Shown piece by piece: positions 1 through 64,000 of a stretch of 64,000 nucleotides of DNA. This stretch comes from an uncultured Flavobacteriaceae bacterium (lineage in GTDB: Bacteria > Bacteroidota > Bacteroidia > Flavobacteriales > Flavobacteriaceae): positions 124,001 to 188,000 of the forward strand of contig CANKZQ010000001.1 in NCBI GenBank assembly GCA_947488345.1, given 5' to 3'. Position 1 is the first letter of the stretch, and every line of letters begins with the position of its first letter. A program made the translations under genes and the position numbers. The notes below the pieces were generated by a model. The model was not told where the DNA came from. It did no database searches and worked only from the letters and a program-made list of their open reading frames with translations.

Positions 1-753
1 GTACTTGGTATTAGCTCGGGTGCCAGCTTGGGTGTAGCCATATTAATTTTAGGGTTTTCGCTCTTCGGCGGAAGTATTGCTGCGCTTGCTTTTTCTAATA
101 TCGGATTAGCGTTGGCGGCGAGTTTAGGGGCATTCTTAGTGCTAAGTTCGGTGATGTTGGTAGCTAGGAAATTGAAAAACACCATGTCTATTTTAATTAT
201 TGGTTTGATGTTCGGAAGTCTAACAAGTGCAATTATTAGTGTACTCTCCTATTTTAGTAATGCCGATCAATTACAACAATTTATATTTTGGAGCTTTGGC
301 AATCTCGGAAACCTATCTTGGTCTGAACTAGCACTTTTCTTTGGTGTTTATATATTCGCCGTCACTTTGGTTATCGCCGTTATAAAACCCTTAAACAGTT
401 TATTATTGGGAGAAAACTATGCGCAGAGCCTAGGGATCAATTTGAGAAGAACAAGAAATTTTACACTGATCGCCACTGGCCTATTGACAGGTGTTATTAC
501 GGCATTTTCTGGACCAATCGCTTTTGTTGGATTGGCCGTACCTCATCTAACAAAGTTGGTGTTTACCACCTCAAATCATAAAATATTATTACCGGCTGTA
601 GCGATCATCGGAGCCATGACTATGCTCTTGAGCGATAGCGTAGCACAATTGCCTAATAGTGAATATACCTTACCCATTAACGCGATTACCTCGATATTTG
701 GAGCACCCATCGTAATTTGGCTCTTGGTTCGTAAAAGAAAAGTAAATTATTAA
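1..753 (+). CDS. FecCD-family ABC transporter permease (5' end cut off)
   Basis: Membrane permease of an importer for iron-siderophore, haem or cobalamin. The reading frame is open from base 1, and the first in-frame ATG (28) lies inside the conserved GISSGASLG segment, so the true start is upstream of the window. About 250 residues remain, with several hydrophobic helices and the FecCD hallmark GPIAFVGLAVPHLTK, which contacts the ATPase. The ATPase gene follows 2 bp later. The substrate cannot be told from the permease alone. Confidence 0.93.
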   Translation, partial: VLGISSGASLGVAILILGFSLFGGSIAALAFSNIGLALAASLGAFLVLSSVMLVARKLKNTMSILIIGLMFGSLTSAIISVLSYFSNADQLQQFIFWSFGNLGNLSWSELALFFGVYIFAVTLVIAVIKPLNSLLLGENYAQSLGINLRRTRNFTLIATGLLTGVITAFSGPIAFVGLAVPHLTKLVFTTSNHKILLPAVAIIGAMTMLLSDSVAQLPNSEYTLPINAITSIFGAPIVIWLLVRKRKVNY

Positions 754-755
754 GA

Positions 756-1553
756 TTGACAGGAGAAAAACAACATATCATATTAACCTCGAAAAAACTG
801 GCGATTGGTTATTACCATAAAAAGCAACCGCAGGTGATCCTAAGCGATATCAATTTCGAACTTGAAAAGGGGAAATTAGTATGCCTATTGGGTAAAAACG
901 GGATAGGAAAGTCTACCTTACTTCGAACAATTTCTAAGGTACAACCAAAATTAGATGGAGATTTGCTTATTGAAAATGAATCTATTAACTCTATCTCGGC
1001 ACAAGAATTATCTAAGAAAATGAGTTTGGTATTAACCGAAAGAATTCCACAAAGTAATCTTACTGTTTATGAGCTTATTGCCTTAGGTCGACAACCCTAT
1101 ACAAACTGGATTGGTACAATTACTCCTGAAGATAAAAAACAGATTCAAAAAGCTATTGAATTGGTACATATCGAAAACCTCGTACATGATAAATGTGATG
1201 AACTCAGTGACGGACAATTACAAAAAGTGATGATTGCGAGATCTCTCGCTCAAAACACATCCTTGATCATTTTAGACGAACCTACGGCACACTTAGACAT
1301 TCACCATAAAATGGAAGTCTTCAGTCTCCTTCAGACACTTGTAAAAGAATTGAAGAAAACAGTAATTATCTCAACACATGAAGTACAATTGGCCTTACAA
1401 CTTGCTGATGAATTATGGCTACTAAATAATACTGGGTTTATAAATGGGCAAACAAATGATTTGATTGAAAAAGGACATTTAGAACAGCTTTTTTCGAATG
1501 AATACGTAAAGTTTGACTCAAAAACCAAAAAGTTTATCATCAATAAACATTAA
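756..1553 (+). CDS. ABC transporter ATP-binding protein, FecE/BtuD type
   Basis: Cytoplasmic ATPase that powers the FecCD-type permease encoded just upstream. Seen in the 265-residue protein: Walker A GKNGIGKS near residue 46, ABC signature LSDGQLQ near 150, Walker B SLIILDEP and H-loop ISTHE. The start is a TTG 2 bp after the permease stop, and no ATG lies before Walker A. Family knowledge places it in uptake of ferric siderophore, haem or vitamin B12. No receptor or binding protein is visible in the window. Confidence 0.93.
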   Translation: MTGEKQHIILTSKKLAIGYYHKKQPQVILSDINFELEKGKLVCLLGKNGIGKSTLLRTISKVQPKLDGDLLIENESINSISAQELSKKMSLVLTERIPQSNLTVYELIALGRQPYTNWIGTITPEDKKQIQKAIELVHIENLVHDKCDELSDGQLQKVMIARSLAQNTSLIILDEPTAHLDIHHKMEVFSLLQTLVKELKKTVIISTHEVQLALQLADELWLLNNTGFINGQTNDLIEKGHLEQLFSNEYVKFDSKTKKFIINKH

Positions 1554-1587
1554 TTAATTAGTACTTTTATAGAATTAAATTTCAAGC

Positions 1588-2643
1588 ATGAAAAACACTT
1601 TCTCTCTACTACTTGTCTTCACGATGTCATTAGGCTGCATGCACCTTTCATTTGGTCAAAATTTGGCAACAAAGAGTCACAAAATTACCGAGCGAAATGT
1701 CGTAGCAAAGGTTTTAGATACAGCAACCGTTTACGCCAATATGATCACCTTAGATGCATTAAAAAAAAAGGTGTTCATATTAGCTTCTGATGAATTTGAA
1801 GGAAGGAGAACTGGCGAAAATGGACAAAAATTAGCTGCTGACTATTTGGTAAAGACGTATACCAATGCAGGCGTAAAAGCAGCGTACAAAGATGGCAGCT
1901 ATTTACAGCATATACCAAAAGATTATTTTAGAGGCAGGTCGACTGGAGATTCAGAAAATGTAGTGGCGTTTATAAAAGGCATTGAAAAACCCGATGAATT
2001 TGTTGTAATCTCGGCACATTACGATCATGAAGGTATAAAAGGTAATAAGATATATAACGGTGCTGACGATGATGCATCGGGTACAGCAGCGGTTTTACAA
2101 ATTGCGGAAGCTTTTCAAAAGGCATCGAACGATGGCCATGGACCAAAACGCTCTCTTGTATTTTTAAATGTTACAGGTGAGGAGGCCGGGCTATTCGGTT
2201 CGTTATACTATACAGAGCATCCTATTTTCCCTTTGGCTAATACAGTAGCCAATTTGAATATCGATATGGTAGGTAGAGTAGACAAAAAACATGAAGAAAA
2301 TCCTGAATTCATCTACCTGATAGGTGCCGACAAATTAAGTAGTGAACTACATCACGTATCTGAAGCCGTGAATGATAAGTACGTAAAGTTAACCCTAGAT
2401 TATACATATAATGATGAAAATGATCCGAACAGATTCTATTATCGATCAGATCATTATAATTTTGCCAAAAATAACATTCCTATTATTTTCTATTTTAACG
2501 GAGTCCACAAAGATTATCATAGGCCAACAGACACGGCCGATAAAATACGTTACGACCTCTTACAAAAGCGTACCCAATTAGTGTTTTATACAGCTTGGGA
2601 ACTAGCAAACAGAGACAAACGAATAGCTCTAGATAAGAAGTAG
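1588..2643 (+). CDS. Secreted M28-family zinc metallopeptidase
   Basis: Probable exported aminopeptidase-like enzyme. An N-terminal signal peptide of about 23 residues ends in SFGQ. The M28 zinc-ligand motifs appear in order: SAHYDHEG, GADDDASGTAA, GEEAGLFGS, the IDMVGR aspartate and, near the C-terminus, HKDYHRPTDT. Its 351 residues are normal for single-domain M28 proteins. The next gene starts directly on the stop codon, so the two may be co-transcribed although unrelated in function. The peptide substrate is unknown. Confidence 0.92.
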   Translation: MKNTFSLLLVFTMSLGCMHLSFGQNLATKSHKITERNVVAKVLDTATVYANMITLDALKKKVFILASDEFEGRRTGENGQKLAADYLVKTYTNAGVKAAYKDGSYLQHIPKDYFRGRSTGDSENVVAFIKGIEKPDEFVVISAHYDHEGIKGNKIYNGADDDASGTAAVLQIAEAFQKASNDGHGPKRSLVFLNVTGEEAGLFGSLYYTEHPIFPLANTVANLNIDMVGRVDKKHEENPEFIYLIGADKLSSELHHVSEAVNDKYVKLTLDYTYNDENDPNRFYYRSDHYNFAKNNIPIIFYFNGVHKDYHRPTDTADKIRYDLLQKRTQLVFYTAWELANRDKRIALDKK

Positions 2644-4005
2644 TTGTACGCCATTGTTGACATAGAAACTACCGGTGGGAAATACAATGAAGAAGGTATT
2701 ACCGAGATTGCCATTCATAAATACGATGGGCATCAAGTTGTAGACACGTTTATTAGTTTGATCAATCCGGAGCGGGATATTCAACCTTTTGTGGTAAACC
2801 TGACAGGAATTAACAATAAAATGCTCCGAAATGCTCCGAAATTCTATGAAGTTGCAAAACGCATTGTTGAAATCACAACCGATTGTATCATCGTAGCACA
2901 TAATGCCAACTTTGATTATAGAATATTAAGAACAGAGTTTCAACGATTAGGTTTCGAATTTGAGAGACAATCACTTTGTACCGTTGAATTGAGCAAGGCG
3001 CTTATTCCGGATCTCCCTTCCTATAGTTTAGGAAAACTATGTCGCACTTTAGGTATTCCAATGACAGATAGACATAGAGCAAATGGCGATGCTATCGCTA
3101 CAGTAAAACTATTTCAATTGCTTCTAGATAAGGACATTGGAAAAACCATTATCAGTGAAGCAGTCCGTAAAGAAACTAAAAAACAGCTAGAACCCAAACT
3201 ACTCGATATTTTAGAAGATCTACCATCTACAACGGGCGTCTACTATATGCATAAGGAAAATGGTGATATCATCTATATTGGTAAGAGCAAAAATATTAAA
3301 AAACGCATCAATCAACACTTTACAGGCACTTCCCATAAAGCAAAGAAAATACAATTGCAAGTGGCTTCTGTAAGCTATGAAAATACAGGAAACGAATTAG
3401 CCGCTCTCTTAAAAGAAAGTGAAGAGATAAAGTACAATAAACCTATTCATAATAGGGCCTTACGACGCACCATATTTACACATGCGTTATATAGTTTTAC
3501 AGATGAACAAGGTTATATTAACTTAAAAATTGACAAAGCAGACGGGAGAAAAAAACCCATTACCACCTTTAGTAATCGTCAAAGTGCCAAAAGTTTTTTG
3601 TTTCGCATGACAGAAGCATATCAGCTTTGTCAAAAACTAACAGGTCTATACAAGACGCAAAAAAATTGTTTTAACTACACTATAAACACTTGTAATGGGG
3701 CTTGTATATTAAAAGAACCTATTAGTCAATATAACGAAAGAGCACAAGAACTAATTAGTAAGAATAGTTTCGAAAATCAAAGTTTTGTTATTATTGACAA
3801 GGGAAGAACTTATGATGAGCGTTGTGCTATTTTGATAGAAAATGGTATTTTTAAAGGATTCACCTTCTATGATCTGAATTTTCAAGTAACTAATATTAAT
3901 GTATTACGTTCATTGGTAACACCGATGCAAAATAACAGAGATGTGCAGCATATTATTAAAAATTATATTCGAAAGAATAAAAAATTAAAAATCATCACAT
4001 TGTAG
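2644..4005 (+). CDS. DnaQ-like 3'-5' exonuclease fused to GIY-YIG nuclease
   Basis: Putative DNA-repair nuclease with two catalytic modules. Residues 1-165 form a DEDDh exonuclease of the Pol III epsilon type, with DIETTGG at the start, HNANFDYRI in the middle and HRANGDA at the end. Residues about 195-275 are a UvrC/Cho-type GIY-YIG domain with TGVYY, IIYIGKS, KKRINQH and the glutamate of LLKESEEIK. About 180 further residues include a cysteine-containing segment as in UvrC-like proteins. The start is TTG immediately after the preceding stop. Such fusions are known in Bacteroidota and Actinobacteria, where a role in excision repair is inferred. Confidence 0.9.
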   Translation: MYAIVDIETTGGKYNEEGITEIAIHKYDGHQVVDTFISLINPERDIQPFVVNLTGINNKMLRNAPKFYEVAKRIVEITTDCIIVAHNANFDYRILRTEFQRLGFEFERQSLCTVELSKALIPDLPSYSLGKLCRTLGIPMTDRHRANGDAIATVKLFQLLLDKDIGKTIISEAVRKETKKQLEPKLLDILEDLPSTTGVYYMHKENGDIIYIGKSKNIKKRINQHFTGTSHKAKKIQLQVASVSYENTGNELAALLKESEEIKYNKPIHNRALRRTIFTHALYSFTDEQGYINLKIDKADGRKKPITTFSNRQSAKSFLFRMTEAYQLCQKLTGLYKTQKNCFNYTINTCNGACILKEPISQYNERAQELISKNSFENQSFVIIDKGRTYDERCAILIENGIFKGFTFYDLNFQVTNINVLRSLVTPMQNNRDVQHIIKNYIRKNKKLKIITL

Positions 4006-4006
4006 C

Positions 4007-5974
4007 ATGAATAATAAAGTTCTCTTATTTATATGGTTATTATATAGTAGTACAACTAGTAATAGTCAAGAAAGACCGCCATACTTCTTTGGTGACATAA
4101 CTCAAAGGGAATACAATTTAAAAGTTTATGAAAAAGATAGTACTGCCAACGCGGTTTTTTTATTCGAGTTTGGTCGATCTAATTTCGCAAGAAGTAATAA
4201 TTCTATTGTAATTCTGACTAGATATTACGCAAAAGTCAAAATTTTCAATAAAGAAGGTATGCAGAACGCAACTATTAAAATTCCAATCAAAAATAATCAA
4301 AAAGAAAGTGAAAAAGTCTTCGGAATAAAAGCTATCACCCACAATGGAAGAATAAGGAAAGGATTAAATCCGAAAAATATATTCGTATCAAGAATCAATA
4401 GTAATCTGGCCGAAGTTAAATTTACAATGCCTGACATCAAAGAAAACAGCATAATTGAATACGAATATACACTAGAATCTCCCTTTTATTTTAATTTTAA
4501 GGGTTGGGAATTTCAAAGTCACATTCCTAAAATATACAGTGAATTCTATGCAGTCATTCCAGGTAATTACAGGTATAACAGAAGCCTTAGAGGGTATCAA
4601 AAGTTGAGCAAAAATATTGTGAATGTAGTTAGAAAATGCTTTTATATTAGTCGCTATATATCTCCAGCGGATTGCGAAGAATTAATCTATGCGATGGAAG
4701 ATGTGCCTGCATTTATCGAAGAAGATTATCTAAACTCAAAATCAAATTATCTATCGGCTATCAAATTTGAATTATCAGAAAATGTCGCATTCTATAAAAG
4801 TAAAAAGAAGTACAGCAAAAATTGGAAAAGCGTAGATAAAGAATTTCGAACTGGTGAAAGCATCGGAAAACAACTAAAAAAAGTAAATGAATTTGAAAAA
4901 ATTCTCCCTCCCGAATTGTATACAGGAGAAAATAACCTTACAAAGGCTAAAAAAATATTTTACCACATTACTGACCATATAACATGGAATGAACGTGTTA
5001 ATTTGTTTTCGGCAGTAGATGCAAAAAAAGCATATATTGATAAAGTAGGGAATAGTACCGAAATAAATATAGCCTTAATTAATGCACTTAATTCCGCTGG
5101 TTTCGATGCACATGTTGTTTTATTATCAACACGTAGTAATGGTTTACCAACAAAAATACATCCTGTTTTATCAGAATTCAATTATGCAATCGCTAAATTG
5201 GACATAGATAATAAGAGCTATCTTCTAGATGCAACAGACAAAAATTTACCCTTCAATCTTTTGCCTTTTAAAACACTTAATAGTTACGGAAGAGTAATGG
5301 ATTTTAAAAAAGGGAGTTACTGGTACCCCATTGACGTAAAAAATCATTACACACGCACTTCCTTGAAATTAAAAATGGACGATTCTGGAAATTTTAAAGG
5401 ACAAATGCAAAAGTCATTTGATGGTTACAAAGCTGTCGCGAAAAGACTGAGTATCGATAAGCTCGATCGAGAAGAGTATCTTACGAAAGCTGAAGAAGAA
5501 TACGGCACAGATGACAATCTTGTCATAAACTCCTATAAAAATTCGGATGTAGAAAATATAGAAAAACCTTTAAAAGAACTATTTGATATTACTATTGAAA
5601 ATGAACCTTCGGGTGATTTAATCATATTTAATCCTTTTATAGACGGAGAGTCGCGTGTTAATCCATTCAAACTTAATCAACGATTGTACCCAGTAGATTT
5701 TGGTCATGCTACAACCACTTTGTTTAATTTACAATTAATTATACCCGAAAGTTACAAAGTCAAAAGTTTACCAGAACGAAAAGCAATTAAATTACCGAAT
5801 GATGGCGGTCTTTTTACATTTAGTATTGTTGAGAAAAATAACAAGATTCAAATGACTTTTAAAGTTATTATAAAACGTGCTCTTTATGATCCAAAGGAAT
5901 ATCCTTATTTAAAAGAATTTTTTAAGCAAATCATCAAAACTCAAAAGAGTTTAATAACTTTAGAAAAAAAATAA
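4007..5974 (+). CDS. DUF3857 / transglutaminase-like secreted protein
   Basis: Large exported protein of 655 residues with a weak signal peptide ending near NSQ. The N-terminal half matches the DUF3857 beta-rich domain (YYAKVKIFNKEGMQNATIKIP, with EYEYT near residue 155). The middle has a transglutaminase-like fold containing TEINIALINALNSAGFDAHVV. That segment normally holds a catalytic cysteine, but here the aligned position seems to be NIAL, so activity is doubtful. Such proteins are widespread and uncharacterised in Flavobacteriia. It starts 1 bp after the nuclease gene. Confidence 0.82.
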   Translation: MNNKVLLFIWLLYSSTTSNSQERPPYFFGDITQREYNLKVYEKDSTANAVFLFEFGRSNFARSNNSIVILTRYYAKVKIFNKEGMQNATIKIPIKNNQKESEKVFGIKAITHNGRIRKGLNPKNIFVSRINSNLAEVKFTMPDIKENSIIEYEYTLESPFYFNFKGWEFQSHIPKIYSEFYAVIPGNYRYNRSLRGYQKLSKNIVNVVRKCFYISRYISPADCEELIYAMEDVPAFIEEDYLNSKSNYLSAIKFELSENVAFYKSKKKYSKNWKSVDKEFRTGESIGKQLKKVNEFEKILPPELYTGENNLTKAKKIFYHITDHITWNERVNLFSAVDAKKAYIDKVGNSTEINIALINALNSAGFDAHVVLLSTRSNGLPTKIHPVLSEFNYAIAKLDIDNKSYLLDATDKNLPFNLLPFKTLNSYGRVMDFKKGSYWYPIDVKNHYTRTSLKLKMDDSGNFKGQMQKSFDGYKAVAKRLSIDKLDREEYLTKAEEEYGTDDNLVINSYKNSDVENIEKPLKELFDITIENEPSGDLIIFNPFIDGESRVNPFKLNQRLYPVDFGHATTTLFNLQLIIPESYKVKSLPERKAIKLPNDGGLFTFSIVEKNNKIQMTFKVIIKRALYDPKEYPYLKEFFKQIIKTQKSLITLEKK

Positions 5975-5981
5975 GAGCCAA

Positions 5982-6815
5982 TTGACTTCAAAAAACAAAA
6001 AAAATAATTGGAGATTTAAGCTTCATGAGATCATTTATGAAGCAGATACGTTGCCCGGTAAGTTGTTTGACCTTGTACTTCTCATTTTTATTCTTGCCAG
6101 TGTTTTGTTGGTGATGTTGGAGAGTGTAGCGAGTCTTGATGAAAAATACCATACCTTTTTTAATGTGGCGGAATGGGTGATTACCATTTTATTTACCTTA
6201 GAATATTTTGGAAGAATAATTGCCATTAAAAAACCTTCCAGATATATTTTTAGTTTTTATGGCATTATAGATTTACTCTCAACTATTCCTAAATATCTAT
6301 CACTATTATTTGTGGGTACGCATGCCTTGGTAGCCTTGCGAGCCTTGCGACTATTGCGGATCTTCCGAATTCTCAAATTAGCGCGATATGTAGGGGCCTC
6401 CAATAGACTTATGGTAGCACTTCGGGCAAGCAGAGCGAAAATTGCTGTCTTCCTTTTTTTCATTTTAATCTTATCGATTATTTTAGGTACGGTAATGTAT
6501 TTAGTAGAAGTAAATGAAGATAGTGGCTTTACAAGTATTCCGAGAAGTATCTATTGGGCAATTGTAACCCTTACCACTGTTGGTTATGGTGATATAGCAC
6601 CGGTTACCGCCTTAGGTCAACTCATTGCATCGATTATTATGATATTAGGTTATGGTATTATCGCTATTCCTACGGGAATTGTTTCCGCCGAATTTACTAC
6701 CAGTGCCTTGAACGTGCAAACCAACACTCAAAATTGTCCTAACTGTGCTGTCGAAAAGCATCGTGATAATGCAGAATTTTGCTATAACTGTGGTCAGGTT
6801 TTAAATGATGAATAA
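5982..6815 (+). CDS. Voltage-gated potassium channel with C-terminal zinc ribbon
   Basis: Inner-membrane ion channel subunit of 277 residues. Transmembrane segments S1-S4 precede the pore, and S4 carries regularly spaced arginines (LRALRLLRIFRILKLARY). The selectivity filter is TTVGYGD between S5 and S6. After S6 the chain ends in a CX2C-X11-CX2C zinc ribbon (CPNC...CYNC) where many relatives have a coiled coil or nucleotide-binding domain. The start is TTG, 7 bp after the previous stop. The 3' end overlaps the start of miaA by 11 bp. Confidence 0.92.
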   Translation: MTSKNKKNNWRFKLHEIIYEADTLPGKLFDLVLLIFILASVLLVMLESVASLDEKYHTFFNVAEWVITILFTLEYFGRIIAIKKPSRYIFSFYGIIDLLSTIPKYLSLLFVGTHALVALRALRLLRIFRILKLARYVGASNRLMVALRASRAKIAVFLFFILILSIILGTVMYLVEVNEDSGFTSIPRSIYWAIVTLTTVGYGDIAPVTALGQLIASIIMILGYGIIAIPTGIVSAEFTTSALNVQTNTQNCPNCAVEKHRDNAEFCYNCGQVLNDE

Positions 6816-7719
6816 CTATCTTATTTCTATTGTCGGCGCTACGGCGATTGGTAAAACTTCTCTGAGTATCGCCATTGCAAAACATTTTAAAACGGAGATC
6901 ATATCATCAGATTCTCGACAGTTTTATCGTGAAATGACCATCGGAACTGCCGTTCCTGATACCGAAGAATTGGCACAAGCTCATCATCATTTCATTCAAA
7001 ATCGATCTGTTTTTGATGATTATAACGTTGGTCAATTTGAAAAAGACGCCATTAAAAAACTCGATGAACTCTTTGATAAAAATCAAGTCGTGGTTATGGT
7101 TGGCGGTAGTGGCCTGTATGTCGATGCCGTACTAAAAGGGTTGGATAATTTCCCACAAGTAGACAAAAATATCCGTAAAGAATTAAAATTACGATTAGAA
7201 AAAGAAGGTATAGAATCTTTACATCAGCAACTCAAAGAACTAGACTCTGAAACCTTTGAAAAAATAGATATCGACAATCATCGACGTGTAATTCGAGCCC
7301 TCGAAATATGTATTGGCACAGGGGCAACATATGCTTCTTTTTTAACTGATAAAACAAACGAGCGGAATTTTATTCCGATTAAAATCGGATTATCAGCAGA
7401 GAGAGCCACCATCTATGAACGTATTAACCAGAGAGTAGATCTCATGATGCAAAATGGTCTTTTGAATGAAGCAGAAAACTTATTTCAATACAAAAACCTG
7501 AACGCGTTACAAACTGTAGGTTACAAAGAGCTTTTTCAATATTTTGAAGGAGATTTTGACCTAGACTTTGCCATTTCTGAAATTAAAAAAAATACACGGC
7601 GTTTTGCCAAACGTCAAGGCACTTGGTTTCGTAAAGATTCCGAAATAAAATGGTTCAATTTTGAAGAGCCCAGAGAACAAATAATTGAGTATATTGAGAA
7701 CATCATAAGTATAAAATAA
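6805..7719 (+). CDS. miaA: tRNA dimethylallyltransferase MiaA
   Basis: Adds a dimethylallyl group to A37 of tRNAs that read UNN codons. The 304-residue protein has the usual length. It shows the P-loop GATAIGKTS, the SSDSRQFYREMTIGTA block, GGSGLYVDAV and the C-terminal RRFAKRQGTWFRK signature. Two ATGs are adjacent (6805 and 6808), both inside the end of the channel gene, so translation is probably coupled. Confidence 0.97.
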   Translation: MMNNYLISIVGATAIGKTSLSIAIAKHFKTEIISSDSRQFYREMTIGTAVPDTEELAQAHHHFIQNRSVFDDYNVGQFEKDAIKKLDELFDKNQVVVMVGGSGLYVDAVLKGLDNFPQVDKNIRKELKLRLEKEGIESLHQQLKELDSETFEKIDIDNHRRVIRALEICIGTGATYASFLTDKTNERNFIPIKIGLSAERATIYERINQRVDLMMQNGLLNEAENLFQYKNLNALQTVGYKELFQYFEGDFDLDFAISEIKKNTRRFAKRQGTWFRKDSEIKWFNFEEPREQIIEYIENIISIK

Positions 7720-7727
7720 GCAAGCAC

Positions 7728-9536
7728 ATGAAAAACGAATATGTAGATATAAACACACTAAAATTCTTATTATATAACGTTCACAATACAAATGACTTAC
7801 TCAAAAAAGAACGCTTTAATGAGCATGACCAAATGTCGATAGATATCTTTCTTGATTCGGTAAAAACATTCTCTGATAATTCGCTGTTCCCCTTTATTAA
7901 AGAAATGGATGAGAAGCCTGCATATTTCGAAGATGGTAAAATTATAGTGCATCCCCAATTTGAAAGCATCTTAAAAGATGCCGGTGAAATGGGTATCGTT
8001 AGTAGTTTATTTAGTTTTGAAGATGGTGGTTTGCAATTGCCTTCAAGTATCTTTCATGCTGCCTATTTTATTATGGAAGCGGCAAATAACCATGTGACTG
8101 GTTATTTCGGATTAACAGCAGGATCTGCGAATCTTATTGTTTCCTTTGGAAGTCAGTATCTAAAAGATACATATGTGCCAAAAATGCTCGATCTCACTTG
8201 GGGTGGAACCATGTGTCTAACCGAACCACAAGCGGGAAGTTCACTTTCAGATGTGGTAACCGCTGCGACTCCTACCGATGAAGACTATTATCTCATCAAA
8301 GGTCAAAAAATATTCATTTCGGCCGGAGACCATCAATTTTCCGATAATTTCGTACATCTGGTATTGGCCCGCATCGATGGAGCTCCTGCAGGAACGAAAG
8401 GTGTTTCTTTATTTGTAGTGCCGAAAAACAGACCCACGATAAATGGCTTAGAACCCAATGATGTTGCGGTAGCTGGTGAGTTTGAAAAAATGGGACAACG
8501 TGGATATTGTACTACACATATTGTTTTTGGAGATAATAACAATGCGAGAGGTTGGCTAGTTGGGGAAGCGAACAAAGGCTTATCTTATATGTTTCAAATG
8601 ATGAATGAAGCGCGGGTTGCCACTGGCAGAATGGGTGCAGGTATCGCTGCAGCCGCCTATTATGCTTCTGTTAAATACGCTAATGAGCGTCCACAAGGAA
8701 GAAAATTAAATAGTACAGGGCAAAAAGATGTCAGCGCAGAACAAACACTGATTATCAATCATCCAGATGTGAAACGCATGCTACTTACACAAAAAGCCAT
8801 CGTAGAAGGCTCTATGAGTTTGATTGTAGAGACCGCTAATTATCTTGATAAAGAAATGACTAGTAGTGATCCTGAAGAACAGGAAAATTACAATTTGTTG
8901 TTAGAATTGTTAACCCCTATAGCCAAAACCTATCCGGCTGAAAAAGGTATTGAAGCCACCAGTAATGCCGTGCAAATATTAGGAGGATATGGATTTTGCC
9001 TTGACTTTATGCCACAGCAGTACTACAGAGATATTCGTATCATTTCTATATATGAAGGTACCACGGGCATTCAGTCATTAGATTTACTGGGTAGAAAAAT
9101 CACCATGAAAAATGGTAAAGCGCTACAATTATTGGCGGCAGAAATTCAAGAAACGATCACAGCGGCTACTGCACATGAAATGCTACAGCCCTATGCAAAT
9201 ATTCTATTAGAAAATCTAGGCCTTACACAAAAAGTAATTGGTCATTTAATGCCACATGCTATGCAAGGAAACCATGAGCGCTTCTTAGCAGATGCTAGTA
9301 TTTTTATGGATTTCTTTAGCACGATTGTCATCGGATGGCAATGGCTCAAAACAGCCATAGCCGCCAAAGAGATCCTCGAAGATGGCACAGGTAATCAAGT
9401 ATCTTCCTTCTATGAAAGTAAAATACATACCATGAAATTTTATTTCACTTATGAAATGACAAAAACCAAAAGTCTAGCAAAAATCATCATGAATGACGAT
9501 GAATTGACTATTACCGCAACAAAAGATTTATTTTAA
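7728..9536 (+). CDS. Acyl-CoA dehydrogenase (long FadE-like form)
   Basis: FAD-dependent acyl-CoA dehydrogenase for fatty-acid or related acyl-CoA oxidation. At 602 residues it is of the long type with an extra C-terminal domain. Seen: the FAD/substrate signature MCLTEPQAGSSLSDV, the middle beta domain with GQKIFISAGDH, and the C-terminal helical block with GGYGFCLDFMPQQYYRDIRI followed by IYEGTTGIQ. The downstream oxidoreductase gene overlaps its stop by one base, suggesting joint expression. Substrate chain length cannot be read from the sequence. Confidence 0.93.
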   Translation: MKNEYVDINTLKFLLYNVHNTNDLLKKERFNEHDQMSIDIFLDSVKTFSDNSLFPFIKEMDEKPAYFEDGKIIVHPQFESILKDAGEMGIVSSLFSFEDGGLQLPSSIFHAAYFIMEAANNHVTGYFGLTAGSANLIVSFGSQYLKDTYVPKMLDLTWGGTMCLTEPQAGSSLSDVVTAATPTDEDYYLIKGQKIFISAGDHQFSDNFVHLVLARIDGAPAGTKGVSLFVVPKNRPTINGLEPNDVAVAGEFEKMGQRGYCTTHIVFGDNNNARGWLVGEANKGLSYMFQMMNEARVATGRMGAGIAAAAYYASVKYANERPQGRKLNSTGQKDVSAEQTLIINHPDVKRMLLTQKAIVEGSMSLIVETANYLDKEMTSSDPEEQENYNLLLELLTPIAKTYPAEKGIEATSNAVQILGGYGFCLDFMPQQYYRDIRIISIYEGTTGIQSLDLLGRKITMKNGKALQLLAAEIQETITAATAHEMLQPYANILLENLGLTQKVIGHLMPHAMQGNHERFLADASIFMDFFSTIVIGWQWLKTAIAAKEILEDGTGNQVSSFYESKIHTMKFYFTYEMTKTKSLAKIIMNDDELTITATKDLF

Positions 9537-10513
9537 TGAAAGCTGTTTTATGTACATCCTTCAGTTCGATAGATGAACTCACTGTTGAACAAGTGCCCTC
9601 GTTACAACCTGCAGACGATGAAGTTATAATCGCAGTAAAGGCCTGCGGACTCAACTTCCCTGACACCCTTATTATACAAGGTAAGTATCAGTTTAAGCCT
9701 GAATTACCTTTTTCACCAGGTGGAGAAATCGCTGGTGTTATTAAAGAAATAGGAAGTGCCGTTACACAGCTAAAAGTTGGTGATCGTGTGATGTATGGGA
9801 GTGTTTTTGGAGGCTTTGCCGAAGAAGTAAAAGCAAAGGCAGCGGCCGTTTTTAAAATGCCGCCGGTATTAGATTTTGTAACCGGTGCCTCTTCTATGCT
9901 TACATATGGCACATCTTATCATGCACTTGTCAATAGAGCCCGTATTCAAAAAGGAGAAACCTTACTCGTTTTAGGTGCCGCTGGTGGTGTGGGTACAGCA
10001 GCAATACAAATTGCCAAGGCCTTAGGTGTTACCATTATCGCTGCTGCGTCGACCGCTGAGAAATTGGCTTTTTGTAAAGAAAATGGTGCTGATTATGTAA
10101 TCAATTATGCGAACGAAGACCTTAAAACTCGCGTAAAAGAAATCACTAAGGGTAAAGGCGTAGATGTCATATATGACCCAGTGGGTGATGCCTATACGGA
10201 ACCTGCATTACGAACCATTGCCTGGAAAGGCAGATATTTAGTAGTAGGCTTCGCTGCAGGAGAAATTCCGAAAATACCCTTGAATTTAGCACTCTTAAAA
10301 GGATGTGAGATCGTTGGCGTATTTTGGGGCGCTTTTGTACAACGAGAACCTGCTCAAAATCAGGAGAATCTACAAACGATCATCACGTGGTTCGCCGAAG
10401 GAAAACTCACATCACAAATTCATGGAAAATATCCTCTCGAAGGTGTCAAAGAGGCCATGCATGCGATGGTAAACAAGGAAGTAAAAGGTAAAATCGTATT
10501 CATCCCAAGTTAA
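9536..10513 (+). CDS. NADPH:quinone oxidoreductase family (zinc-free MDR) protein
   Basis: Medium-chain dehydrogenase/reductase of 325 residues. The N-terminal GroES-like domain contains GLNFPDTLIIQGKY and FSPGGEIAG. The Rossmann motif LGAAGGVGTAAIQIA is followed by GADYVINY. No structural-zinc cysteine cluster is present, which fits the quinone oxidoreductase branch. The ATG overlaps the stop of the acyl-CoA dehydrogenase gene (TAATG). The context suggests a role in acyl or lipid metabolism; the physiological acceptor is unknown. Confidence 0.9.
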   Translation: MKAVLCTSFSSIDELTVEQVPSLQPADDEVIIAVKACGLNFPDTLIIQGKYQFKPELPFSPGGEIAGVIKEIGSAVTQLKVGDRVMYGSVFGGFAEEVKAKAAAVFKMPPVLDFVTGASSMLTYGTSYHALVNRARIQKGETLLVLGAAGGVGTAAIQIAKALGVTIIAAASTAEKLAFCKENGADYVINYANEDLKTRVKEITKGKGVDVIYDPVGDAYTEPALRTIAWKGRYLVVGFAAGEIPKIPLNLALLKGCEIVGVFWGAFVQREPAQNQENLQTIITWFAEGKLTSQIHGKYPLEGVKEAMHAMVNKEVKGKIVFIPS

Positions 10514-10517
10514 CCCT

Positions 10518-11369
10518 ATGCGGACACATGAATGGCATGCTCTAGGTACTTTTCATACTATTTTAGGAAAGCAAATATTTGTCGTTGACAAAGGTACCGC
10601 TGCCAAAACTATGGTAATTTTGCACGGTTATCCCACATCTTCATTTGATTATTGGATGGTGATTGATCGACTCTCTCAACACTTTAGAGTCATTGTTCAT
10701 GATCACATCGGATTTGGTTTTTCAGAGAAGCCCATTGATTATTCGTATTCCCTAATTGACCAAGCTAACGTTGCCCTAGCTCTATGGAAATCATTGAACT
10801 TACACGAGGTGACCATCCTCGCCCATGACTATGGTACCAGTGTGGCTACCGAAATTTTAGCACAACTTGAAGAAGGATATAATGAATTAAAAGTTCATTC
10901 CTTAATTCTTTGTAATGGAAGTATTCATATAGAATTGTCCCAATTGAGATTCATTCAGAAATTGCTTAAGAATAAGATCTTGGGGCCTATAGTAGCTCAA
11001 TTAGCAAGTGAACGGACCTTCATTCGCAATATGACAATTATATGGTACGATAAATCTACAGTAAATATTGCGGAATTTAAAGAGATGTGGCAGTTATTGA
11101 TTCGCGATAACGGACGAAAAGTATTACCTAAAATCACCCAATATATAAACCAACGATATACATACTGGCATCGCTGGATTGGTGCATTAGAGCGTACTGA
11201 AATTCCTGTTAAAATTGTATGGGCCACTGAAGATCCTGTAGCTGTGAAAGCCATAGCGTTGCAATTGAATAAAGAAATACCCCATAGTGAATTGCACTTA
11301 TTAGAAAGAACTGGACATTACCCTATGTTGGAAAATCCAGATGCTTGGTTAGCATTCATATTGAAGTAG
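10518..11369 (+). CDS. Alpha/beta hydrolase, haloalkane-dehalogenase-like
   Basis: Cytoplasmic alpha/beta-hydrolase-fold enzyme of 283 residues. It has the oxyanion-hole motif LHGYPTSSFD. The nucleophile elbow reads AHDYGTS, with Asp in place of Ser, as in haloalkane dehalogenases and epoxide hydrolases. The catalytic His is in ERTGHYPMLENP. It lies 4 bp after the oxidoreductase gene and likely ends that transcript. Actual dehalogenase activity is not implied; epoxide or ester hydrolysis is equally possible. Confidence 0.85.
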   Translation: MRTHEWHALGTFHTILGKQIFVVDKGTAAKTMVILHGYPTSSFDYWMVIDRLSQHFRVIVHDHIGFGFSEKPIDYSYSLIDQANVALALWKSLNLHEVTILAHDYGTSVATEILAQLEEGYNELKVHSLILCNGSIHIELSQLRFIQKLLKNKILGPIVAQLASERTFIRNMTIIWYDKSTVNIAEFKEMWQLLIRDNGRKVLPKITQYINQRYTYWHRWIGALERTEIPVKIVWATEDPVAVKAIALQLNKEIPHSELHLLERTGHYPMLENPDAWLAFILK

Positions 11370-11372
11370 CAC

Positions 11373-11927
11373 CTAATAAATACTCTTATTATAACGTTCT
11401 GGATGTCTAGGGTTCGCCTTCGCATAAAATTTCTCAATATAGGCCATATCTTCATCAAAATTACCTGTCATACTAAGCAGTCCACCAATTCCGGCTCTTT
11501 TATTCGCATAATCTAACAATCCTAAACTCAAAGGTACATTTGCCTGCTTTGCGATATTAAAAAAACCAGTTCTCCATTTTTCTGTTCGGTATTTTGTTCC
11601 TTCAGGTGCAATAATCAGTAATAGCTCATTAGATTTATCAAAGAGTTGTACAATATAATCGACCAAATTTTGCTTTTCATCTTTATTGACTCCAATGGCT
11701 CCCAGTTTTTTAAAGAAAAATCCGGTAACACCTTTGGTCAAATTACCATGTATTAAAAATTTGGGATCCAATCCTTCTTTCCAATAAGCAGCGAGCGCAA
11801 ATAAGGTATCCCAATTTGAAGTATGAGGTGCCGCTAGCATCAACATCTTGCGAATTCTAAACTCAGTAGGATATGAAGTTTTCCAACCGAATAAAAACAA
11901 GATAATAGATCCTAGTATTTTCTTCAT
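11373..11927 (-). CDS. Lysophospholipid acyltransferase family protein (paralog 1)
   Basis: PlsC-type 1-acylglycerol-3-phosphate acyltransferase homolog of 184 residues. The catalytic HX4D motif is in APHTSNWD near residue 35, and the second acceptor motif reads APEGTKYR. An N-terminal hydrophobic stretch probably anchors it in the membrane. The adjacent gene at 11987-12541 encodes a clear paralog sharing the HTSNWD, GAIGV and EKW-TGF-IAK segments, so this is a tandem duplication. The acyl acceptor is unknown. Confidence 0.88.
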   Translation of the reverse strand: MKKILGSIILFLFGWKTSYPTEFRIRKMLMLAAPHTSNWDTLFALAAYWKEGLDPKFLIHGNLTKGVTGFFFKKLGAIGVNKDEKQNLVDYIVQLFDKSNELLLIIAPEGTKYRTEKWRTGFFNIAKQANVPLSLGLLDYANKRAGIGGLLSMTGNFDEDMAYIEKFYAKANPRHPERYNKSIY

Positions 11928-11986
11928 GTAACAATGACTTGATTAAACTAAAACGACGAATAACTCATTTGTAGTATGCCAAAAAG

Positions 11987-12541
11987 CTAAAATATTTTCT
12001 TATTATACAAATCAGGAAATTTGGCTTCAATAGTGGCATAAAAATCCTGAATATATTGCATATCTACTTCAAAATTTCCTGTTAAGTTATATACATCTCC
12101 TACACCAGCAAGTTTTTTCCCATAATCTAAAAAACCAAAAGATACCGGCACTTCGGCATTTTTCGCAATATGATAAAAGCCCGTTTTCCATTTTTCGACA
12201 CGTTCTCGCGTTCCTTCAGCGGGTACCATTAAAATCAAGGCATCTGATGTATTAAACAATTCAATGGAGTAATCAACTAAGTTATTGTGTTTTTTACGAT
12301 CTACACCAATGGCTCCTAACCAACGAAAGAAAAAACCAAAAAAACTTTTTGTGTAGGCATCTTTTATTAAAAACTTCGCGTCGATACCTTCAATCCAATA
12401 GACGCCTAGGGCAAATACCAAATCCCAATTCGAGGTATGTGGTGACGCCAACATGACTGTCTTAGGTACTTTATAGGTCTCTTTATAGGTTACTTTCCAT
12501 CTAAAAATGAAAAAGATAAACTTTGCTATGATTTTCTTCAT
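11987..12541 (-). CDS. Lysophospholipid acyltransferase family protein (paralog 2)
   Basis: Second copy of the tandem PlsC-like pair, also 184 residues. HX4D is in SPHTSNWD, and the second motif is VPAEGTRERV, which departs from the usual FPEGTR. It follows the helicase gene on the same strand after 9 bp and probably shares its promoter. Its sister gene lies 59 bp downstream. Unequal divergence of the second motif suggests different acceptor preference, but this is inference. Confidence 0.88.
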   Translation of the reverse strand: MKKIIAKFIFFIFRWKVTYKETYKVPKTVMLASPHTSNWDLVFALGVYWIEGIDAKFLIKDAYTKSFFGFFFRWLGAIGVDRKKHNNLVDYSIELFNTSDALILMVPAEGTRERVEKWKTGFYHIAKNAEVPVSFGFLDYGKKLAGVGDVYNLTGNFEVDMQYIQDFYATIEAKFPDLYNKKIF

Positions 12542-12550
12542 TATCCTCTT

Positions 12551-13978
12551 TTATTCTTCAAAAAACTCATCTTTAAACCCTATTAAATAGAGTTTTTCTT
12601 GTGCTCGTGTTACGGCGGTATATAACCACCTAAGATACGATATATCCTGACCTTCTGGTAAATAAGGCTGTTCTATAAATACAGTTTTCCATTGCCCTCC
12701 TTGCGATTTATGACAGGTCATAGCATATGAAAATTTGACCTGTAACGCATTGAAATACTTATTATTTTTTACCGATAATAGACGCTTATACGAAGACTTT
12801 TCATGTTCAAAATCCTTACGTACTTCTTCATATAGTTTGTTAGAATCTTCATAAGAGAGTGACGGTGTTTCCGCGGTAAGCGTATCTAACAACAACACTG
12901 TTTCAAAAGGTTTTTGATCAGGGTAATCAATCATTCTAACTTGCACTTCGGCAAAACGAAATCCATACAACTCTTTATAGTTAAAAATTTGCATAATTTC
13001 ACAGATATCACCGTTAGCAATAAAGCCTGCCGACGAAGAATCTTTCAACCAATAGTAATTATTCTTGACCACCATCACATAGTCTCCCGTCGCAATTTCA
13101 TTTTCTTGCCCTCGTATTTTACCTCGAATTTGCTGATTGTATTGATTAGCTCGCTTATTAGAACGTACAATAAAGGCCGTATCTTCAACACCTATATTAT
13201 CGTAAGCGCTATGAATTGCATCTTGAATATCATAGCCATCAATAAGGCGAATAATATCTGGAAAATTTAGATTGAATTTAAACGCATCATACCCACCTTC
13301 ATCTAAAATCACTCTTAAAGAAGTTGCATTGTTCAAAATACCTGAACTTTCATGTTGACGCATGACTTCATCAAGTTCTAGTTCTTCCACATTTTTGTTA
13401 TAGTTCAACTCGAGCTTGTCTGCATCTAATGCTGGACTCAAAGTAAGTTTTACAGGTGGCAATTGTGCTGTGTCCCCAATAAATATGACTTTACAATTTT
13501 TACCTGCATATACATAAAACAATAAATCGTCAAGTAAAGAGCCATTTTCAAAGAGACGTGCATCGGCTGCTCTATCTGGAATCATCGATGCCTCATCAAC
13601 GATAAAAATTGTATTGGTGTGTTTATTTGTTTGTAATACAAAAGAAACGCCTCCGTTTTTCGCTTTTCGCGGATGGTAGATTTTTTTATGTATTGTAAAG
13701 GCCTGACGATTGGCATAATTTCCAATAACTTTTGCTGCTCTACCAGTTGGTGCCAAAAGCACTGATTTCATATTTGCTTTCCACAGCGAATTCACTACAG
13801 TACTAATCGTTGTGGTCTTTCCAGTACCAGCATATCCTTTTAACAAAAATAACTGTTGTTTATTCTGATTAAAAACAAAGTTCGATAGCTGCTTCAAAAG
13901 TCTATCTTGCGTATTTGTAGGTGTAAAGGGAAATTGCTCTAAAAGGATATTATAAAAGGAGCCAGCATCTTTAATCAT
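12551..13978 (-). CDS. RecD2-like ATP-dependent DNA helicase/exonuclease subunit
   Basis: SF1 helicase of 475 residues, shorter than full RecD2. Motifs seen: Walker A KGYAGTGKTTT near residue 50, a conserved APTGRAAKV block, Walker B IFIVDEASM, motif III GDTAQLPPV, and the C-terminal UvrD_C_2 segment with MTCHKSQGGQW and LYTAVTRAQEKLY. No RecB or RecC neighbour is present, so it probably acts alone in DNA processing. It reads from a divergent promoter region with a minus-strand TACCTTTG box at 14000-14007. Confidence 0.92.
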   Translation of the reverse strand: MIKDAGSFYNILLEQFPFTPTNTQDRLLKQLSNFVFNQNKQQLFLLKGYAGTGKTTTISTVVNSLWKANMKSVLLAPTGRAAKVIGNYANRQAFTIHKKIYHPRKAKNGGVSFVLQTNKHTNTIFIVDEASMIPDRAADARLFENGSLLDDLLFYVYAGKNCKVIFIGDTAQLPPVKLTLSPALDADKLELNYNKNVEELELDEVMRQHESSGILNNATSLRVILDEGGYDAFKFNLNFPDIIRLIDGYDIQDAIHSAYDNIGVEDTAFIVRSNKRANQYNQQIRGKIRGQENEIATGDYVMVVKNNYYWLKDSSSAGFIANGDICEIMQIFNYKELYGFRFAEVQVRMIDYPDQKPFETVLLLDTLTAETPSLSYEDSNKLYEEVRKDFEHEKSSYKRLLSVKNNKYFNALQVKFSYAMTCHKSQGGQWKTVFIEQPYLPEGQDISYLRWLYTAVTRAQEKLYLIGFKDEFFEE

Positions 13979-13999
13979 GTATTCTATTCAGATAAAAAA

Positions 14000-14007
14000 C
14001 AAAGGTA
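14000..14007 (-). promoter_or_regulatory. Promoter -7 box for the RecD2-like gene
   Basis: On the minus strand this reads TACCTTTG, a perfect match to the Bacteroidota -7 consensus TANNTTTG, 22 bp before the ATG at 13978. No clear TTG -33 element is visible at the expected spacing. Confidence 0.55.
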
Positions 14008-14052
14008 CAAATTGATTTATGCATAAAAGTTTTAAGCATTAAAAAAATTTTG

Positions 14053-14060
14053 TAGATTTG
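14053..14060 (+). promoter_or_regulatory. Promoter -7 box for the 14087 membrane protein gene
   Basis: TAGATTTG matches TANNTTTG exactly, 26 bp before the ATG at 14087. Together with the minus-strand box at 14000-14007 it forms a divergent promoter pair in this 108-bp gap. The -33 region is T-rich without a clean TTG. Confidence 0.55.
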
Positions 14061-14086
14061 CCTATAACCCAAAATAATTTATCATA

Positions 14087-14824
14087 ATGCTAACAATACT
14101 AATTATACTTCTTGCAATAGTTGCAACTGGAGCTTTAGCTTACCTAATCACAAATAAAGTTTCGAAAAAAGCGCGACCTATAATCTCTATCGTGCTTTGG
14201 CTTTTGGTCATCTTTTTAGGTTATAAAATTTATAAAGGTATTATGGGCCCTATCGAGTTTAATAAGGAAAAAGTAGAGCGATATACTCCTGTGATCAAAA
14301 ATTTAAAAACAATCAGAGATGCTCAAGTAGCGCATAGAGAGGTAACAGGTAATTACACGAAGAGTCCTGCGAACTTGATCAAATTTATTGATACTGCTAA
14401 GTTTGCGATTACTGAAACAAAGAACGTTATTAAAACCGTAAATAAAGGAACTGATTACAGTCCGATTATGATTGAAGTTGAAGAGCGTACCGTAGACACT
14501 ATCGGATATAAAGATGTAAGAGCTGACTTTGCAGGAAGAGATTATGCCAACATGTTTAATGTACCAGGTACCTCTGCCAAATTTCACTTAACAACTGGAT
14601 ATGTAGAAAAAGTTCAAGGTGTGAGATCACCGGTTTTTATGGTTTCTGTTCCTAAAGAAGTTATTCTTGAAGGGTTACCAATTCACTTAATAAAACAAGA
14701 AAAAGAAGCCTTAGCTCCCGAAGTAATTGGTGAGTTTCTTTCTGTTGGTTCTATGGATGATGTAAAAACAAATGGTAACTGGCCAATACTTTATGATTCA
14801 GGAAAAGCTAAAAATAAAGAGTAA
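14087..14824 (+). CDS. Membrane-anchored protein of unknown function
   Basis: A 245-residue protein with two N-terminal transmembrane helices (about residues 3-22 and 30-48) and a soluble domain of about 195 residues. The soluble part contains TIRDAQVAHREVTGNYT, a pattern reminiscent of pilin-like or gas-vesicle-free envelope proteins, but I do not recognise a named domain. It precedes DUF3822 and rsmD on the same strand and overlaps the probable start of DUF3822, so the three form one transcript. Probably a conserved flavobacterial envelope protein. Confidence 0.75.
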   Translation: MLTILIILLAIVATGALAYLITNKVSKKARPIISIVLWLLVIFLGYKIYKGIMGPIEFNKEKVERYTPVIKNLKTIRDAQVAHREVTGNYTKSPANLIKFIDTAKFAITETKNVIKTVNKGTDYSPIMIEVEERTVDTIGYKDVRADFAGRDYANMFNVPGTSAKFHLTTGYVEKVQGVRSPVFMVSVPKEVILEGLPIHLIKQEKEALAPEVIGEFLSVGSMDDVKTNGNWPILYDSGKAKNKE

Positions 14825-15644
14825 TCTAGATTCAAAGAATCAAGAATATAACCATCTATCCATCCAATTTAGTTTGGGTGGATTTTCTTTTTGTGTTTTG
14901 AATAAAAACGATAAGAAGTTCACAGCACTCTATAATTATGGTTTCAAAGAAGCTTCATATACGCCACAAACCCTGCTTCAAAACATTACAGAAATATTTG
15001 ACACCAATCCGTTATTAAAAGATCAACAATATCATACTGTTTCTGTAAGTCACACCAATAATTTATCTTCTTTAGTACCGAAACCCTTATTTAGAGAAGA
15101 ACGCATGTCCGATTACCTGTCGTATAACAACAAAACCCTCAGACATGACTATTTTGCTTTTGATGACTTAAAAAATCACGAAATGGTCAACGTATATGTA
15201 CCTTTTGTCAATGCCAATAACTTTTTTATCGATCAGTTTGGAGGCTTTGAATACAAACATTTCTCTACAGTACTGGTTGAGAATTTAGTCGACATCTACA
15301 AATTGAGTCTCGTGCCACATATGTTTGTAAATATATGTAAGCGACATTTTGAAATTGTGGTCATCGCTAATAAAAAATTACAATTATATAACACCTTCGA
15401 TTACAGAACCAAAGAAGATTTTATCTATTATATCTTATTCGTCGCCGAGCAGCTCAATTTAAACCCTGAAGAACTAGAACTACAACTCTTAGGTAATGTA
15501 AAAAAAGATGATGAGCTATTTAAAATGGCATTTGGCTACGTTAGAAATGTAAGTCTGCTAGAAAATAGATCAAAATATACTTTCGATGCCGCTTTTACTG
15601 AGGACATAAAACGTGAGTTTTTTACTCTATTACATCAGTTTTAA
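14793..15644 (+). CDS. DUF3822 family protein
   Basis: Protein of about 283 residues matching the DUF3822 family of Bacteroidota, whose predicted fold resembles the actin/HSP70 ATPase superfamily (established knowledge of the family, recalled). The typical opening LSIQFSLGGFSFCVLN lies 15-20 residues from the start. The start is uncertain: ATG 14793 and ATG 14772 both overlap the upstream gene by 32-53 bp. Its stop overlaps the ATG of rsmD by one base. Pairing with RsmD is a recurrent arrangement in this phylum. Confidence 0.8.
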   Translation: MIQEKLKIKSNLDSKNQEYNHLSIQFSLGGFSFCVLNKNDKKFTALYNYGFKEASYTPQTLLQNITEIFDTNPLLKDQQYHTVSVSHTNNLSSLVPKPLFREERMSDYLSYNNKTLRHDYFAFDDLKNHEMVNVYVPFVNANNFFIDQFGGFEYKHFSTVLVENLVDIYKLSLVPHMFVNICKRHFEIVVIANKKLQLYNTFDYRTKEDFIYYILFVAEQLNLNPEELELQLLGNVKKDDELFKMAFGYVRNVSLLENRSKYTFDAAFTEDIKREFFTLLHQF

Positions 15645-16180
15645 TGCGTATTGTCTCTGGAAAATATAAGAGCAGACGTATCAATGCGCCTAAGAATCTT
15701 CCGACAAGGCCCACAACGGATATTGCCAAAGAAGCTCTCTTTAATGTATTAAATAATCATTATTATTTTGAAGACATCAGCGTACTCGATTTATGTGCGG
15801 GTATTGGGAGTATAAGTTTTGAATTCGCTTCCCGCGGAACAACGCAAATCACTAGTGTTGATAAGCACTATGGATGTGTAAAGTTCATCGAAACTACGGC
15901 AAAAACCTTGGAAGCTGAAATTGATGTCATTAAAAGTGACGTGTTTAAATTTTTGGAACACAGCCATCTCAAAGTAGATGTTATTTTTGCGGACCCTCCA
16001 TATGACTTTAGTGATGCACAATTTTTAAAGATCTCTTCGTTGGTATTTGAACGAGAGCTACTCAATAAAGATGGTCTGTTAATTATAGAACATTCTAAAC
16101 ATACAGATCTTTCGAACAATCCTCATTTTAAATACTTGAAAAAATACGGAGGGAGCGTATTTAGTTTTTTTGAGCACTAA
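15644..16180 (+). CDS. rsmD: 16S rRNA (guanine(966)-N(2))-methyltransferase RsmD
   Basis: Methylates G966 (E. coli numbering) of 16S rRNA using S-adenosylmethionine. The 178-residue protein has the family's usual length. It begins MRIVSGKYKSRRI, continues with RPTTDIAKEALFN, carries the SAM-binding VLDLCAGIGSISFE and the catalytic motif IFADPPYDF. The ATG overlaps the preceding stop (TAATG). Confidence 0.95.
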   Translation: MRIVSGKYKSRRINAPKNLPTRPTTDIAKEALFNVLNNHYYFEDISVLDLCAGIGSISFEFASRGTTQITSVDKHYGCVKFIETTAKTLEAEIDVIKSDVFKFLEHSHLKVDVIFADPPYDFSDAQFLKISSLVFERELLNKDGLLIIEHSKHTDLSNNPHFKYLKKYGGSVFSFFEH

Positions 16181-16195
16181 CTAGCTTTAGTTAGT
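16176..16195. terminator. Dyad between convergent genes, possible weak terminator
   Basis: Perfect 8-bp inverted repeat ACTAACTA/TAGTTAGT around a 4-base loop. It contains the stop codons of both rsmD and the convergent glycosyltransferase gene. No T-run follows on either strand, so it is not a canonical intrinsic terminator. Confidence 0.35.
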
Positions 16196-17678
16196 CAAAA
16201 ACATGGTCTTCGTAGTCTGCCCACCATTGCTCAATATCAATTTTAGGTTTTCGACACAAGTATAACGGAATGCCAACTTCTTCTCCAATAGCATACTTAT
16301 GTCGAATCATTTTTACCAAAATTACTTCTTCAAAAACATATTCAACAGATTCCTTTTCATTTCCTAAACTGATCCAAGTTGTTGCATTTTTATTTTGATA
16401 TCCCCATGACCAAAAGCTTCCGTGTCTACTAATAGGATTGGGTAAACCATATTTTTTTCCAAGAATCTTTAGCGCTCCTGCTTCTCCATAATTCTCAGCC
16501 CATACCATTGTTGTGCTTCTTTCTTTTTCAGGCAACGATCTATAAACGCTATCAACCAATTTCACTTGCTCTTCCCAACCAAACATATCAGCATAATCAC
16601 CCGTTAAAATAACTCTTCCGTTATCTTCCTCCTTATCCATATAGTTCACATATTGTTCTATAGGTAAAATAGGTGTTAGCTCCGGAATGAAAGGTATGGA
16701 CGGTACTAATACAACCCCGCATATGACATAGATTAGCTTGGGTCTTTTCTTTAATAAAGAGGCTATTTTTACAGCGCCCCCAGCAAATAAAACAGGATAT
16801 ATTGCAAAGATGTAATAGGCTTTTGAGCTCAACAACCACATCGTAATGAACGTGACGATCGTTGCGACCCCTATGGCTCGATATTTCTTTAGGTTTTTAT
16901 CGATCAAAAATGCGACAACTCCAAAAAGACTTACAATGAGAGTAAATGGAAAATTAAGTTGTTCCAAGATAAAATCAAACGGTTCAACGGCATCTAACTG
17001 ACTCTCATTAAGCTCCTGCAAATGTCTGAGCAAAGGAAAATCATGTTGGGCTTGCCACACAATATTGGGTAAGAAAATGAATAGTGAAACAAAAGCAGAA
17101 AAATAAAGCCATTTATCTTTAAAAAGTGCCCCACCCTTATAGAAGAACAATCCAGTAAAAAGACCAAATGCCCACACCAAAATGGTATACTTGGTTAAAA
17201 GACCTAGACCCAACGTAATGCCGAGAAAAACAAGATAGTTCTTCTTCTCTGAATTGATAAATTTACTAAAGAAATAAAAGCCCAAGGTCCAAAAAAGTTG
17301 ATCGAAAGCAACTGGTTGAAACAGGGTATGGTTTCGATAAAACGGAAGAAAAGCGAGTACACAAATGCCAGCAAGTAAGATTGCCTTTGCTTTTCCTCCC
17401 AATTCTTTAGCTATCATACAAGATAGCACCAAGATGGCAATTCCTGCCAAAGTCGGAAACAACCGAGTACCCCACAACGAATAATCAAAAAAAAACTCTG
17501 CTAATTTTCCGACAAAAGCAATAAATGGAGGAAATTCCATAAAGCCCCATGTTAAATGCTCACTAACTGATAAATGCAATAGTTCATCGCGATGAAAACC
17601 ATAATTGCTATTCGCAAGGGCATGAATAATGAACTTACATCCAGCTAAACTTAAAAGTATTGGTAGGTATTTCTTCAT
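16191..17678 (-). CDS. ArnT/PMT-like glycosyltransferase (GT39 superfamily)
   Basis: Polytopic inner-membrane protein of 495 residues with about ten hydrophobic helices. The first periplasmic loop carries the acidic motif GFHRDELLHL typical of polyprenyl-phosphate-sugar-dependent transferases, followed by GFMEFPPFIA. A C-terminal soluble domain of about 150 residues follows. It would transfer a sugar from a lipid carrier to an envelope acceptor that cannot be named here. It is the last gene of the 11-gene array beginning at 24269, 3 bp after the LytTR regulator gene. Confidence 0.85.
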   Translation of the reverse strand: MKKYLPILLSLAGCKFIIHALANSNYGFHRDELLHLSVSEHLTWGFMEFPPFIAFVGKLAEFFFDYSLWGTRLFPTLAGIAILVLSCMIAKELGGKAKAILLAGICVLAFLPFYRNHTLFQPVAFDQLFWTLGFYFFSKFINSEKKNYLVFLGITLGLGLLTKYTILVWAFGLFTGLFFYKGGALFKDKWLYFSAFVSLFIFLPNIVWQAQHDFPLLRHLQELNESQLDAVEPFDFILEQLNFPFTLIVSLFGVVAFLIDKNLKKYRAIGVATIVTFITMWLLSSKAYYIFAIYPVLFAGGAVKIASLLKKRPKLIYVICGVVLVPSIPFIPELTPILPIEQYVNYMDKEEDNGRVILTGDYADMFGWEEQVKLVDSVYRSLPEKERSTTMVWAENYGEAGALKILGKKYGLPNPISRHGSFWSWGYQNKNATTWISLGNEKESVEYVFEEVILVKMIRHKYAIGEEVGIPLYLCRKPKIDIEQWWADYEDHVFD

Positions 17679-17681
17679 ACC

Positions 17682-18437
17682 TTACTCCAACCAATCTTTA
17701 AAATCGCGCACGCGTTCACGACTTACAATCACATCATGTTCTTTGAAGGTATGTAGTTTTATTTGCAGGCGTGAATTGGTGTACGATACCATATCTTTAA
17801 TGGCATTGATATTGACATAAAACTTACGACTTACTCTAAAAAATGTCTCAGGTGCTAACTCTTTTTCGAGCTCTTCTAAGGTCATATCGATTAAGTAGTC
17901 GCGATTCTCATTGGTATGAATATAGGTGCCCTTGTTTTCACTGAAAAAACATTCGATGGTATCAACAGGAATCATTTTAAGATGCTGGCCCACTTTTACC
18001 GTAAAACGCTTTTTATACTCACGCTCTAGCGGATTAGATAATAGTTTTTTAATATCGTCAAAATCGACTGAAAGCCCTTGCTTTTCTGGAATACGTTCTT
18101 TGAACTTTGCTACGGCCACTTCTAAGTCTTCACTATCAATTGGTTTTAATAGATAATCGATACTGTTGAGCTTAAACGCCTGTAAAGCATATTCATCATA
18201 AGCCGTGGTAAAAATAATGGCACTTTTGACATCGATGTTTTCAAAAATCTCGAATGACAAACCATCAGATAATTGAATATCTAGAAAGATTAAATCGGGA
18301 TGCTCATTGGTTTCAAACCATGCCAATGATTCTTCTACAGAATGTAACATCGCATTGATTTTCATATCTAGGCTTTCTAACATTCTGTTTAAGCGTCTCG
18401 CAGCTGGTTTCTCGTCTTCTATAATCAGTATATTCAT
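17682..18437 (-). CDS. LytTR-family response regulator
   Basis: Two-component output protein of 251 residues. The receiver domain (about 1-120) has the acidic pocket after LIIEDEKPAARR, the phosphoacceptor Asp in LIFLDIQL, TTAYDEYALQAF and the conserved Lys in YLLKPID. The LytTR DNA-binding domain (about 145-250) includes RVSRKFYVNINAIKDM. The cognate kinase is almost certainly the LytS-2TM protein at 21436-22800 in the same array. Its start overlaps the stop of the DUF2306 gene by one base. Confidence 0.93.
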   Translation of the reverse strand: MNILIIEDEKPAARRLNRMLESLDMKINAMLHSVEESLAWFETNEHPDLIFLDIQLSDGLSFEIFENIDVKSAIIFTTAYDEYALQAFKLNSIDYLLKPIDSEDLEVAVAKFKERIPEKQGLSVDFDDIKKLLSNPLEREYKKRFTVKVGQHLKMIPVDTIECFFSENKGTYIHTNENRDYLIDMTLEELEKELAPETFFRVSRKFYVNINAIKDMVSYTNSRLQIKLHTFKEHDVIVSRERVRDFKDWLE

Positions 18438-18907
18438 TATCTTAAATTCAATTTTTTTGCCTGTTTGTTAATAATTCGACTCCCTATGATTGTCGTAATA
18501 ATTGTCGCTAGCGCTACCGCCCACCAAAATTGTTGCATATTTTTCACGAAACGAGTACCTATTTCGGCCCAAAATGCACAATATAAACCCACGACAGACC
18601 AGCTCATAAAATAAAAATGATAACCAAACCATTTTTTTGGTCTTCTAATCGCTGGAATGATTCCAGCGAGCACTGTTGCTAAACTAAGAATTGCAAAAAA
18701 ATGAAACAAACTAAAACCACCAAAATTTACAACAAAAAAAGAACTTACATTTAATAACAACATAGAAGCCACATATACATACCCTATTCGTTTATGAAAT
18801 AATGTTCCCTTAATATTATATACAACCACTAAACCCGTAATCATTGCAATCAAAGCAAAAATAGTATGTATTAACCCAATTGTACTATGAATTATATTGT
18901 CAAACAT
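18437..18907 (-). CDS. DUF2306-like four-helix membrane protein
   Basis: Small integral membrane protein of 156 residues with four hydrophobic helices. It resembles the DUF2306/cytochrome-like membrane family, with HKRIGYVYV, FHFFAILSL and a conserved His/Trp pattern. The ATG at 18907 overlaps the TAA of the amidohydrolase gene (TAATG), so a longer start inside that gene is rejected. Function unknown; its place between an amidohydrolase and the response regulator suggests a shared membrane-related role. Confidence 0.78.
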   Translation of the reverse strand: MFDNIIHSTIGLIHTIFALIAMITGLVVVYNIKGTLFHKRIGYVYVASMLLLNVSSFFVVNFGGFSLFHFFAILSLATVLAGIIPAIRRPKKWFGYHFYFMSWSVVGLYCAFWAEIGTRFVKNMQQFWWAVALATIITTIIGSRIINKQAKKLNLR

Positions 18908-20037
18908 TAACGAGCTACTTTTTTTCCCATTTTCCAAACGGTATGAATTTGACTGATCACTTTGATATCCTGTAATGGATTACCATCAATTAACACCATA
19001 TTGGCTGTGTATCCTTTTTTGATAAACCCTTGTTTTGGCAATGAAAAAGCCTTGGCTATTGAACTCGTCGCACTTTTCAGGGCCTCGAGCTCTGGAAGTC
19101 CAGCTTCTACCAACAAGGCTATTTCTTTATATAAATCGGTACCATAATTTATTTGAAAATTTGGAGGATCGGTTCCTGCTAAAATTGGCACTCCAGCATC
19201 ATACAATCGTTTTACCTCAGCTAACATTTCCTGTTTCGTTAACAGCACTGTCTTTGGGTTTCTCTTCATTATAGCTTCATAGCCTTTGCTACCCGTAAGC
19301 AACGTTGGAATCACAAAGAATGTATTGTTTTTAACGAGTTCGTTAAAGGCTTTTTCTGGCATTTTTTTATCTCTCCATATATGCACGAGACCGTCTGCTT
19401 TATTGTGCAATACTTTAATAGCATCTTCCATTTTAGATACATGCACTACGGCAATTTTATCTTGCTTGTGCGTTTCATCAATCAAAGCATACACCGTTTC
19501 ATGTGGAAGTGGATTTTTCCAAGGCTCTAAAATTATTTTGATAAAATCGGCTCCTCCATCTATGCGCATTTGAACAAATTTTTTCGCTTCTTCTGGCGTT
19601 GTTAATGTGGGCGTTGGAAACCCAAACTGTGTACCATGCCCTTCGGGCGCTGTGGCTGCTGCTCCTGCCACAAAATAATTGGCATAATGAGTCGAATCAT
19701 TGTATTGCTTCATCATATTCTGCATCATCTCTACTCCATGCATATCTAATAAATTCAGTACACCTGCTTTTGCAGCTTCTTTGAATGATAAAATTGACCA
19801 TGCATGCACATGTGCATTCGTCATTGCAGGCATCAATGTCTTACCCGTCCCATCAATAACCGCATGCTTTCCCTTGATTTTAGAAGCCACTTTTGTGATG
19901 ACACCATTTTCGACAAGTACCGATGTTTTTTCTTGCACTTTTTCACCATCAAACAAACGAACACCATTGATTACAAAACTATCTTGCGCATAGAGTGTAC
20001 TTGAAAAAAGTATAAGCAGAAAGGTAATCTTCTTCAT
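18907..20037 (-). CDS. Secreted amidohydrolase family protein
   Basis: Metal-dependent hydrolase of the imidazolonepropionase/prolidase-like amidohydrolase group, 376 residues, with a signal peptide ending near LYAQ. Metal ligands seen: HVHA (residues near 76), the lysine region DFIKIIL, HVSK, VHIWRD and the aspartate of GTDPPN. The C-terminal strand block KKGYTANMVLIDGNPL closes the barrel-associated sandwich. It overlaps its upstream 2TM gene by 4 bp. The substrate is unknown. Confidence 0.88.
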   Translation of the reverse strand: MKKITFLLILFSSTLYAQDSFVINGVRLFDGEKVQEKTSVLVENGVITKVASKIKGKHAVIDGTGKTLMPAMTNAHVHAWSILSFKEAAKAGVLNLLDMHGVEMMQNMMKQYNDSTHYANYFVAGAAATAPEGHGTQFGFPTPTLTTPEEAKKFVQMRIDGGADFIKIILEPWKNPLPHETVYALIDETHKQDKIAVVHVSKMEDAIKVLHNKADGLVHIWRDKKMPEKAFNELVKNNTFFVIPTLLTGSKGYEAIMKRNPKTVLLTKQEMLAEVKRLYDAGVPILAGTDPPNFQINYGTDLYKEIALLVEAGLPELEALKSATSSIAKAFSLPKQGFIKKGYTANMVLIDGNPLQDIKVISQIHTVWKMGKKVAR

Positions 20038-20378
20038 CTCTTTAATGATTTATAATCATTTTCTTCTTTTTCGATCAGTTCTTTTATTTTACGTTCTTCC
20101 CATCCTTTACCAATCACAAATGAAAACACATCAAACACCACAATTCCGTGAATGACCAATCCAATACCCCAAGGCACCCATGTAAAAAAGGTAGACGTAT
20201 CCCAAAAGGCTTCTATAAATGATTCTCCATCGGCCATATTACGAATTAAACCAGAAATGGTGATAAAACCATTAACACATAAAAAAACAACCAAATGCCA
20301 GTAAAATCCTTTAATCGCATCTACCCTCTTTTTTGCTCTGAGGTAGCTATCTTCTTTCGAATAATCTTTCTTTTCCAT
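20034..20378 (-). CDS. 2TM-domain protein (array copy 4)
   Basis: Small membrane protein of 114 residues with the complete 2TM domain. An amphipathic lead (RAKKRVDAIKGFYWHLVVF) runs into helix 1, then comes a linker, WVPWGIGLVIHG in helix 2, and the basic-acidic tail GKGWEERKIKELIEKE. Unlike its three neighbours it does not end in a WE dipeptide. The family's function is unknown. It overlaps the amidohydrolase start by 4 bp and belongs to the kinase-led array. Confidence 0.85.
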   Translation of the reverse strand: MEKKDYSKEDSYLRAKKRVDAIKGFYWHLVVFLCVNGFITISGLIRNMADGESFIEAFWDTSTFFTWVPWGIGLVIHGIVVFDVFSFVIGKGWEERKIKELIEKEENDYKSLKR

Positions 20379-20389
20379 ACCTTATATGT

Positions 20390-20731
20390 TTACTCCCAAT
20401 TCATCGAACTATTTTTACGATCTTTTTCTAAAATTTCCTTTATTTTTCTGTCTTCCCAATTTTTTCCCATCAATAATGATGGCACATTTAATACCACAAT
20501 ACCGTGAATGAGCAGGCCAATGCCCCAAGGCACCCAGTTAAAAAATGTTTGTAAATTCCAAACAGCATCCATCAATGACAGTCCATCCCGCATCACATGC
20601 ACTGTATGTACTGATGTAATAATCATATTAATGCTCAAATACACCACTAAATGACGGTAAAATCCTTTGATGCGTTCTACCTTCTTTTTTGCACTTGCGT
20701 ATTGCGCTTCGTTATAATGTATTGTCTTCAT
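20390..20731 (-). CDS. 2TM-domain protein (array copy 3)
   Basis: 113-residue 2TM protein. Seen: SAKKKVERIKGFYRHLVVYL, helix 1, the linker with DGLSLMDAVWNL, WVPWGIGLLIHGIVVL, then GKNWEDRKIKEILEKD and the C-terminal residues MNWE. The ATG at 20731 lies 11 bp after the upstream stop and gives the usual family start. An earlier in-frame GTG-like extension would run into the neighbour. Confidence 0.85.
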   Translation of the reverse strand: MKTIHYNEAQYASAKKKVERIKGFYRHLVVYLSINMIITSVHTVHVMRDGLSLMDAVWNLQTFFNWVPWGIGLLIHGIVVLNVPSLLMGKNWEDRKIKEILEKDRKNSSMNWE

Positions 20732-20742
20732 ATTTGTACTTT

Positions 20743-21096
20743 TTACTCCCACTGTGTGGACTGTTGTTTTTGCTCTTCCTCTTCCATCAACTCTTGAATC
20801 TTTTTATCTTCCCAATCCTTAAAAGGCATAAGCTTAGAGCGATAGGCATATAAGCCATGTGACAATACTACAGCTCCCCAGATAAAAGGTATTAAGTTGA
20901 TATTAACATGAATCCAGTATAAAAACTCCGAATCTCTAACCTCTGTATTTGAAAGTATAAAATCTACAATTGTCTGTTTAAATACTAGAAGTACAATTAC
21001 AAAGCCGATATAGACCGCTGCATGTTGATAAAACTCTTTTAGCTCTCTTACATGTTTTACCGCTCGCTCATTTTTTTGAAATCTTTCAGTTTCCAT
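20743..21096 (-). CDS. 2TM-domain protein (array copy 2, most diverged)
   Basis: 117-residue 2TM protein, the most diverged of the set. It keeps VKHVRELKEFYQHAAVY, two hydrophobic helices, a histidine in helix 2 (VLSHGLYAY), FKDWEDKKIQELMEEE and a C-terminal TQWE. The glycine-rich GWGIGL of the others is replaced by IPFIWGAVV. ATG 21096 is chosen because the longer reading overlaps the upstream gene by 50 bp. Confidence 0.83.
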   Translation of the reverse strand: METERFQKNERAVKHVRELKEFYQHAAVYIGFVIVLLVFKQTIVDFILSNTEVRDSEFLYWIHVNINLIPFIWGAVVLSHGLYAYRSKLMPFKDWEDKKIQELMEEEEQKQQSTQWE

Positions 21097-21106
21097 AATG
21101 TTAAAT

Positions 21107-21430
21107 TTACTCCCAGTTTTGCGTTTTAGTAACTCCACGTTCTTGCTCTTCACCATCTTCCATATACTCTCTAATCTTACGTTCTTCCCAATCTTTGTTA
21201 AAAATCGGACTCCAACCGAAGGCTTTCGCAGCGTGAAAGGCTAAACCTATTCCCCACCCTAATGCTGGCCATAAAAACCACATATAATGAAAACCATTTG
21301 TGTAATAGTTGATCACCGCCAATCCGGCAATCACTACGATATAGGAAGTTAAATTCGAATAAAACTTTTTTAACTCCTCTACCTTTTCCTTCGCTCTTAA
21401 ATACTTGCTTTCTTTATCAAAATTTTCCAT
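21107..21430 (-). CDS. 2TM-domain protein (array copy 1)
   Basis: 107-residue 2TM protein directly after the kinase gene (5-bp gap). Closest in sequence to the C-terminal domain of that kinase: both share FPxLGWGxGL-type helix 2, the FGWSP/FGYSP loop and WEERKIREYME/WEERKIREFME. It ends in QNWE. This similarity suggests the free protein arose from, or pairs with, the kinase-borne domain. Confidence 0.86.
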   Translation of the reverse strand: MENFDKESKYLRAKEKVEELKKFYSNLTSYIVVIAGLAVINYYTNGFHYMWFLWPALGWGIGLAFHAAKAFGWSPIFNKDWEERKIREYMEDGEEQERGVTKTQNWE

Positions 21431-21435
21431 CTCTC

Positions 21436-22800
21436 TTATTTTTTTAAATCTTCTTTTTCCATAAATTCTCTAATCTTTCGCTCTTCCCATTTTCTTCCGG
21501 TAAACGGACTATATCCAAAGGCTTCCATACCATGTGCGAGTACGCCAAATCCCCAACCCAACATCGGAAATATCACCCAAGGAAAATCACTTGTTCGATA
21601 ATTTAAAAAGGCTAAAAATGGTATGACGATGGCGTAGGCCATTAAATTGCCATAAAATCCTTTAATTGCCTGAACTCTCTCTTTGGCTTTTATATATCTT
21701 TTATCCTCTATATACGAGGCTTGTGTTTGTATTTTCATGCCAGCAACTTGTTTTGTCAACATCGGTATTTTTACAAAAAAATGTGATGCTGTTTTATTAA
21801 TCTCTACTTGTCTATTTGTTAATAAGCTATAGCGCTGTTGAATGTTAGACAATCCAACCCCACTACTCTTCTTTAATACTTCTTTTGGTTGTAAGATATT
21901 TTCTACAACCAAATTACCGTCTTCCTCAAAAATCCGAATCTTTAGCGGATTTGATGAGTTTACAATATTGTGTTTCACCGCATTCTCCAAGAGTAATTGC
22001 AACGATAGTGGTACTACTCTAGCTTCAGGATTTTGTGCCTTTTCAGGAATTTCAAACACAATACTATCTTCAAATCTCATTTTTAATAAGCGTACATAGG
22101 TCTTTGCAAATTTCAATTCTTCATCGACACTTATCAATTCTTTATTCTTTTGTTCTAGCACATAGCGATATACCTTCGACAACGAGGTCGTAAAGTTTTG
22201 TGCCGCATCAGGATTCTCATCGATCAAACTTGTCAGTACATTCAAGCTATTAAACAAAAAATGTGGATCTAACTGGTTCTTCAAAGCGTCAAACTGCGCT
22301 GAAGCCGTTCCGGCGATGATCTTTTGAACCTTTGTTTCTTGCTTGATAGAGGCTTTCCAATTGATCATAAAATCTCTAGCATGTAAGAACGTCGCTACAC
22401 CAAGTGACAATATAATATTGAACAAATGCATCCAGTTCATTCGTTCGCTAAAGAAAAGCGAAACATCCAAATTATTCATCAAAACGATCTGCACATAATC
22501 AATAATCAACACAATAATGATTGTATAAATGATCGTTCCGATGATACCTGCAACTACACGTTGATTTGTTTGGGTAACCCAACTCCATTTACTCGACAAC
22601 CATCTGTTTAAAAACCCATTACCCAGTCCTAAACCAAATGAATACATCGCCGTGATTCCAAAAGATTTTAAAATGCCTGGTAATGTTGTTTGTTGAAAAA
22701 CAATGGCAAAGAACACTCCTAAAATAAGGGTAATCTTTAGGCAAACGATCACCCCTTTTTTTACCGAATCAAACGCATATATGTCTCGTATCTTCTCCAT
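21436..22800 (-). CDS. LytS-type sensor histidine kinase with C-terminal 2TM domain
   Basis: 454-residue membrane kinase with four N-terminal helices, then a His_kinase module. The phospho-accepting His is in LDPHFLFNSLNVL near residue 190, the N-box is LLLENAVKHN and the G-box GVGLSNIQQRY. After the catalytic core comes a linker and, from about residue 370, a complete 2TM domain (RAKERVQAIKGFYGNLMAY type, ending WEERKIREFMEKED). Ligand-sensing is presumably through the membrane parts. The partner regulator is encoded at 17682-18437 in the same array. Confidence 0.92.
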   Translation of the reverse strand: MEKIRDIYAFDSVKKGVIVCLKITLILGVFFAIVFQQTTLPGILKSFGITAMYSFGLGLGNGFLNRWLSSKWSWVTQTNQRVVAGIIGTIIYTIIIVLIIDYVQIVLMNNLDVSLFFSERMNWMHLFNIILSLGVATFLHARDFMINWKASIKQETKVQKIIAGTASAQFDALKNQLDPHFLFNSLNVLTSLIDENPDAAQNFTTSLSKVYRYVLEQKNKELISVDEELKFAKTYVRLLKMRFEDSIVFEIPEKAQNPEARVVPLSLQLLLENAVKHNIVNSSNPLKIRIFEEDGNLVVENILQPKEVLKKSSGVGLSNIQQRYSLLTNRQVEINKTASHFFVKIPMLTKQVAGMKIQTQASYIEDKRYIKAKERVQAIKGFYGNLMAYAIVIPFLAFLNYRTSDFPWVIFPMLGWGFGVLAHGMEAFGYSPFTGRKWEERKIREFMEKEDLKK

Positions 22801-22802
22801 AA

Positions 22803-23213
22803 TTAATAAGCTATCTTAATCGTTGTATCTGCGTTCATTGTAAATTTGGCATCTTTAAACTTAGGGGGGCCAAAACTTCCCTTTGCATTATTACTCATTG
22901 CTGTTGGCTCTTTCGGAATACCTAAAAAATTGGTATCTAATTTTCCGTTACCATTCTTATCATAGAACGAAGAAACTGCATACGTACCAGCGGTTACATT
23001 TTCAAAAGTTGCTGTTGCTTTTCCATCAGTTATAGAGATAATTGTTCCTTTCATTGGTTTCTTTAAAAAACTATCCTTACTACTATACAAGGCTACATAA
23101 ATCTTGCCCGTTTTGTACTTAGGAATCTCAAATTCAACGGTTAAAGTTCCTGAATCTGTAGTTATAAATGCTACTGAACTGAATATTAAAAATAGGCTAA
23201 GTACTAATTTCAT
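22803..23213 (-). CDS. DUF2141 secreted protein
   Basis: 136-residue exported protein: signal peptide of about 18 residues, then a DUF2141 beta-sandwich. Typical motifs are GKIYVALYSS near the start, YDKNGNGKLDTNFLGIPKEP and the closing FGPPKFKDAKF. The DKNGNGKLD stretch resembles a calcium loop. Its gene sits 2 bp before the kinase start and 15 bp after another DUF2141 gene. Function unknown. Confidence 0.88.
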   Translation of the reverse strand: MKLVLSLFLIFSSVAFITTDSGTLTVEFEIPKYKTGKIYVALYSSKDSFLKKPMKGTIISITDGKATATFENVTAGTYAVSSFYDKNGNGKLDTNFLGIPKEPTAMSNNAKGSFGPPKFKDAKFTMNADTTIKIAY

Positions 23214-23228
23214 TGGTTTTTTTATTGG

Positions 23229-24269
23229 TTAAAATCTAATAGTTAAATCTAAGGATTTATTTTCAACCGTAAACTTTGCATCTTCAAAACTTGGCGGTCC
23301 CATTCTCATTTTATTATTCGATGCGCCGTAATCTTCTTTTGGCATACCAGATGGTTCAAAATCCATGCGCTCGTTACCATTCTTATCATGCAATACTACG
23401 ATAGCATATGTACCAGGTTTCACGTCTTTAAAAATTGCTTGCGAGCTTCCATTGGCAATTGAACTTTTGCTCGTTGCAATTGGTGCTCTTGAAGCGAAAG
23501 CCTCACTGCTATCGTATAGGGCAAAAATAACATCCCCATCTGTTCCTGAAACATTTGGTACTGTTGCCGTAATGGTAACCGATCCCGTTGTTGCAGGCAC
23601 TGCTGAAGTCGTCGATGCTGGAGCTTCCTCTTTTTTGCTTGTCATATCTCCACATCCTTTCAAAACTTGAAGTGTCCAATCTTTTCCCCAGTTTGGTGCA
23701 TACTTACTAGCTGGTTTAAAATCGTCATACATTTTTATCGATTTCTGTAATCTTTTACAATATGGCGAAAGGTCTTGCTTAAAGAAACGTGCACCGCCCA
23801 TTTCAAATTCTGTCAAACCACTATAAGCTCTTGGGTTTGTTTTGTCTAAGGCTATGGCTTTTCGGTATAATTTGATAGTTGGTTCAGAAAGTGCTGCTCC
23901 ATTTACCATCGGGTTTAATACAATTTTAGCCGTGTTAATCATACCCATCACCACATATACTTCAGAATTGTTTGGAGATAAAGCATCCGCCGTAGCAATA
24001 AAATCTTCAGCTAATTTAATTTGTGCTTCTTGTTTTGTTTTATCAGTCATCGTAAATGATGTACGCGCTTTTAACAACGCAATATGATATGAAGGCAGCC
24101 AATTCATTGGTTCTGCACTTGCAATACGCTCTAACATATTTGAAGCTTCGTCGTTTTTATTTTCTGTCATTAATTTGAAGGCTTTTTCCATGCCTTGCTC
24201 AAATTTTGTTTGCGAGTAGGATACTTGTGATAAAACATACACTACAATTACTAATACGATTCTGATCAT
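23229..24269 (-). CDS. TPR-like secreted protein with C-terminal DUF2141 domain
   Basis: First gene of the long minus-strand array. ATG 24269 opens a clean signal peptide ending in SYSQ; a longer in-frame start at 24296 would prefix a charged segment. Residues about 20-200 are alpha-helical and repeat-like (LAPSYHIALLKA-type, NPRAYSGLTEFEMG). A spacer rich in Ala/Thr/Ser follows, and residues about 230-346 form a DUF2141 domain with HDKNGNERMDFEPSGMPKED. It shares that domain with the next protein, suggesting domain duplication. Confidence 0.83.
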   Translation of the reverse strand: MIRIVLVIVVYVLSQVSYSQTKFEQGMEKAFKLMTENKNDEASNMLERIASAEPMNWLPSYHIALLKARTSFTMTDKTKQEAQIKLAEDFIATADALSPNNSEVYVVMGMINTAKIVLNPMVNGAALSEPTIKLYRKAIALDKTNPRAYSGLTEFEMGGARFFKQDLSPYCKRLQKSIKMYDDFKPASKYAPNWGKDWTLQVLKGCGDMTSKKEEAPASTTSAVPATTGSVTITATVPNVSGTDGDVIFALYDSSEAFASRAPIATSKSSIANGSSQAIFKDVKPGTYAIVVLHDKNGNERMDFEPSGMPKEDYGASNNKMRMGPPSFEDAKFTVENKSLDLTIRF

Positions 24270-24331
24270 GATTTTGAGTTTTAAATTATACGTCAAAAGT
24301 CTTGTAACATGTCTGTTTTTAAAAAAATGGC

Positions 24332-24346
24332 TGACCGAACTGTCAT
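24332..24346. promoter_or_regulatory. TGAC/GTCA dyad with TGTCAT, candidate operator
   Basis: TGACCGAACTGTCAT, with TGAC and GTCA separated by 6 bp. It lies 14 bp upstream of the probable -33 box of the serine hydrolase gene and carries the same TGTCAT hexamer seen upstream of the two other serine hydrolase genes in the window. Short motif, so tentative. Confidence 0.3.
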
Positions 24347-24360
24347 TTTTTGAGGATGAA

Positions 24361-24392
24361 TTGTAAATTTTCTTCTAAAAAAGGTAACTTTC
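24361..24392 (+). promoter_or_regulatory. Probable promoter of the 24437 serine hydrolase gene
   Basis: TTG at 24361-24363, a 21-bp spacer, then TAACTTTC (7 of 8 to TANNTTTG) at 24385-24392. It would leave a leader of roughly 38 bases before the ATG. Confidence 0.4.
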
Positions 24393-24436
24393 TGTAAAAA
24401 CAAGCTACTAATTGATATAACTAAACTAACTACATT

Positions 24437-26272
24437 ATGTCATTTATAAAGAGTTACAAGCACGGTAGATTCGCCTATTTATTATTTTTCATTTGCGGTA
24501 TTGCCATTAGCACATCAGTATTGGCACAAAAAGACAAAAGACTAAAAGGCGTTGAAAAAGAACTCAATACTATTCTAGAAACTACTAATGCAGCAGGATT
24601 TTCAGTAGCGGTTGTCGAAGGTAAAAAGATCATCTACGCTAAAGGTTTTGGTTATAGCGATTATGAAAATAAAATCCCTGCCGATGCCAATACCTTATTT
24701 GCGATTGGTTCGAGCACAAAAGCATTTACTTCGGCCATACTCGGGCAATTACGAGATGAAGAAAAACTAAGTTTCGATGAGAGTCCGTTAAAATACATTG
24801 ATGATTTCAAGTTCCAAAATGATGATATGAATAATAACATCATTATTCAAGATTTAATGAGCCACCGGACTGGACTACCGAGGCATGACTATTCATGGTA
24901 CCTATTTCCTTCTTATAATAAGGATAGCTTATTACAGCGTGTTCAATATCAGGAACCGTTTACCGGAGTTCGTCAGCGATGGTACTATAATAATTTTATG
25001 TTTTTAGCTCAAGGTGTGATCGCCGAGCGCATCACCGAAAAAAGTTGGGAAGATAATATCAAAGAACGCTTCTTTGCTCCTTTAGGTATGACGCGTTCGA
25101 ATACTACGATTGACGAATTAGTAAAAAGTACTAATGTGGCAATTGGGTATGAAGTTAAAGAAGACAAAGTTCATAAAATGGATTATTATCGTATTGCTGG
25201 AATGGCCCCCGCAGGAAGTATTAATAGTAGTGCGAATGAAATGTCGAATTGGGTAATTACTTGGATCAACAACGGAAAGTTTAAAGGCAAAGAAATACTA
25301 TCAGAGAGCTATCGAAATGAAGCTATTGGTTCTCATGCTGTTGTTAACAGTGCCTTGCCGGATAAAGAAGTACCAGATGCTCATTTTGCCAATTATGGAA
25401 ACGGATGGTTTTTATCATCGTATAAAAGTCATTACCGAGTAGAACACGGCGGAAATATTGATGGCTTTTCGGCAAGTGTGGCGTTTTATCCGAGCGATAG
25501 CATCGGAATCGTTGTACTGGCTAATCAAAATGGTTCGGCGGTGCCGGGCTTGGTACGAAATACGATTGCCGATCGCATGCTCAAAGAAAAGAGAACCGAT
25601 TGGATCAAAAGATATACTGACGCACAAGCGAAATCACAAAAAGCAGCTGACGAAGCCAAAGATGATTCGAAATCGGCAAATATCCCAAATACCAAACCTT
25701 CGCATATCTTACAAGAATACACAGGTGAGTATAGCAATGAAGGCTATGGGAAATTTAACATTACAGTCGAAAAAGATTCGCTTTTTGCCAATTTCGAACG
25801 TATGAAATTCTATTTAAAGCACTATCACTATGATATTTTTGAACCGTTTAGAGTAGAAAAAACAGGCATTGACACCACAGATTCTGGTCCGTTACGCTTC
25901 AATTTCACCACCAATAATTCGGGCGATATTTCGGGGGCAACAATGCAGGTAGAACCGACCATCGACCCCATTACATTCAAGCGCAAACCGACTTCTATCG
26001 AAGTAAGCAAAGAAACATTAGAACAATATGTAGGGAACTATGAATTAGGGCCAATGACTATGAAAATTTATGTTAAAGAAGCAGGTACAACCCTCTACGC
26101 TTTTGTAAAAGGTCAGCCAGAATATGAACTCATCGCAACCGACAAACATAAGTTCTCATTAAAAATTATTGATGGTTATAAAATTGAATTTTTAGAAGAT
26201 GATAACCAAAAAATTAATGCTTTAAGTATGATTCAACCGAATGGTACTTTTAAAGCAACCCGAAAAAAGTAA
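24437..26272 (+). CDS. Beta-lactamase-family serine hydrolase with DUF3471 tail
   Basis: Exported penicillin-binding-protein-like hydrolase of 611 residues with a signal peptide ending VLAQ. The catalytic SxxK tetrad is Ser92-Ser-Thr-Lys95 (GSSTKAF), followed by SHRTGLPRHD, a YYNN segment in the YxN position, and VEHGGNIDGF as the third motif. From about residue 400 come one or two DUF3471-like C-terminal domains (QEYTGEYSNEGYG and QYVGNYELG). Likely an esterase or D-amino-peptide hydrolase rather than an antibiotic-resistance enzyme. A hairpin terminator follows at 26294. Confidence 0.9.
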   Translation: MSFIKSYKHGRFAYLLFFICGIAISTSVLAQKDKRLKGVEKELNTILETTNAAGFSVAVVEGKKIIYAKGFGYSDYENKIPADANTLFAIGSSTKAFTSAILGQLRDEEKLSFDESPLKYIDDFKFQNDDMNNNIIIQDLMSHRTGLPRHDYSWYLFPSYNKDSLLQRVQYQEPFTGVRQRWYYNNFMFLAQGVIAERITEKSWEDNIKERFFAPLGMTRSNTTIDELVKSTNVAIGYEVKEDKVHKMDYYRIAGMAPAGSINSSANEMSNWVITWINNGKFKGKEILSESYRNEAIGSHAVVNSALPDKEVPDAHFANYGNGWFLSSYKSHYRVEHGGNIDGFSASVAFYPSDSIGIVVLANQNGSAVPGLVRNTIADRMLKEKRTDWIKRYTDAQAKSQKAADEAKDDSKSANIPNTKPSHILQEYTGEYSNEGYGKFNITVEKDSLFANFERMKFYLKHYHYDIFEPFRVEKTGIDTTDSGPLRFNFTTNNSGDISGATMQVEPTIDPITFKRKPTSIEVSKETLEQYVGNYELGPMTMKIYVKEAGTTLYAFVKGQPEYELIATDKHKFSLKIIDGYKIEFLEDDNQKINALSMIQPNGTFKATRKK

Positions 26273-26293
26273 CTAACCAAATCTTTTTTCATT

Positions 26294-26323
26294 AGCCAAT
26301 ACTCATGTGTATTGGCTTTTTTT
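26294..26323 (+). terminator. Rho-independent terminator after the serine hydrolase gene
   Basis: Perfect 9-bp stem AGCCAATAC/GTATTGGCT with a 6-base loop, followed by seven T residues. It separates the serine hydrolase gene from the DUF2652 gene. Confidence 0.85.
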
Positions 26324-26400
26324 ATGCATTCTTGTTACTTCTCTGTAATATTTACGACTAAAGAGGTATCTTTAACCATACAATCTAAGCCCCGCAGCAT

Positions 26401-27480
26401 TTGAATAAATCATTACTCTTTATACCCGATATCTCTGGATACACCGAATTCGTTCAAAATACGGAGGTAGAACACAGCCAACATGTTATTACAGAGCTAC
26501 TCGAAATTCTAATTGATGCCAATACACAACAATTACAACTGGCCGAAGTAGAAGGCGATGCCCTCTTTTTTTATAAAGAACAAGAAATTCCATCTCGCGA
26601 GAAATTATTGGCGCAGGTTGAAACGATGTTTACCGCGTTTTATAGTCACTTAAAACTCTTAGAAAAAAATAGAATTTGCCCGTGTAATGCCTGTGCTACC
26701 GCACCAAATCTTAAACTAAAAATCATTGCACATTGCAGCGATTTACAGTTTATCAATGTGCAAAACAAGCGCAAACCTTTTGGTAGCGAAGTAATTGAAG
26801 CCCATCGTTTGATGAAAAATTCTGTTGATAGTGACAATTATGTATTGATGACCAAAGCCTTGGTAGATACCATTCACCTACCAACCGATTATCAAAGTAT
26901 GCTATTTCATTTTAATGAAGGTAAAGATAGCTATGACAGCAAAGAACTCGATTATATCTATGCCATCATTGATGCCAATGATCTAAAGCTAAAACCATTT
27001 CAAAAAGCAAAAAAAGTACATTTAGAGGAAGATCCTGCCATCACGATCAACAAAGAATTTCCTGTTTCGGCGCCCGAACTCTTAGAATATATTACCAATT
27101 ATAGTTATCGTCATCTTTGGTCTAAAGGAGTCGATAAGATAGAATTTAATGAAAATGAAATTACGCGCATAGGCAGTGAACATGTATGCGTAATCAACGG
27201 AAAACATCTTAATTTTATTACGGTAAGTAAAGATGCTGTACCTGGAACTTTGAGTTATGGTGAATTAACTACGAGTCCGACACCAGTCGATGAATTATAT
27301 CAGTTTTTTGATATCACTCCGTTAACAAATACCTCGTGTACATTGGCATTACATATCCATCTTAGAGCTGCATCACCTCTAAAGAAATTGATGATTTTAT
27401 TTCTAAAACCTGTTTTTAGTAAGAATAACAAAAAAGCCATGGATGATCTTCATGATTTTGTTGTTTCTAAACAAGCTTAA
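26401..27480 (+). CDS. DUF2652 protein with C-terminal SRPBCC-like domain
   Basis: 359 residues. The first 125 or so match DUF2652, a relative of class III adenylate cyclase domains (IPDISGYTEFVQ, EVEGDALFFYK), including a CPCNACATAPNLKLKII segment. From about residue 205 the chain resembles an SRPBCC/polyketide-cyclase fold (EFPVSAPELLEYITNY). The start is TTG at 26401 and no ATG precedes the conserved opening. Whether it makes a cyclic nucleotide is unknown. Its 3' end overlaps the convergent monooxygenase gene by 4 bp. Confidence 0.84.
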   Translation: MNKSLLFIPDISGYTEFVQNTEVEHSQHVITELLEILIDANTQQLQLAEVEGDALFFYKEQEIPSREKLLAQVETMFTAFYSHLKLLEKNRICPCNACATAPNLKLKIIAHCSDLQFINVQNKRKPFGSEVIEAHRLMKNSVDSDNYVLMTKALVDTIHLPTDYQSMLFHFNEGKDSYDSKELDYIYAIIDANDLKLKPFQKAKKVHLEEDPAITINKEFPVSAPELLEYITNYSYRHLWSKGVDKIEFNENEITRIGSEHVCVINGKHLNFITVSKDAVPGTLSYGELTTSPTPVDELYQFFDITPLTNTSCTLALHIHLRAASPLKKLMILFLKPVFSKNNKKAMDDLHDFVVSKQA

Positions 27481-28814
27481 GGCGCAACGAGTTCGTGCTT
27501 CTCATAGGGTGTTTTAGAGATATAGTTCTTAGGTAACTGCTTTTTTAAATCACGCATAAAACGATGGTAATCTACAGTAATGGTATGCCGCGGCGTATTT
27601 ATTTGTTTATAATGAGGGTGTGTTACTTCACGTTGGCATAACTGAGTAATATTCTTTGGACGTTTCCATGTGCCTTTAATGGCTCTAGCAGCCAACTTAC
27701 TCTGCAATTCGGCACCTGGCCAAATGCAACCTAAGGGTTGAAACATACCAATGAAAAAGAGATTCTCGTAGCTTTCGTGGAACATCTTTAAATAGAGTGG
27801 TACGTTACTTTCACTATAATCGATAAAGTCTTTGTTGAAAAAAGGGTGCGCTAAGATAAACCCAGTGCATGCCACAATAACATCAAAGTCTTCAGACATA
27901 CCATTTTTAAAGTGAACAGTATTACCGTCAAAACGGTCGATGTCTACATAAGGTTTTACCTTACCATGTCGAATTTTATATAACAATTCACTATTGAGGG
28001 TTGGATGCGTTGCCCCAAATGGATCGGTCGCTTTTTGCAAGCCATATTTTTCGTTCGAACCGATTAAAAAAGAAATCAAGGCTTCTGACAAATACCGTCG
28101 AATACCGACCGGTAACCAATGCAGTCTTGCCCCCATCACATCGGTAGGCAAACCCATGGCAAATTTAGGTACAATGCGATAGCCACGACGCCAGCTAATA
28201 GCAGTTTTGGCACTTACCCGACTGGTTTCTACCGCTACGTCACAGGCAGAATTACCTCCGCCAATCACGAGAACCCGTTTGTCTTTAAAAGGTGCTGCTT
28301 TTTTAAACTGATGTGAATGCAACAACTCACCGGTGAACTCTCCTTTGTATTTTGGATAACGAGGTAACCAATGATGGCCATTGCTCACGACGAGATCAGT
28401 AAAAATTTCTTTCCGTTGTTCACCATTATGTTCAAGCGTGACTTCCCATTGTTGATTATTGATATGCTCACAATGTATCACGAGTGTTTCAAACTGAATA
28501 TGCTCATATAAACGAAAATGCTTTGTGTACGCCTGAAAATAGCGACGTAATTCGTCATGCGATGGGTAGTCGGCTACCTCACTGTCGAAATCATCGAAGG
28601 TAAAATCTTCGTATTGTGATAAGCTTTTAGAACTGATAATATGTGTGGTTTCAAACACACTAGAGTGGCTTTCATCTTCGCTATAAATCCAATTACCTCC
28701 TACTTGGTTATTTCTATCGAAGGCCACTGCATCAATACCTTCGTCTAAGAGGTTTTTGAGGGCCGTGATCCCTGAAGGACCCGCCCCTATTGCACATACT
28801 CGTTTTTTGGTCAT
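27477..28814 (-). CDS. Flavin-containing monooxygenase
   Basis: FAD/NADPH-dependent monooxygenase of about 445 residues. Seen: FAD-binding GAGPSG after MTKKRVCAI, the FMO fingerprint FTGELLHSHQFK, a second Rossmann motif VIGGGNSACDVA for NADPH, and the ACTGF segment. ATG 28814 is preferred; ATG 28865 lies too close to the predicted minus-strand start region. It points away from the redox cluster and shares with it the palindrome at 28883-28895, so it is probably under the same MarR control. The likely substrate is a small N- or S-containing compound. Confidence 0.9.
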   Translation of the reverse strand: MTKKRVCAIGAGPSGITALKNLLDEGIDAVAFDRNNQVGGNWIYSEDESHSSVFETTHIISSKSLSQYEDFTFDDFDSEVADYPSHDELRRYFQAYTKHFRLYEHIQFETLVIHCEHINNQQWEVTLEHNGEQRKEIFTDLVVSNGHHWLPRYPKYKGEFTGELLHSHQFKKAAPFKDKRVLVIGGGNSACDVAVETSRVSAKTAISWRRGYRIVPKFAMGLPTDVMGARLHWLPVGIRRYLSEALISFLIGSNEKYGLQKATDPFGATHPTLNSELLYKIRHGKVKPYVDIDRFDGNTVHFKNGMSEDFDVIVACTGFILAHPFFNKDFIDYSESNVPLYLKMFHESYENLFFIGMFQPLGCIWPGAELQSKLAARAIKGTWKRPKNITQLCQREVTHPHYKQINTPRHTITVDYHRFMRDLKKQLPKNYISKTPYEKHELVAP

Positions 28815-28882
28815 CTTCAAATATATAAAATTTGACACTTCTGCATCAAATTGAATATTTTTCATCAAAATATTTTTATTAG

Positions 28883-28895
28883 TTAGGATTCCTTA
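28883..28895. promoter_or_regulatory. MarR-type operator, site 1
   Basis: TTAGGATTCCTTA, one mismatch in the right arm from the perfect palindrome at site 2. It ends 1 bp before the -7 box at 28897 and lies between the divergent monooxygenase and thioredoxin-like genes, where a bound repressor would block both. Confidence 0.65.
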
Positions 28896-28896
28896 C

Positions 28897-28904
28897 TATA
28901 TTTG
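28897..28904 (+). promoter_or_regulatory. Promoter -7 box of the thioredoxin-like gene
   Basis: TATATTTG, an exact TANNTTTG match, 36 bp before the ATG at 28941. The expected -33 to -10 space is filled by the palindromic operator. Confidence 0.7.
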
Positions 28905-28940
28905 CTTCGCAATAATGCATAACATTTAAATTTATACACT

Positions 28941-29180
28941 ATGAGTACATCAATTTTTTATCACGCAGGATGCCCAGTTTGCATCAGTGCCGAGCATGAC
29001 ATTATCAATTTAATAGGACAGGAAAACGTAGAAATTGTTCATTTAGGAGAGCAAGCTTCACGTATTGCAGATGCCGAAAAAGCCGGCGTACAATCGGTAC
29101 CCGCCTTGGTTACACCTACAGGAAATGCACTACATATTAATTTTGGCGCTTCTATGGCGGATGTAAAAGCTTCTCTTTAA
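28941..29180 (+). CDS. Small thioredoxin-like protein with CPVC motif
   Basis: 79-residue protein with a compact thioredoxin/glutaredoxin-like fold. The redox motif CPVC sits at residues 11-14 in IFYHAGCPVCISAE, and the cis-proline region is QSVPALVT. It has no signal peptide and is shorter than classical thioredoxin. It is the first gene of the cluster ending with DUF2024 and MarR, all apparently under the TTAGGA-type operators. Probable thiol-disulfide or cofactor-reduction role. Confidence 0.85.
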   Translation: MSTSIFYHAGCPVCISAEHDIINLIGQENVEIVHLGEQASRIADAEKAGVQSVPALVTPTGNALHINFGASMADVKASL

Positions 29181-29189
29181 TTCGTAAAG

Positions 29190-29202
29190 TTAGGATTCCT
29201 AA
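29190..29202. promoter_or_regulatory. MarR-type operator, site 2 (perfect palindrome)
   Basis: TTAGGATTCCTAA: six-base arms TTAGGA and TCCTAA around a single T. It lies in the 42-bp gap between the thioredoxin-like gene and the secreted-protein gene, 20 bp before the next ATG. No TANNTTTG box follows, so it may block read-through or an unrecognised promoter. Confidence 0.7.
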
Positions 29203-29222
29203 TTTTATCAAAACTATATCAT

Positions 29223-29936
29223 ATGAAAACAATAATTATATCGACGGTGCTTCTTATAGCGATAAGCTGTTCAGCGCAAGAAAAATCTTATAACAATGAC
29301 AACTTTGTGATACAAAAAGCAGCGATTACGCATCATGCTGATTTAGGTGTCACTGTATGGCAAATAGAGGTAAAAGGTAGAGCCGGTAAAACAACGCCAA
29401 TACCTAAAGGACAATTAGATGGTGCACCCGTATTGGGCTATGTGTTTCCGACCTCCTTAGCAACCACTGACGTTGGTTTTAATAAAACCGAAGGTATTGT
29501 GGCCTTGGCTTTGACTTCACACCCCGACTTCGACGATACTCCTTTATGGGATGAAAATAACGACACCAATTATGCCAATGATGGTATTGTATGGCATCCA
29601 CATTGGGTAATATTAGTAGAAGACAAGCGAGTAAAAGGCGGTTTGTCGGTAAAACAATTTAAAAAAGCCGACAAAACTGTGGTCTTACCCCCTACCAATC
29701 CAGGAATGCCTATGTATATGGATTCTCCTGGGTATCCTGTGTTGACAATGTCTAATACCATTAAAGTAGTAGTACCCGATTATAGAATCAATCACAAAAC
29801 TGATTTTAGTTATGACGGCGTGACTGCATTTCTAAAAGTAAATACGAGCAATAGTGAGCTCCCCATGCTAGGTGTATACGAAGTATTTAGTGTAGCAAGT
29901 GGCGATTTATCATTACCATATACAATAAAAAAATAA
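29223..29936 (+). CDS. Secreted protein of unknown function, His/Asp-rich
   Basis: 237-residue exported protein; the signal peptide region ISCSAQ also fits a lipobox (Cys at position 16). I do not recognise the family. Possible metal-ligand clusters are THHAD near residue 37, SHPDFDD and WHPHWVIL near residue 120, followed by a proline-rich GMPMYMDSPGYPV. Neighbours encode a CPVC protein and DUF2024 and are spaced closely, so it probably belongs to a redox or detoxification operon. Function not assigned. Confidence 0.75.
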   Translation: MKTIIISTVLLIAISCSAQEKSYNNDNFVIQKAAITHHADLGVTVWQIEVKGRAGKTTPIPKGQLDGAPVLGYVFPTSLATTDVGFNKTEGIVALALTSHPDFDDTPLWDENNDTNYANDGIVWHPHWVILVEDKRVKGGLSVKQFKKADKTVVLPPTNPGMPMYMDSPGYPVLTMSNTIKVVVPDYRINHKTDFSYDGVTAFLKVNTSNSELPMLGVYEVFSVASGDLSLPYTIKK

Positions 29937-29938
29937 TT

Positions 29939-30202
29939 ATGAAAGTTTCAGTTTGGGATACCTATGTGCCACGAGAAGGCCAGAAAGCCATGCATTTTGA
30001 CATTTTAGTAGCGAGTGATACTATAGATACTGATGTTATATCTGGATACGGAAACGCCTATTTAGCCAAGAAACCATTTGCGACAGGTAATCTAACCAGT
30101 AACGAATGTCGTTTTTGCCATATGGAGCAAGCGCCTGATATGGTTGTAAAAGCCATCAAAGAAAGGGGTTACTATATTATTGAGATGGAAAATTGCCAAT
30201 AA
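29939..30202 (+). CDS. DUF2024 family protein
   Basis: 87-residue cytoplasmic protein of the DUF2024 family, recognised by the opening VSVWDTYVPREG, the segment MHFDILVAS, and CRFCHMEQA, a CX2CH motif likely to bind a metal. It starts 2 bp after the secreted-protein gene. It is followed by an intrinsic terminator at 30225, making it the last gene of this transcript. Confidence 0.87.
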   Translation: MKVSVWDTYVPREGQKAMHFDILVASDTIDTDVISGYGNAYLAKKPFATGNLTSNECRFCHMEQAPDMVVKAIKERGYYIIEMENCQ

Positions 30203-30207
30203 TTTAA

Positions 30208-30220
30208 TTAGGATGACTAA
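30208..30220. promoter_or_regulatory. MarR-type operator, site 3
   Basis: TTAGGATGACTAA: left arm as in sites 1 and 2, right arm GACTAA with two changes from TCCTAA. It overlaps the -7 box of the MarR gene promoter by 3 bp, as expected for negative autoregulation. Confidence 0.6.
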
Positions 30221-30225
30221 CTTTG
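30218..30225 (+). promoter_or_regulatory. Promoter -7 box of the MarR gene
   Basis: TAACTTTG, an exact TANNTTTG match, with a TTG at 30193-30195 (22-bp spacer). Transcription would begin inside the 5' arm of the terminator that follows, so transcripts from here would not form that hairpin. Confidence 0.6.
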
Positions 30226-30254
30226 CCTGTCGACCTATCTCGACAGGCTTTTTT
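30225..30254 (+). terminator. Rho-independent terminator of the DUF2024 operon
   Basis: Perfect 9-bp stem GCCTGTCGA/TCGACAGGC with a 6-base loop and six T residues. It ends 2 bp before the MarR start codon. Confidence 0.85.
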
Positions 30255-30256
30255 CT

Positions 30257-30862
30257 ATGCATAACAGTTTATTTAATCCAGAGAAGCAACAGCAAGACAC
30301 GACGAGTAAAGTCGTGGCTGGCTTAGAGCGTATTTCGGAAGCCTTTAAGGCGCTCTTGTGGGAAAAGGCAAAGACACTTGGTCTCAGTCCTATTCAAATA
30401 CGTATCTTATTGTTTGTGGCCTATCATAAAGAAGTCTTGTGTAATGTGAGTCATTTAGCCAATGAATTTAATATTACCAAACCTACAGTGAGTGATGCGG
30501 TACGAATACTTGATAAAAAGGAACTCATCATTAAAGATTTCTCTTCGAGTGATAGTCGAAGTTATACCATTTTACTTTCTACCAAAGGCAAAGACATGGT
30601 GGTTCAAACCGAGAATTTTGCCGACCCTTTGAAGAGGCAGTTCGAAGGCATGCCTTCGAAAGAACTCAATACCTTATTTGGGCATATTAGTAAGGTGATT
30701 TTTGGTTTACATCGCACAGGTATTTTATCGGTACAACGCACGTGTTATGGCTGTGTTTTTTATGACAAACAGCAAGGCAAAGACTATTGTAACCTATTAG
30801 ATACTTCCTTAGCTGCAAAAGATATTCGCTTAGACTGCCCAGAATTCGAATTAAAAGGTTAA
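30257..30862 (+). CDS. MarR-family regulator with C-terminal four-cysteine motif
   Basis: 201-residue winged-helix regulator. Residues about 20-150 are a MarR domain with LSPIQIRILLFVAYH, the recognition region FNITKPTVSDAVRIL and the wing DSRSYTILLSTKGKDM. The extra tail carries Cys163, Cys166, Cys178 and Cys194 (CX2CX11CX15C), which could bind Zn or an Fe-S cluster and act as a redox sensor. It probably binds the three TTAGGA palindromes nearby, including its own promoter. The next gene is a Crp/Fnr remnant 4 bp downstream. Confidence 0.9.
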   Translation: MHNSLFNPEKQQQDTTSKVVAGLERISEAFKALLWEKAKTLGLSPIQIRILLFVAYHKEVLCNVSHLANEFNITKPTVSDAVRILDKKELIIKDFSSSDSRSYTILLSTKGKDMVVQTENFADPLKRQFEGMPSKELNTLFGHISKVIFGLHRTGILSVQRTCYGCVFYDKQQGKDYCNLLDTSLAAKDIRLDCPEFELKG

Positions 30863-30866
30863 GTGT

Positions 30867-31223
30867 ATGAATCCTATCACCACCTATCTCGAAAATTATG
30901 GTTTAACATTGAGCGATCCTTGTAAGAAAGCTTTGATGAATTATACTATAAAACGTTTCGAAAAAGGGCAGTATTTTCTTACAGAAAAACAGAAAGCAAA
31001 GTATTTAGGATTTATTATTAAAGGAAAGATTATTCAATATTATAATATAGATGGTAAGCATGTGACACGTTGGGTTTCGCTGCAGCATAATTTTGTAGAA
31101 AAACGATCTTCACTATCCCAATCTCAAAGCCATTCTAAGGCATTACAACCCAAAGGCCTCGTTCCTATTACAAATACACGTGGATCTTATCTGACATTAA
31201 TTATTAAATTTGAGGTGCTCTAA
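30867..31223 (+). pseudogene. Truncated Crp/Fnr-family regulator remnant
   Basis: 118-residue reading frame matching the N-terminal cyclic-nucleotide-binding fold of Bacteroidota Crp regulators (about 190 residues when intact). Residues 1-75 are well conserved (GFIIKGKIIQYYNIDGKHVTRW). After that the match is weak and shortened, ending in FEVL where intact homologs continue to a helix-turn-helix. A TAA follows and several stops occur in the next 80 bp, so the DNA-binding half is lost. A small free-standing sensor domain remains possible. Confidence 0.6.
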
Positions 31224-31477
31224 TGAACAGTGGTAAGCAAATCAAATAAGCATCTCACTCAATAAATAGGAAAAGTCTTCTAACGAAACAGGGAAAAAAC
31301 CCTTGCTTGACATTGTTTTTTGATTTAACTTGTAAAATTATAGATAGAAGAAAAAATAAAACAACGCATAGTAGGGTATATCATGCATACCCTTCGATGT
31401 ACGCATCATACACAGAACGGTTTAAAACATTTTAGATCCTGCGTCGTTTTATATGCATAGCTGACTTATTAAAAATT
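31224..31477. other. 254-bp intergenic stretch with inverted repeats
   Basis: No credible gene. It holds decayed sequence after the Crp remnant, the 97-bp inverted-repeat element at 31356-31452 and an inner 7-bp dyad (31373-31379 with 31387-31393). No TANNTTTG box was found before the lipoprotein gene at 31478. Confidence 0.6.
31356..31452. repeat. Small element bounded by 13-bp inverted repeats
   Basis: Arms ATAAAACAACGCA (31356-31368) and the complement of ATAAAACGACGCA (31440-31452) differ at one position. They enclose 71 bp that contain a further AGGGTAT/ATACCCT dyad. The form recalls a MITE-like or structured RNA element, but no second copy was seen in the window. Confidence 0.35.
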
Positions 31478-32761
31478 ATGAGACTTAAAAAGTTATTTTT
31501 TTACGCATCGTTCGTTCTTGTTATAATGGGTTGCTCTAATGACTCTATGACTGATGGCGAACCATTTTCAGGTCCGTATTTCACATTGAATATTGCAAGT
31601 GATTTCAATACAAGTCTATCTGATGAATGGGTCGTTATACAAGACAGCGATGGAATTATATTAGATTTCAGACCTTTCGAAGATGGAGTAACTTTAGTCT
31701 TTGAGAGTGAAACTCCAGAAGAAATTACAAATGAAATTATTATTACGTTTTTGAAATTTAATACGTTTGGTCAAGGCAATAAAAATTATTCTATTAACTC
31801 ATATGCCGAAATCCCAAAAGGTAGTGTTTGGAATCTGAAACCTCTACAAGGTGTTAATTCAGACCGAGGAGAATTACTTACAAATGCTACTACTACGATT
31901 GAAAACCTTCCGGGCACTGGTTTTATTGGTTTTAGTGTATCTACCAAGAATGGAGGTCTTGGCGGTGGGGCTGGTTTTGTAAATAATACTTTTCAAGCTA
32001 ATTTTAACTTATGGGAAAATGATAAGAGACATTTATTCTCTATTATTGATACAAATAATGATAAGCGATTCATGTTTGTTGATGACTTTCCAAGTAACGG
32101 ATTGCTTACTCTTGATTATACCAATTTTAATGAATTCGATGAAAAAATAGAAGTCGAACCTTTTAACGTAGATGTAGACTATTCTCTTCAAATACAGGCT
32201 TTTGAAGAGAATCAAGAATTCGGTATTAACGAAGGATACTCGCTGCTTTCTATTTTGAGACGACCAGCTCAAATTGAGCTTCCTGAATTAGTCTATTTAG
32301 ACGCGTATAATGAATATATTACTTCATTTGATGTTTTTATGGAAGATTACGAATATAATTTTCGTCAAGTTGGCGGTAAACCAGACCGTATAAACGTTCT
32401 AGAGAATGCCGAGTTAAATGTAAATAATGAGGCCATCACTAGTTTTAGTTTTACTACTAATACTACATTTAATAGTAGAGAGAGTTTTTGGCAATCGAGT
32501 AGCGGTCAATTCAATGCTGGTCTCGTGAATACTTCTTGGAAAATTGAGTCCTCACAAAATACAAGCGTACCAGTTACATTACCCGATGAAATTTTACAAA
32601 GATATCCCGAACTCAATATAGAAGCGTTAGCATATTCTTATACCCGTTTGTATACCAGTTTTGATAATTATGAAGAGAGATTGGAGAAAAAATTCGTCTC
32701 TACCTCTCCAATTTACTGGGTAGGTTTTTCAGAAGAAAGCCTAACATTTAAAAAAAAATAG
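31478..32761 (+). CDS. Lipoprotein of unknown function (427 aa)
   Basis: Exported lipoprotein: hydrophobic signal followed by the lipobox VIMGCSND, with an acidic residue near the mature N-terminus. The rest is beta-rich, with repeated short strands and a Gly-rich GGLGGGAGFVNN near residue 160. The N-terminal half resembles a carboxypeptidase-like or carbohydrate-binding sandwich only vaguely, and I do not recognise a family. Long intergenic regions flank it on both sides, so it is probably transcribed alone. Confidence 0.75.
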   Translation: MRLKKLFFYASFVLVIMGCSNDSMTDGEPFSGPYFTLNIASDFNTSLSDEWVVIQDSDGIILDFRPFEDGVTLVFESETPEEITNEIIITFLKFNTFGQGNKNYSINSYAEIPKGSVWNLKPLQGVNSDRGELLTNATTTIENLPGTGFIGFSVSTKNGGLGGGAGFVNNTFQANFNLWENDKRHLFSIIDTNNDKRFMFVDDFPSNGLLTLDYTNFNEFDEKIEVEPFNVDVDYSLQIQAFEENQEFGINEGYSLLSILRRPAQIELPELVYLDAYNEYITSFDVFMEDYEYNFRQVGGKPDRINVLENAELNVNNEAITSFSFTTNTTFNSRESFWQSSSGQFNAGLVNTSWKIESSQNTSVPVTLPDEILQRYPELNIEALAYSYTRLYTSFDNYEERLEKKFVSTSPIYWVGFSEESLTFKKK

Positions 32762-32902
32762 CATGTATTTGTGATGTTGATTTATGGAAACCAAAGTGCC
32801 CATAAAACAAGCATTCTCATTACTTTTTAATCCTATTTTTTCGAATTCGAGTAATTAGGATTATTGGCATAATGTTTGATTCTTGGTACTAAAAATATTT
32901 AA

Positions 32903-33457
32903 ATGAGACAATTATTAATACTATGTATTCTTATTTCTTTTTCTTCTTGTATTCCTTTGAAAGTAGCACCAACTATTGAAGGTGAAGAAATAATGTTAGG
33001 TAAAAAATTTAAGAAAAATCTACCAAGAAATTACACCTTTATTTTTGAAGACCCTAAAGACGCCAATGAGTTCTATGATTTCATAAACATTAAATATGAT
33101 TTAAAAGATGAAAATGTGCAATGGAATGTCCCATTTTCTATCTCCGATCATAACTACTTTCTTTCGTTTCATGAAATTGAACGCTCAAACAAAACTGTAA
33201 ATCTAGTACCTATTGCGATTGATGCTAAAAGGGAATCTAATGGTAACGATGCTTTATTAAAAGAAGTACATGTATCACGTTCAGGAAAATGGTATGTGGG
33301 ATTAACCGTTTCAGACTCAAATATAAACGATTGCCTTGAGCCGAATTATAAAGGTCGTAGCCAAATATTAAAATATCTTCACGATTTAAAACAAGAATAC
33401 TTAACTACGAATAATTATCTTGAAGCGAGGTTGAAAGAACAACAAAAAAAACAATAA
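32903..33457 (+). CDS. Small lipoprotein of unknown function
   Basis: 184-residue protein with a signal peptide and lipobox-like SFSSCIPLK. The mature part has YTFIFEDPKDANEFYDFINIKY and a lysine/glutamine-rich C-terminal tail (LKEQQKKQ). No recognised domain. It stands alone between two larger gaps. Confidence 0.7.
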   Translation: MRQLLILCILISFSSCIPLKVAPTIEGEEIMLGKKFKKNLPRNYTFIFEDPKDANEFYDFINIKYDLKDENVQWNVPFSISDHNYFLSFHEIERSNKTVNLVPIAIDAKRESNGNDALLKEVHVSRSGKWYVGLTVSDSNINDCLEPNYKGRSQILKYLHDLKQEYLTTNNYLEARLKEQQKKQ

Positions 33458-33529
33458 TACTAAATTATTTACAACAACGGCTCTAATTCATTACTACGAA
33501 TAACCAACTGTAACAAAACTCCCATTTCT

Positions 33530-33551
33530 GCATCCTTAGTTAAAAGGATGC
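33530..33551 (+). promoter_or_regulatory. Hairpin abutting a start codon
   Basis: Perfect 8-bp inverted repeat GCATCCTT/AAGGATGC with a 6-base loop, ending 1 bp before the ATG at 33553. It would fold over the translation-initiation region of the alpha/beta hydrolase mRNA, or serve as a DNA operator. No T-run follows, so it is not a terminator. Confidence 0.45.
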
Positions 33552-33552
33552 T

Positions 33553-34596
33553 ATGTATAGAAAATTTACCTTACTTATAACATGCTTGGTGCTATTCAGC
33601 ACCCATGCTCAACACAGCACACAAGGCTTCGATTTTGACTTTGAAAAGGTCACCTTAAATGGCGTATTGACCTTTCCCAAAAATACCACACCCAAAGGTA
33701 TGGTGCTCTTGGTGCATGGCTCTGGGCGCACCAATGCCGTTGCCCAGCAATGGTATCTTGATGTGCGCAAAGCCATAAACAAGGCTGGTTACGCCACTTA
33801 TATCTGGGATAAAATGGGTTGTGGTCAAAGCGGTGGTATCTTTAACTATAACCAAACCGTATACAACAGTGCCTTCGAAGTAATTGCCGCCATTGAGCAG
33901 TTGAAACAGGCCAACATACCCGGGACTGAAACCATCGGTCTTTGGGGTGTGAGCCGTGCTGGATGGATCAACCCTATTGTGATTAATACCTATAAAAACA
34001 TTCAATTTTGGATCTCAGTGAGTGGCGTCGATGCTAAAGAAAATTTTCAATACTTATTTGAAGAAAATCTCAAGATCAACGGTACCCCAAAAGATTCTAT
34101 TGCCCTCTTAAGTAAAGAACTCAATACCAGTTATCGTATGACCCATGCTGGTGCTTCTTTTGAAGCGGTACTAAACGCAACTAAAAATTTAAGAAAGAAT
34201 GCCTTTTTAAAGCGATTCAACAATGGAAGAGCCTCTACCAAGCAACAGTTTGAAGCCTATCAACAGCAATTCATGAAAGAACGCTTAGATTCGATCACGG
34301 GGCTCCAAATAAATGTGGCCAACTTCGACAACATCTTGTCCAACGTGCGCTGCCCAGTATTGGCCATCTTTGGTGAAAAAGATACGCAGGTCGATTGGAA
34401 AAAAACGAAAAGACTGTACGAACAAACAATCGGTAAAAACACAAAATTAACTATGCAGTCCTTCCCCAATGCAAATCACAACCTGTTTCAATGCAAAACC
34501 GGTGGGTTTTATGAGTTTGAAGACCATAACTTAGCCTGGGAGCGACCTGAAGGTTATTTAGAAACCATTACGCAATGGTTACAGAAGTTAGAGTAA
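33553..34596 (+). CDS. Secreted alpha/beta hydrolase
   Basis: 347-residue exported hydrolase with a signal peptide ending THAQ. Oxyanion motif VLLVHGSGRTN, nucleophile elbow GVSRAG (Ser as catalytic residue), acid region FGEKDTQVDW and catalytic His in PNANHNLF. It resembles secreted dipeptidyl-peptidase-like or acyl esterases of Bacteroidota. The start is preceded by an unusual hairpin. Its codon use and G+C look somewhat richer than neighbours, though this was judged by eye only. Confidence 0.87.
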   Translation: MYRKFTLLITCLVLFSTHAQHSTQGFDFDFEKVTLNGVLTFPKNTTPKGMVLLVHGSGRTNAVAQQWYLDVRKAINKAGYATYIWDKMGCGQSGGIFNYNQTVYNSAFEVIAAIEQLKQANIPGTETIGLWGVSRAGWINPIVINTYKNIQFWISVSGVDAKENFQYLFEENLKINGTPKDSIALLSKELNTSYRMTHAGASFEAVLNATKNLRKNAFLKRFNNGRASTKQQFEAYQQQFMKERLDSITGLQINVANFDNILSNVRCPVLAIFGEKDTQVDWKKTKRLYEQTIGKNTKLTMQSFPNANHNLFQCKTGGFYEFEDHNLAWERPEGYLETITQWLQKLE

Positions 34597-34617
34597 ACTA
34601 TATGGTCAAGACCACCT

Positions 34618-34658
34618 ATCATAGACTCGGAAAAGAGAAGCATAGATATAGAAAAGTA
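34618..34658 (+). repeat. 41-bp regulatory repeat, copy 1 (21-bp direct repeat inside)
   Basis: Contains CATAGACTCGGAAAAG (34620-34635) and CATAGATATAGAAAAG (34641-34656), 21 bp apart. It is nearly identical (two mismatches) to copy 2 at 39091-39131. At the same distance downstream as in copy 2 there is CTCAAC (34675), here followed by ACTG instead of TTTG. It lies 139 bp upstream of the LytTR regulator gene. Confidence 0.7.
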
Positions 34659-34761
34659 GATATTGCTTTAGATGCTCAACACTGTATTTTAATGTAAGAA
34701 AACAAATTAAAAGAATACTTCGCCTTCTTCCCCGCATAACTTCTACGAAGAAATTATTTTT

Positions 34762-34769
34762 TACTTTTG
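34762..34769 (+). promoter_or_regulatory. Promoter -7 box of the membrane LytTR regulator gene
   Basis: TACTTTTG, an exact TANNTTTG match, 27 bp before the ATG at 34797. No TTG -33 element at the usual distance. Confidence 0.5.
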
Positions 34770-34796
34770 AATCTGAAAAAAAAAAGATTCTAATTG

Positions 34797-35606
34797 ATGC
34801 GTACAACCTCTCCAACGAAAGATACTCAGAAAACAGTATGGTATTGGTCTAAGAAAGCCCTAGTGGTGGTTATCTTCTCGTTGGTTGTAAATCATTTAGC
34901 GGCCAGCGATAATTTTTTAGAAAATGAGGCCTATAGATTCCCAACCATCGGGGTTGTATTTACCATTGTGTTGTCTATTCTCGTTATCATCATTGCCGAC
35001 ATCAATTTTAACTATTACAAAAAAAAATACTTTTCTAAAAAAATAGAAATTAGTGCCATTATGCGCTTTATGGCCACTACCCTAGGCTATATTACATTGC
35101 TATATGTACCTCTTAATATTATTGTAGAACTCGCTATTGGTGGGCATGTTCAGTTCTATTTAATTTTAATAGGTTTAATCATTACCTTATTGATATGTTT
35201 TATTCTTATTGCCTTGTTGTATGCGCAAGACCTCCATGCCTTATATAAGTTATCTATAAAAGGTGCAGAAATTACCATAGAAAGTGGCGCTAAAACAACT
35301 AAGCTACCCTACGAACATATTGCTTATTTTTACAGCGAACACAAAATTGTATATACTGTTCAATATGATGGCACTACAATTTCCACCGATTTTACCTTGA
35401 ACGAGCTTGAAGAAAAAATAAACGATCAATTGTTTTTTAGAGCCAATCGGCAACTCATCATTCACAAAGATGCTGTAGCACAAGTCGAAAAGATTGAAAA
35501 TGGCAAGTTGCGTATTCGACTAAAAGCAGCCATTCAAAATGAAACTATGGCTCAAATTACTATTAGTCGGTATAAACGAAAAACCTTTTTAGATTGGTTT
35601 GAATAA
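34797..35606 (+). CDS. Membrane-bound LytTR transcriptional regulator
   Basis: 269-residue regulator without a receiver domain. Four transmembrane helices (about residues 15-35, 45-65, 85-105, 115-140) are followed by a LytTR DNA-binding domain from about 165 (LFFRANRQLIIHKDAVAQVEKI and RYKRKTFLDWFE at the end). The start is ATG 34797, just after an in-frame TTG. A tandem LytTR-like site at 35624-35658 lies immediately downstream, in front of the CPBP protease gene. It is probably a one-component regulator tied to the membrane. Confidence 0.88.
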   Translation: MRTTSPTKDTQKTVWYWSKKALVVVIFSLVVNHLAASDNFLENEAYRFPTIGVVFTIVLSILVIIIADINFNYYKKKYFSKKIEISAIMRFMATTLGYITLLYVPLNIIVELAIGGHVQFYLILIGLIITLLICFILIALLYAQDLHALYKLSIKGAEITIESGAKTTKLPYEHIAYFYSEHKIVYTVQYDGTTISTDFTLNELEEKINDQLFFRANRQLIIHKDAVAQVEKIENGKLRIRLKAAIQNETMAQITISRYKRKTFLDWFE

Positions 35607-35623
35607 AGAGCGTCGACAACAAC

Positions 35624-35658
35624 CGACTATTCAGTACTAAATTTACGACCATTCAGTA
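35624..35658 (+). promoter_or_regulatory. Tandem LytTR-type binding site
   Basis: Two 13-bp repeats, CGACTATTCAGTA (35624-35636) and CGACCATTCAGTA (35646-35658), one mismatch, 22 bp apart. The cores ACTATTCAG/ACCATTCAG resemble the ACAGTTNAG direct-repeat sites of ComE/AgrA-class LytTR proteins. They lie between the LytTR gene and the CPBP gene, 73 bp before the CPBP start. Confidence 0.6.
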
Positions 35659-35730
35659 AAAAGGTAGATTTTTAAAGTGTTATTCAGCGATTTTGTTCAT
35701 TATTTCGCTTCAAATTAAAATCGAAACACA

Positions 35731-36393
35731 ATGAATAACATGACCTCACGACAATTCATAATTCCGTTAATTACACTTATAGTCATCTGCTTTTTATGGT
35801 TTGGGCCCATTTATTTAGGTTTCTTTACCAATATCATTGCCTCTATCGTAGTGATCGTAGCAAACTATATAGAATACAAGCAAAACGCATTTGTAGAATT
35901 GGGGTTTAAGCGTGAAAAACTCACTGTCAAAAACACCTTAGTACTTGCGCCATTAGTGGCACTTGGGCTCTTTATATTTTATGTGTTTGTATTGGTTCCT
36001 GGAATTACCAAACTCACGGGTGTTGCCATAGATTATTCCTTTTTTAACTCCATAAAAGGAAATTTACAGCTCTTCATCACTACCTTATTGTTTGTATGGG
36101 CTGGCGCAGGATTTGGAGAAGAAATCATCTTTCGAGGTTATTTTATGCGGCATTTTGTAAAATTCTTTGGAGAAAGCAAGCTTAGTATCGCACTAAACAT
36201 TTTGATAATTACGGGTTTCTTTGGATTTATGCATAGCGGTCAAGGAATTACTGGGCAATTGGTCACTTTTGTTGTTGGATCATTGATAGCCCTCATATTC
36301 TACCTACGAAAATACGATTTGTGGTTCGTTATTTCGGTACACGGTTTTTTCAACACCTTCGCGTTGACTTGTTTTTACTTGGAGTTGGTGTAA
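35731..36393 (+). CDS. CPBP-family intramembrane metalloprotease
   Basis: 220-residue polytopic membrane protein of the CAAX-protease/bacteriocin-processing (Abi) family. Motif 1 is GEEIIFRGYF (EEXXXR), and the motif-2 histidine is in FGFMHSG. About six transmembrane helices. In bacteria such proteins are linked to self-immunity or processing of membrane-associated peptides. A tandem LytTR-like site lies upstream and the LytTR regulator gene precedes it on the same strand, so it is the likely target of that regulator. Confidence 0.9.
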   Translation: MNNMTSRQFIIPLITLIVICFLWFGPIYLGFFTNIIASIVVIVANYIEYKQNAFVELGFKREKLTVKNTLVLAPLVALGLFIFYVFVLVPGITKLTGVAIDYSFFNSIKGNLQLFITTLLFVWAGAGFGEEIIFRGYFMRHFVKFFGESKLSIALNILIITGFFGFMHSGQGITGQLVTFVVGSLIALIFYLRKYDLWFVISVHGFFNTFALTCFYLELV

Positions 36394-36414
36394 TGATTGC
36401 TATTGACATTGTAA

Positions 36415-36442
36415 ACACTTTCATTGAATAAAATGAAGGTGT
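36415..36442. terminator. Hairpin between convergent genes
   Basis: 11-bp stem ACACTTTCATT with AATGAAGGTGT (one G-U pair) around a 6-base loop, in the gap between the CPBP gene and the convergent AraC gene. No T-run follows, so terminator function is uncertain. Confidence 0.35.
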
Positions 36443-36554
36443 CTGTAACATCATTATTGTTAAGTCAATAATAGTCAAAAGGAGTTGTTTTTTGAATTGA
36501 AACTTTATTTTTAACGCCTTTTTTAACGAAATAAGATGCTAACAAGGTGTATAC

Positions 36555-37661
36555 TTAATTGCTAATATATTCGGAAGGCGTCATTTTCATAATTTCTTTG
36601 AATACTTTATAAAAGGTAGACTTTGAATTGAATCCAACTTCTTGAGCAATAGAAAATAAGGTCAATTCTTTATGATCGTTGTTATCAATTCTTTCAAGGA
36701 AATCTTTTACCCTGTATTCATTGACCAATTCGTAAAATGTTTTTTTATAAGTATTGTTTAGAACCCATGATAATTTATTGGTTGTAGTTCCAATTTCATG
36801 AGCCAAACTCGACAAACTTAATTCTGGTCGACGGTATCCTTTCTCTTTTTTCAAGAAAACATCAACCAAATTTTGAATTTTATTGATTTGTTCTTCGTCA
36901 AGGTTGTTCTTTTTTTTAGATTTATTTTCTCTCTTAGAGGGAAATTGAATCTTAAATACCTCGGGGTATTTTAAGCTGTAAAAACCTACGATATAAATTT
37001 GGATTACGAGGATTAAACACGATATGTCATAAATCAAAGGGATATCAATCCATAAATTCACTACAAAGCGTTCTATAATACCTAATAGCCAAAAAATCAT
37101 ATAAAACAGCAAACAAATGAGCATGATACGCACATACTTAATAATGGTTTGATTGAACGATAACTCTCGTTCTTCGTTTTTCTTATAGTAATTCAATAAT
37201 GTCATAGATTTGAATAAATAGGCCGTAATAGAAACAAAAAACAATATTTCTACACTAAATAAATAGGTATAATTGAAGCGCCGAATATCTTGTATTGAAT
37301 CATAGCTATAGACATGAAAAAGACAGTATATCGCATACAAGAGTATGGGCAAATAATGGTAATATGTTAAACGATATTTTCCGTTTTTATAAAAAAGCAA
37401 CCGTCTAATATAGGTGTACACCAAAGGGCCTATAAAAAGGTAAAAAATGTTAGAGACACATCTATATTTTAAATAAAATTGAGTTCCTACTGCAGAAATG
37501 AAAATCCCTTCAATTAAATAAAAACTATAGATCGCCAACAAACATTGAATCATTCTGTTTGCACCTGTATTTTTTTTTGGGATATACTGCAAAGCAAAAA
37601 TTAAAAAAATACACTGACCAGTAATCAACACCAGAAAAAGCTCATAAAAAGATATATTCAT
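36555..37661 (-). CDS. AraC-family regulator with N-terminal membrane domain
   Basis: 368-residue protein: about seven predicted transmembrane helices over residues 1-235, then a basic linker (SKRENKSKKKNN) and an AraC-type double helix-turn-helix from about 265 (LSLSSLAHEIGTTTNKLSWVLN and the signature FSIAQEVGFNSKSTFYKVFKE...TPSEY). Probably senses an extracellular or membrane signal. It is divergent from the S41 peptidase gene, with two dyads between them. Confidence 0.9.
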   Translation of the reverse strand: MNISFYELFLVLITGQCIFLIFALQYIPKKNTGANRMIQCLLAIYSFYLIEGIFISAVGTQFYLKYRCVSNIFYLFIGPLVYTYIRRLLFYKNGKYRLTYYHYLPILLYAIYCLFHVYSYDSIQDIRRFNYTYLFSVEILFFVSITAYLFKSMTLLNYYKKNEERELSFNQTIIKYVRIMLICLLFYMIFWLLGIIERFVVNLWIDIPLIYDISCLILVIQIYIVGFYSLKYPEVFKIQFPSKRENKSKKKNNLDEEQINKIQNLVDVFLKKEKGYRRPELSLSSLAHEIGTTTNKLSWVLNNTYKKTFYELVNEYRVKDFLERIDNNDHKELTLFSIAQEVGFNSKSTFYKVFKEIMKMTPSEYISN

Positions 37662-37691
37662 TTACTTACAATTTTAATTCTTAGCTTCGAG

Positions 37692-37699
37692 CAAAGTTA
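37692..37699 (-). promoter_or_regulatory. Promoter -7 box of the membrane AraC gene
   Basis: On the minus strand TAACTTTG, an exact TANNTTTG match, 31 bp before the ATG at 37661. Confidence 0.6.
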
Positions 37700-37749
37700 T
37701 TACCCAAGCTAATATAAAAATAGGATTAATAGTTCTCATCACTCTAAAA

Positions 37750-37764
37750 ATAGTCTAAGACTAT
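37750..37764. promoter_or_regulatory. Perfect 15-bp palindrome in divergent intergenic region
   Basis: ATAGTCTAAGACTAT, seven-base arms around a central A, between the AraC and S41 peptidase genes. Candidate operator. AraC proteins usually prefer direct repeats, so another factor may bind here. Confidence 0.5.
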
Positions 37765-37771
37765 AGTTTAG

Positions 37772-37785
37772 GACATCTAAATGTC
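37772..37785. promoter_or_regulatory. GACATCTAAATGTC dyad, copy 1
   Basis: Five-base arms GACAT/ATGTC around CTAA, 7 bp after the preceding palindrome. The identical 14-mer recurs at 42843-42856 before the XRE-serine hydrolase fusion gene. Confidence 0.45.
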
Positions 37786-37892
37786 TAAAATTATCATATC
37801 TGATGATGAAAAAAGTTTTCTTTACTAAAGATTTCAATTAATTACTTAAAAGCTATATGTCGAACTTCACAATCAGATCTAAAAGAAGAAAT

Positions 37893-38975
37893 ATGTTACG
37901 ATTCAAAGATGTTTTAATTATTTTATTATGCTTATCAACTTCATACATCTACTCTCAAAAGCAGCTTTCTAATGAAGAAAAACATGCTGTGATTGAAAAA
38001 ATCAAAGTTTTAATCGATTCAAATTATGTATTTATTGATAAGGTAGAATTTATATATAATTCACTTGACAGTTTAAAATTGACAGATACATATATTGATG
38101 CAAAAGAGCATAAGCAGTTTGCACGGGTCTTAACGGAAGGCCTTGTTAGTATTACGAAAGACCTTCATTTTGTAGTTCAATACAATCCTGAATATATAAA
38201 AAGGAATCATGAACGACGGAGACGGGAGGTTACACCTGAGAAGCAAGAAAAACCTAAAAAAGATTGGGACCTGTGGTATGCTCAAAAAGAGAATTTTGGT
38301 TTTGAAAGAGTTGAAATACTTGGTGGAAATATTGGCTATATAAAATTTAACTTTTGGCATGATTTAGAGCGGGCAAAACCAACTGTTGATGCAGCCATGA
38401 AATTTGTAGCCAATACAGATGCGCTCATCATCGATTTAACTGAAAACGGAGGTGGATACAGTCCAACGGATAGTTACTTGGCAAGTTATTTCTTTGATGA
38501 AAGACCTAGGTTATGGATGTCGAGTTATGAAAGGCGTACCGAAGAGACAGCATCTGTTACTACTTTTCAAGACCTTGGAGGAGGACGATATTTAAATAGA
38601 CCAATATTTATTTTGGTAGGCAAGAATACCTTTTCGCTTGCAGAACAATTTGCATATGCTATGAAGCATTTTAATAAAGCAACAATAGTTGGACAAACTT
38701 CTGCTGGAGCTGCTCACGCAATTGATTTCATAGAAGTAAACGATAATTTTATGATTCAGCTTCCGATTAGTCGCAGCATACATCCAGCGACAAAAATAGA
38801 CTGGGAAGGAACAGGTGTAATTCCTAACATTGAAACTAATAGTCAGAGCGAAGCTATAAAAACTGCACACCTTAACGCGTTAACTATTATCATCGAAAGT
38901 TTGAAGAAACAAACGATCGTTGGGCCAATCTTAAAAAGGTATAACAAAGTTAAAGCAGCGCTAAACAACCGTTAA
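37893..38975 (+). CDS. S41-family (C-terminal-processing-like) peptidase
   Basis: 360-residue exported serine peptidase. ATG 37893 opens the signal peptide (ending IYSQ); an earlier in-frame ATG at 37857 would add twelve residues ahead of it. The N-terminal helical domain is followed by the core IGYIKFNFW, DALIIDLTENGGGY, and the nucleophile segment GKNTFSLAEQFAYAMKH with the catalytic Ser. Further on are VGQTSAGAAH and the late strands. No PDZ domain is obvious. Related to interphotoreceptor-retinoid-binding-protein-type S41 enzymes. Confidence 0.88.
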   Translation: MLRFKDVLIILLCLSTSYIYSQKQLSNEEKHAVIEKIKVLIDSNYVFIDKVEFIYNSLDSLKLTDTYIDAKEHKQFARVLTEGLVSITKDLHFVVQYNPEYIKRNHERRRREVTPEKQEKPKKDWDLWYAQKENFGFERVEILGGNIGYIKFNFWHDLERAKPTVDAAMKFVANTDALIIDLTENGGGYSPTDSYLASYFFDERPRLWMSSYERRTEETASVTTFQDLGGGRYLNRPIFILVGKNTFSLAEQFAYAMKHFNKATIVGQTSAGAAHAIDFIEVNDNFMIQLPISRSIHPATKIDWEGTGVIPNIETNSQSEAIKTAHLNALTIIIESLKKQTIVGPILKRYNKVKAALNNR

Positions 38976-39090
38976 CAAAGTGTATAATTCATTGTATGGG
39001 CATTGTTACACGGAAATTCATATCTTTCAAAACTATGTTGCCCTTCGATAGATAGCCCTTTCGAATGATTCCGCAACAAGCCATAAACTA

Positions 39091-39131
39091 ATCATAGATT
39101 CGGAAAAGAGAAGCATAGATTTAGAAAAGTA
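39091..39131 (+). repeat. 41-bp regulatory repeat, copy 2 (21-bp direct repeat inside)
   Basis: CATAGATTCGGAAAAG (39093-39108) and CATAGATTTAGAAAAG (39114-39129), 21 bp apart. It matches copy 1 at 34618-34658 with two differences. It ends 18 bp before the -7-like box at 39150, the usual place for an activator that touches RNA polymerase. Confidence 0.7.
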
Positions 39132-39149
39132 TTATAGATCAAAAAGACT

Positions 39150-39157
39150 CAACTTTG
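39150..39157 (+). promoter_or_regulatory. Probable -7 box of the SDR gene
   Basis: CAACTTTG, seven of eight to TANNTTTG, 25 bp before the ATG at 39183. The -33 position is occupied by the end of the 21-bp direct repeats rather than a TTG, consistent with activator dependence. Confidence 0.5.
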
Positions 39158-39182
39158 TAGTATCATTTAAAAACTGTATAAT

Positions 39183-39938
39183 ATGAGTCAAAAAACATCA
39201 GTAATCACAGGAGGAAGTCGTGGCCTAGGACGCGATATGGCACTCAACCTCGCCAAAGACGGCGTTGATATTATTTTTTCATACCATTCAAATGAAGCCA
39301 AGGCCCAAGAGGTAATTGACGCCATTGAAGCTTTGGGTCAAAAAGCAAAAGCGTTTGTCTTCGACGCCAATGACCCCAATAGCGCACCAACATTCATCCG
39401 CAAGGTCACTAATTATTTACAAGAAGCAAACGGCAGTACCCATTTTGATTTTCTCATCAATAATGCGGGAACAGGTGCCTATAATTTAGTAGCTGATACC
39501 ACCGAAGTTCAGTTTGATGAAATGATGCATGTACACCTTAAAAGTGTCTATTTTCTCACGCAAGCTGCTCTTCCTTTTTTAAATGAAGGAGGACGTATTA
39601 TTAATATTTCGAGTGGCTTGGCGCGTTTTAGCCTACCCGGCATGTCAGCTTACGCTATGATGAAAGGCGGCATCGAAGTCTTTACACGCTATTTGGCTAA
39701 AGAACTAGGTTCGCGTAAAATCACGGCCAACGTAGTAGCACCCGGCGCGATCGCCACCGATTTTGCGGGCGGCAGTAACAAAAACGAAGAAAAAGCGGCA
39801 TTAATTTCAAGTATCACTGCTTTAGGCCGCGTGGGAGAAGCCGAAGACATTGGCGGCACTGTCGCTTTTTTATGTTCTGAGAAAGCGGGTTGGATCAATG
39901 GGCAACGTATTGAAGTCTCGGGAGGTATGCTGGTCTAA
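39183..39938 (+). CDS. SDR-family oxidoreductase
   Basis: Short-chain dehydrogenase/reductase of 251 residues, FabG-like. Cofactor motif TGGSRGLGRD near the N-terminus, NNAGTG, the catalytic Ser in NISSG, and YAMMK as the YXXXK pair. The C-terminal GGMLV is the usual SDR ending. The opening of strand 2 lacks an acidic residue and has SYHSNEAKA, favouring NADP. An AraC regulator gene follows 24 bp later, and a direct-repeat element precedes the promoter. Substrate unknown. Confidence 0.93.
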   Translation: MSQKTSVITGGSRGLGRDMALNLAKDGVDIIFSYHSNEAKAQEVIDAIEALGQKAKAFVFDANDPNSAPTFIRKVTNYLQEANGSTHFDFLINNAGTGAYNLVADTTEVQFDEMMHVHLKSVYFLTQAALPFLNEGGRIINISSGLARFSLPGMSAYAMMKGGIEVFTRYLAKELGSRKITANVVAPGAIATDFAGGSNKNEEKAALISSITALGRVGEAEDIGGTVAFLCSEKAGWINGQRIEVSGGMLV

Positions 39939-39962
39939 ACTAGTTTATGTAATTTTATCAAG

Positions 39963-40880
39963 ATGAAAAACTTGCAGCATTTAAAACGGGTAAGTGATTA
40001 CCATACCTTGGCAAACATTGCGGCACCTGAGCATCCATTAATTAGTTTGATCGATTACAGTCAGGTGCAATATCCAAGCGATACTGAAGCACTCACATGG
40101 AAACAAGATTACTACACCATCGGGTTAAAACGAAATATTGCACATAAGTTATTTTATGGGCAACAGGCCTATGATTTTGATGAAGGCGTGATGACCTTTG
40201 TGGCACCTAAGCAAGTCATGCGCTTAGGTGATAACCCCAATCTTAAAAGTCACAAACCTTCGGGTTGGTTACTACTGATACATCCTGATTTTTTATGGAA
40301 TACCTCCTTGGCCACACGCATTAAACAGTATGATTTCTTCGGATATAGTGTTAATGAGGCTCTATTTCTATCAGAAAAAGAAGAGCAGATGATGCTCGAA
40401 TTATTGCAAAATATACGGCGTGAATACCAATCAAATATCGACCAATTTAGCCAGAAAATCGTGGTGGCGCAATTAGAACTACTACTCAATTATGCTGAGC
40501 GATTTTATGAACGACAGTTTATCACCCGTAAGATTTCGAACCATCAAATTCTCGGGCAATTAGAAGAAGTATTGTCACGGTATTTTCAGGAAGACTATGT
40601 AACGGAACATGGTATACCAACCGTTCAGCAAGTAGCAGATCGCTTACATTTATCTCCAAATTATTTGAGTAGTGTGCTGAAATCGTTAACCGGACAAAGT
40701 ACGCAACAACATATTCATGATAAATTGATTGCAAAGGCCAAAGAACAACTCTCAAGCACCTCGCTTTCGATAAGTGAGATTGCCTATGGTTTAGGCTTTG
40801 AACGACCGTCATCATTTACAAAATTATTTAAAAACAAAACAGAGTTGTCGCCCTTGGCATTTCGAAAAACTTACAATTGA
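39963..40880 (+). CDS. AraC-family transcriptional regulator
   Basis: 305-residue soluble regulator. The N-terminal part (1-190) is a cupin-like ligand domain with DEGVMTFVAPKQV. The C-terminal domain carries two helix-turn-helix units: VQQVADRLHLSPNYLSSVLKSLTGQST, then the signature ISEIAYGLGFERPSSFTKLFKNKTELSPLAFRK. It lies 24 bp after the SDR gene and may control that gene; AraC proteins commonly bind direct repeats about 21 bp apart, as found at 39091-39131. Confidence 0.92.
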   Translation: MKNLQHLKRVSDYHTLANIAAPEHPLISLIDYSQVQYPSDTEALTWKQDYYTIGLKRNIAHKLFYGQQAYDFDEGVMTFVAPKQVMRLGDNPNLKSHKPSGWLLLIHPDFLWNTSLATRIKQYDFFGYSVNEALFLSEKEEQMMLELLQNIRREYQSNIDQFSQKIVVAQLELLLNYAERFYERQFITRKISNHQILGQLEEVLSRYFQEDYVTEHGIPTVQQVADRLHLSPNYLSSVLKSLTGQSTQQHIHDKLIAKAKEQLSSTSLSISEIAYGLGFERPSSFTKLFKNKTELSPLAFRKTYN

Positions 40881-40993
40881 TGACATAAAAAATGATGTTA
40901 AGAATAGGGTACAGATTACCCGTGGAATTCTTCTTTACCCCTATTATTTTTTATCTATCTTAGTTGCTTTATCAAATCTAATCCCATTGCACT

Positions 40994-41416
40994 ATGAAAA
41001 AAATCACCTCTTTATTTTTATTAGTATTTACCCTAACTGCTTTTATAAATATCCCCGAACAAGAATTTAGTATCGTGGGTACTTGGGAAGGTATTGATGA
41101 TGAAGAAGTAGGCTACTTTATATTCCAAGAAGACGGGTATGCCTTTATTCAGCGTAATGGAGAAAAATTTGGAGGCAAAGATTTCGATATCGAAGGAAAA
41201 AAGGGCAGTATGTATTATGAAATCGATTACTCAAAAGACCCTATGGAAATTGATATTGTTATGGAATTTTCGGATAACAGCGCACAGAAGAGATTGCTAT
41301 TTATTGTAAAAAAAATCACCAATGATAAAATACATATGGCTGTTGGGTTTTCTGGAGAAAGGCCAACCACATTTAAAGAAAATGAAGAATTGATTTTTAC
41401 ACGTGTACAGAAGTAA
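40994..41416 (+). CDS. Small secreted protein, lipocalin-like
   Basis: 140-residue exported protein with a signal peptide of about 20 residues. The mature part begins FSIVGTWEGIDDEEVGYFIFQEDGYAFIQ, a pattern typical of small lipocalin-like or immunoglobulin-fold secreted domains in Bacteroidota. No catalytic motif is visible. Standing alone between the AraC and MOSC genes. Family assignment is tentative. Confidence 0.7.
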   Translation: MKKITSLFLLVFTLTAFINIPEQEFSIVGTWEGIDDEEVGYFIFQEDGYAFIQRNGEKFGGKDFDIEGKKGSMYYEIDYSKDPMEIDIVMEFSDNSAQKRLLFIVKKITNDKIHMAVGFSGERPTTFKENEELIFTRVQK

Positions 41417-41483
41417 ACCTATAAAAAATGACCTAAAATAGCATCGCAATATTTTATAGTACTAACAAAAGAAAACGACTACT

Positions 41484-42302
41484 TTGACGAATTTGAAATT
41501 AGAAAAATTAATTAGCTATCCGATTAAATCGTGCAAAGGCATCCCCATCACTACAATCGCAGTTCAATCTATAGGCTTTGCGCATGATAGAGTTTTCGCC
41601 ATTATTAATGCCGATAACCAAATTTTGACCGCACGAGAAAATCAAAAACTGCTCACTATTTCCCAAGAAATTGGCAATGACATATTAACACTTACCACGT
41701 CGAAACAAGCCCCGATTGCGATTGATTTAACTAAAAAATCAACTAACGATATAGAAGTAGGTATCTTTAAAGATAGAGCTCGGGCTAAGGTAGTTGGGGC
41801 TGAAACAGATGCTTGGCTATCACATGCATTAGAAGAAAAATGTCGCCTTATTACCATAGATTCGACACAGCTTCGACGTATGAAAGCTAAATACAACGGA
41901 CGAGAAGGTGATCTTATTTCATTTAGCGACATTGCCCCTATTCATTTAATTTCGGAAGCATCGTTAGCAGATTTAAACACAAAACTCGAAAGACCGGTAA
42001 TCCTTGACAACTTTCGACCAAATATAGTAGTATCTGGATGCGACGCTTATGCGGAAGATAATTGGACACACTTTACCATTGGAGATTGCGAGTTTGAAAT
42101 TACGTTAAAAACACCTCGTTGTACCTTTACCACCATCGACCCTGTAACAACACAAGTTGACCTCCAGCAAGAGCCGTTGCGTACCATGTCGACCTATCGA
42201 AAAGCGAAAGGCAGTGTCGATTTTGGCATCTATGCACGGGTCATAAAATTTGGAACTATTCATATAGATGACACTATAAAGGCAGTTCGAAGAGATATGT
42301 GA
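41484..42302 (+). CDS. MOSC-domain protein
   Basis: 272 residues with an N-terminal beta-barrel MOSC_N domain (LISYPIKSCKGIPI, GFAHDRVFAII) and a C-terminal MOSC domain, whose conserved cysteine lies in TLKTPRCTFTTIDPVT. MOSC proteins handle molybdenum cofactor and sulfur transfer, as in mARC-type N-hydroxylate reductases. Here the ferredoxin-like tail is missing. The start is TTG (41484); no ATG lies before the conserved opening. Confidence 0.9.
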   Translation: MTNLKLEKLISYPIKSCKGIPITTIAVQSIGFAHDRVFAIINADNQILTARENQKLLTISQEIGNDILTLTTSKQAPIAIDLTKKSTNDIEVGIFKDRARAKVVGAETDAWLSHALEEKCRLITIDSTQLRRMKAKYNGREGDLISFSDIAPIHLISEASLADLNTKLERPVILDNFRPNIVVSGCDAYAEDNWTHFTIGDCEFEITLKTPRCTFTTIDPVTTQVDLQQEPLRTMSTYRKAKGSVDFGIYARVIKFGTIHIDDTIKAVRRDM

Positions 42303-42397
42303 AATTCGGGAGTCGATTTTATATTAAAAATTCCTATATTTCAATATCCTTTTGGGATATAAACATCTGATAAAATTTAAAAAGACATGATCTATTT

Positions 42398-42658
42398 ATG
42401 CACCTTCATACATCAATGACACCTCCATTCATGCGCGAATTAGGGGGTGCGATTCTCAACTTTACGGGTGGTACGCTACGTTGGATCTATGGATCTATAT
42501 GGCGCACCATCTTTAAAAAATCAAAATTCACATATCGAGAATACATTGATGGACCAAAGAATTCAGATGACTATTTTGATTCAGTTGGTCATCGGTTTAA
42601 CAATATAATAATTGGTATTATTTTTATTGGTGTAGTCTTTTTATTCGTTTTCAGATAA
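42398..42658 (+). CDS. Small membrane protein of unknown function
   Basis: 86 residues: a Gly-rich amphipathic segment (GGAILNFTGGTLRWIYGSIW), a charged middle (YREYIDGPKNSDDYFDSVG), and one C-terminal transmembrane helix ending in the basic FVFR. No family recognised. The reading frame is well formed and not overlapped by a better candidate. It may start at 42398 or at the next ATG, 42416. Confidence 0.6.
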   Translation: MHLHTSMTPPFMRELGGAILNFTGGTLRWIYGSIWRTIFKKSKFTYREYIDGPKNSDDYFDSVGHRFNNIIIGIIFIGVVFLFVFR

Positions 42659-42829
42659 TATATCGCACTGTTTTTATTGCATTCTTTTGACAAACTTTTT
42701 TGATACCTAAACCATACTTATTAAAAGCCTCAAGTATTGAAACCACAAATTTTTAATTTTCGATGTTTCTTACTAAAATTCATATCCTTTCTCTCCTAAA
42801 ATGGTTGAAAACCCCTTATTTTGAAGCGA

Positions 42830-42856
42830 ATGACAGTAACATGACATCTAAATGTC
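42830..42856. promoter_or_regulatory. ATGACA array and dyad upstream of XRE-hydrolase fusion
   Basis: ATGACA occurs at 42830-42835 and 42841-42846 (period 11), and the second runs into the dyad GACATCTAAATGTC (42843-42856). The array ends 1 bp before the -33 TTG. A similar pair of TGTCAT sites with period 11 precedes the other XRE-linked hydrolase gene at 62167-62183. Confidence 0.5.
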
Positions 42857-42857
42857 G

Positions 42858-42888
42858 TTGAAAAGTCAAGGTCGATGGTATACATTTG
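42858..42888 (+). promoter_or_regulatory. Promoter of the XRE-serine hydrolase fusion gene
   Basis: TTG (42858-42860), 20-bp spacer, TACATTTG (42881-42888), an exact TANNTTTG match. It lies 24 bp before ATG 42913, and it rules out the in-frame TTG at 42886 as a start. Confidence 0.7.
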
Positions 42889-42912
42889 TTTCATATTTTA
42901 GCACTAACATTT

Positions 42913-44667
42913 ATGGACAAACAAGCACTCGCCGAAAAACTCAAATATCATAGAAAAAACAACGGCTTTTCTCAAGAAGAATTGGCACATCAAACTAACG
43001 TCACGGTACGTACGATTCAACGTATCGAAAACGCTGAAGTGAGTCCGCACCTCAACACGGTCAAATTACTCGCGGTTGCCTTAGACATCGAGGTACAGGA
43101 ACTCTTACCTTTAGAAAATCCGAAAGAAGAAACCATTAAAAAGAAATGGTTACTCTTATTGCACGCCACCCCTCTACTAGGTATTTTTATTCCTTTAGGA
43201 AATGTGTTGATTCCTCTATTCATCTGGATTCATAAAAGAGAAGACAATCCCATTTATAATGAACATGGTATCAAGGTCATCAACTTTCAGATTACCACCT
43301 TTTTTATTGCAGTGCTGTCGTTTATAAGCTTGGTCACTATTGAAAAATGGGGTTTCTTTATTTTCATCTCTGCAGTTCCCATCTGTATTGCCATTATGTT
43401 GTTTAATATCGTTTATGTACTTCAAAAAGAAAAGAGCTATTACCCGCTCGCTATCCCCTTTTTAAAATTAAAATCGACGAGCGTCGTGAAGGGCGTTGTT
43501 ATCTTCTTGAGCGTATCTATTCTGGGTAGTTGTACCTTACAAGAAAACCAAAATATAGAACGTCTAGATGGAAGCACCATACATCAAGATTCTATCACCA
43601 AAAAAATTGAGCAGCTAACAAAGGATGCTAATGTTCAAGGTATGGCCATTGCAGTTTTTAATAAGAACCAGCCGGTCTATCAAAACATCAGTGGATATAA
43701 AGATTTTCCAAAAAAATTAATTTTAACAGACTCTACCAATATTTATGGTGCCTCGTTAAGCAAAGCGGTATTTAGCATCTTAGTCATGAAATTGGTTGAG
43801 GAAAAAGTAATTGATTTAGACACGCCTTTGGAATCCTATTTACCAAAGAAATTATATGAATATAAGCCCTTGACACGCTGGCATGATGATTTTTCTGATT
43901 TAAAAAATGACTCTCTCTACCATAAAATAACCGCGCGTATGTGTTTGGCCCATACCACAGGTTTTGCCAATTGGCGCTTTTATGAAACCGATAGAAAATT
44001 GAGAGTAAATTTCAATCCGGGTTCCCGTTATCATTACAGTGGTGAAGGCTTTGTATACTTACAAGTGATTTTAGAAAAGATAACAGGAAAAGGTCTGGAA
44101 GCCTTAGCACAAGAATACATTTTCGAGCCACTACAAATGAACAACTCTTCATATCGATGGCAAACCGATTTTGACTATGACTTTGCCTATGGGCATATGA
44201 AAGATGGGAAAACTTATGAGAAAGACACCGACAACGAACCAAGAGGTGGAAGCACCTTAGAAACGACAGCAAGTGATTATATCAAATTTCTCACAGCTGT
44301 CCTCGAGCAAGACCTATTGAGCAAGGCTTCATACGATGAGATTTTTAGTCCGCAAGTTCGCATCAAATCTCTTCGTCATTTTGGACCGCTATCGACCAAA
44401 ACAACAGACGCCTATAATGACATCAATTTGAGTTGTGGTTTGGGTTGGCTCTATCTCGAAACACCCTACGGGCATGGGGTATCGAAAGGTGGTCATGGTA
44501 ATGGGTTTCAACACTATTCAATACTATTTCCAGACAGCGGCAAAGGAATCTTGATTATGACCAATTCTGACAATAGTGAAGGTATCTATAAAGAGTTATT
44601 AGAATATATTCTCGCCGATACCTATACACCATGGGAATGGTCGAATTTTATTCCTTACGATCAATAA
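42913..44667 (+). CDS. XRE regulator-membrane-serine hydrolase fusion protein
   Basis: 584-residue protein with three parts. Residues about 1-65 are an XRE helix-turn-helix (FSQEELAHQTNVTVRTIQRIE). Residues about 75-185 are a DUF4870-like membrane domain with IPLGNVLIPLFIW and INFQ. A fifth helix ends in LGSC207, which looks like a lipobox. After it comes a beta-lactamase-family domain with the SxxK tetrad Ser281-Leu-Ser-Lys284, AHTTGFANW, a YSG variant of YxN, and GGHGNGF. Topology would put the DNA-binding part inside and the hydrolase outside. A short-chain analogue without the hydrolase lies at 55520 and 61590. Confidence 0.9.
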   Translation: MDKQALAEKLKYHRKNNGFSQEELAHQTNVTVRTIQRIENAEVSPHLNTVKLLAVALDIEVQELLPLENPKEETIKKKWLLLLHATPLLGIFIPLGNVLIPLFIWIHKREDNPIYNEHGIKVINFQITTFFIAVLSFISLVTIEKWGFFIFISAVPICIAIMLFNIVYVLQKEKSYYPLAIPFLKLKSTSVVKGVVIFLSVSILGSCTLQENQNIERLDGSTIHQDSITKKIEQLTKDANVQGMAIAVFNKNQPVYQNISGYKDFPKKLILTDSTNIYGASLSKAVFSILVMKLVEEKVIDLDTPLESYLPKKLYEYKPLTRWHDDFSDLKNDSLYHKITARMCLAHTTGFANWRFYETDRKLRVNFNPGSRYHYSGEGFVYLQVILEKITGKGLEALAQEYIFEPLQMNNSSYRWQTDFDYDFAYGHMKDGKTYEKDTDNEPRGGSTLETTASDYIKFLTAVLEQDLLSKASYDEIFSPQVRIKSLRHFGPLSTKTTDAYNDINLSCGLGWLYLETPYGHGVSKGGHGNGFQHYSILFPDSGKGILIMTNSDNSEGIYKELLEYILADTYTPWEWSNFIPYDQ

Positions 44668-44758
44668 ATTCGAAAAGTTAGATTGTATTTATTCTCGCAT
44701 GGTTTTTGTGATATCTTTTTAGCTAGCATTTTTTTTGCTGTCTTAAAATCATTCGTCT

Positions 44759-45337
44759 ATGAAAACAAAGAGAAGAACTACACCTAAAAACAGTCGTTAT
44801 ACATTGGCACTTCCAATAGTATCTATTATATGCATTGCCATCATGACTTCGATGTCTTCAGGATATCAAGAAAGCTGGACTTTTAATTGGAAGGGTATTC
44901 GCGGTCCCATTAAAGACTCTCTGAAAGTCGCTGAAGCATACGGTATCACAAGTGGTGTAGTTGGAATTACTGGAACCTCAACAATATATGAAGTTAATAA
45001 ACGCATCTGGATCATGAAAAACGCTACAGAAACCGAATTGTTACAATTAACAAGATATCCCGGAGGTACCATCAAAGCAATTGCCTATGAAGGACTCCTA
45101 CGCAAGAAAGACTATCCCAACAAAACAGCTTTAGTATTGCAAGCCTTACAAGACAACAAACATCTTGTTTTTTATCAATCGGGTTGTCTTGTCTGGGACT
45201 ATAAAATAGGCGAATATTTGGTCAAGCAAGTTCTAGAACTTGATGGACCATACAGCTCTCCTTCAAGAACCACAAAGCACTTTGGCATTTCGAAAACTGA
45301 ACAACAAAAAGTGCTCAGCGCATATAAACAATTATAG
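44759..45337 (+). CDS. Membrane-anchored HEAT-like protein of unknown function
   Basis: 192 residues with one N-terminal membrane helix (ALPIVSIICIAIMTSM) after a basic start. The rest is soluble and helical, with YPGGTIKAIAYEGLLRKKDY, a pattern of HEAT-like repeats in flavobacterial proteins. No named family. It is preceded by a long T-rich gap and followed by a separate gene. Confidence 0.7.
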   Translation: MKTKRRTTPKNSRYTLALPIVSIICIAIMTSMSSGYQESWTFNWKGIRGPIKDSLKVAEAYGITSGVVGITGTSTIYEVNKRIWIMKNATETELLQLTRYPGGTIKAIAYEGLLRKKDYPNKTALVLQALQDNKHLVFYQSGCLVWDYKIGEYLVKQVLELDGPYSSPSRTTKHFGISKTEQQKVLSAYKQL

Positions 45338-45462
45338 ATTTACGTGAGTTTTTAAACGCACAAGCACTTCAATATTTATGAAGAATCGCTTTAAATTCAC
45401 TACATTTAATCAGCCGAATGCGTCTTTGAATGAATAGAAAGGCACACTTAAAACGTCTTGAC

Positions 45463-45999
45463 ATGAAATTACATTGCTTCACATTATTCGTTAGTATCAC
45501 TTCTTTTTTTCTGATACATCCTACAGTAACTGCGCAAAATAAAGGGTTTAACATGTATGCGGTGAGCATCGGGCCAGGCATCGCCTCGTCTTCATCTGCA
45601 ACCGCCAAAACTGGCTCGAGTATGAACTTTGATATAGCTGCGAGTATTGATAAACATATTATTTCTTTCTATTTTAATGCAGGGCTCGATTTAAATAAGG
45701 GTGGTCCAGCCGAAACGTTCACTGAATTCAATCTTACCTATGGTAGAAAATGGTCTCTCGGACAAAAATTTGTACTTGAAGGACACACAGGCGTGGGCTA
45801 TTTCACCTATGATATCGATACGAATAATTTCTCCCTTTTTATTGATTCCCCGAAAGGCACCATTGGGTTTCCGATACGCGCCAAACTCCTCCTCTATCCT
45901 GTTGAGAAATTTGGTATTGGATTGAATCCGAATCTCAATCTCAATTCTTTAGAAACGGCCTATTCCTTGAATTTGATGTTGCAATATAATTTTGATTAA
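45463..45999 (+). CDS. Exported beta-barrel-like protein
   Basis: 178-residue exported protein. ATG 45463 is chosen because it begins the signal peptide (ending VTAQ); a longer in-frame ATG at 45430 adds basic residues ahead of it. The mature part has alternating hydrophobic strands (KHIISFYFNAGLDL, LEGHTGVGYFTYD) and no cysteine or catalytic motif, as in small outer-membrane barrels. Family unknown. Confidence 0.7.
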   Translation: MKLHCFTLFVSITSFFLIHPTVTAQNKGFNMYAVSIGPGIASSSSATAKTGSSMNFDIAASIDKHIISFYFNAGLDLNKGGPAETFTEFNLTYGRKWSLGQKFVLEGHTGVGYFTYDIDTNNFSLFIDSPKGTIGFPIRAKLLLYPVEKFGIGLNPNLNLNSLETAYSLNLMLQYNFD

Positions 46000-46043
46000 C
46001 TAACATGGAAACCTATAAAAGATAATTCATAGGGTTGATCTAT

Positions 46044-46745
46044 TTACCCTTTTAGTAAGGTCATTACATTTGACTTATAATTTTTTCCAATAGGTATTGT
46101 AGTATCTGCGATCAAGATTCTATTCCCTTCTACACTATTAATATAAGATATCGCTACCAAAAAGGATTTATGCACTTGCATAAAATCGTTCGATGAAAGC
46201 TCTGCCACCATCGTAGAAATTTTCTCTCTTATTAATAGTTGTCGGTCTTTGAGTACAACCTTCGTATAATTTCCGGCAGCTTCGATATATTGAATATCGG
46301 TAAGTTGCACCTGCACATGTTTTTTATCGCTGTACAAAAATATATGTCCCGACTTCGTAGTTGTTTGATCAGTTAGCTCCAAAGATTGGTCTTCATATAA
46401 TTGCATTACTTTATTCACCGATTTTAAAAACCGTTCAAAACTAAAGGGTTTTAAGAGGTAATCGACAATATCTAATTCATAGCCCTCCAATGCATGCTCT
46501 TTGTAGGCGGTAGTCACAATAACTTTCGGTGAACTTTGAAGTGTTTTTAAAAAATCAAAACCTTTTAGTTTTGGCATATTTAAGTCTAAAAACAACAAAT
46601 CCACCTTGTTTTCTCGCAAACACTCTAAAGCCTCAATAGCATCATAGCAATGCTTCACTAATTGCATATGCGGTAATAGATCACAATAGCCTTTAATAAT
46701 GTCATGAGCCATATGCTCATCGTCTATGATCAAATATTTTATCAT
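46044..46745 (-). CDS. LytTR-family response regulator
   Basis: 233-residue regulator. Receiver domain with LIIDDEHMAHD, phosphoacceptor in LLFLDLNMPKLKG, TTAYKEHALEG and YLLKPFSFERF. LytTR domain from about residue 130, with IQYIEAAGNYTKV and VHKSFLVAISYINSV. It overlaps its kinase gene by 4 bp (ATGA), and the pair forms a simple two-gene operon. Confidence 0.93.
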   Translation of the reverse strand: MIKYLIIDDEHMAHDIIKGYCDLLPHMQLVKHCYDAIEALECLRENKVDLLFLDLNMPKLKGFDFLKTLQSSPKVIVTTAYKEHALEGYELDIVDYLLKPFSFERFLKSVNKVMQLYEDQSLELTDQTTTKSGHIFLYSDKKHVQVQLTDIQYIEAAGNYTKVVLKDRQLLIREKISTMVAELSSNDFMQVHKSFLVAISYINSVEGNRILIADTTIPIGKNYKSNVMTLLKG

Positions 46746-47560
46746 TTGTGTAATTCTAAATGAGCCTTGTAAATCGATGTATCGTTCGTATATGTTAAAT
46801 GATACTTTTTGGGATACGCCAATGCCAGTCTTCGTTCTAAGTTTTTCAAACCGATACCGATTTCTTTCGGAAGTTCATCGGTATCATAATTATTTTCTAT
46901 TTCAAAGACAATACCCTTAGTATCACTTTGTAAATTCATATGCACAAACGCATCTTGTCGTAAATTTTCAACACCATGCTTAAATGCGTTCTCTACCAAA
47001 ATAATAAAAAGAAGCGGCATTACTTTCGTAGTATCATCTTCAATAGTATGGTTGAACTGAATATCTAACTTCTTATGATAACGCATTTCATGCAATTCAA
47101 TGTAATTTTTTAAATAGCTAACTTCTTCTTCGAGGGTAACCCACCTTTTCTCACCCTCATAAATACTATAACGCATTAGATCAGATAGCTTTAAAATGAG
47201 CGCTTTTGACTTTTCGGTATCCTTATCTACCATCCCGTATAAGTTATTGAGCATATTAAAAAAGAAATGTGGGTTCACTTGGCTTTGTAAGTGTAGGAGC
47301 TCGTTTTTCTTGTTTTCACTTTTTAATTTCAATAAAGATCGTAACTGAAGTACGACCCAAATAATTCCGACAAGGAGCAAAACAAGGTAGTAAATCACCA
47401 CTACCATTCCCACATCTGGATGAAAATCTCCGAGGAATACTACTGAATTCTTTCCAAGTATGACAGTCTCATAGAGTGTTATACCCAACGGAATCGCTAG
47501 GCTAGTAAAGATAATAACCTTAGTAAGAAACCAGTTGTTGCGTTTAAAAATTGAAATCAT
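46742..47560 (-). CDS. LytS-type sensor histidine kinase
   Basis: 272-residue kinase. ATG 47560 is preferred because it gives the family's typical short membrane sensor (two helices and a Gly-rich linker); an upstream reading of 37 more residues is possible but unlike the family. The H-box is SQVNPHFFFNML, the N-box IILVENAFKHGVENL, and the G-box GIGLKNLERR. Its partner is the response regulator encoded immediately downstream. Confidence 0.87.
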   Translation of the reverse strand: MISIFKRNNWFLTKVIIFTSLAIPLGITLYETVILGKNSVVFLGDFHPDVGMVVVIYYLVLLLVGIIWVVLQLRSLLKLKSENKKNELLHLQSQVNPHFFFNMLNNLYGMVDKDTEKSKALILKLSDLMRYSIYEGEKRWVTLEEEVSYLKNYIELHEMRYHKKLDIQFNHTIEDDTTKVMPLLFIILVENAFKHGVENLRQDAFVHMNLQSDTKGIVFEIENNYDTDELPKEIGIGLKNLERRLALAYPKKYHLTYTNDTSIYKAHLELHK

Positions 47561-47733
47561 GCTGCAAAGTAAAAAGATTCTACAAAATGGCTTATAAAAA
47601 GTGATGAATCGTTGGTATTGAGGGGCAAAAATTGAATATAGCATGATCATGTGCAGCAAAAGTGCTATCAAAGCTTACGTCACAATTGTACGATAGTTTA
47701 TCACAAAAATTTAGGCATTGCTTCTCTTGCATA

Positions 47734-47741
47734 TACATTTG
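47734..47741 (+). promoter_or_regulatory. Promoter -7 box of the metallophosphatase gene
   Basis: TACATTTG, an exact TANNTTTG match, 41 bp before the ATG at 47783. The only nearby TTG is 13 bp away, too close for a good -33. This 222-bp divergent gap holds no other structure I could support. Confidence 0.5.
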
Positions 47742-47782
47742 CTCTCAACAAAAAATTAACTATTCATTCTAAAACAAAAAAT

Positions 47783-48955
47783 ATGAAACGCAGAATTTTT
47801 CGCTACCTAAAGCATGTATTTAGCACCCTTTTGGTGCTAGCGCTAATCGCTATTTCTTTTGGACTCTATCATGGTGCAAGTGCTAGCTATGGTCATAATC
47901 CGAAACGACTCACTTTTCACAATGAAGGACCCTATGCCTTTTATAAAAATGATAGTATTCTCAGTGTCAATTACATAAAAGGGACCAAAGAAGAAGGGTT
48001 TTATCTCGATCAGAAAGAATATCCTATTGGAGCATCAATTTCAGCAAGTTGTGCCTTTCCGTTAGACTCCACACGTATTGATTTCAATCTAAAAACGAGC
48101 TTTACATCTCCACCAAGTTTGTATAACGATGGCAATAAAATTTTAGCCATTTCTGATATCGAAAGTGGTTATAAAACCTTTCGAGATTTTTTGATTAGGA
48201 GTCAGGTGATTGATCAACAATTAAACTGGACATTTGGCAAAGGACATTTGGTCTTAGTAGGTGATTTTATGGATAGAGGTTTCTCTACAACACAAGTATT
48301 GTGGTTCATATTTAAATTAGAACAAGAAGCGGCAAAAAAAGGAGGTCAAGTGCATTTTATTATTGGAAACCATGAATTAAAAAACATGTATGGCGACTAC
48401 CAAGCCGCATCACTTAAATATACATTTATCGCTTCAATTCTCGGGAAATCACAAGCTAATTTATATGATGAAAAGTCCGTTTTAGGGAGATGGTTAGCTA
48501 GTAAAAACGTGATCGAATCTATCAACGGAATTCTATTTGCACATGGTGGGCTCCATCCAGATATTGTCAACATAGATATGTCTTTAGACGAAATTAATGC
48601 CTTTGTTCGATCAACTTATTATACGGCTCCTTATCCGAAACCTACGAAGGAAGAGACCCAATTACTCGTATCATCAAAAAAAGGTATTTGTTGGTATCGA
48701 GGGTATTTTAAAGATGATTTAAGCCAAGAAGAAGTCGAACAACCATTGGCTAAATTTAATGCCAAAGCCATTGTTGTTGGTCATACGCTTCAGTCAAAAG
48801 TTAAAAGTCATTATAAAGGTAAAGTGATAGGTATCGATGTGATGCATCCGAAAGACTATCATAAAAATTGGCCGAACAAAACATCTGAAGGATTATTGAT
48901 TGATGGAAACACCTATTATAGGGTTTTCGATGATGGAGAAAAAAAAGCTTTGTGA
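47783..48955 (+). CDS. Membrane-anchored calcineurin-like metallophosphatase
   Basis: 390-residue phosphoesterase with an N-terminal membrane anchor (residues about 12-32). Metal-binding motifs: AISDIESGY, LVGDFMDRG, FIIGNHELKN, FAHGGLHPDI and VVGHTLQ. ATG 47783 is chosen; a longer in-frame start 44 codons upstream overlaps the kinase region and lacks a signal. It resembles Shewanella-like/PPP-type protein phosphatases, and the topology suggests the active site is outside the membrane. Substrate unknown. Confidence 0.9.
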   Translation: MKRRIFRYLKHVFSTLLVLALIAISFGLYHGASASYGHNPKRLTFHNEGPYAFYKNDSILSVNYIKGTKEEGFYLDQKEYPIGASISASCAFPLDSTRIDFNLKTSFTSPPSLYNDGNKILAISDIESGYKTFRDFLIRSQVIDQQLNWTFGKGHLVLVGDFMDRGFSTTQVLWFIFKLEQEAAKKGGQVHFIIGNHELKNMYGDYQAASLKYTFIASILGKSQANLYDEKSVLGRWLASKNVIESINGILFAHGGLHPDIVNIDMSLDEINAFVRSTYYTAPYPKPTKEETQLLVSSKKGICWYRGYFKDDLSQEEVEQPLAKFNAKAIVVGHTLQSKVKSHYKGKVIGIDVMHPKDYHKNWPNKTSEGLLIDGNTYYRVFDDGEKKAL

Positions 48956-49154
48956 GCGTCATAGAACAATTTTTATACATTTTACCATCTAAAAATTTAA
49001 AATCTTTGGCGTTATTTTGATGCTTGTCATGTCGCATACGTATTCTAGAGAACGCCATTGATTTTATGCTTTCCTTAAGATTTAATTATCGATACTTTAA
49101 CAACAGGTGACGTCAAATAGAGATAGTTTAGCGATCGTAACCTATTGTCTCTCT

Positions 49155-49862
49155 ATGAAGAAAACACTACTCTCTACATTTTTAATTACCCTTCTTTTTT
49201 ACACAACCGGATTTGCTCAAACAACTACTAATGATAATCTTGAATTTTCTACTGGTTACAACATCGGTGCACTTAAAAATTTAGAATTTGCGCCCGTATC
49301 GCGTTATGATTATCAAAGTTTACTGTACATGCTGAAATATGAGCGTTACACTAAAAATCAAAACCTTTTTGAGGTACAGTTAGATTATTTAAATACCGAA
49401 ATAGTGTCGGATGTAATTCCTGTTTTAAATTCGGCATACTCCAAAATAGGTCTACGTTTTTCGTACTTAAAAGAGGTGCTCGACCAAGATAAATTTTCGA
49501 TCTATGCAGGTTTACAAACAAAAAGTGCTATAGCGCTCTACGGCAACAATAATGTAGATATTATTGCGGATCAATCTGTTGGGTTGGGGAGTCAATTTTC
49601 TTACCAAATAAACAACAAGCAGGCTTTATTTTCGAAGCTTTCGGTTCCTGTAGTTTTATTTCGTGTGACAGATACTGACGCAGGGATCTATTCATTTAAT
49701 CGGTATCAAAGTATCTCATGGAACATCGGCTATAAACATGAACTATCGAATCGTCTAGACCTTACATTTAGGTATGATTTTAATTACGATAGATTACAAA
49801 TTCCCAGCGCCTTTCGAGAGATACAGTATCAATTCAATTTAGGTCTTAATTTTAAATTCTAA
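49155..49862 (+). CDS. Exported outer-membrane beta-barrel-like protein
   Basis: 235 residues from ATG 49155, with a signal peptide ending GFAQ. The remainder consists of alternating strands with aromatic girdles (YDYQSLLYMLKYERY, LDLTFRYDFNYD) and ends in Phe after NLGLNFKF, the usual C-terminal signature of outer-membrane barrels. Function unknown. The M23 peptidase gene follows 7 bp downstream, so the two may be co-transcribed. Confidence 0.78.
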   Translation: MKKTLLSTFLITLLFYTTGFAQTTTNDNLEFSTGYNIGALKNLEFAPVSRYDYQSLLYMLKYERYTKNQNLFEVQLDYLNTEIVSDVIPVLNSAYSKIGLRFSYLKEVLDQDKFSIYAGLQTKSAIALYGNNNVDIIADQSVGLGSQFSYQINNKQALFSKLSVPVVLFRVTDTDAGIYSFNRYQSISWNIGYKHELSNRLDLTFRYDFNYDRLQIPSAFREIQYQFNLGLNFKF

Positions 49863-49869
49863 GCGTATT

Positions 49870-50580
49870 ATGAAACATATAAAATTTATTTCGATCATTA
49901 CTATATACTTATTAAGTTCTTGTACTGATGCCCTATTGGGTGATAAAGGTGCCTTCGATGAAGAGCTCTATTTAAATTATGAAACAAAAACGGACTTAGA
50001 ATTGCCATTTGAGGAAACCTGGTATGTCGCGGTGGGCGGAAGAACACATGCACAAGGCGGTGGCCATTTTACCGCATACGGCAGCGGACAACGTTATGCC
50101 TATGATATGGGGATCGTTATCAATGGCAGGGATCATACCGGAGATCGCAGTAGAAACGAAGATACTTTTACTTTTGGAGCACGCGTAAATGCGCCTGCCG
50201 ACGGAAAAATAATAGCCTTAGAAAATACAATTGATGATAATAGTCGGCCTGGTGTTATTAATAACAATATAAATAATAGCAATCTTGCAGGTAATTATGT
50301 ACTCATAGATCACTTCAATGGCGAATATTCGATGTTAGCACATTTTAAAAAAGGCAGTATCATTGTAGCTGTTGGTGACATGGTTGTACAAGGGCAGGAA
50401 GTTGGAAAAGCGGGTAATAGCGGTAATTCTACAGGTCCACATTTACATTATCATTTGCAAAATACTCCCAATTATCTAGATGGAATTGGGTTACCTGCTC
50501 AATTCAAGAATTATTATGAAGATGATATATTTCAACACAGCGCAGAGCCTGTTCGAGGTCAATTTATCAGAAAAGAGTAG
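49870..50580 (+). CDS. M23-family peptidase lipoprotein
   Basis: 236 residues: signal with lipobox LLSSCTDALL, then a LytM/M23 fold. A metal-binding motif is visible in the final HLHYHL (HXH) within STGPHLHYHLQ. The first ligand set is less obvious: YAYDMG has Asp, with H-bearing GRDHTGD nearby. Peptidoglycan cleavage or non-enzymatic regulation is likely. The opening of the domain (NAPADGKIIALEN) fits M23. Confidence 0.88.
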   Translation: MKHIKFISIITIYLLSSCTDALLGDKGAFDEELYLNYETKTDLELPFEETWYVAVGGRTHAQGGGHFTAYGSGQRYAYDMGIVINGRDHTGDRSRNEDTFTFGARVNAPADGKIIALENTIDDNSRPGVINNNINNSNLAGNYVLIDHFNGEYSMLAHFKKGSIIVAVGDMVVQGQEVGKAGNSGNSTGPHLHYHLQNTPNYLDGIGLPAQFKNYYEDDIFQHSAEPVRGQFIRKE

Positions 50581-50631
50581 AAAAGTAACAATAGTTGTGT
50601 TAAGTCGTCGTGCTTTCAAACCATTGATCTC

Positions 50632-51288
50632 ATGACATTCAAGACATTACAAAAAATAGGAGGTTTATCAGCCATTTTTGAAGCACTCATTTATAGTACT
50701 GCTTTTGTTATGTACGGAGGGATACTCGTGTATCCAAATGAAAATGCTGGTGTCGTGGAAGAGTTACAATTTCTTTCAGACAATTATCTGACATTATCTA
50801 TACTCAATATTTTGAGCTTCGTACTCTTCGGAATTCTACTGGCTGTCTTAGTACTTTCAATTCATCAGCGACTTAAAAATCAAGCCGAAAACCTATCAAA
50901 ACTGGGGGCTATTTTTGGCATCATTTGGGTAGGCCTTGTTATTGCAAGTGGTATGATTGCCAATATTGGTTTGAATACCATAACAGAAATGGGGCTGAGC
51001 AATCCTGAACAAGCGATGACTATTTGGTCGAGTGTTGCTATCATTACCGAAGGACTTGGTGGAGGCAATGAAATTGTAGGAGGTATGTGGGTCTTATTTA
51101 TAAGTTTGGCGGCTCTTAAAGCACAAGATTTTCCAAAAGCACTTAACTATCTAGGACTACTAGTTGGTATGGCAGGAATTCTAACCATTTATCCTTTAGA
51201 TCTTTTCACCGAAATTTTTGGACTTAGTCAAATAGTATGGTTTCTATGGCTCGGGATTTTTATGATGCGTAAGACACCATCCATCTAG
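50632..51288 (+). CDS. DUF4386-like membrane protein
   Basis: 218-residue polytopic protein with about six transmembrane helices and little loop sequence, resembling the DUF4386 family (GGLSAIFEALIYSTAF at the start). It lacks recognised catalytic motifs. Lies 51 bp after the M23 gene and alone before the next gap. Confidence 0.75.
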   Translation: MTFKTLQKIGGLSAIFEALIYSTAFVMYGGILVYPNENAGVVEELQFLSDNYLTLSILNILSFVLFGILLAVLVLSIHQRLKNQAENLSKLGAIFGIIWVGLVIASGMIANIGLNTITEMGLSNPEQAMTIWSSVAIITEGLGGGNEIVGGMWVLFISLAALKAQDFPKALNYLGLLVGMAGILTIYPLDLFTEIFGLSQIVWFLWLGIFMMRKTPSI

Positions 51289-51413
51289 AATATTTAATAA
51301 TTAGTTCTTACCTGGGATTTTTGAAGCCTGTTTCAATGAAAAAATTAGTGCATAAAATCGTTACAAAAATTGAATGCTAACGTCCTATAGCATATAATCT
51401 AAAATAAACCCCA

Positions 51414-52406
51414 TTGATACTTGCTCAACAGACACACCAAAACAAACGACTGACTGCCATCATTTTAGCTTTGTTATTATTTTTCATAACCATAGGTTGT
51501 GACAAAACCAAAGGTGATTTACAACTGATTCCTGCAGCACCAGAAAAGGGATTTAATTTTCCGTATTATCTTTTCTTGCCAAAAGAAGGTTTACAAAATG
51601 ATCGAGTCACTTTTATTATAGAACCTAATAATACTGGTACTCCGAGCGACAATTTCGATACACACATTGATGCGGCAAAACAACAAGCACGGAGTAGTCA
51701 AATAGGCAATTTTTTATCGCACAAATTAAAATATCCACTGTTGGTTCCAGTTTTTACACGTTCTAGTGAGCACTGGAAAATTTATACACATGCATTAGAT
51801 CGTGATGCATTAGAACAAAAGGGTAACGATATCGAGCGTCTAGATCTCCAGCTCGTGGCCATGTTCGAAGATGCAAAAGTAAAATTAAATCAAATGGGAC
51901 ATACTTTAGACGATACCTTTATCATGACAGGGTTTTCTGCTTGCGCATCATTTACAAATAGATTCACAGCATTGCATCCGCAAAGGGTAAAAGCATCTAT
52001 TGCAGGAGGGTTGAATGGCATGCTCATTTTGCCAACAAGCAAAGTGAAGGAACAGCTACTTCCCTATCCAATCGGAATTCAAGACGTACAAGACTTAGTG
52101 GGGCATTCATTTGATACAACATCTTTTGTCAAAACACCACAATTCCTTTTTATGGGAGCTGATGACGATAATGATGCCGCGTTATATGATGATGCATACA
52201 CTGATACTGAAAGAGATCTCATTTATGCTGTTTTAGGTAAGACCATGCTCCCTGATAGATGGAAGTTTTGTACTGACAAATACAAAAAGCTAAACGTACA
52301 AGCTACTATGCGTTTATATGAAAATACTGGGCATGAAATTACCAAGGAAATTCAAGAGGATATCATGTCATTTATAACAAAAGTAACTACTAATAAAGTG
52401 AATTAA
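51414..52406 (+). CDS. Alpha/beta hydrolase lipoprotein
   Basis: 330-residue exported protein with a TTG start and a lipobox FITIGCDKTK. It has an alpha/beta-hydrolase fold with the nucleophile elbow GFSAC (catalytic Ser), an acid region MGADDDNDAAL, and the His in TGHEITKE. It resembles secreted esterase-like proteins of Bacteroidota. It is followed by an MDR dehydrogenase gene 17 bp later, possibly co-transcribed. Confidence 0.82.
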   Translation: MILAQQTHQNKRLTAIILALLLFFITIGCDKTKGDLQLIPAAPEKGFNFPYYLFLPKEGLQNDRVTFIIEPNNTGTPSDNFDTHIDAAKQQARSSQIGNFLSHKLKYPLLVPVFTRSSEHWKIYTHALDRDALEQKGNDIERLDLQLVAMFEDAKVKLNQMGHTLDDTFIMTGFSACASFTNRFTALHPQRVKASIAGGLNGMLILPTSKVKEQLLPYPIGIQDVQDLVGHSFDTTSFVKTPQFLFMGADDDNDAALYDDAYTDTERDLIYAVLGKTMLPDRWKFCTDKYKKLNVQATMRLYENTGHEITKEIQEDIMSFITKVTTNKVN

Positions 52407-52423
52407 TTTCAGCGAAAAGGAAT

Positions 52424-53344
52424 ATGAAAGCAGTTGTATATGAGCACTATGGAGCACCAGACGTCTTACAATTAACAGACATCGAAAAACCGAGACCAAA
52501 GGGGAATGAAGTTTTGATCAAAATTAACGCAGCTAGCGTGACCTCTGGAGACGTTCGCCTAAGAAGTTCCGATTTTCCTCCACTCTTCTGGCTCCCGGCA
52601 CGTATCATATTCGGACTTTTTAAACCAAAAAAGAAAATTTTAGGGCATGAGCTATCAGGAATTGTTGAAGAAATAGGTAAGAACGTCACTAAATTCAAGG
52701 TTGGAGATAAAGTCTTTGGAACGACCACAATGCTGCGCACTGGTTCCTATGCTGAGTATATCTGTCTACCCGAAACATGGAAACACGGTGTCATCGCCAA
52801 ACAACCCATAAACATGAGTTTTAAACAAGCAGTTGCCTTGCCAATTGGCGCTATGACAGCACTATTTCTTCTTGAGAAAGCGAAGATATGTAAAGGGCAA
52901 AATGTCTTGATATACGGGGCATCAGGGAGTGTAGGTAGTTATGCCGTTCAATTAGCACATCATCAAGGTGCAAGTGTCACGGGTGTTTGTAGTGGTTCAA
53001 ATGTAGACATGGTCTTATCACTGGGTGCAGACAAGGTCATAGATTATACAAAACAGGATTATTCGCAACAGAATGAGCAATTCGATGTGGTATTTGATGC
53101 TGTAGGCAAAACCGCCAAAACTACAGCAAAAAAAGTGCTCAAAAAAGGAGGTGTGTTTGTTTCAGTTACAATGATCACTAGCGAAAAAGAGAGACACCTG
53201 AAACGTATCAAATCCTTAGCTGAAGAAGAAAAACTGATTCCTTTTATTGATAAAACTTTTCCATTGAATGAAATTGTTGCAGCTCATAAATATGTGGATA
53301 CCGGACGAAAACGAGGTAACGTTGTCATTGAAGTAATAAAATGA
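52424..53344 (+). CDS. NAD(P)-dependent alcohol dehydrogenase (MDR family)
   Basis: 306-residue medium-chain reductase. The GroES-like N-terminal domain carries ILGHELSGIVEEIGKNVTKFKVGDKV. The Rossmann segment is YGASGSVGSYAVQLA. No catalytic zinc triad or structural-zinc cysteines are evident, so it belongs to the zinc-independent quinone-reductase branch. Substrate unknown. Confidence 0.9.
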   Translation: MKAVVYEHYGAPDVLQLTDIEKPRPKGNEVLIKINAASVTSGDVRLRSSDFPPLFWLPARIIFGLFKPKKKILGHELSGIVEEIGKNVTKFKVGDKVFGTTTMLRTGSYAEYICLPETWKHGVIAKQPINMSFKQAVALPIGAMTALFLLEKAKICKGQNVLIYGASGSVGSYAVQLAHHQGASVTGVCSGSNVDMVLSLGADKVIDYTKQDYSQQNEQFDVVFDAVGKTAKTTAKKVLKKGGVFVSVTMITSEKERHLKRIKSLAEEEKLIPFIDKTFPLNEIVAAHKYVDTGRKRGNVVIEVIK

Positions 53345-53393
53345 AACTTCCGAAATGAGCTGAAATTCATATCTTTAAGTCAAATTTTAAGAT

Positions 53394-54005
53394 ATGAAAC
53401 AGTTACTCCTCCTATTAACAGCATTGTCATTATATGCATGTCAAGAACCTTCAAAACAGGTTGCTAATACTCCCGAAAGTGACGGCAAACTTATAGAACA
53501 AGTCATGCAAGATATCAACCCGAAAGATCAAGCATTGATCTTTAGACGCACGACATTAATTGTGCGAGATATTGATAAGTCCTTGGCCTTATATCGCGAT
53601 GCCATGGGTATGGAAATCATTTATGATCAAGTCATCAAAAGACCACATCCTTTCAAAGAGGGAGTACAGCAATCGGTACGACTTATTTTTTTAAAAGCCT
53701 TAGATAAATTTCAAGGCGTATTGGGTTTGGTTGATTATCATTTTGGTGAAGAAGATAAAGCAATGATACCTATTCGCAAAGAGGGCTTCGTGCCACAAAA
53801 TGTGGTCTTGCTTTTTAATTCGAATGAGTTAGATACTCGTTTTGAACAGATTAAAAATGTACCGGATATAGAAATTATAAGCGAGCCAAAACTTACCCAA
53901 TACCCATCTTATAATGGTAAAGATACCTTGAAGGTAGTGGTGAGTAAATTTTATGATCCTGACGGATTTATTGTAGAATTTAATAAATTGCTCTCTGATT
54001 TATAG
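53394..54005 (+). CDS. VOC-superfamily lipoprotein
   Basis: 203 residues: signal with lipobox LYACQEP, then a vicinal-oxygen-chelate (glyoxalase-like) fold with the opening TLIVRDIDKSLALYRDAMGMEI and closing FYDPDGFIVEFNK. The usual metal-binding glutamate near the end of the fold is present (VEFN). The reaction is not determined. A periplasmic, lipidated VOC protein is unusual but is seen in Bacteroidota. Confidence 0.83.
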   Translation: MKQLLLLLTALSLYACQEPSKQVANTPESDGKLIEQVMQDINPKDQALIFRRTTLIVRDIDKSLALYRDAMGMEIIYDQVIKRPHPFKEGVQQSVRLIFLKALDKFQGVLGLVDYHFGEEDKAMIPIRKEGFVPQNVVLLFNSNELDTRFEQIKNVPDIEIISEPKLTQYPSYNGKDTLKVVVSKFYDPDGFIVEFNKLLSDL

Positions 54006-54047
54006 AAAGGTATTATCCTAACAAAAGACTCTCAATAAAATCATCTT

Positions 54048-54986
54048 ATGAAAACAACCATCACACTGCTATTTTTATGTTTATCGTTTATAGTTTTTGG
54101 GCAAAACAGTGCGGCCAAATTAACGATTGCACATCAGCATGTGGCTGGCACTAAGGTAAGCTTGATTCCTCCAAAAGATTTCACCAAGGCAGTTAACTTT
54201 ATTGGTTTTCAACAAACGAAAAGTGGTTCAAGTCTTATGGTTCTAAATATACCTGGCTCATTCACAACTATTGTAGCGGGCTTCACCAAAGAAGGATTGT
54301 TAACGCAAGGTGTGGATGCTTCAAAAATAGAAAATATGAAAGTTGGTTCACTCCCAGCCGTTTTTATTACTGCAGAGCAAAAAGCTTATGGTAATACGTA
54401 CACCAAATATATTCTAGCTTTCGGTAGCGAGAAGGAAACCATCCTTCTGAATGGTATCTTTCCAAAAGATCAGCCTGCACTCAAAGACCCCATGAAAAAG
54501 GCACTTCTGAGTGTTGTCTATGAAGCAACTAAAAAAACAAATCCGTTTGATAGTATTGATTATAAAATAGACACCACTGGCACTGGACTTGTATTCGCAA
54601 ATAGTGTATCAAATTCTATGATTTTTAACCGTGACGGTATCATTCCATCAAAATCTAAAGACCAAGCTGCGATCATTATTACCAAATCGTTTTCTTCGGT
54701 TATGATTAGCGATAAAAAAACTTTTGCGATTAATCGTATCAAACAATTGCCCATCGAAATTGAAAAAATTATTTCGACAACGCCTATCACTGTCGATAGT
54801 ATCTCAGGTTATGAGGTTATTGCTGATGCGAAAGACAAAAAAAGTGGAGTAAAAGAGAAAGCATATCAGGTGCTGTTATTTAAAGACGCTATCTATTATA
54901 TGTTCTTTGCCTCCTGTGAAGCTAACTTCGACATGAACATCGAACTATTTCGAAAAATAGTCAATACGTTTGAGTTGAAAAACTGA
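54048..54986 (+). CDS. Exported protein of unknown function
   Basis: 312-residue protein with a signal peptide ending VFGQ. The mature part shows a beta-rich segment with VSLIPPKDFTKAVNFIGFQQ and a second, similar half beginning near residue 170 (VFANSVSNSMIFNRDGIIP), suggesting an internal repeat of one domain. No known motif. Its placement gives no specific hint. Confidence 0.72.
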   Translation: MKTTITLLFLCLSFIVFGQNSAAKLTIAHQHVAGTKVSLIPPKDFTKAVNFIGFQQTKSGSSLMVLNIPGSFTTIVAGFTKEGLLTQGVDASKIENMKVGSLPAVFITAEQKAYGNTYTKYILAFGSEKETILLNGIFPKDQPALKDPMKKALLSVVYEATKKTNPFDSIDYKIDTTGTGLVFANSVSNSMIFNRDGIIPSKSKDQAAIIITKSFSSVMISDKKTFAINRIKQLPIEIEKIISTTPITVDSISGYEVIADAKDKKSGVKEKAYQVLLFKDAIYYMFFASCEANFDMNIELFRKIVNTFELKN

Positions 54987-55043
54987 ACAATAGCCGACGC
55001 ATCCATTTCGCCTATATGACATCTTTAAAGAAACTAGTTTGTC

Positions 55044-55379
55044 ATGAAAAGAATTGTTTTACTTGTGAGCATCATATTCCTAAGTTTCGGTTGTTCAAGC
55101 GATGATGATAATGCGAACAACGGTCTCAAGATGTTCTATAACCAAACGTACTGTGCTGACCCTTGGGGATATGGAGATAATGACATTGAATTGGCAAGTA
55201 AAATAAAGACCTTCTTTGCGGAAACAACTATTGAAATTTCCAACCTAGCATTCGATACGAAAGGTAACCAACAAGTATGCAATGCCTGTAGTTGTTGGAG
55301 TGGAAAACGGATCATCGTAGCGGTCGATCCTGATGATATGGATGCTATAGAAGCATACGGTTTTCAAACATTCAATTAA
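55044..55379 (+). CDS. Small cysteine-rich lipoprotein
   Basis: 111 residues: lipobox FGCSSDDD, then a short domain with CADPWGY and the cluster VCNACSCW. These three cysteines within six residues (CNACSC) may bind a metal. A TGTCAT (55040-55045) overlaps the start codon and an ATGACA lies 18 bp upstream (55016-55021). Function unknown; homologs occur in Bacteroidota. Confidence 0.65.
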   Translation: MKRIVLLVSIIFLSFGCSSDDDNANNGLKMFYNQTYCADPWGYGDNDIELASKIKTFFAETTIEISNLAFDTKGNQQVCNACSCWSGKRIIVAVDPDDMDAIEAYGFQTFN

Positions 55380-55519
55380 TACAAGGGCATCCTTAACTTG
55401 TAATATGTTACCACTCATGGAGTCAAATTAGCGATTAATCTTTGTAGTATTCAGATCATTCCCTTCTTTTTTAGTAAGTTCGTTGTAGCCCGATTAGACA
55501 GTACATAACTTTACAACAC

Positions 55520-56080
55520 TTGAATATCATTAAGAACATACGAGAGCAGCATGGGTATACCCAAGATGAATTGGCAAATAAGTCAGGATTATCTCTACGA
55601 ACAATACAACGTCTAGAATCAAGTAATAAAGAGCCTAAAGGACATACCTTACAAGTGATCTCGGCCATTTTTAAGATGGAACCATCTGTATTGCAACAGG
55701 AGTTTAAAATTGTAGCGCATATCAAGAAATCTGAAACAACGGCTATTCGATTTATTAATCTTGCCGTTTTGACTTTTTTAGGTATTCCTTTTGGCAATCT
55801 CATCATACCCATTCTCCTTTGGAGGAAAAACAGAACCTCTAGGTTTGTTGATGAAATAGGAAAACGCATTATCAACTTTCAAATTATATGGTCGGCAATG
55901 CTATGTATTCTAATGATTTTATCTCCTTTTATCTCTCGTTTGTTTCTCTCTAACTCCCCAATTATTTTACGCGTTTTGTTTGCTGCATATGCTTTTAATA
56001 TTGGCATTGTTTGTTATACAGCGATGAAATTACAGCGTGATAATTTTGATTTCTTAAACGTACCCATTCGCTTTATTTAG
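55520..56080 (+). CDS. Membrane-anchored XRE regulator (stand-alone, copy B)
   Basis: 186-residue protein: XRE helix-turn-helix at residues 1-60 (YTQDELANKSGLSLRTIQRLE), then a four-helix DUF4870-like membrane domain with IPFGNLIIPILLW and IINFQI. It is closely related to the regulator part of the fusion at 42913 and to the one at 61590. The start is TTG; a promoter-like TTG-N20-TAACTTTA runs 55483-55513. It is followed, 130 bp later, by an aspartic protease gene. Confidence 0.86.
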   Translation: MNIIKNIREQHGYTQDELANKSGLSLRTIQRLESSNKEPKGHTLQVISAIFKMEPSVLQQEFKIVAHIKKSETTAIRFINLAVLTFLGIPFGNLIIPILLWRKNRTSRFVDEIGKRIINFQIIWSAMLCILMILSPFISRLFLSNSPIILRVLFAAYAFNIGIVCYTAMKLQRDNFDFLNVPIRFI

Positions 56081-56210
56081 AGTTAATACTTTAAAATTGA
56101 CGTAAAATTGGCGGTATCATCCGCCCATCAAATATTCTTTTTTACTTTTTATTTGTGTAGTCGAGTTAGCTATGACCATCATAGTTTTCGTCAAGTTAAA
56201 AGCACAATTC

Positions 56211-57206
56211 ATGAAGAAAAAAATAGGTTACGCTTTACTCATCATTTTAATCTGCCTCCTAATAGCAGGTTATATAGGAATTCGAAAATTCAACAGTTTT
56301 ATTACAAAAGAAACGCCTAATTATTTGACCTATACTTCCGAGTCAAAACCCATCCATTTTGATTGGGCCAATGATTCTATCGGTAACTATTACGAAAAAC
56401 AAACGGCCATGACCATTCCTTTAAAAATAAAAGGATTTGATCATAGATTTTATATGCAATTCGATACGGGGTCTCCATTTTCTTTTATTTATGAAAAAGA
56501 TTTCAAATCACTCAAGGCACTTGGAATTCCTCTAAATGAAGTTATAAAGGACAAAGAAAGGTATATTGAACATCTCGACTTTGTGCTATCCGATGCTCAT
56601 ATCAAAGCCTCTATGATCAAAATATTGCCCAATTATGGAAACGTCTTTGATAAAAACGATACTATCCCGAAAATAAAAATAGGAACCATTGGTAGTGATT
56701 TTATGGACAATCGCATCATCGTCATAGATTTTACAAACCAGAAAATTAGGCTCTTTAATAAGCGACCACCATGGATGTTGAAATTATCTAATTTTAAACC
56801 ATTTGACTATACAGCTAGACGACGTATCATGTTACCCGTAATCATCGATAATAAAAAGTATGAGTTTTTATATGATTCTGGATGCAGTGCTTTTGGACTC
56901 ATAACTATAAAAAGTCGCTTTCTCAGCTATACCGATAAAGACACTGCACCGCTCAATTATGGCGCTAATAGTTGGGGCAATAGCATACCTATTGTAAGTA
57001 AGCCTTCAAATAAAATATTTACAATTGGAAATACAGAATTACAATTAAAACGAGTTAGCTATGTCGATATGTACACCATAACACAACCTTTAATAACACC
57101 ATTTACTCGAATTGGTGGTTGGATGGGCAATCAACCTTTTAATGAAAGCACCTTGATAATAGATACAAAAAAAGAAGAGTTTGTTATTCTAAAAGACGAA
57201 ATATGA
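56211..57206 (+). CDS. Membrane-anchored pepsin/retropepsin-like aspartic protease
   Basis: 331 residues from ATG 56211, which begins a membrane anchor (KKKIGYALLIILICLLIAGYIG). Two catalytic motifs are visible: DTGSPFSF near residue 85 and DSGCSAFG near residue 222, one in each half, as in bilobed aspartic proteases. The extra-membrane domain is presumably periplasmic. The next gene overlaps its stop by 4 bp (ATGA). Confidence 0.85.
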   Translation: MKKKIGYALLIILICLLIAGYIGIRKFNSFITKETPNYLTYTSESKPIHFDWANDSIGNYYEKQTAMTIPLKIKGFDHRFYMQFDTGSPFSFIYEKDFKSLKALGIPLNEVIKDKERYIEHLDFVLSDAHIKASMIKILPNYGNVFDKNDTIPKIKIGTIGSDFMDNRIIVIDFTNQKIRLFNKRPPWMLKLSNFKPFDYTARRRIMLPVIIDNKKYEFLYDSGCSAFGLITIKSRFLSYTDKDTAPLNYGANSWGNSIPIVSKPSNKIFTIGNTELQLKRVSYVDMYTITQPLITPFTRIGGWMGNQPFNESTLIIDTKKEEFVILKDEI

Positions 57207-58069
57207 AAGTTATAGCATGCATTCTGTTTCTTTTAAATCCTCTTACAATAACGTTTGGACAAACAATCACCAGTCAAATAAGAGACTCGAAAACTAATGC
57301 CCCAATTGCGTATGCTACGATTGGTATTGTAGGAAAAAATTTAGGAACGGTGAGTGATTCTTACGGGAATTTTCAAATGTCTTTAATTCATACCTTAAAC
57401 ACAGATACTATTAGGATTTCGATTATTGGGTATATCCCCAAAGAATATAGAATTGAAAATCTTCGTAATCGTACTTTACCTGCAATCATATACATGGATA
57501 CGGAGGTAATCTATTTGACCGAAGCGGTTATTTCTAACAAAACTAAAGAAGTTTTTCAGATTGGTCTAAAACAAAAATATTGTTATCCAATACCTTTATT
57601 TAGAGGCGCAAAGAGCAAAGTAGCTTTTCCACAAAAAAATGTACAATACGAAATAGGTACTCGGTTTACGAACTCAAAAAAGATCAATTTAGATAGCATT
57701 CAGATCAATATTGCCGAATGCAACGTTGATCTAGTGGCATTGAGAATAAATATTTACACCATTGATGGTGATGTTATTGAAAACATATTACAACGACCTA
57801 TTTATGTGTCGCTAACCAAATCAACTGCTTTGAATTCTCCAATAATTAATGTCACTACGCATTCTATCAAAATTAGCTCAGATTTTTTGATCGCTCTAGA
57901 AAATTACCAGCAACTTAAAGATGGTGCGATCTATCTGTTTGCCAATTTTAAAAGAAAAGGAAAGTTATATCCAACTTACTATCGAGATGGTACTCAAAGT
58001 AATTGGATACCGTTACAAAATGAAAAATCAAAGCCTATTGCACTAAGCATTTTGGCTTTTAGTCATTAA
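57203..58069 (+). CDS. CarboxypepD_reg-like secreted protein
   Basis: 288 residues, signal peptide ending TFGQ, and an N-terminal CarboxypepD_reg-like domain (SQIRDSKTNAPIAYATIGIVGKNLGTVSDSYGNF). The remaining part (about residues 110-288) is beta-rich, without a TonB-receptor plug or barrel. It overlaps the aspartic protease gene by 4 bp and is spaced 11 bp from the next gene, so they form an operon. Function unknown. Confidence 0.82.
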   Translation: MKVIACILFLLNPLTITFGQTITSQIRDSKTNAPIAYATIGIVGKNLGTVSDSYGNFQMSLIHTLNTDTIRISIIGYIPKEYRIENLRNRTLPAIIYMDTEVIYLTEAVISNKTKEVFQIGLKQKYCYPIPLFRGAKSKVAFPQKNVQYEIGTRFTNSKKINLDSIQINIAECNVDLVALRINIYTIDGDVIENILQRPIYVSLTKSTALNSPIINVTTHSIKISSDFLIALENYQQLKDGAIYLFANFKRKGKLYPTYYRDGTQSNWIPLQNEKSKPIALSILAFSH

Positions 58070-58080
58070 CATCAATACCA

Positions 58081-58977
58081 ATGAAAAAAATGAAGAACAT
58101 TACAATACTTTTTCTAGTTGTCCCTTTAACAATTCTTCTCATAGGACTCATAACACATCGTACTCACCTGAATACATACCTGTCACAAAAAACTAAAGGC
58201 GGTGCGACACTAAAAACCAGTTCGGCGATCGATACAACGGAAATTCATATTGTTGGTACCTTACATTTTGAAACTGATTCAATAAAAAGAGACCATCTGT
58301 ACAACTTTATAGATAGCATTGCACCTATGATCATTTTATATGAAGGCACTGCTGGTCGTGTAAAACGACTCGAAAAAAGAACAGATTATCTTCTTCAGTT
58401 ATGGAATGCTTTTAAAAAGGGGACCAAAATGGAAAGAGCCGTTGTGCTTAAATATATGAAGAATCACCCCACTTGTCTCCTTTTACCTTATGAATGGGAA
58501 CTTAGAGATCAGTATCATCGCAAACATAAACTTCGTAAAAAATCCAAGAAATTGATTAATTTGATTATTAAATTACATCGAGATAGTCTACTTTCTAGGA
58601 CTCAATCAGAAAGTATCGATAAGTTTTTAACTCTAAATAATACCTTAGTGAAAATGGATCGAAATGCAACAATTGCTGATATCAATACCATTACAATGGA
58701 TAGTATTCTAAGAGAAAGACAATATTATATCTACAAAATAATTCCTGAAATAGCCAAGGCTAGAAAAGAAGCCTCCGAGTACTTCGACTTTATTCCAGCA
58801 CATATGAACTATTGGGATGCTCGGAATCAAGCAATGGTTCAAAATATTCTAAAACAGGTAAAAGCACATCCAAACAAGGTAATAGCCGTTTTAAACGGCT
58901 ATTATCATCGTTATTATTTGATTGACGAATTGAAGAAATACGAAGCAGAACACAAATTTAAAATCAAACAATTATAA
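58081..58977 (+). CDS. TraB/ChaN-like membrane-anchored protein
   Basis: 298 residues with an N-terminal membrane anchor. The domain begins EIHIVGTLHFETDS, followed by MIILYEGT, RERQ, WDARNQAMVQNI and KVIAVLNGYYHRYYLID. This pattern recalls the TraB/PrgY/ChaN/GumN fold, in which Glu and His residues bind a metal. Several members are proposed metalloproteases. The function here is unknown; it is third in the aspartic protease operon. Confidence 0.7.
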   Translation: MKKMKNITILFLVVPLTILLIGLITHRTHLNTYLSQKTKGGATLKTSSAIDTTEIHIVGTLHFETDSIKRDHLYNFIDSIAPMIILYEGTAGRVKRLEKRTDYLLQLWNAFKKGTKMERAVVLKYMKNHPTCLLLPYEWELRDQYHRKHKLRKKSKKLINLIIKLHRDSLLSRTQSESIDKFLTLNNTLVKMDRNATIADINTITMDSILRERQYYIYKIIPEIAKARKEASEYFDFIPAHMNYWDARNQAMVQNILKQVKAHPNKVIAVLNGYYHRYYLIDELKKYEAEHKFKIKQL

Positions 58978-59060
58978 CTTCTCATTACAGCATGCAAGTA
59001 TGTTTTGTCTAACAAAAACCGATCAGCCAACATCATTATGTCGATAAAGGATTTATTTTC

Positions 59061-59088
59061 AACCTTTTAAATATGGACTGAAAAGGTT
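59061..59088. promoter_or_regulatory. 8-bp inverted repeat upstream of the GLPGLI promoter
   Basis: AACCTTTT (59061-59068) and AAAAGGTT (59081-59088), perfect arms with a 12-base spacer, 16 bp before the -33 TTG of the next promoter. Candidate operator. Confidence 0.4.
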
Positions 59089-59104
59089 AATATTTTCACA
59101 AAAA

Positions 59105-59136
59105 TTGTATTATTGTTTAACTTTTTAATATATTTG
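59105..59136 (+). promoter_or_regulatory. Promoter of the GLPGLI gene
   Basis: TTG (59105-59107), 21-bp spacer, TATATTTG (59129-59136), an exact TANNTTTG match, 29 bp before the ATG at 59166. Confidence 0.7.
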
Positions 59137-59165
59137 TTAAACACAAAGATAAAATTACTTGCCTT

Positions 59166-59999
59166 ATGAGACCTTACAGCACCAGATTATATATTGCCTT
59201 CATTGTATTCTTTATCTCGTTTGGTGCGGTTGCCCAAGACTTTCAAGGCAAAGCTTATTATTTCTCAAAGTCGACTATGAGTTTAGGAAATTGGGGTGCT
59301 AGAATGAGTGAAGCTCAGAAAAAACAAATTCAAGAACGTCTCAAAAACAGGTTAGAAAAGAAATATATACTCACCTTCGACAAAACGACCTCTTTCTTTA
59401 AGGAAGAGGATAAACTAGATGCTATTTCAGGTGCTACCGATTCTTGGGGGAAAAATTTTACGCCCGGCCATTCCTACAAAAATGTGAAAACAAATACACT
59501 CGTTCAAAACCAAGAATTTTATGGGAAGCGCTTTCTAGTGAAAGATTCTCTACCAATCATTTCTTGGAAGTTGGAAGCTGAAAGCAAGCAAATAGGAAAA
59601 TACATCTGTCAGAAGGCAACGGCTTTAGTACCTACTGCCGCCTTACAATGGTACAATTTTTCCTGGGGTGAAATTCGTACTGCCAATGCAGCAAGCGATG
59701 AGAACAAAGGCGTTGCAATGATCGAAATCGAAGCTTGGTACACACCACAAATACCAGTGAGTCAAGGACCATTAGAATTTTGGGGACTTCCTGGATTAAT
59801 TTTAGAAGTAAGCTCAGGGAATACAACGATGCTGTGCTATAAAATTGTGATGAATCCTGAAGAGAAGGACACAATTGAAGCTCCATCAAAAGGGAAAATT
59901 GTCGCTAAACGCGAATACAAGCAGATTATCACGAACAAGATGAAAGAAATGCGGGATAATCGAGGGAGACCAAGTGGGCGAAGACCAGGTTCCAGATAG
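59166..59999 (+). CDS. GLPGLI family secreted protein
   Basis: 277-residue exported protein with a signal peptide ending AVAQ and the family-defining GLPGLI near residue 208. Upstream features are ISWKLEAESKQIGKYICQKAT and an internal WYTPQIPVSQGPLEF. The C-terminus ends in a short basic tail rich in Arg and Pro (RGRPSGRRPGSR). The family is common in Bacteroidota and of unknown function. Confidence 0.93.
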   Translation: MRPYSTRLYIAFIVFFISFGAVAQDFQGKAYYFSKSTMSLGNWGARMSEAQKKQIQERLKNRLEKKYILTFDKTTSFFKEEDKLDAISGATDSWGKNFTPGHSYKNVKTNTLVQNQEFYGKRFLVKDSLPIISWKLEAESKQIGKYICQKATALVPTAALQWYNFSWGEIRTANAASDENKGVAMIEIEAWYTPQIPVSQGPLEFWGLPGLILEVSSGNTTMLCYKIVMNPEEKDTIEAPSKGKIVAKREYKQIITNKMKEMRDNRGRPSGRRPGSR

Positions 60000-60126
60000 G
60001 GGTTTCATAGCAACTGGTCTGTTCATTTTGTCTCCTTTTATTGCGTTACACATTTTAGTACATGCTCATTTTATGCAGCATTGAACGCAACGAAATACGA
60101 TCTTTGTATCTTAGAAAAAACTAAGA

Positions 60127-60837
60127 ATGAAAAAAAGCTTCGCCTATATATGGCTCCTTTCCATTGTGTTATTTTTTGTACAATGTGGTCCTGATGATGC
60201 GCCAACCGTTTCTGATGTGGTTATCGATATTGATGGAAACACGTATGGAACAATCAAGCTCGGAAATCAGATTTGGACTACCGAAAATTTAAAGGTGACA
60301 ACATTTAATGATGGCACACCCATAACAGAATGGACGCTCGTAAACGATTGGTTTAGTTTTAGTGTACCAATTCCCTACTTCCAATGGGCAGATACCAATG
60401 ATTTAAACAATCTCTTCGACGAAGAACTACCCGAAGATTTTTATGGTGCTATGTATAACGAAACGGCCTTGAGAAGTGGCAAACTCGCTCCAGAAGGATG
60501 GCGAATTCCGACAGAACAAGACTTTAAAATTTTAGAAGCTTTTTTAACCAATAACGGACATGCAAACAAGGAAGCTACTGTTCTCAAGTCCTTTTCCGGA
60601 TGGTCATCATCAAGTGGAAATGGCAGCGACATATATGGATTTAATGGTTTACCGAATGGTTATGTTGCTGTGGGAGGCACAGCCACCGGTGTTCCAACGA
60701 TTGCAACATGGGCCACAGCTGATGTCAATTCCGTTGAAAACACACGAAGAGTAGTGAACTTGTTTAACGAAGATAACATACTCTATGTGAGTAATAGTAT
60801 TTTATTAGGTGCTGGAGTGCGATTGATAAAAGAATAA
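60127..60837 (+). CDS. FISUMP-domain lipoprotein
   Basis: 236-residue lipoprotein: signal with lipobox FVQCGPDDAP, then a Fibrobacter-succinogenes-major-paralogous domain with GTIKLGNQIWTTENLK, MYNETALRSGKLAPEGWRIP and GFNGLPNGY. The fold is lectin-like and such domains are found in surface proteins of Bacteroidota. No binding partner is evident. Confidence 0.85.
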   Translation: MKKSFAYIWLLSIVLFFVQCGPDDAPTVSDVVIDIDGNTYGTIKLGNQIWTTENLKVTTFNDGTPITEWTLVNDWFSFSVPIPYFQWADTNDLNNLFDEELPEDFYGAMYNETALRSGKLAPEGWRIPTEQDFKILEAFLTNNGHANKEATVLKSFSGWSSSSGNGSDIYGFNGLPNGYVAVGGTATGVPTIATWATADVNSVENTRRVVNLFNEDNILYVSNSILLGAGVRLIKE

Positions 60838-60877
60838 GCTTCCTCATCTTCTACATATAATTTTAAACGTCACCAAC

Positions 60878-61459
60878 TTGAAAACTACAGCACAACTCAT
60901 TTTAGTATTTTTATTTTTACTGTTTACCGGATGTTGTCAAGATGAAATTGTAGGGTCGTTTCGATTGAATACCTTCGAAAAAAAATTAATTCCCTACACC
61001 TCTTTTCAAGAGATATCATTTATGGATAATGAAGGAAATACCTTTATAGCAAACAGTCAACCTAAAGAAAGTATCGTTGATAGAGATCGCGCTGGACCAG
61101 AAAGTTGTCTCATTACTGAATTTGAAGAGGAATCAAACTTTTTAAACTTCCAGTCTAAAGGTTTACTCATTCAACTAAGGCTCATTGCTGATGGAGTTAC
61201 CTATTTTTCTTTGACCTCAAGGAGTGCAACTACTCCTGAGAACAATGGCAAATTCGATATCGCCTGTGAAAATTTATTCGAAGAATCGATTGAAGAGCGA
61301 CTTACCTCAACAACCTTTGGTGAGTTCAATTTTCAAAATGTGTTAATCTTTCAAGATTGCACGGGAAGCTCAGCGATTGAAAGAATTATCTCCTCTCCTC
61401 AAAAAGGCATTGAATTTATTGAATTCAATAACGGTGATTGGTTCAAATTAACTGAATGA
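60878..61459 (+). CDS. Small lipoprotein of unknown function
   Basis: 193 residues from a TTG start, with a lipobox FTGCCQDE. The mature part is beta-rich and includes three more cysteines, in SCLITEF, DIACENLF and FQDCTGSS. No recognised domain. It follows the FISUMP gene by 40 bp and may be co-transcribed with it. Confidence 0.7.
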   Translation: MKTTAQLILVFLFLLFTGCCQDEIVGSFRLNTFEKKLIPYTSFQEISFMDNEGNTFIANSQPKESIVDRDRAGPESCLITEFEEESNFLNFQSKGLLIQLRLIADGVTYFSLTSRSATTPENNGKFDIACENLFEESIEERLTSTTFGEFNFQNVLIFQDCTGSSAIERIISSPQKGIEFIEFNNGDWFKLTE

Positions 61460-61589
61460 ATATTACAATCACAGAATTATTATATACCTCAAAACAATAC
61501 TATTCAAGTGTTATTTTCTAGAATTTTAGTACCTTTTCCTACTTATTTATTATTTGTGAAAAATTATAGTTGAAACGATCACTTCAAAA

Positions 61590-62159
61590 ATGAAAGAACA
61601 GCAAACTTTAAAAGAAGTTAGAAAACAACAAAATTTAACGCAAGAAGAATTGGCGAATGCTGCTGGTATTTCTATAAGAACAATTCAACGCATCGAAAAA
61701 GGAGAAACTATAGGAAGTGCCTATACCATCAAAATATTAGCAAAAACATTAGGTATAGAAAGTAGTAATTTGAAGGCCTCAAAACCAAAACAAACTTCGC
61801 AAGAACAAGATATTTATATCAAGGTAAAATTGCAGAATTTCAGTATTTTATCGGTTATTTTGATTCCTTTTGGAAACCTTATTTTTCCAGCCATTATTTT
61901 TTTTCGTCATCGAGAAGATCCTCAAATTAAAGTTTTAGGTAAAAAAATATTGAGCTTTCAATTGATGAGTACAATACTATTATTTATAGTAACAGTCTTT
62001 ATTTTTCATACAATTGGAAGGGGTCCTGGAGCAATCCCATTACCAGTATTTATTAGTTATCCAATGTATATATTGGTGAGTGTCTCTACAGTAATCTATA
62101 CCTCCATGCATATGCATGCAAATAATAAGTTATTAAATCTCTTCCCGACTATCATTTAA
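61590..62159 (+). CDS. Membrane-anchored XRE regulator (stand-alone, copy C)
   Basis: 189-residue protein. XRE helix-turn-helix at residues about 8-60 (LTQEELANAAGISIRTIQRIE), then a DUF4870-like membrane domain with IPFGNLIFPAIIFF and ILSFQL, and a last pair of helices. It lies directly upstream of a beta-lactamase-family serine hydrolase gene on the same strand (97-bp gap). The fused protein at 42913 joins the same two parts, so this pair probably works together. Confidence 0.87.
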   Translation: MKEQQTLKEVRKQQNLTQEELANAAGISIRTIQRIEKGETIGSAYTIKILAKTLGIESSNLKASKPKQTSQEQDIYIKVKLQNFSILSVILIPFGNLIFPAIIFFRHREDPQIKVLGKKILSFQLMSTILLFIVTVFIFHTIGRGPGAIPLPVFISYPMYILVSVSTVIYTSMHMHANNKLLNLFPTII

Positions 62160-62166
62160 GATTGAC

Positions 62167-62208
62167 TGTCATAAAATTGTCATGTTATTTGCATGTGACA
62201 ATCGTCAT
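62167..62208. promoter_or_regulatory. TGTCAT/TGACAA array upstream of serine hydrolase
   Basis: TGTCAT at 62167-62172 and 62178-62183 (period 11), TGACAA at 62196-62201, and GTCAT at 62204-62208. TTGTCA (62177-62182) and TGACAA form an inverted pair. It precedes the -7 box at 62228 and parallels the array at 42830-42856. Candidate operator for the XRE regulator upstream. Confidence 0.5.
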
Positions 62209-62227
62209 ATGCAATTAGACCTCATGC

Positions 62228-62235
62228 TAGTTTTG
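62228..62235 (+). promoter_or_regulatory. Promoter -7 box of the serine hydrolase gene
   Basis: TAGTTTTG, an exact TANNTTTG match, 21 bp before the ATG at 62257. No TTG -33 element at the usual spacing; the TGTCA array lies upstream instead. Confidence 0.55.
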
Positions 62236-62256
62236 ATAACTTAAAAATCAAAGCTT

Positions 62257-64000
62257 ATGAAGTTTAAATTCTCTATTTATTTTTTAATTTTTAGTCTATG
62301 TTATACGAGCTATGCTCAAGAACTGGATACTATTAAATTGACCAAATTTTTTAACACGTTAGAAAAACGAAATGAAGCCATGGGTAGTGTGGCTATTTCA
62401 AAAAACGGACGATTGATTTATAAAAAGACAATAGGATTCCGATATAAGGATACCATTGGTAAAATACCAGCGACTACAGATACCAACTACAGAATCTGGT
62501 CTATTACAAAAACCTATACAGCTGTTATGATCTTTCAACTAATCGAAGAAGGAAAACTAAGCTTAGAAACTCCGCTCTCCACATTTTACCCACAAATACC
62601 AAATGCGAATACAATAACGATCAAACAGATGTTAGCCCACCGTAGTGGAATTTTCGACTATGTTAATGATACCAACGAAGAAGCTAAGTTGGACACTACA
62701 TCTCGAACAAACCATAAAACTTCGTTAATTCAACACATTGCGAAATTCAAACCTAATTTTAATCCAGGGGAAGATTTTAGATATAGCAACTCCAACTATT
62801 TTTTACTAGGATGTATTGTTGAGGGCCTGGATGAAAACACTTTCGAAGTCTCATTAGCTAATAGAATTGTACATAAAATTCATCTAAAAAGCACCTATTT
62901 TGGAAGAGATACATTAAAATCAATAAACAATAAGGCTAACACTTACTATTTTGACAAGCAATGGCGTACAAGTCCTGAAGAAGAAAATTATCGCTATCAT
63001 TTAGAAACCGCAGATGGTGGTATTGTCTCAACACCGAAAGATATGGCACTTTTTATAGATGCATTATTCGATGAAAAACTAGTTTCAAAAGAAAGTTTAA
63101 ATCTCATGACGGCTGGTGCAGATTTTTACCGTCTTGGTCTAATGAAAACTCAGTTTGAAGACATGGAGGGTTTCGGCCATACCGGAGGGTGGATTTCAGA
63201 ATCAAGTCTATTTCATTACCCAAATGAAAAGTTAACCATTGCCTATACTTCTAATGGACCTGTGCTGCGTACGGAAGATATTTTGAACAACATATTGAAG
63301 ATTTATCATCAAAAATCCTTTGACATCTCTATGGATCGCAAACTGCAATTATCATGGATTACAGGATGTTTTTTGTTGATCATTTTTGCTATGCGTCGCT
63401 TTACTAAATTCGATGTGCTGAATAACATTAGTTTGCGCTTGGGACTAGTAATAGCATTCTTGTTTTGGACGAGTACATTTATCGCAAGCATGATGCTAGA
63501 TAACTACAGTCATCGCATACATGGAATAACTGAACTTGATGCATTTTACAGCAATTCTGGTACTTTTACGGCAGGCATGAATATGTCCATTGCTTTATTG
63601 ACTTTTTCATTTATCTTAGGATTGAGTAATGCATGCAAGAAACACGGTTTAAATAGAGTACCCTTAATACCTTTAATCATCATTCCTATTTCTCTCTTAG
63701 GTTCAATGCTTACGCCGTTTCCAAATAACTTATACTCCCTTTTCATTAATGTCATCATACTTTCATCCTTATCGCCTTTACTAGCCAGTATTTTATGGAG
63801 AGGTAAGCATTATAATTTGAGATGGGCAGGGATTAGCTGTTTTTTATGCATGTTGGTGTCTATGGGTTTGTTGATAAGCCGTCCTAAATATCCTCAATTG
63901 ATAGCAGAAAATTTCGGTTTTATTCAACGTATATTATTTTTAGGTTGGACCTTATGGTTAGTTGTTTTGAGCCTTTTCTTTATAAAATCCAGCAAAAATG
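62257..64000 (+). CDS. Beta-lactamase-family serine hydrolase with membrane domain (3' end cut off)
   Basis: The frame is open from ATG 62257 to the end of the window (581 codons), so the C-terminus is outside. Signal peptide ending SYAQ, SxxK tetrad Ser82-Ile-Thr-Lys85 (WSITKTY), AHRSGIFDY, a YSN YxN motif in RYSNSNYFLLG, and HTGG in FGHTGGWISE. After the catalytic domain, from about residue 355, at least six hydrophobic helices follow, resembling DUF998. It is encoded downstream of XRE regulator C and is probably regulated by it. Confidence 0.88.
   Translation, partial: MKFKFSIYFLIFSLCYTSYAQELDTIKLTKFFNTLEKRNEAMGSVAISKNGRLIYKKTIGFRYKDTIGKIPATTDTNYRIWSITKTYTAVMIFQLIEEGKLSLETPLSTFYPQIPNANTITIKQMLAHRSGIFDYVNDTNEEAKLDTTSRTNHKTSLIQHIAKFKPNFNPGEDFRYSNSNYFLLGCIVEGLDENTFEVSLANRIVHKIHLKSTYFGRDTLKSINNKANTYYFDKQWRTSPEEENYRYHLETADGGIVSTPKDMALFIDALFDEKLVSKESLNLMTAGADFYRLGLMKTQFEDMEGFGHTGGWISESSLFHYPNEKLTIAYTSNGPVLRTEDILNNILKIYHQKSFDISMDRKLQLSWITGCFLLIIFAMRRFTKFDVLNNISLRLGLVIAFLFWTSTFIASMMLDNYSHRIHGITELDAFYSNSGTFTAGMNMSIALLTFSFILGLSNACKKHGLNRVPLIPLIIIPISLLGSMLTPFPNNLYSLFINVIILSSLSPLLASILWRGKHYNLRWAGISCFLCMLVSMGLLISRPKYPQLIAENFGFIQRILFLGWTLWLVVLSLFFIKSSKN

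Follow-up and report, generated by a model that had tools for sequence, protein, structure and literature searches.

A Flavobacteriaceae gene fusing an XRE-DUF4870 regulator to a serine hydrolase through a junction of signal-peptide form

A single gene from an uncultured Flavobacteriaceae bacterium joins in one reading frame an XRE helix-turn-helix, a DUF4870/HOTT membrane domain and a serine hydrolase of the PF00144 family. It was found in a window (the whole stretch of DNA analysed here, 64,000 nucleotides in length) where it occupies the forward strand. We observe that the fusion is conserved in relatives, that its membrane domain and its enzyme meet in a segment with the features of a cleavable signal peptide, and that the gene is preceded by an operator which is nearly unique to it. 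The reading that we favor, and that we consider probable, is that of a self-regulated polyprotein giving rise to two products, a membrane regulator and an exported serine hydrolase, which would be cut apart at the internal signal peptide.

The fused gene, its domains and its occurrence

The first-pass annotation, made from the window alone, had described one frame combining an XRE domain, a DUF4870-like domain and a beta-lactamase-family hydrolase. This description is borne out, as the frame is open over its entire length and all three domains exceed their Pfam cut-offs (Table 1); the list of open reading frames also gives a longer version of the gene with a TTG start at 42886. In the XRE domain, the RTIQRIE motif of the recognition helix is invariant in both the 24-row and the 41-row alignments, and the AlphaFold model has helices at residues 21-28 and 32-39. 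The DUF4870 match (PF09685) spans positions 2-107 of the 107 of the profile, and its four membrane helices are modelled at residues 70-89, 96-108, 113-142 and 146-172. Built from 41 rows (mean pLDDT 86.1, pTM 0.65), the model comprises an HTH fold, these four membrane helices, a fifth helix at residues 191-205, a linker that is poorly modelled and a hydrolase modelled with confidence, the placement of the domains relative to each other being uncertain because of the pTM value.

Table 1. Features of the fused gene and of its upstream region, in window coordinates
Feature	Position	Strand	Basis
Operator TGACA-N6-TGACA-N5-ATGTC-R	42831..42857	+	Upstream of 64/65 fusions with <=2 mismatches
Promoter -7 element TACATTTG	42881..42888	+	TAnnTTTG
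Fused gene, 584 aa, stop included	42913..44667	+	Open from ATG 42913 to TAA 44667
XRE helix-turn-helix, residues 10-64	42940..43104	+	HTH_3 46.6 bits, Pfam cut-off 23
DUF4870/HOTT membrane domain, residues 77-184, four predicted membrane helices	43141..43464	+	74.8 bits, cut-off 25
Internal signal peptide, residues ~187-206 (basic n-region, hydrophobic core, LGS before Cys)	43471..43530	+	Model helix 191-205
In-frame GTG, codon 192, possible internal start	43486..43488	+	Sequence
Lipobox Cys207 (LGSC), predicted N-terminus of mature enzyme	43531..43533	+	Cys there in 51/65 fusions
PF00144 Beta-lactamase/serine-hydrolase domain, residues 229-565	43597..44607	+	150.6 bits, cut-off 27
SxxK motif S281-L-S-K284	43753..43764	+	S281 and K284 invariant (24-row and 41-row alignments)
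Tyr motif Y375-S-G	44035..44043	+	Y375 invariant (24-row and 41-row alignments)

The SLSK tetrad pointed out in the first-pass annotation is indeed present, and its Ser and Lys are invariant. Because these two residues and the Tyr are all invariant, the tail looks like an enzyme and not like a dead sensor, and catalysis by the exported hydrolase is predicted. Its fold is nearest to those of 2qmi (a Pyrococcus PBP homologue), AmpC and the R61 DD-peptidase according to Foldseek, in agreement with the sequence search. Identity as a class C beta-lactamase was ruled out by the NCBIfam model bla_class_C (49.3 bits for a cut-off of 415), and a known anti-phage defence protein was likewise discarded, all 18 PADLOC matches falling inside residues 2-83, which cover the HTH and the start of DUF4870.

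A search across Bacteroidota, as proposed by the first-pass annotation, found full-length homologs at each level, with 4 genes in 3 of the 17 genus genomes, 22 genes in 22 of the 397 family genomes, which are samples, and homologs in 3 of the 394 phylum genomes, the genome of origin being included each time. Furthermore, when named genomes were scanned with the regulator part, the best 80 of 531 relatives comprised 46 located in a frame of more than 350 aa; among these best 80 of 531, such frames occur in Flavobacteriaceae, including Allomuricauda, Maribacter, Aquimarina, Arenibacter and Salinimicrobium, as well as in Bacteroidota outside this family, for example Marivirga, Xanthovirga and Marinigracilibium. 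A total of 108 genes was collected, of which 101 remained after removal of 7 duplicates with an identical regulator part. Two of these, L087 and L092, differ from L035 and L038 only in the start called for the same gene, and without them the set comprises 65 fused and 34 unfused genes. The tail belongs to the same hydrolase family in 61 of the 65 fusions, to another PF00144 branch in three (L046, L047 and L116) and to the DJ-1/PfpI type in one (L084). Fused relatives therefore exist and the frame as assembled in the window is free of a frameshift, the two points on which the first-pass annotation had said that its reading could fail. An assembly or frameshift artefact is ruled out by the 65 non-redundant fused genes. 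The fusion is real, yet patchily distributed. In one of the 22 family homologs (L038, in G231; also L092/L155), the XRE start is frameshifted in the assembly. Phage or plasmid cargo was discarded as an explanation, since no relative was found among viral contigs and, among the 173 plasmid records with a match, 0 extend over 80% of the fused protein, although a Spirosoma plasmid bears an HTH gene that adjoins a serine hydrolase gene.

The junction between the membrane domain and the enzyme

The first-pass annotation had overlooked the lipobox that lies between the membrane domain and the enzyme. At this place, the window encodes VVIFLSVSILGSC with an upstream Lys, which has the form of a lipoprotein signal located internally and not at the N terminus. 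A lipoprotein-type Cys ends the junction helix in 51 of the 65 fusions, Cys accounting for just 0.75% of the residues of the fused proteins. The residue at position -1 of these 51 Cys is Ser in 29, Asn in 10, Gly in 9, Gln in 2 and Ala in 1, which corresponds to a classical G/A/S in 39 cases and to a non-classical N or Q in 12. In a control set from the same loci, made up of 45 ordinary lipoprotein-like starts, this residue is Ser (29), Gly (5), Ala (3), Ile (3), Asn (2), Leu (1), Gln (1) or Met (1), so that Asn is commoner in the fusions (10/51) than in the control (2/45).

Twelve of the 14 fusions devoid of the lipobox Cys display an [ASG]Q pattern of the signal-peptidase-I type, with the predicted cut before the Gln (L075 with Met at -3); L035 of Salinimicrobium is an example of this type. 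This test is loose, as it also matches 17 of the 51 lipobox members (12/14 versus 17/51, Fisher p 0.0006). In shuffled non-lipobox segments, the pattern occurs in 28%. According to the available portion of a study on Bacteroidota, Gln after the cut is the rule for their signal peptidase I (PMC5837995), a rule that the 12 [ASG]Q junctions fit. Taken together, 63 of the 65 fusions have a junction of cleavable signal-peptide form (51 of lipobox type and 12 of [ASG]Q type), the classes being those set by the rules of this analysis and not by a trained predictor. The two junctions that fit neither type are those of L063 and of L084, the latter with the DJ-1 tail. In L063 (Maribacter aquimaris), LTSF is found where aligned relatives have LTSC; the lipobox Cys is lost and there is no [ASG]Q, and this gene thereby offers a natural test of whether lipidation is needed.

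At least seven switches between the lipobox type and the [ASG]Q type are counted on the regulator tree (59 rows), from which L063 was left out as it has no junction class. The basic n-region contains on average 3.9 K/R and 0.14 D/E, with a minimum of 2 K/R, and a hydrophobic core is present in every fusion. At 0.22, the mean pairwise identity of the junction is lower than that of any other region measured (XRE, 0.70; DUF4870, 0.64; TM3, 0.59; TM4, 0.47; mature N-terminus, 0.42; hydrolase, 0.64), yet the segment stays hydrophobic. Such a pattern would be expected from selection for a cut and not for a fixed anchor. The chain would be cut by a signal peptidase at this junction.

Head and tail behave as modules. 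The free relatives of the enzyme begin with ordinary signal peptides, and fused and free enzymes are intermixed on the enzyme tree, with five changes (quick tree). Two tandem paralogs of one genome, L010 and L013, share 94% of their heads and 47% of their tails, the tail of L013 having 78% identity with two free lipoproteins, L042 and L043. These comparisons indicate that tails are swapped with stand-alone enzymes. The free PF00144 lipoproteins of Bacteroidota are of the same enzyme family, with tail identities of up to 78%, but their genes have no regulator in frame. The trees, which contain 98 rows (L093, cut by a contig end, was left out), are rooted at midpoint only and are thus compatible with either fusion or fission. 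In the Subsaximicrobium locus L084, the XRE-DUF4870 and DJ-1/PfpI fusion (4001-5578) is followed by a free PF00144 lipoprotein gene (5653-7119), which belongs to the branch fused in L046, L047 and L116.

The operator, the promoter and the unfused relatives

The DNA site that the first-pass annotation had designated at 42830-42856 corresponds to the conserved operator of Table 1. It is made up of two TGACA half-sites in direct repeat, 11 bp apart, and of a third one that is inverted, and is found before the fused genes with an exact match in 53 of 65 and with at most one mismatch in 63, the sole fusion without it being L116 (4 mismatches); the best of 1300 shuffled upstream regions has 3 mismatches. 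TAnnTTTG, the Bacteroidota -7 consensus, begins 23 nt past the operator in 60 of 64 genes and 22 nt past it in one, and is absent in three. No conserved TTTG of a -33 element was found in the spacer; this absence hints at an activator, which it would suit, without deciding the sign of control.

In the genome of origin, only one site matches the operator with at most two mismatches, namely the exact one. A reversed control pattern also gives one match at this threshold, so that weak sites mean little and a site stands out clearly from the background only when it is exact. Searching 299 family genomes for the exact operator, with a slightly stricter pattern, yielded 25 sites in 25 genomes, one in each, and the reversed pattern gave 0 among the matches listed. 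As many as 22 of these 25 sites directly precede an XRE-DUF4870 frame. The other three are located about 170 nt before such a frame (L151), before a frameshifted one (L155) and before a remnant (L150). In L150, the operator and the promoter are kept ahead of a shortened remnant of the XRE start, which can be read as evidence of a recent loss. The operator thus appears nearly private to this regulator or its remnant, another point that the first-pass annotation had missed, and the XRE domain of the fused protein is predicted to bind it. A chance operator is ruled out by the shuffles and the reversed-pattern controls, with the caveat of the match at two mismatches or fewer in the genome of origin. 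The orientation put forward in the first-pass annotation, with the DNA-binding end in the cytoplasm and the enzyme end exported, is supported along with this DNA site just upstream of the gene.

Unfused XRE-DUF4870 genes carry the operator as well (26 of 34 within 2 mismatches), and the operator therefore belongs to the regulator head and not to the fusion. In two Gammaproteobacteria, an Alteromonadaceae MAG (L090) and Aliidiomarina sedimenti (L094), the regulator and a PF00144 hydrolase are encoded side by side by separate genes, with an operator at 2 and 1 mismatches, respectively; the occurrence of this regulator and its operator suggests a transfer between phyla.

A same-strand frame lies within 300 bp of 15 of 20 unfused XRE-DUF4870 genes from relatives. 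These neighbours comprise three PF00144 genes, four of one retropepsin-like type (the one scanned falls below the Pfam cut-off), two resembling Rce1-like genes, one trypsin-PDZ, one redoxin, one DUF2480 and three others. It is suggestive only that envelope hydrolases and proteases recur beside the unfused genes. The two-gene neighbourhood was set aside as a proof of partnership, for which it is only moderate, a PF00144 gene being next in 3 of the 20 unfused genes (60 relatives).

The window itself contains two more XRE-DUF4870 genes on the forward strand. A second, shorter one (55520-56080, TTG start) lies 91 bp ahead of a retropepsin-like gene (56172-57206, forward strand; Asp_protease_2 19.2 bits, below cut-off), and this pair recurs in the relatives L206, L208 and L209. 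The third (61590-62159) is followed after 97 bp by the gene of an exported PF00144 hydrolase of 590 aa with a C-terminal membrane part (62257 to beyond 64000, forward strand), a pair also found in L211. Furthermore, in a clade including L097, L100 and L106, which shares the operator, the gene downstream of the unfused XRE-DUF4870 gene begins within about 20-75 bp and encodes an Rce1-like (PF02517) intramembrane protease.

A probable two-product polyprotein and its alternatives

The probable sequence of events would be as follows. A membrane-bound transcription regulator would be formed by the XRE domain together with the four helices of DUF4870 (HOTT), and would set from the operator, to which its binding is predicted, the transcription starting at the -7 element. 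Sec would insert the chain through the four DUF4870 helices, after which the fifth helix, a complete internal signal peptide, would export the enzyme. Signal peptidase II would lipidate the chain and cut it before Cys207 in the window, as in about four fifths of the relatives, and signal peptidase I would cut before a Gln in about one fifth of them. The cut would free a lipid-anchored or periplasmic serine hydrolase, whereas the regulator would stay in the inner membrane, and the two would be made one for one. From a single dedicated operator immediately ahead of its own promoter, the regulator would set the dose of the enzyme; this would be its job because its own operator is the only strong site. 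The DUF4870/HOTT domain is the natural candidate for the sensing part, and an uncut fraction may signal before cleavage.

Several known systems share parts of this arrangement. In BlaR1/MecR1 with BlaI/MecI, a membrane protein links an outside PBP/beta-lactamase-fold domain to the control of a serine hydrolase gene, as would be the case here, and its defining features are an M56 protease and a PF00905-type sensor. The first-pass annotation had drawn this analogy, and its claim of a true fusion between regulator and hydrolase is supported. The Pfam search of the fused protein returned no M56 zinc protease match (E<=1) and no PF00905-type penicillin-binding sensor, with PF00144 instead, and the junction has a cleavable form. 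In contrast to BlaR1/MecR1, the DNA-binding domain is in the same chain, and the outside PF00144 domain has invariant catalytic residues and probably leaves. Cytochrome b/c1 FbcH of Bradyrhizobium is made as a polyprotein in which signal peptidase I cuts at an internal signal peptide, but it consists of two respiratory subunits without a regulator. A precedent for the cutting of a polytopic protein by a signal peptidase is LtaS of Staphylococcus aureus, in which, as described in the accessible part of the report, SpsB separates a polytopic membrane part from an extracytoplasmic enzyme (PMC10865820). LtaS is however one enzyme without a DNA-binding domain, whereas the part retained here would be a transcription regulator, and the cut in the fused family would mostly be of lipoprotein type. 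The fused protein is also akin to the DUF4870/HOTT (Tic20-like) proteins, its match to this domain being full-length. The HOTT family is uncharacterized apart from magnetosome MamF-like proteins, and a fusion to an HTH or a lactamase is mentioned 0 times, in the accessible text of the paper on this family (PMC11628618). No XRE-DUF4870-hydrolase architecture was found in open-licence titles and abstract beginnings, a body of literature from which subscription journals are mostly absent.

The first-pass annotation had instead seen one intact protein carrying an outside signal to DNA, in which an uncleaved anchor helix would let the binding of a ligand or substrate outside alter DNA binding inside. 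One continuous chain in 65 genes, a suitable topology and the 2 of 65 junctions with neither cleavage type agree with such a sensor. A plain anchor, however, would not keep a Cys, or else [ASG]Q, at the outer end of a segment that otherwise drifts to 22% identity, and both the invariant catalytic residues and the exchange of tails with free lipoproteins speak against it. In view of the cleavable form of 63 of the 65 junctions, this claim is not upheld, and we hold an intact BlaR1-like sensor to be unlikely, and less likely than a cut polyprotein. It is also conceivable that the full chain is made rarely and that an internal start at the GTG of the junction gives a normal lipoprotein precursor. 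From this codon, the window encodes a short and complete lipoprotein signal peptide, and ATG, GTG or TTG is found at the junction in 38 of 65 fusions; yet a start codon is not conserved there, as ATG accounts for only 16 of 65, and 27 of 65 have none of the three. An internal promoter is not favored either, a -7 element (TAnnTTTG) being rarer at the junction than in shuffles (3/65 versus 17%), and the use of two starts seems quite improbable.

Finally, the regulator might monitor the export and cleavage of its own tail, the processing of the signal peptide being the input. The signal peptide would become the fifth helix of the regulator, and, in the accessible parts of the respective sources, DUF4870/HOTT is presented as distantly related to Tic20, a protein of chloroplast import (PMC11628618), and LtaS is an example in which substrate can influence the cutting by signal peptidase (PMC10865820). 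On the other hand, unfused XRE-DUF4870 proteins without such a tail keep the operator (26/34), meaning that the regulator can work without it, and this export-coupled switch strikes us as highly improbable. A more specific form, a rather doubtful conjecture, is that the Tic20-like domain holds the signal of its own preprotein as a fifth helix and that binding to the single operator is altered once signal peptidase has removed the tail. If export sensing were true, the supply of the enzyme would be tuned to the efficiency of lipoprotein export and processing, and XRE-DUF4870 would be a general head for envelope cargo, that is, serine hydrolases, the DJ-1 tail and the Rce1-like or protease genes alongside.

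If the favored reading of a polyprotein cut into two products is right, one translation event in a marine-type bacterium would yield a transcription regulator and the envelope enzyme under its control in a 1:1 ratio, and the junction would be maintained as a cleavable signal for either of two signal peptidases. Annotators would also be warned that a fusion frame need not correspond to one mature protein. Furthermore, the uncharacterized DUF4870/HOTT domain would gain a testable role as the membrane part of a local regulator, and its XRE partner would gain a precise operator.
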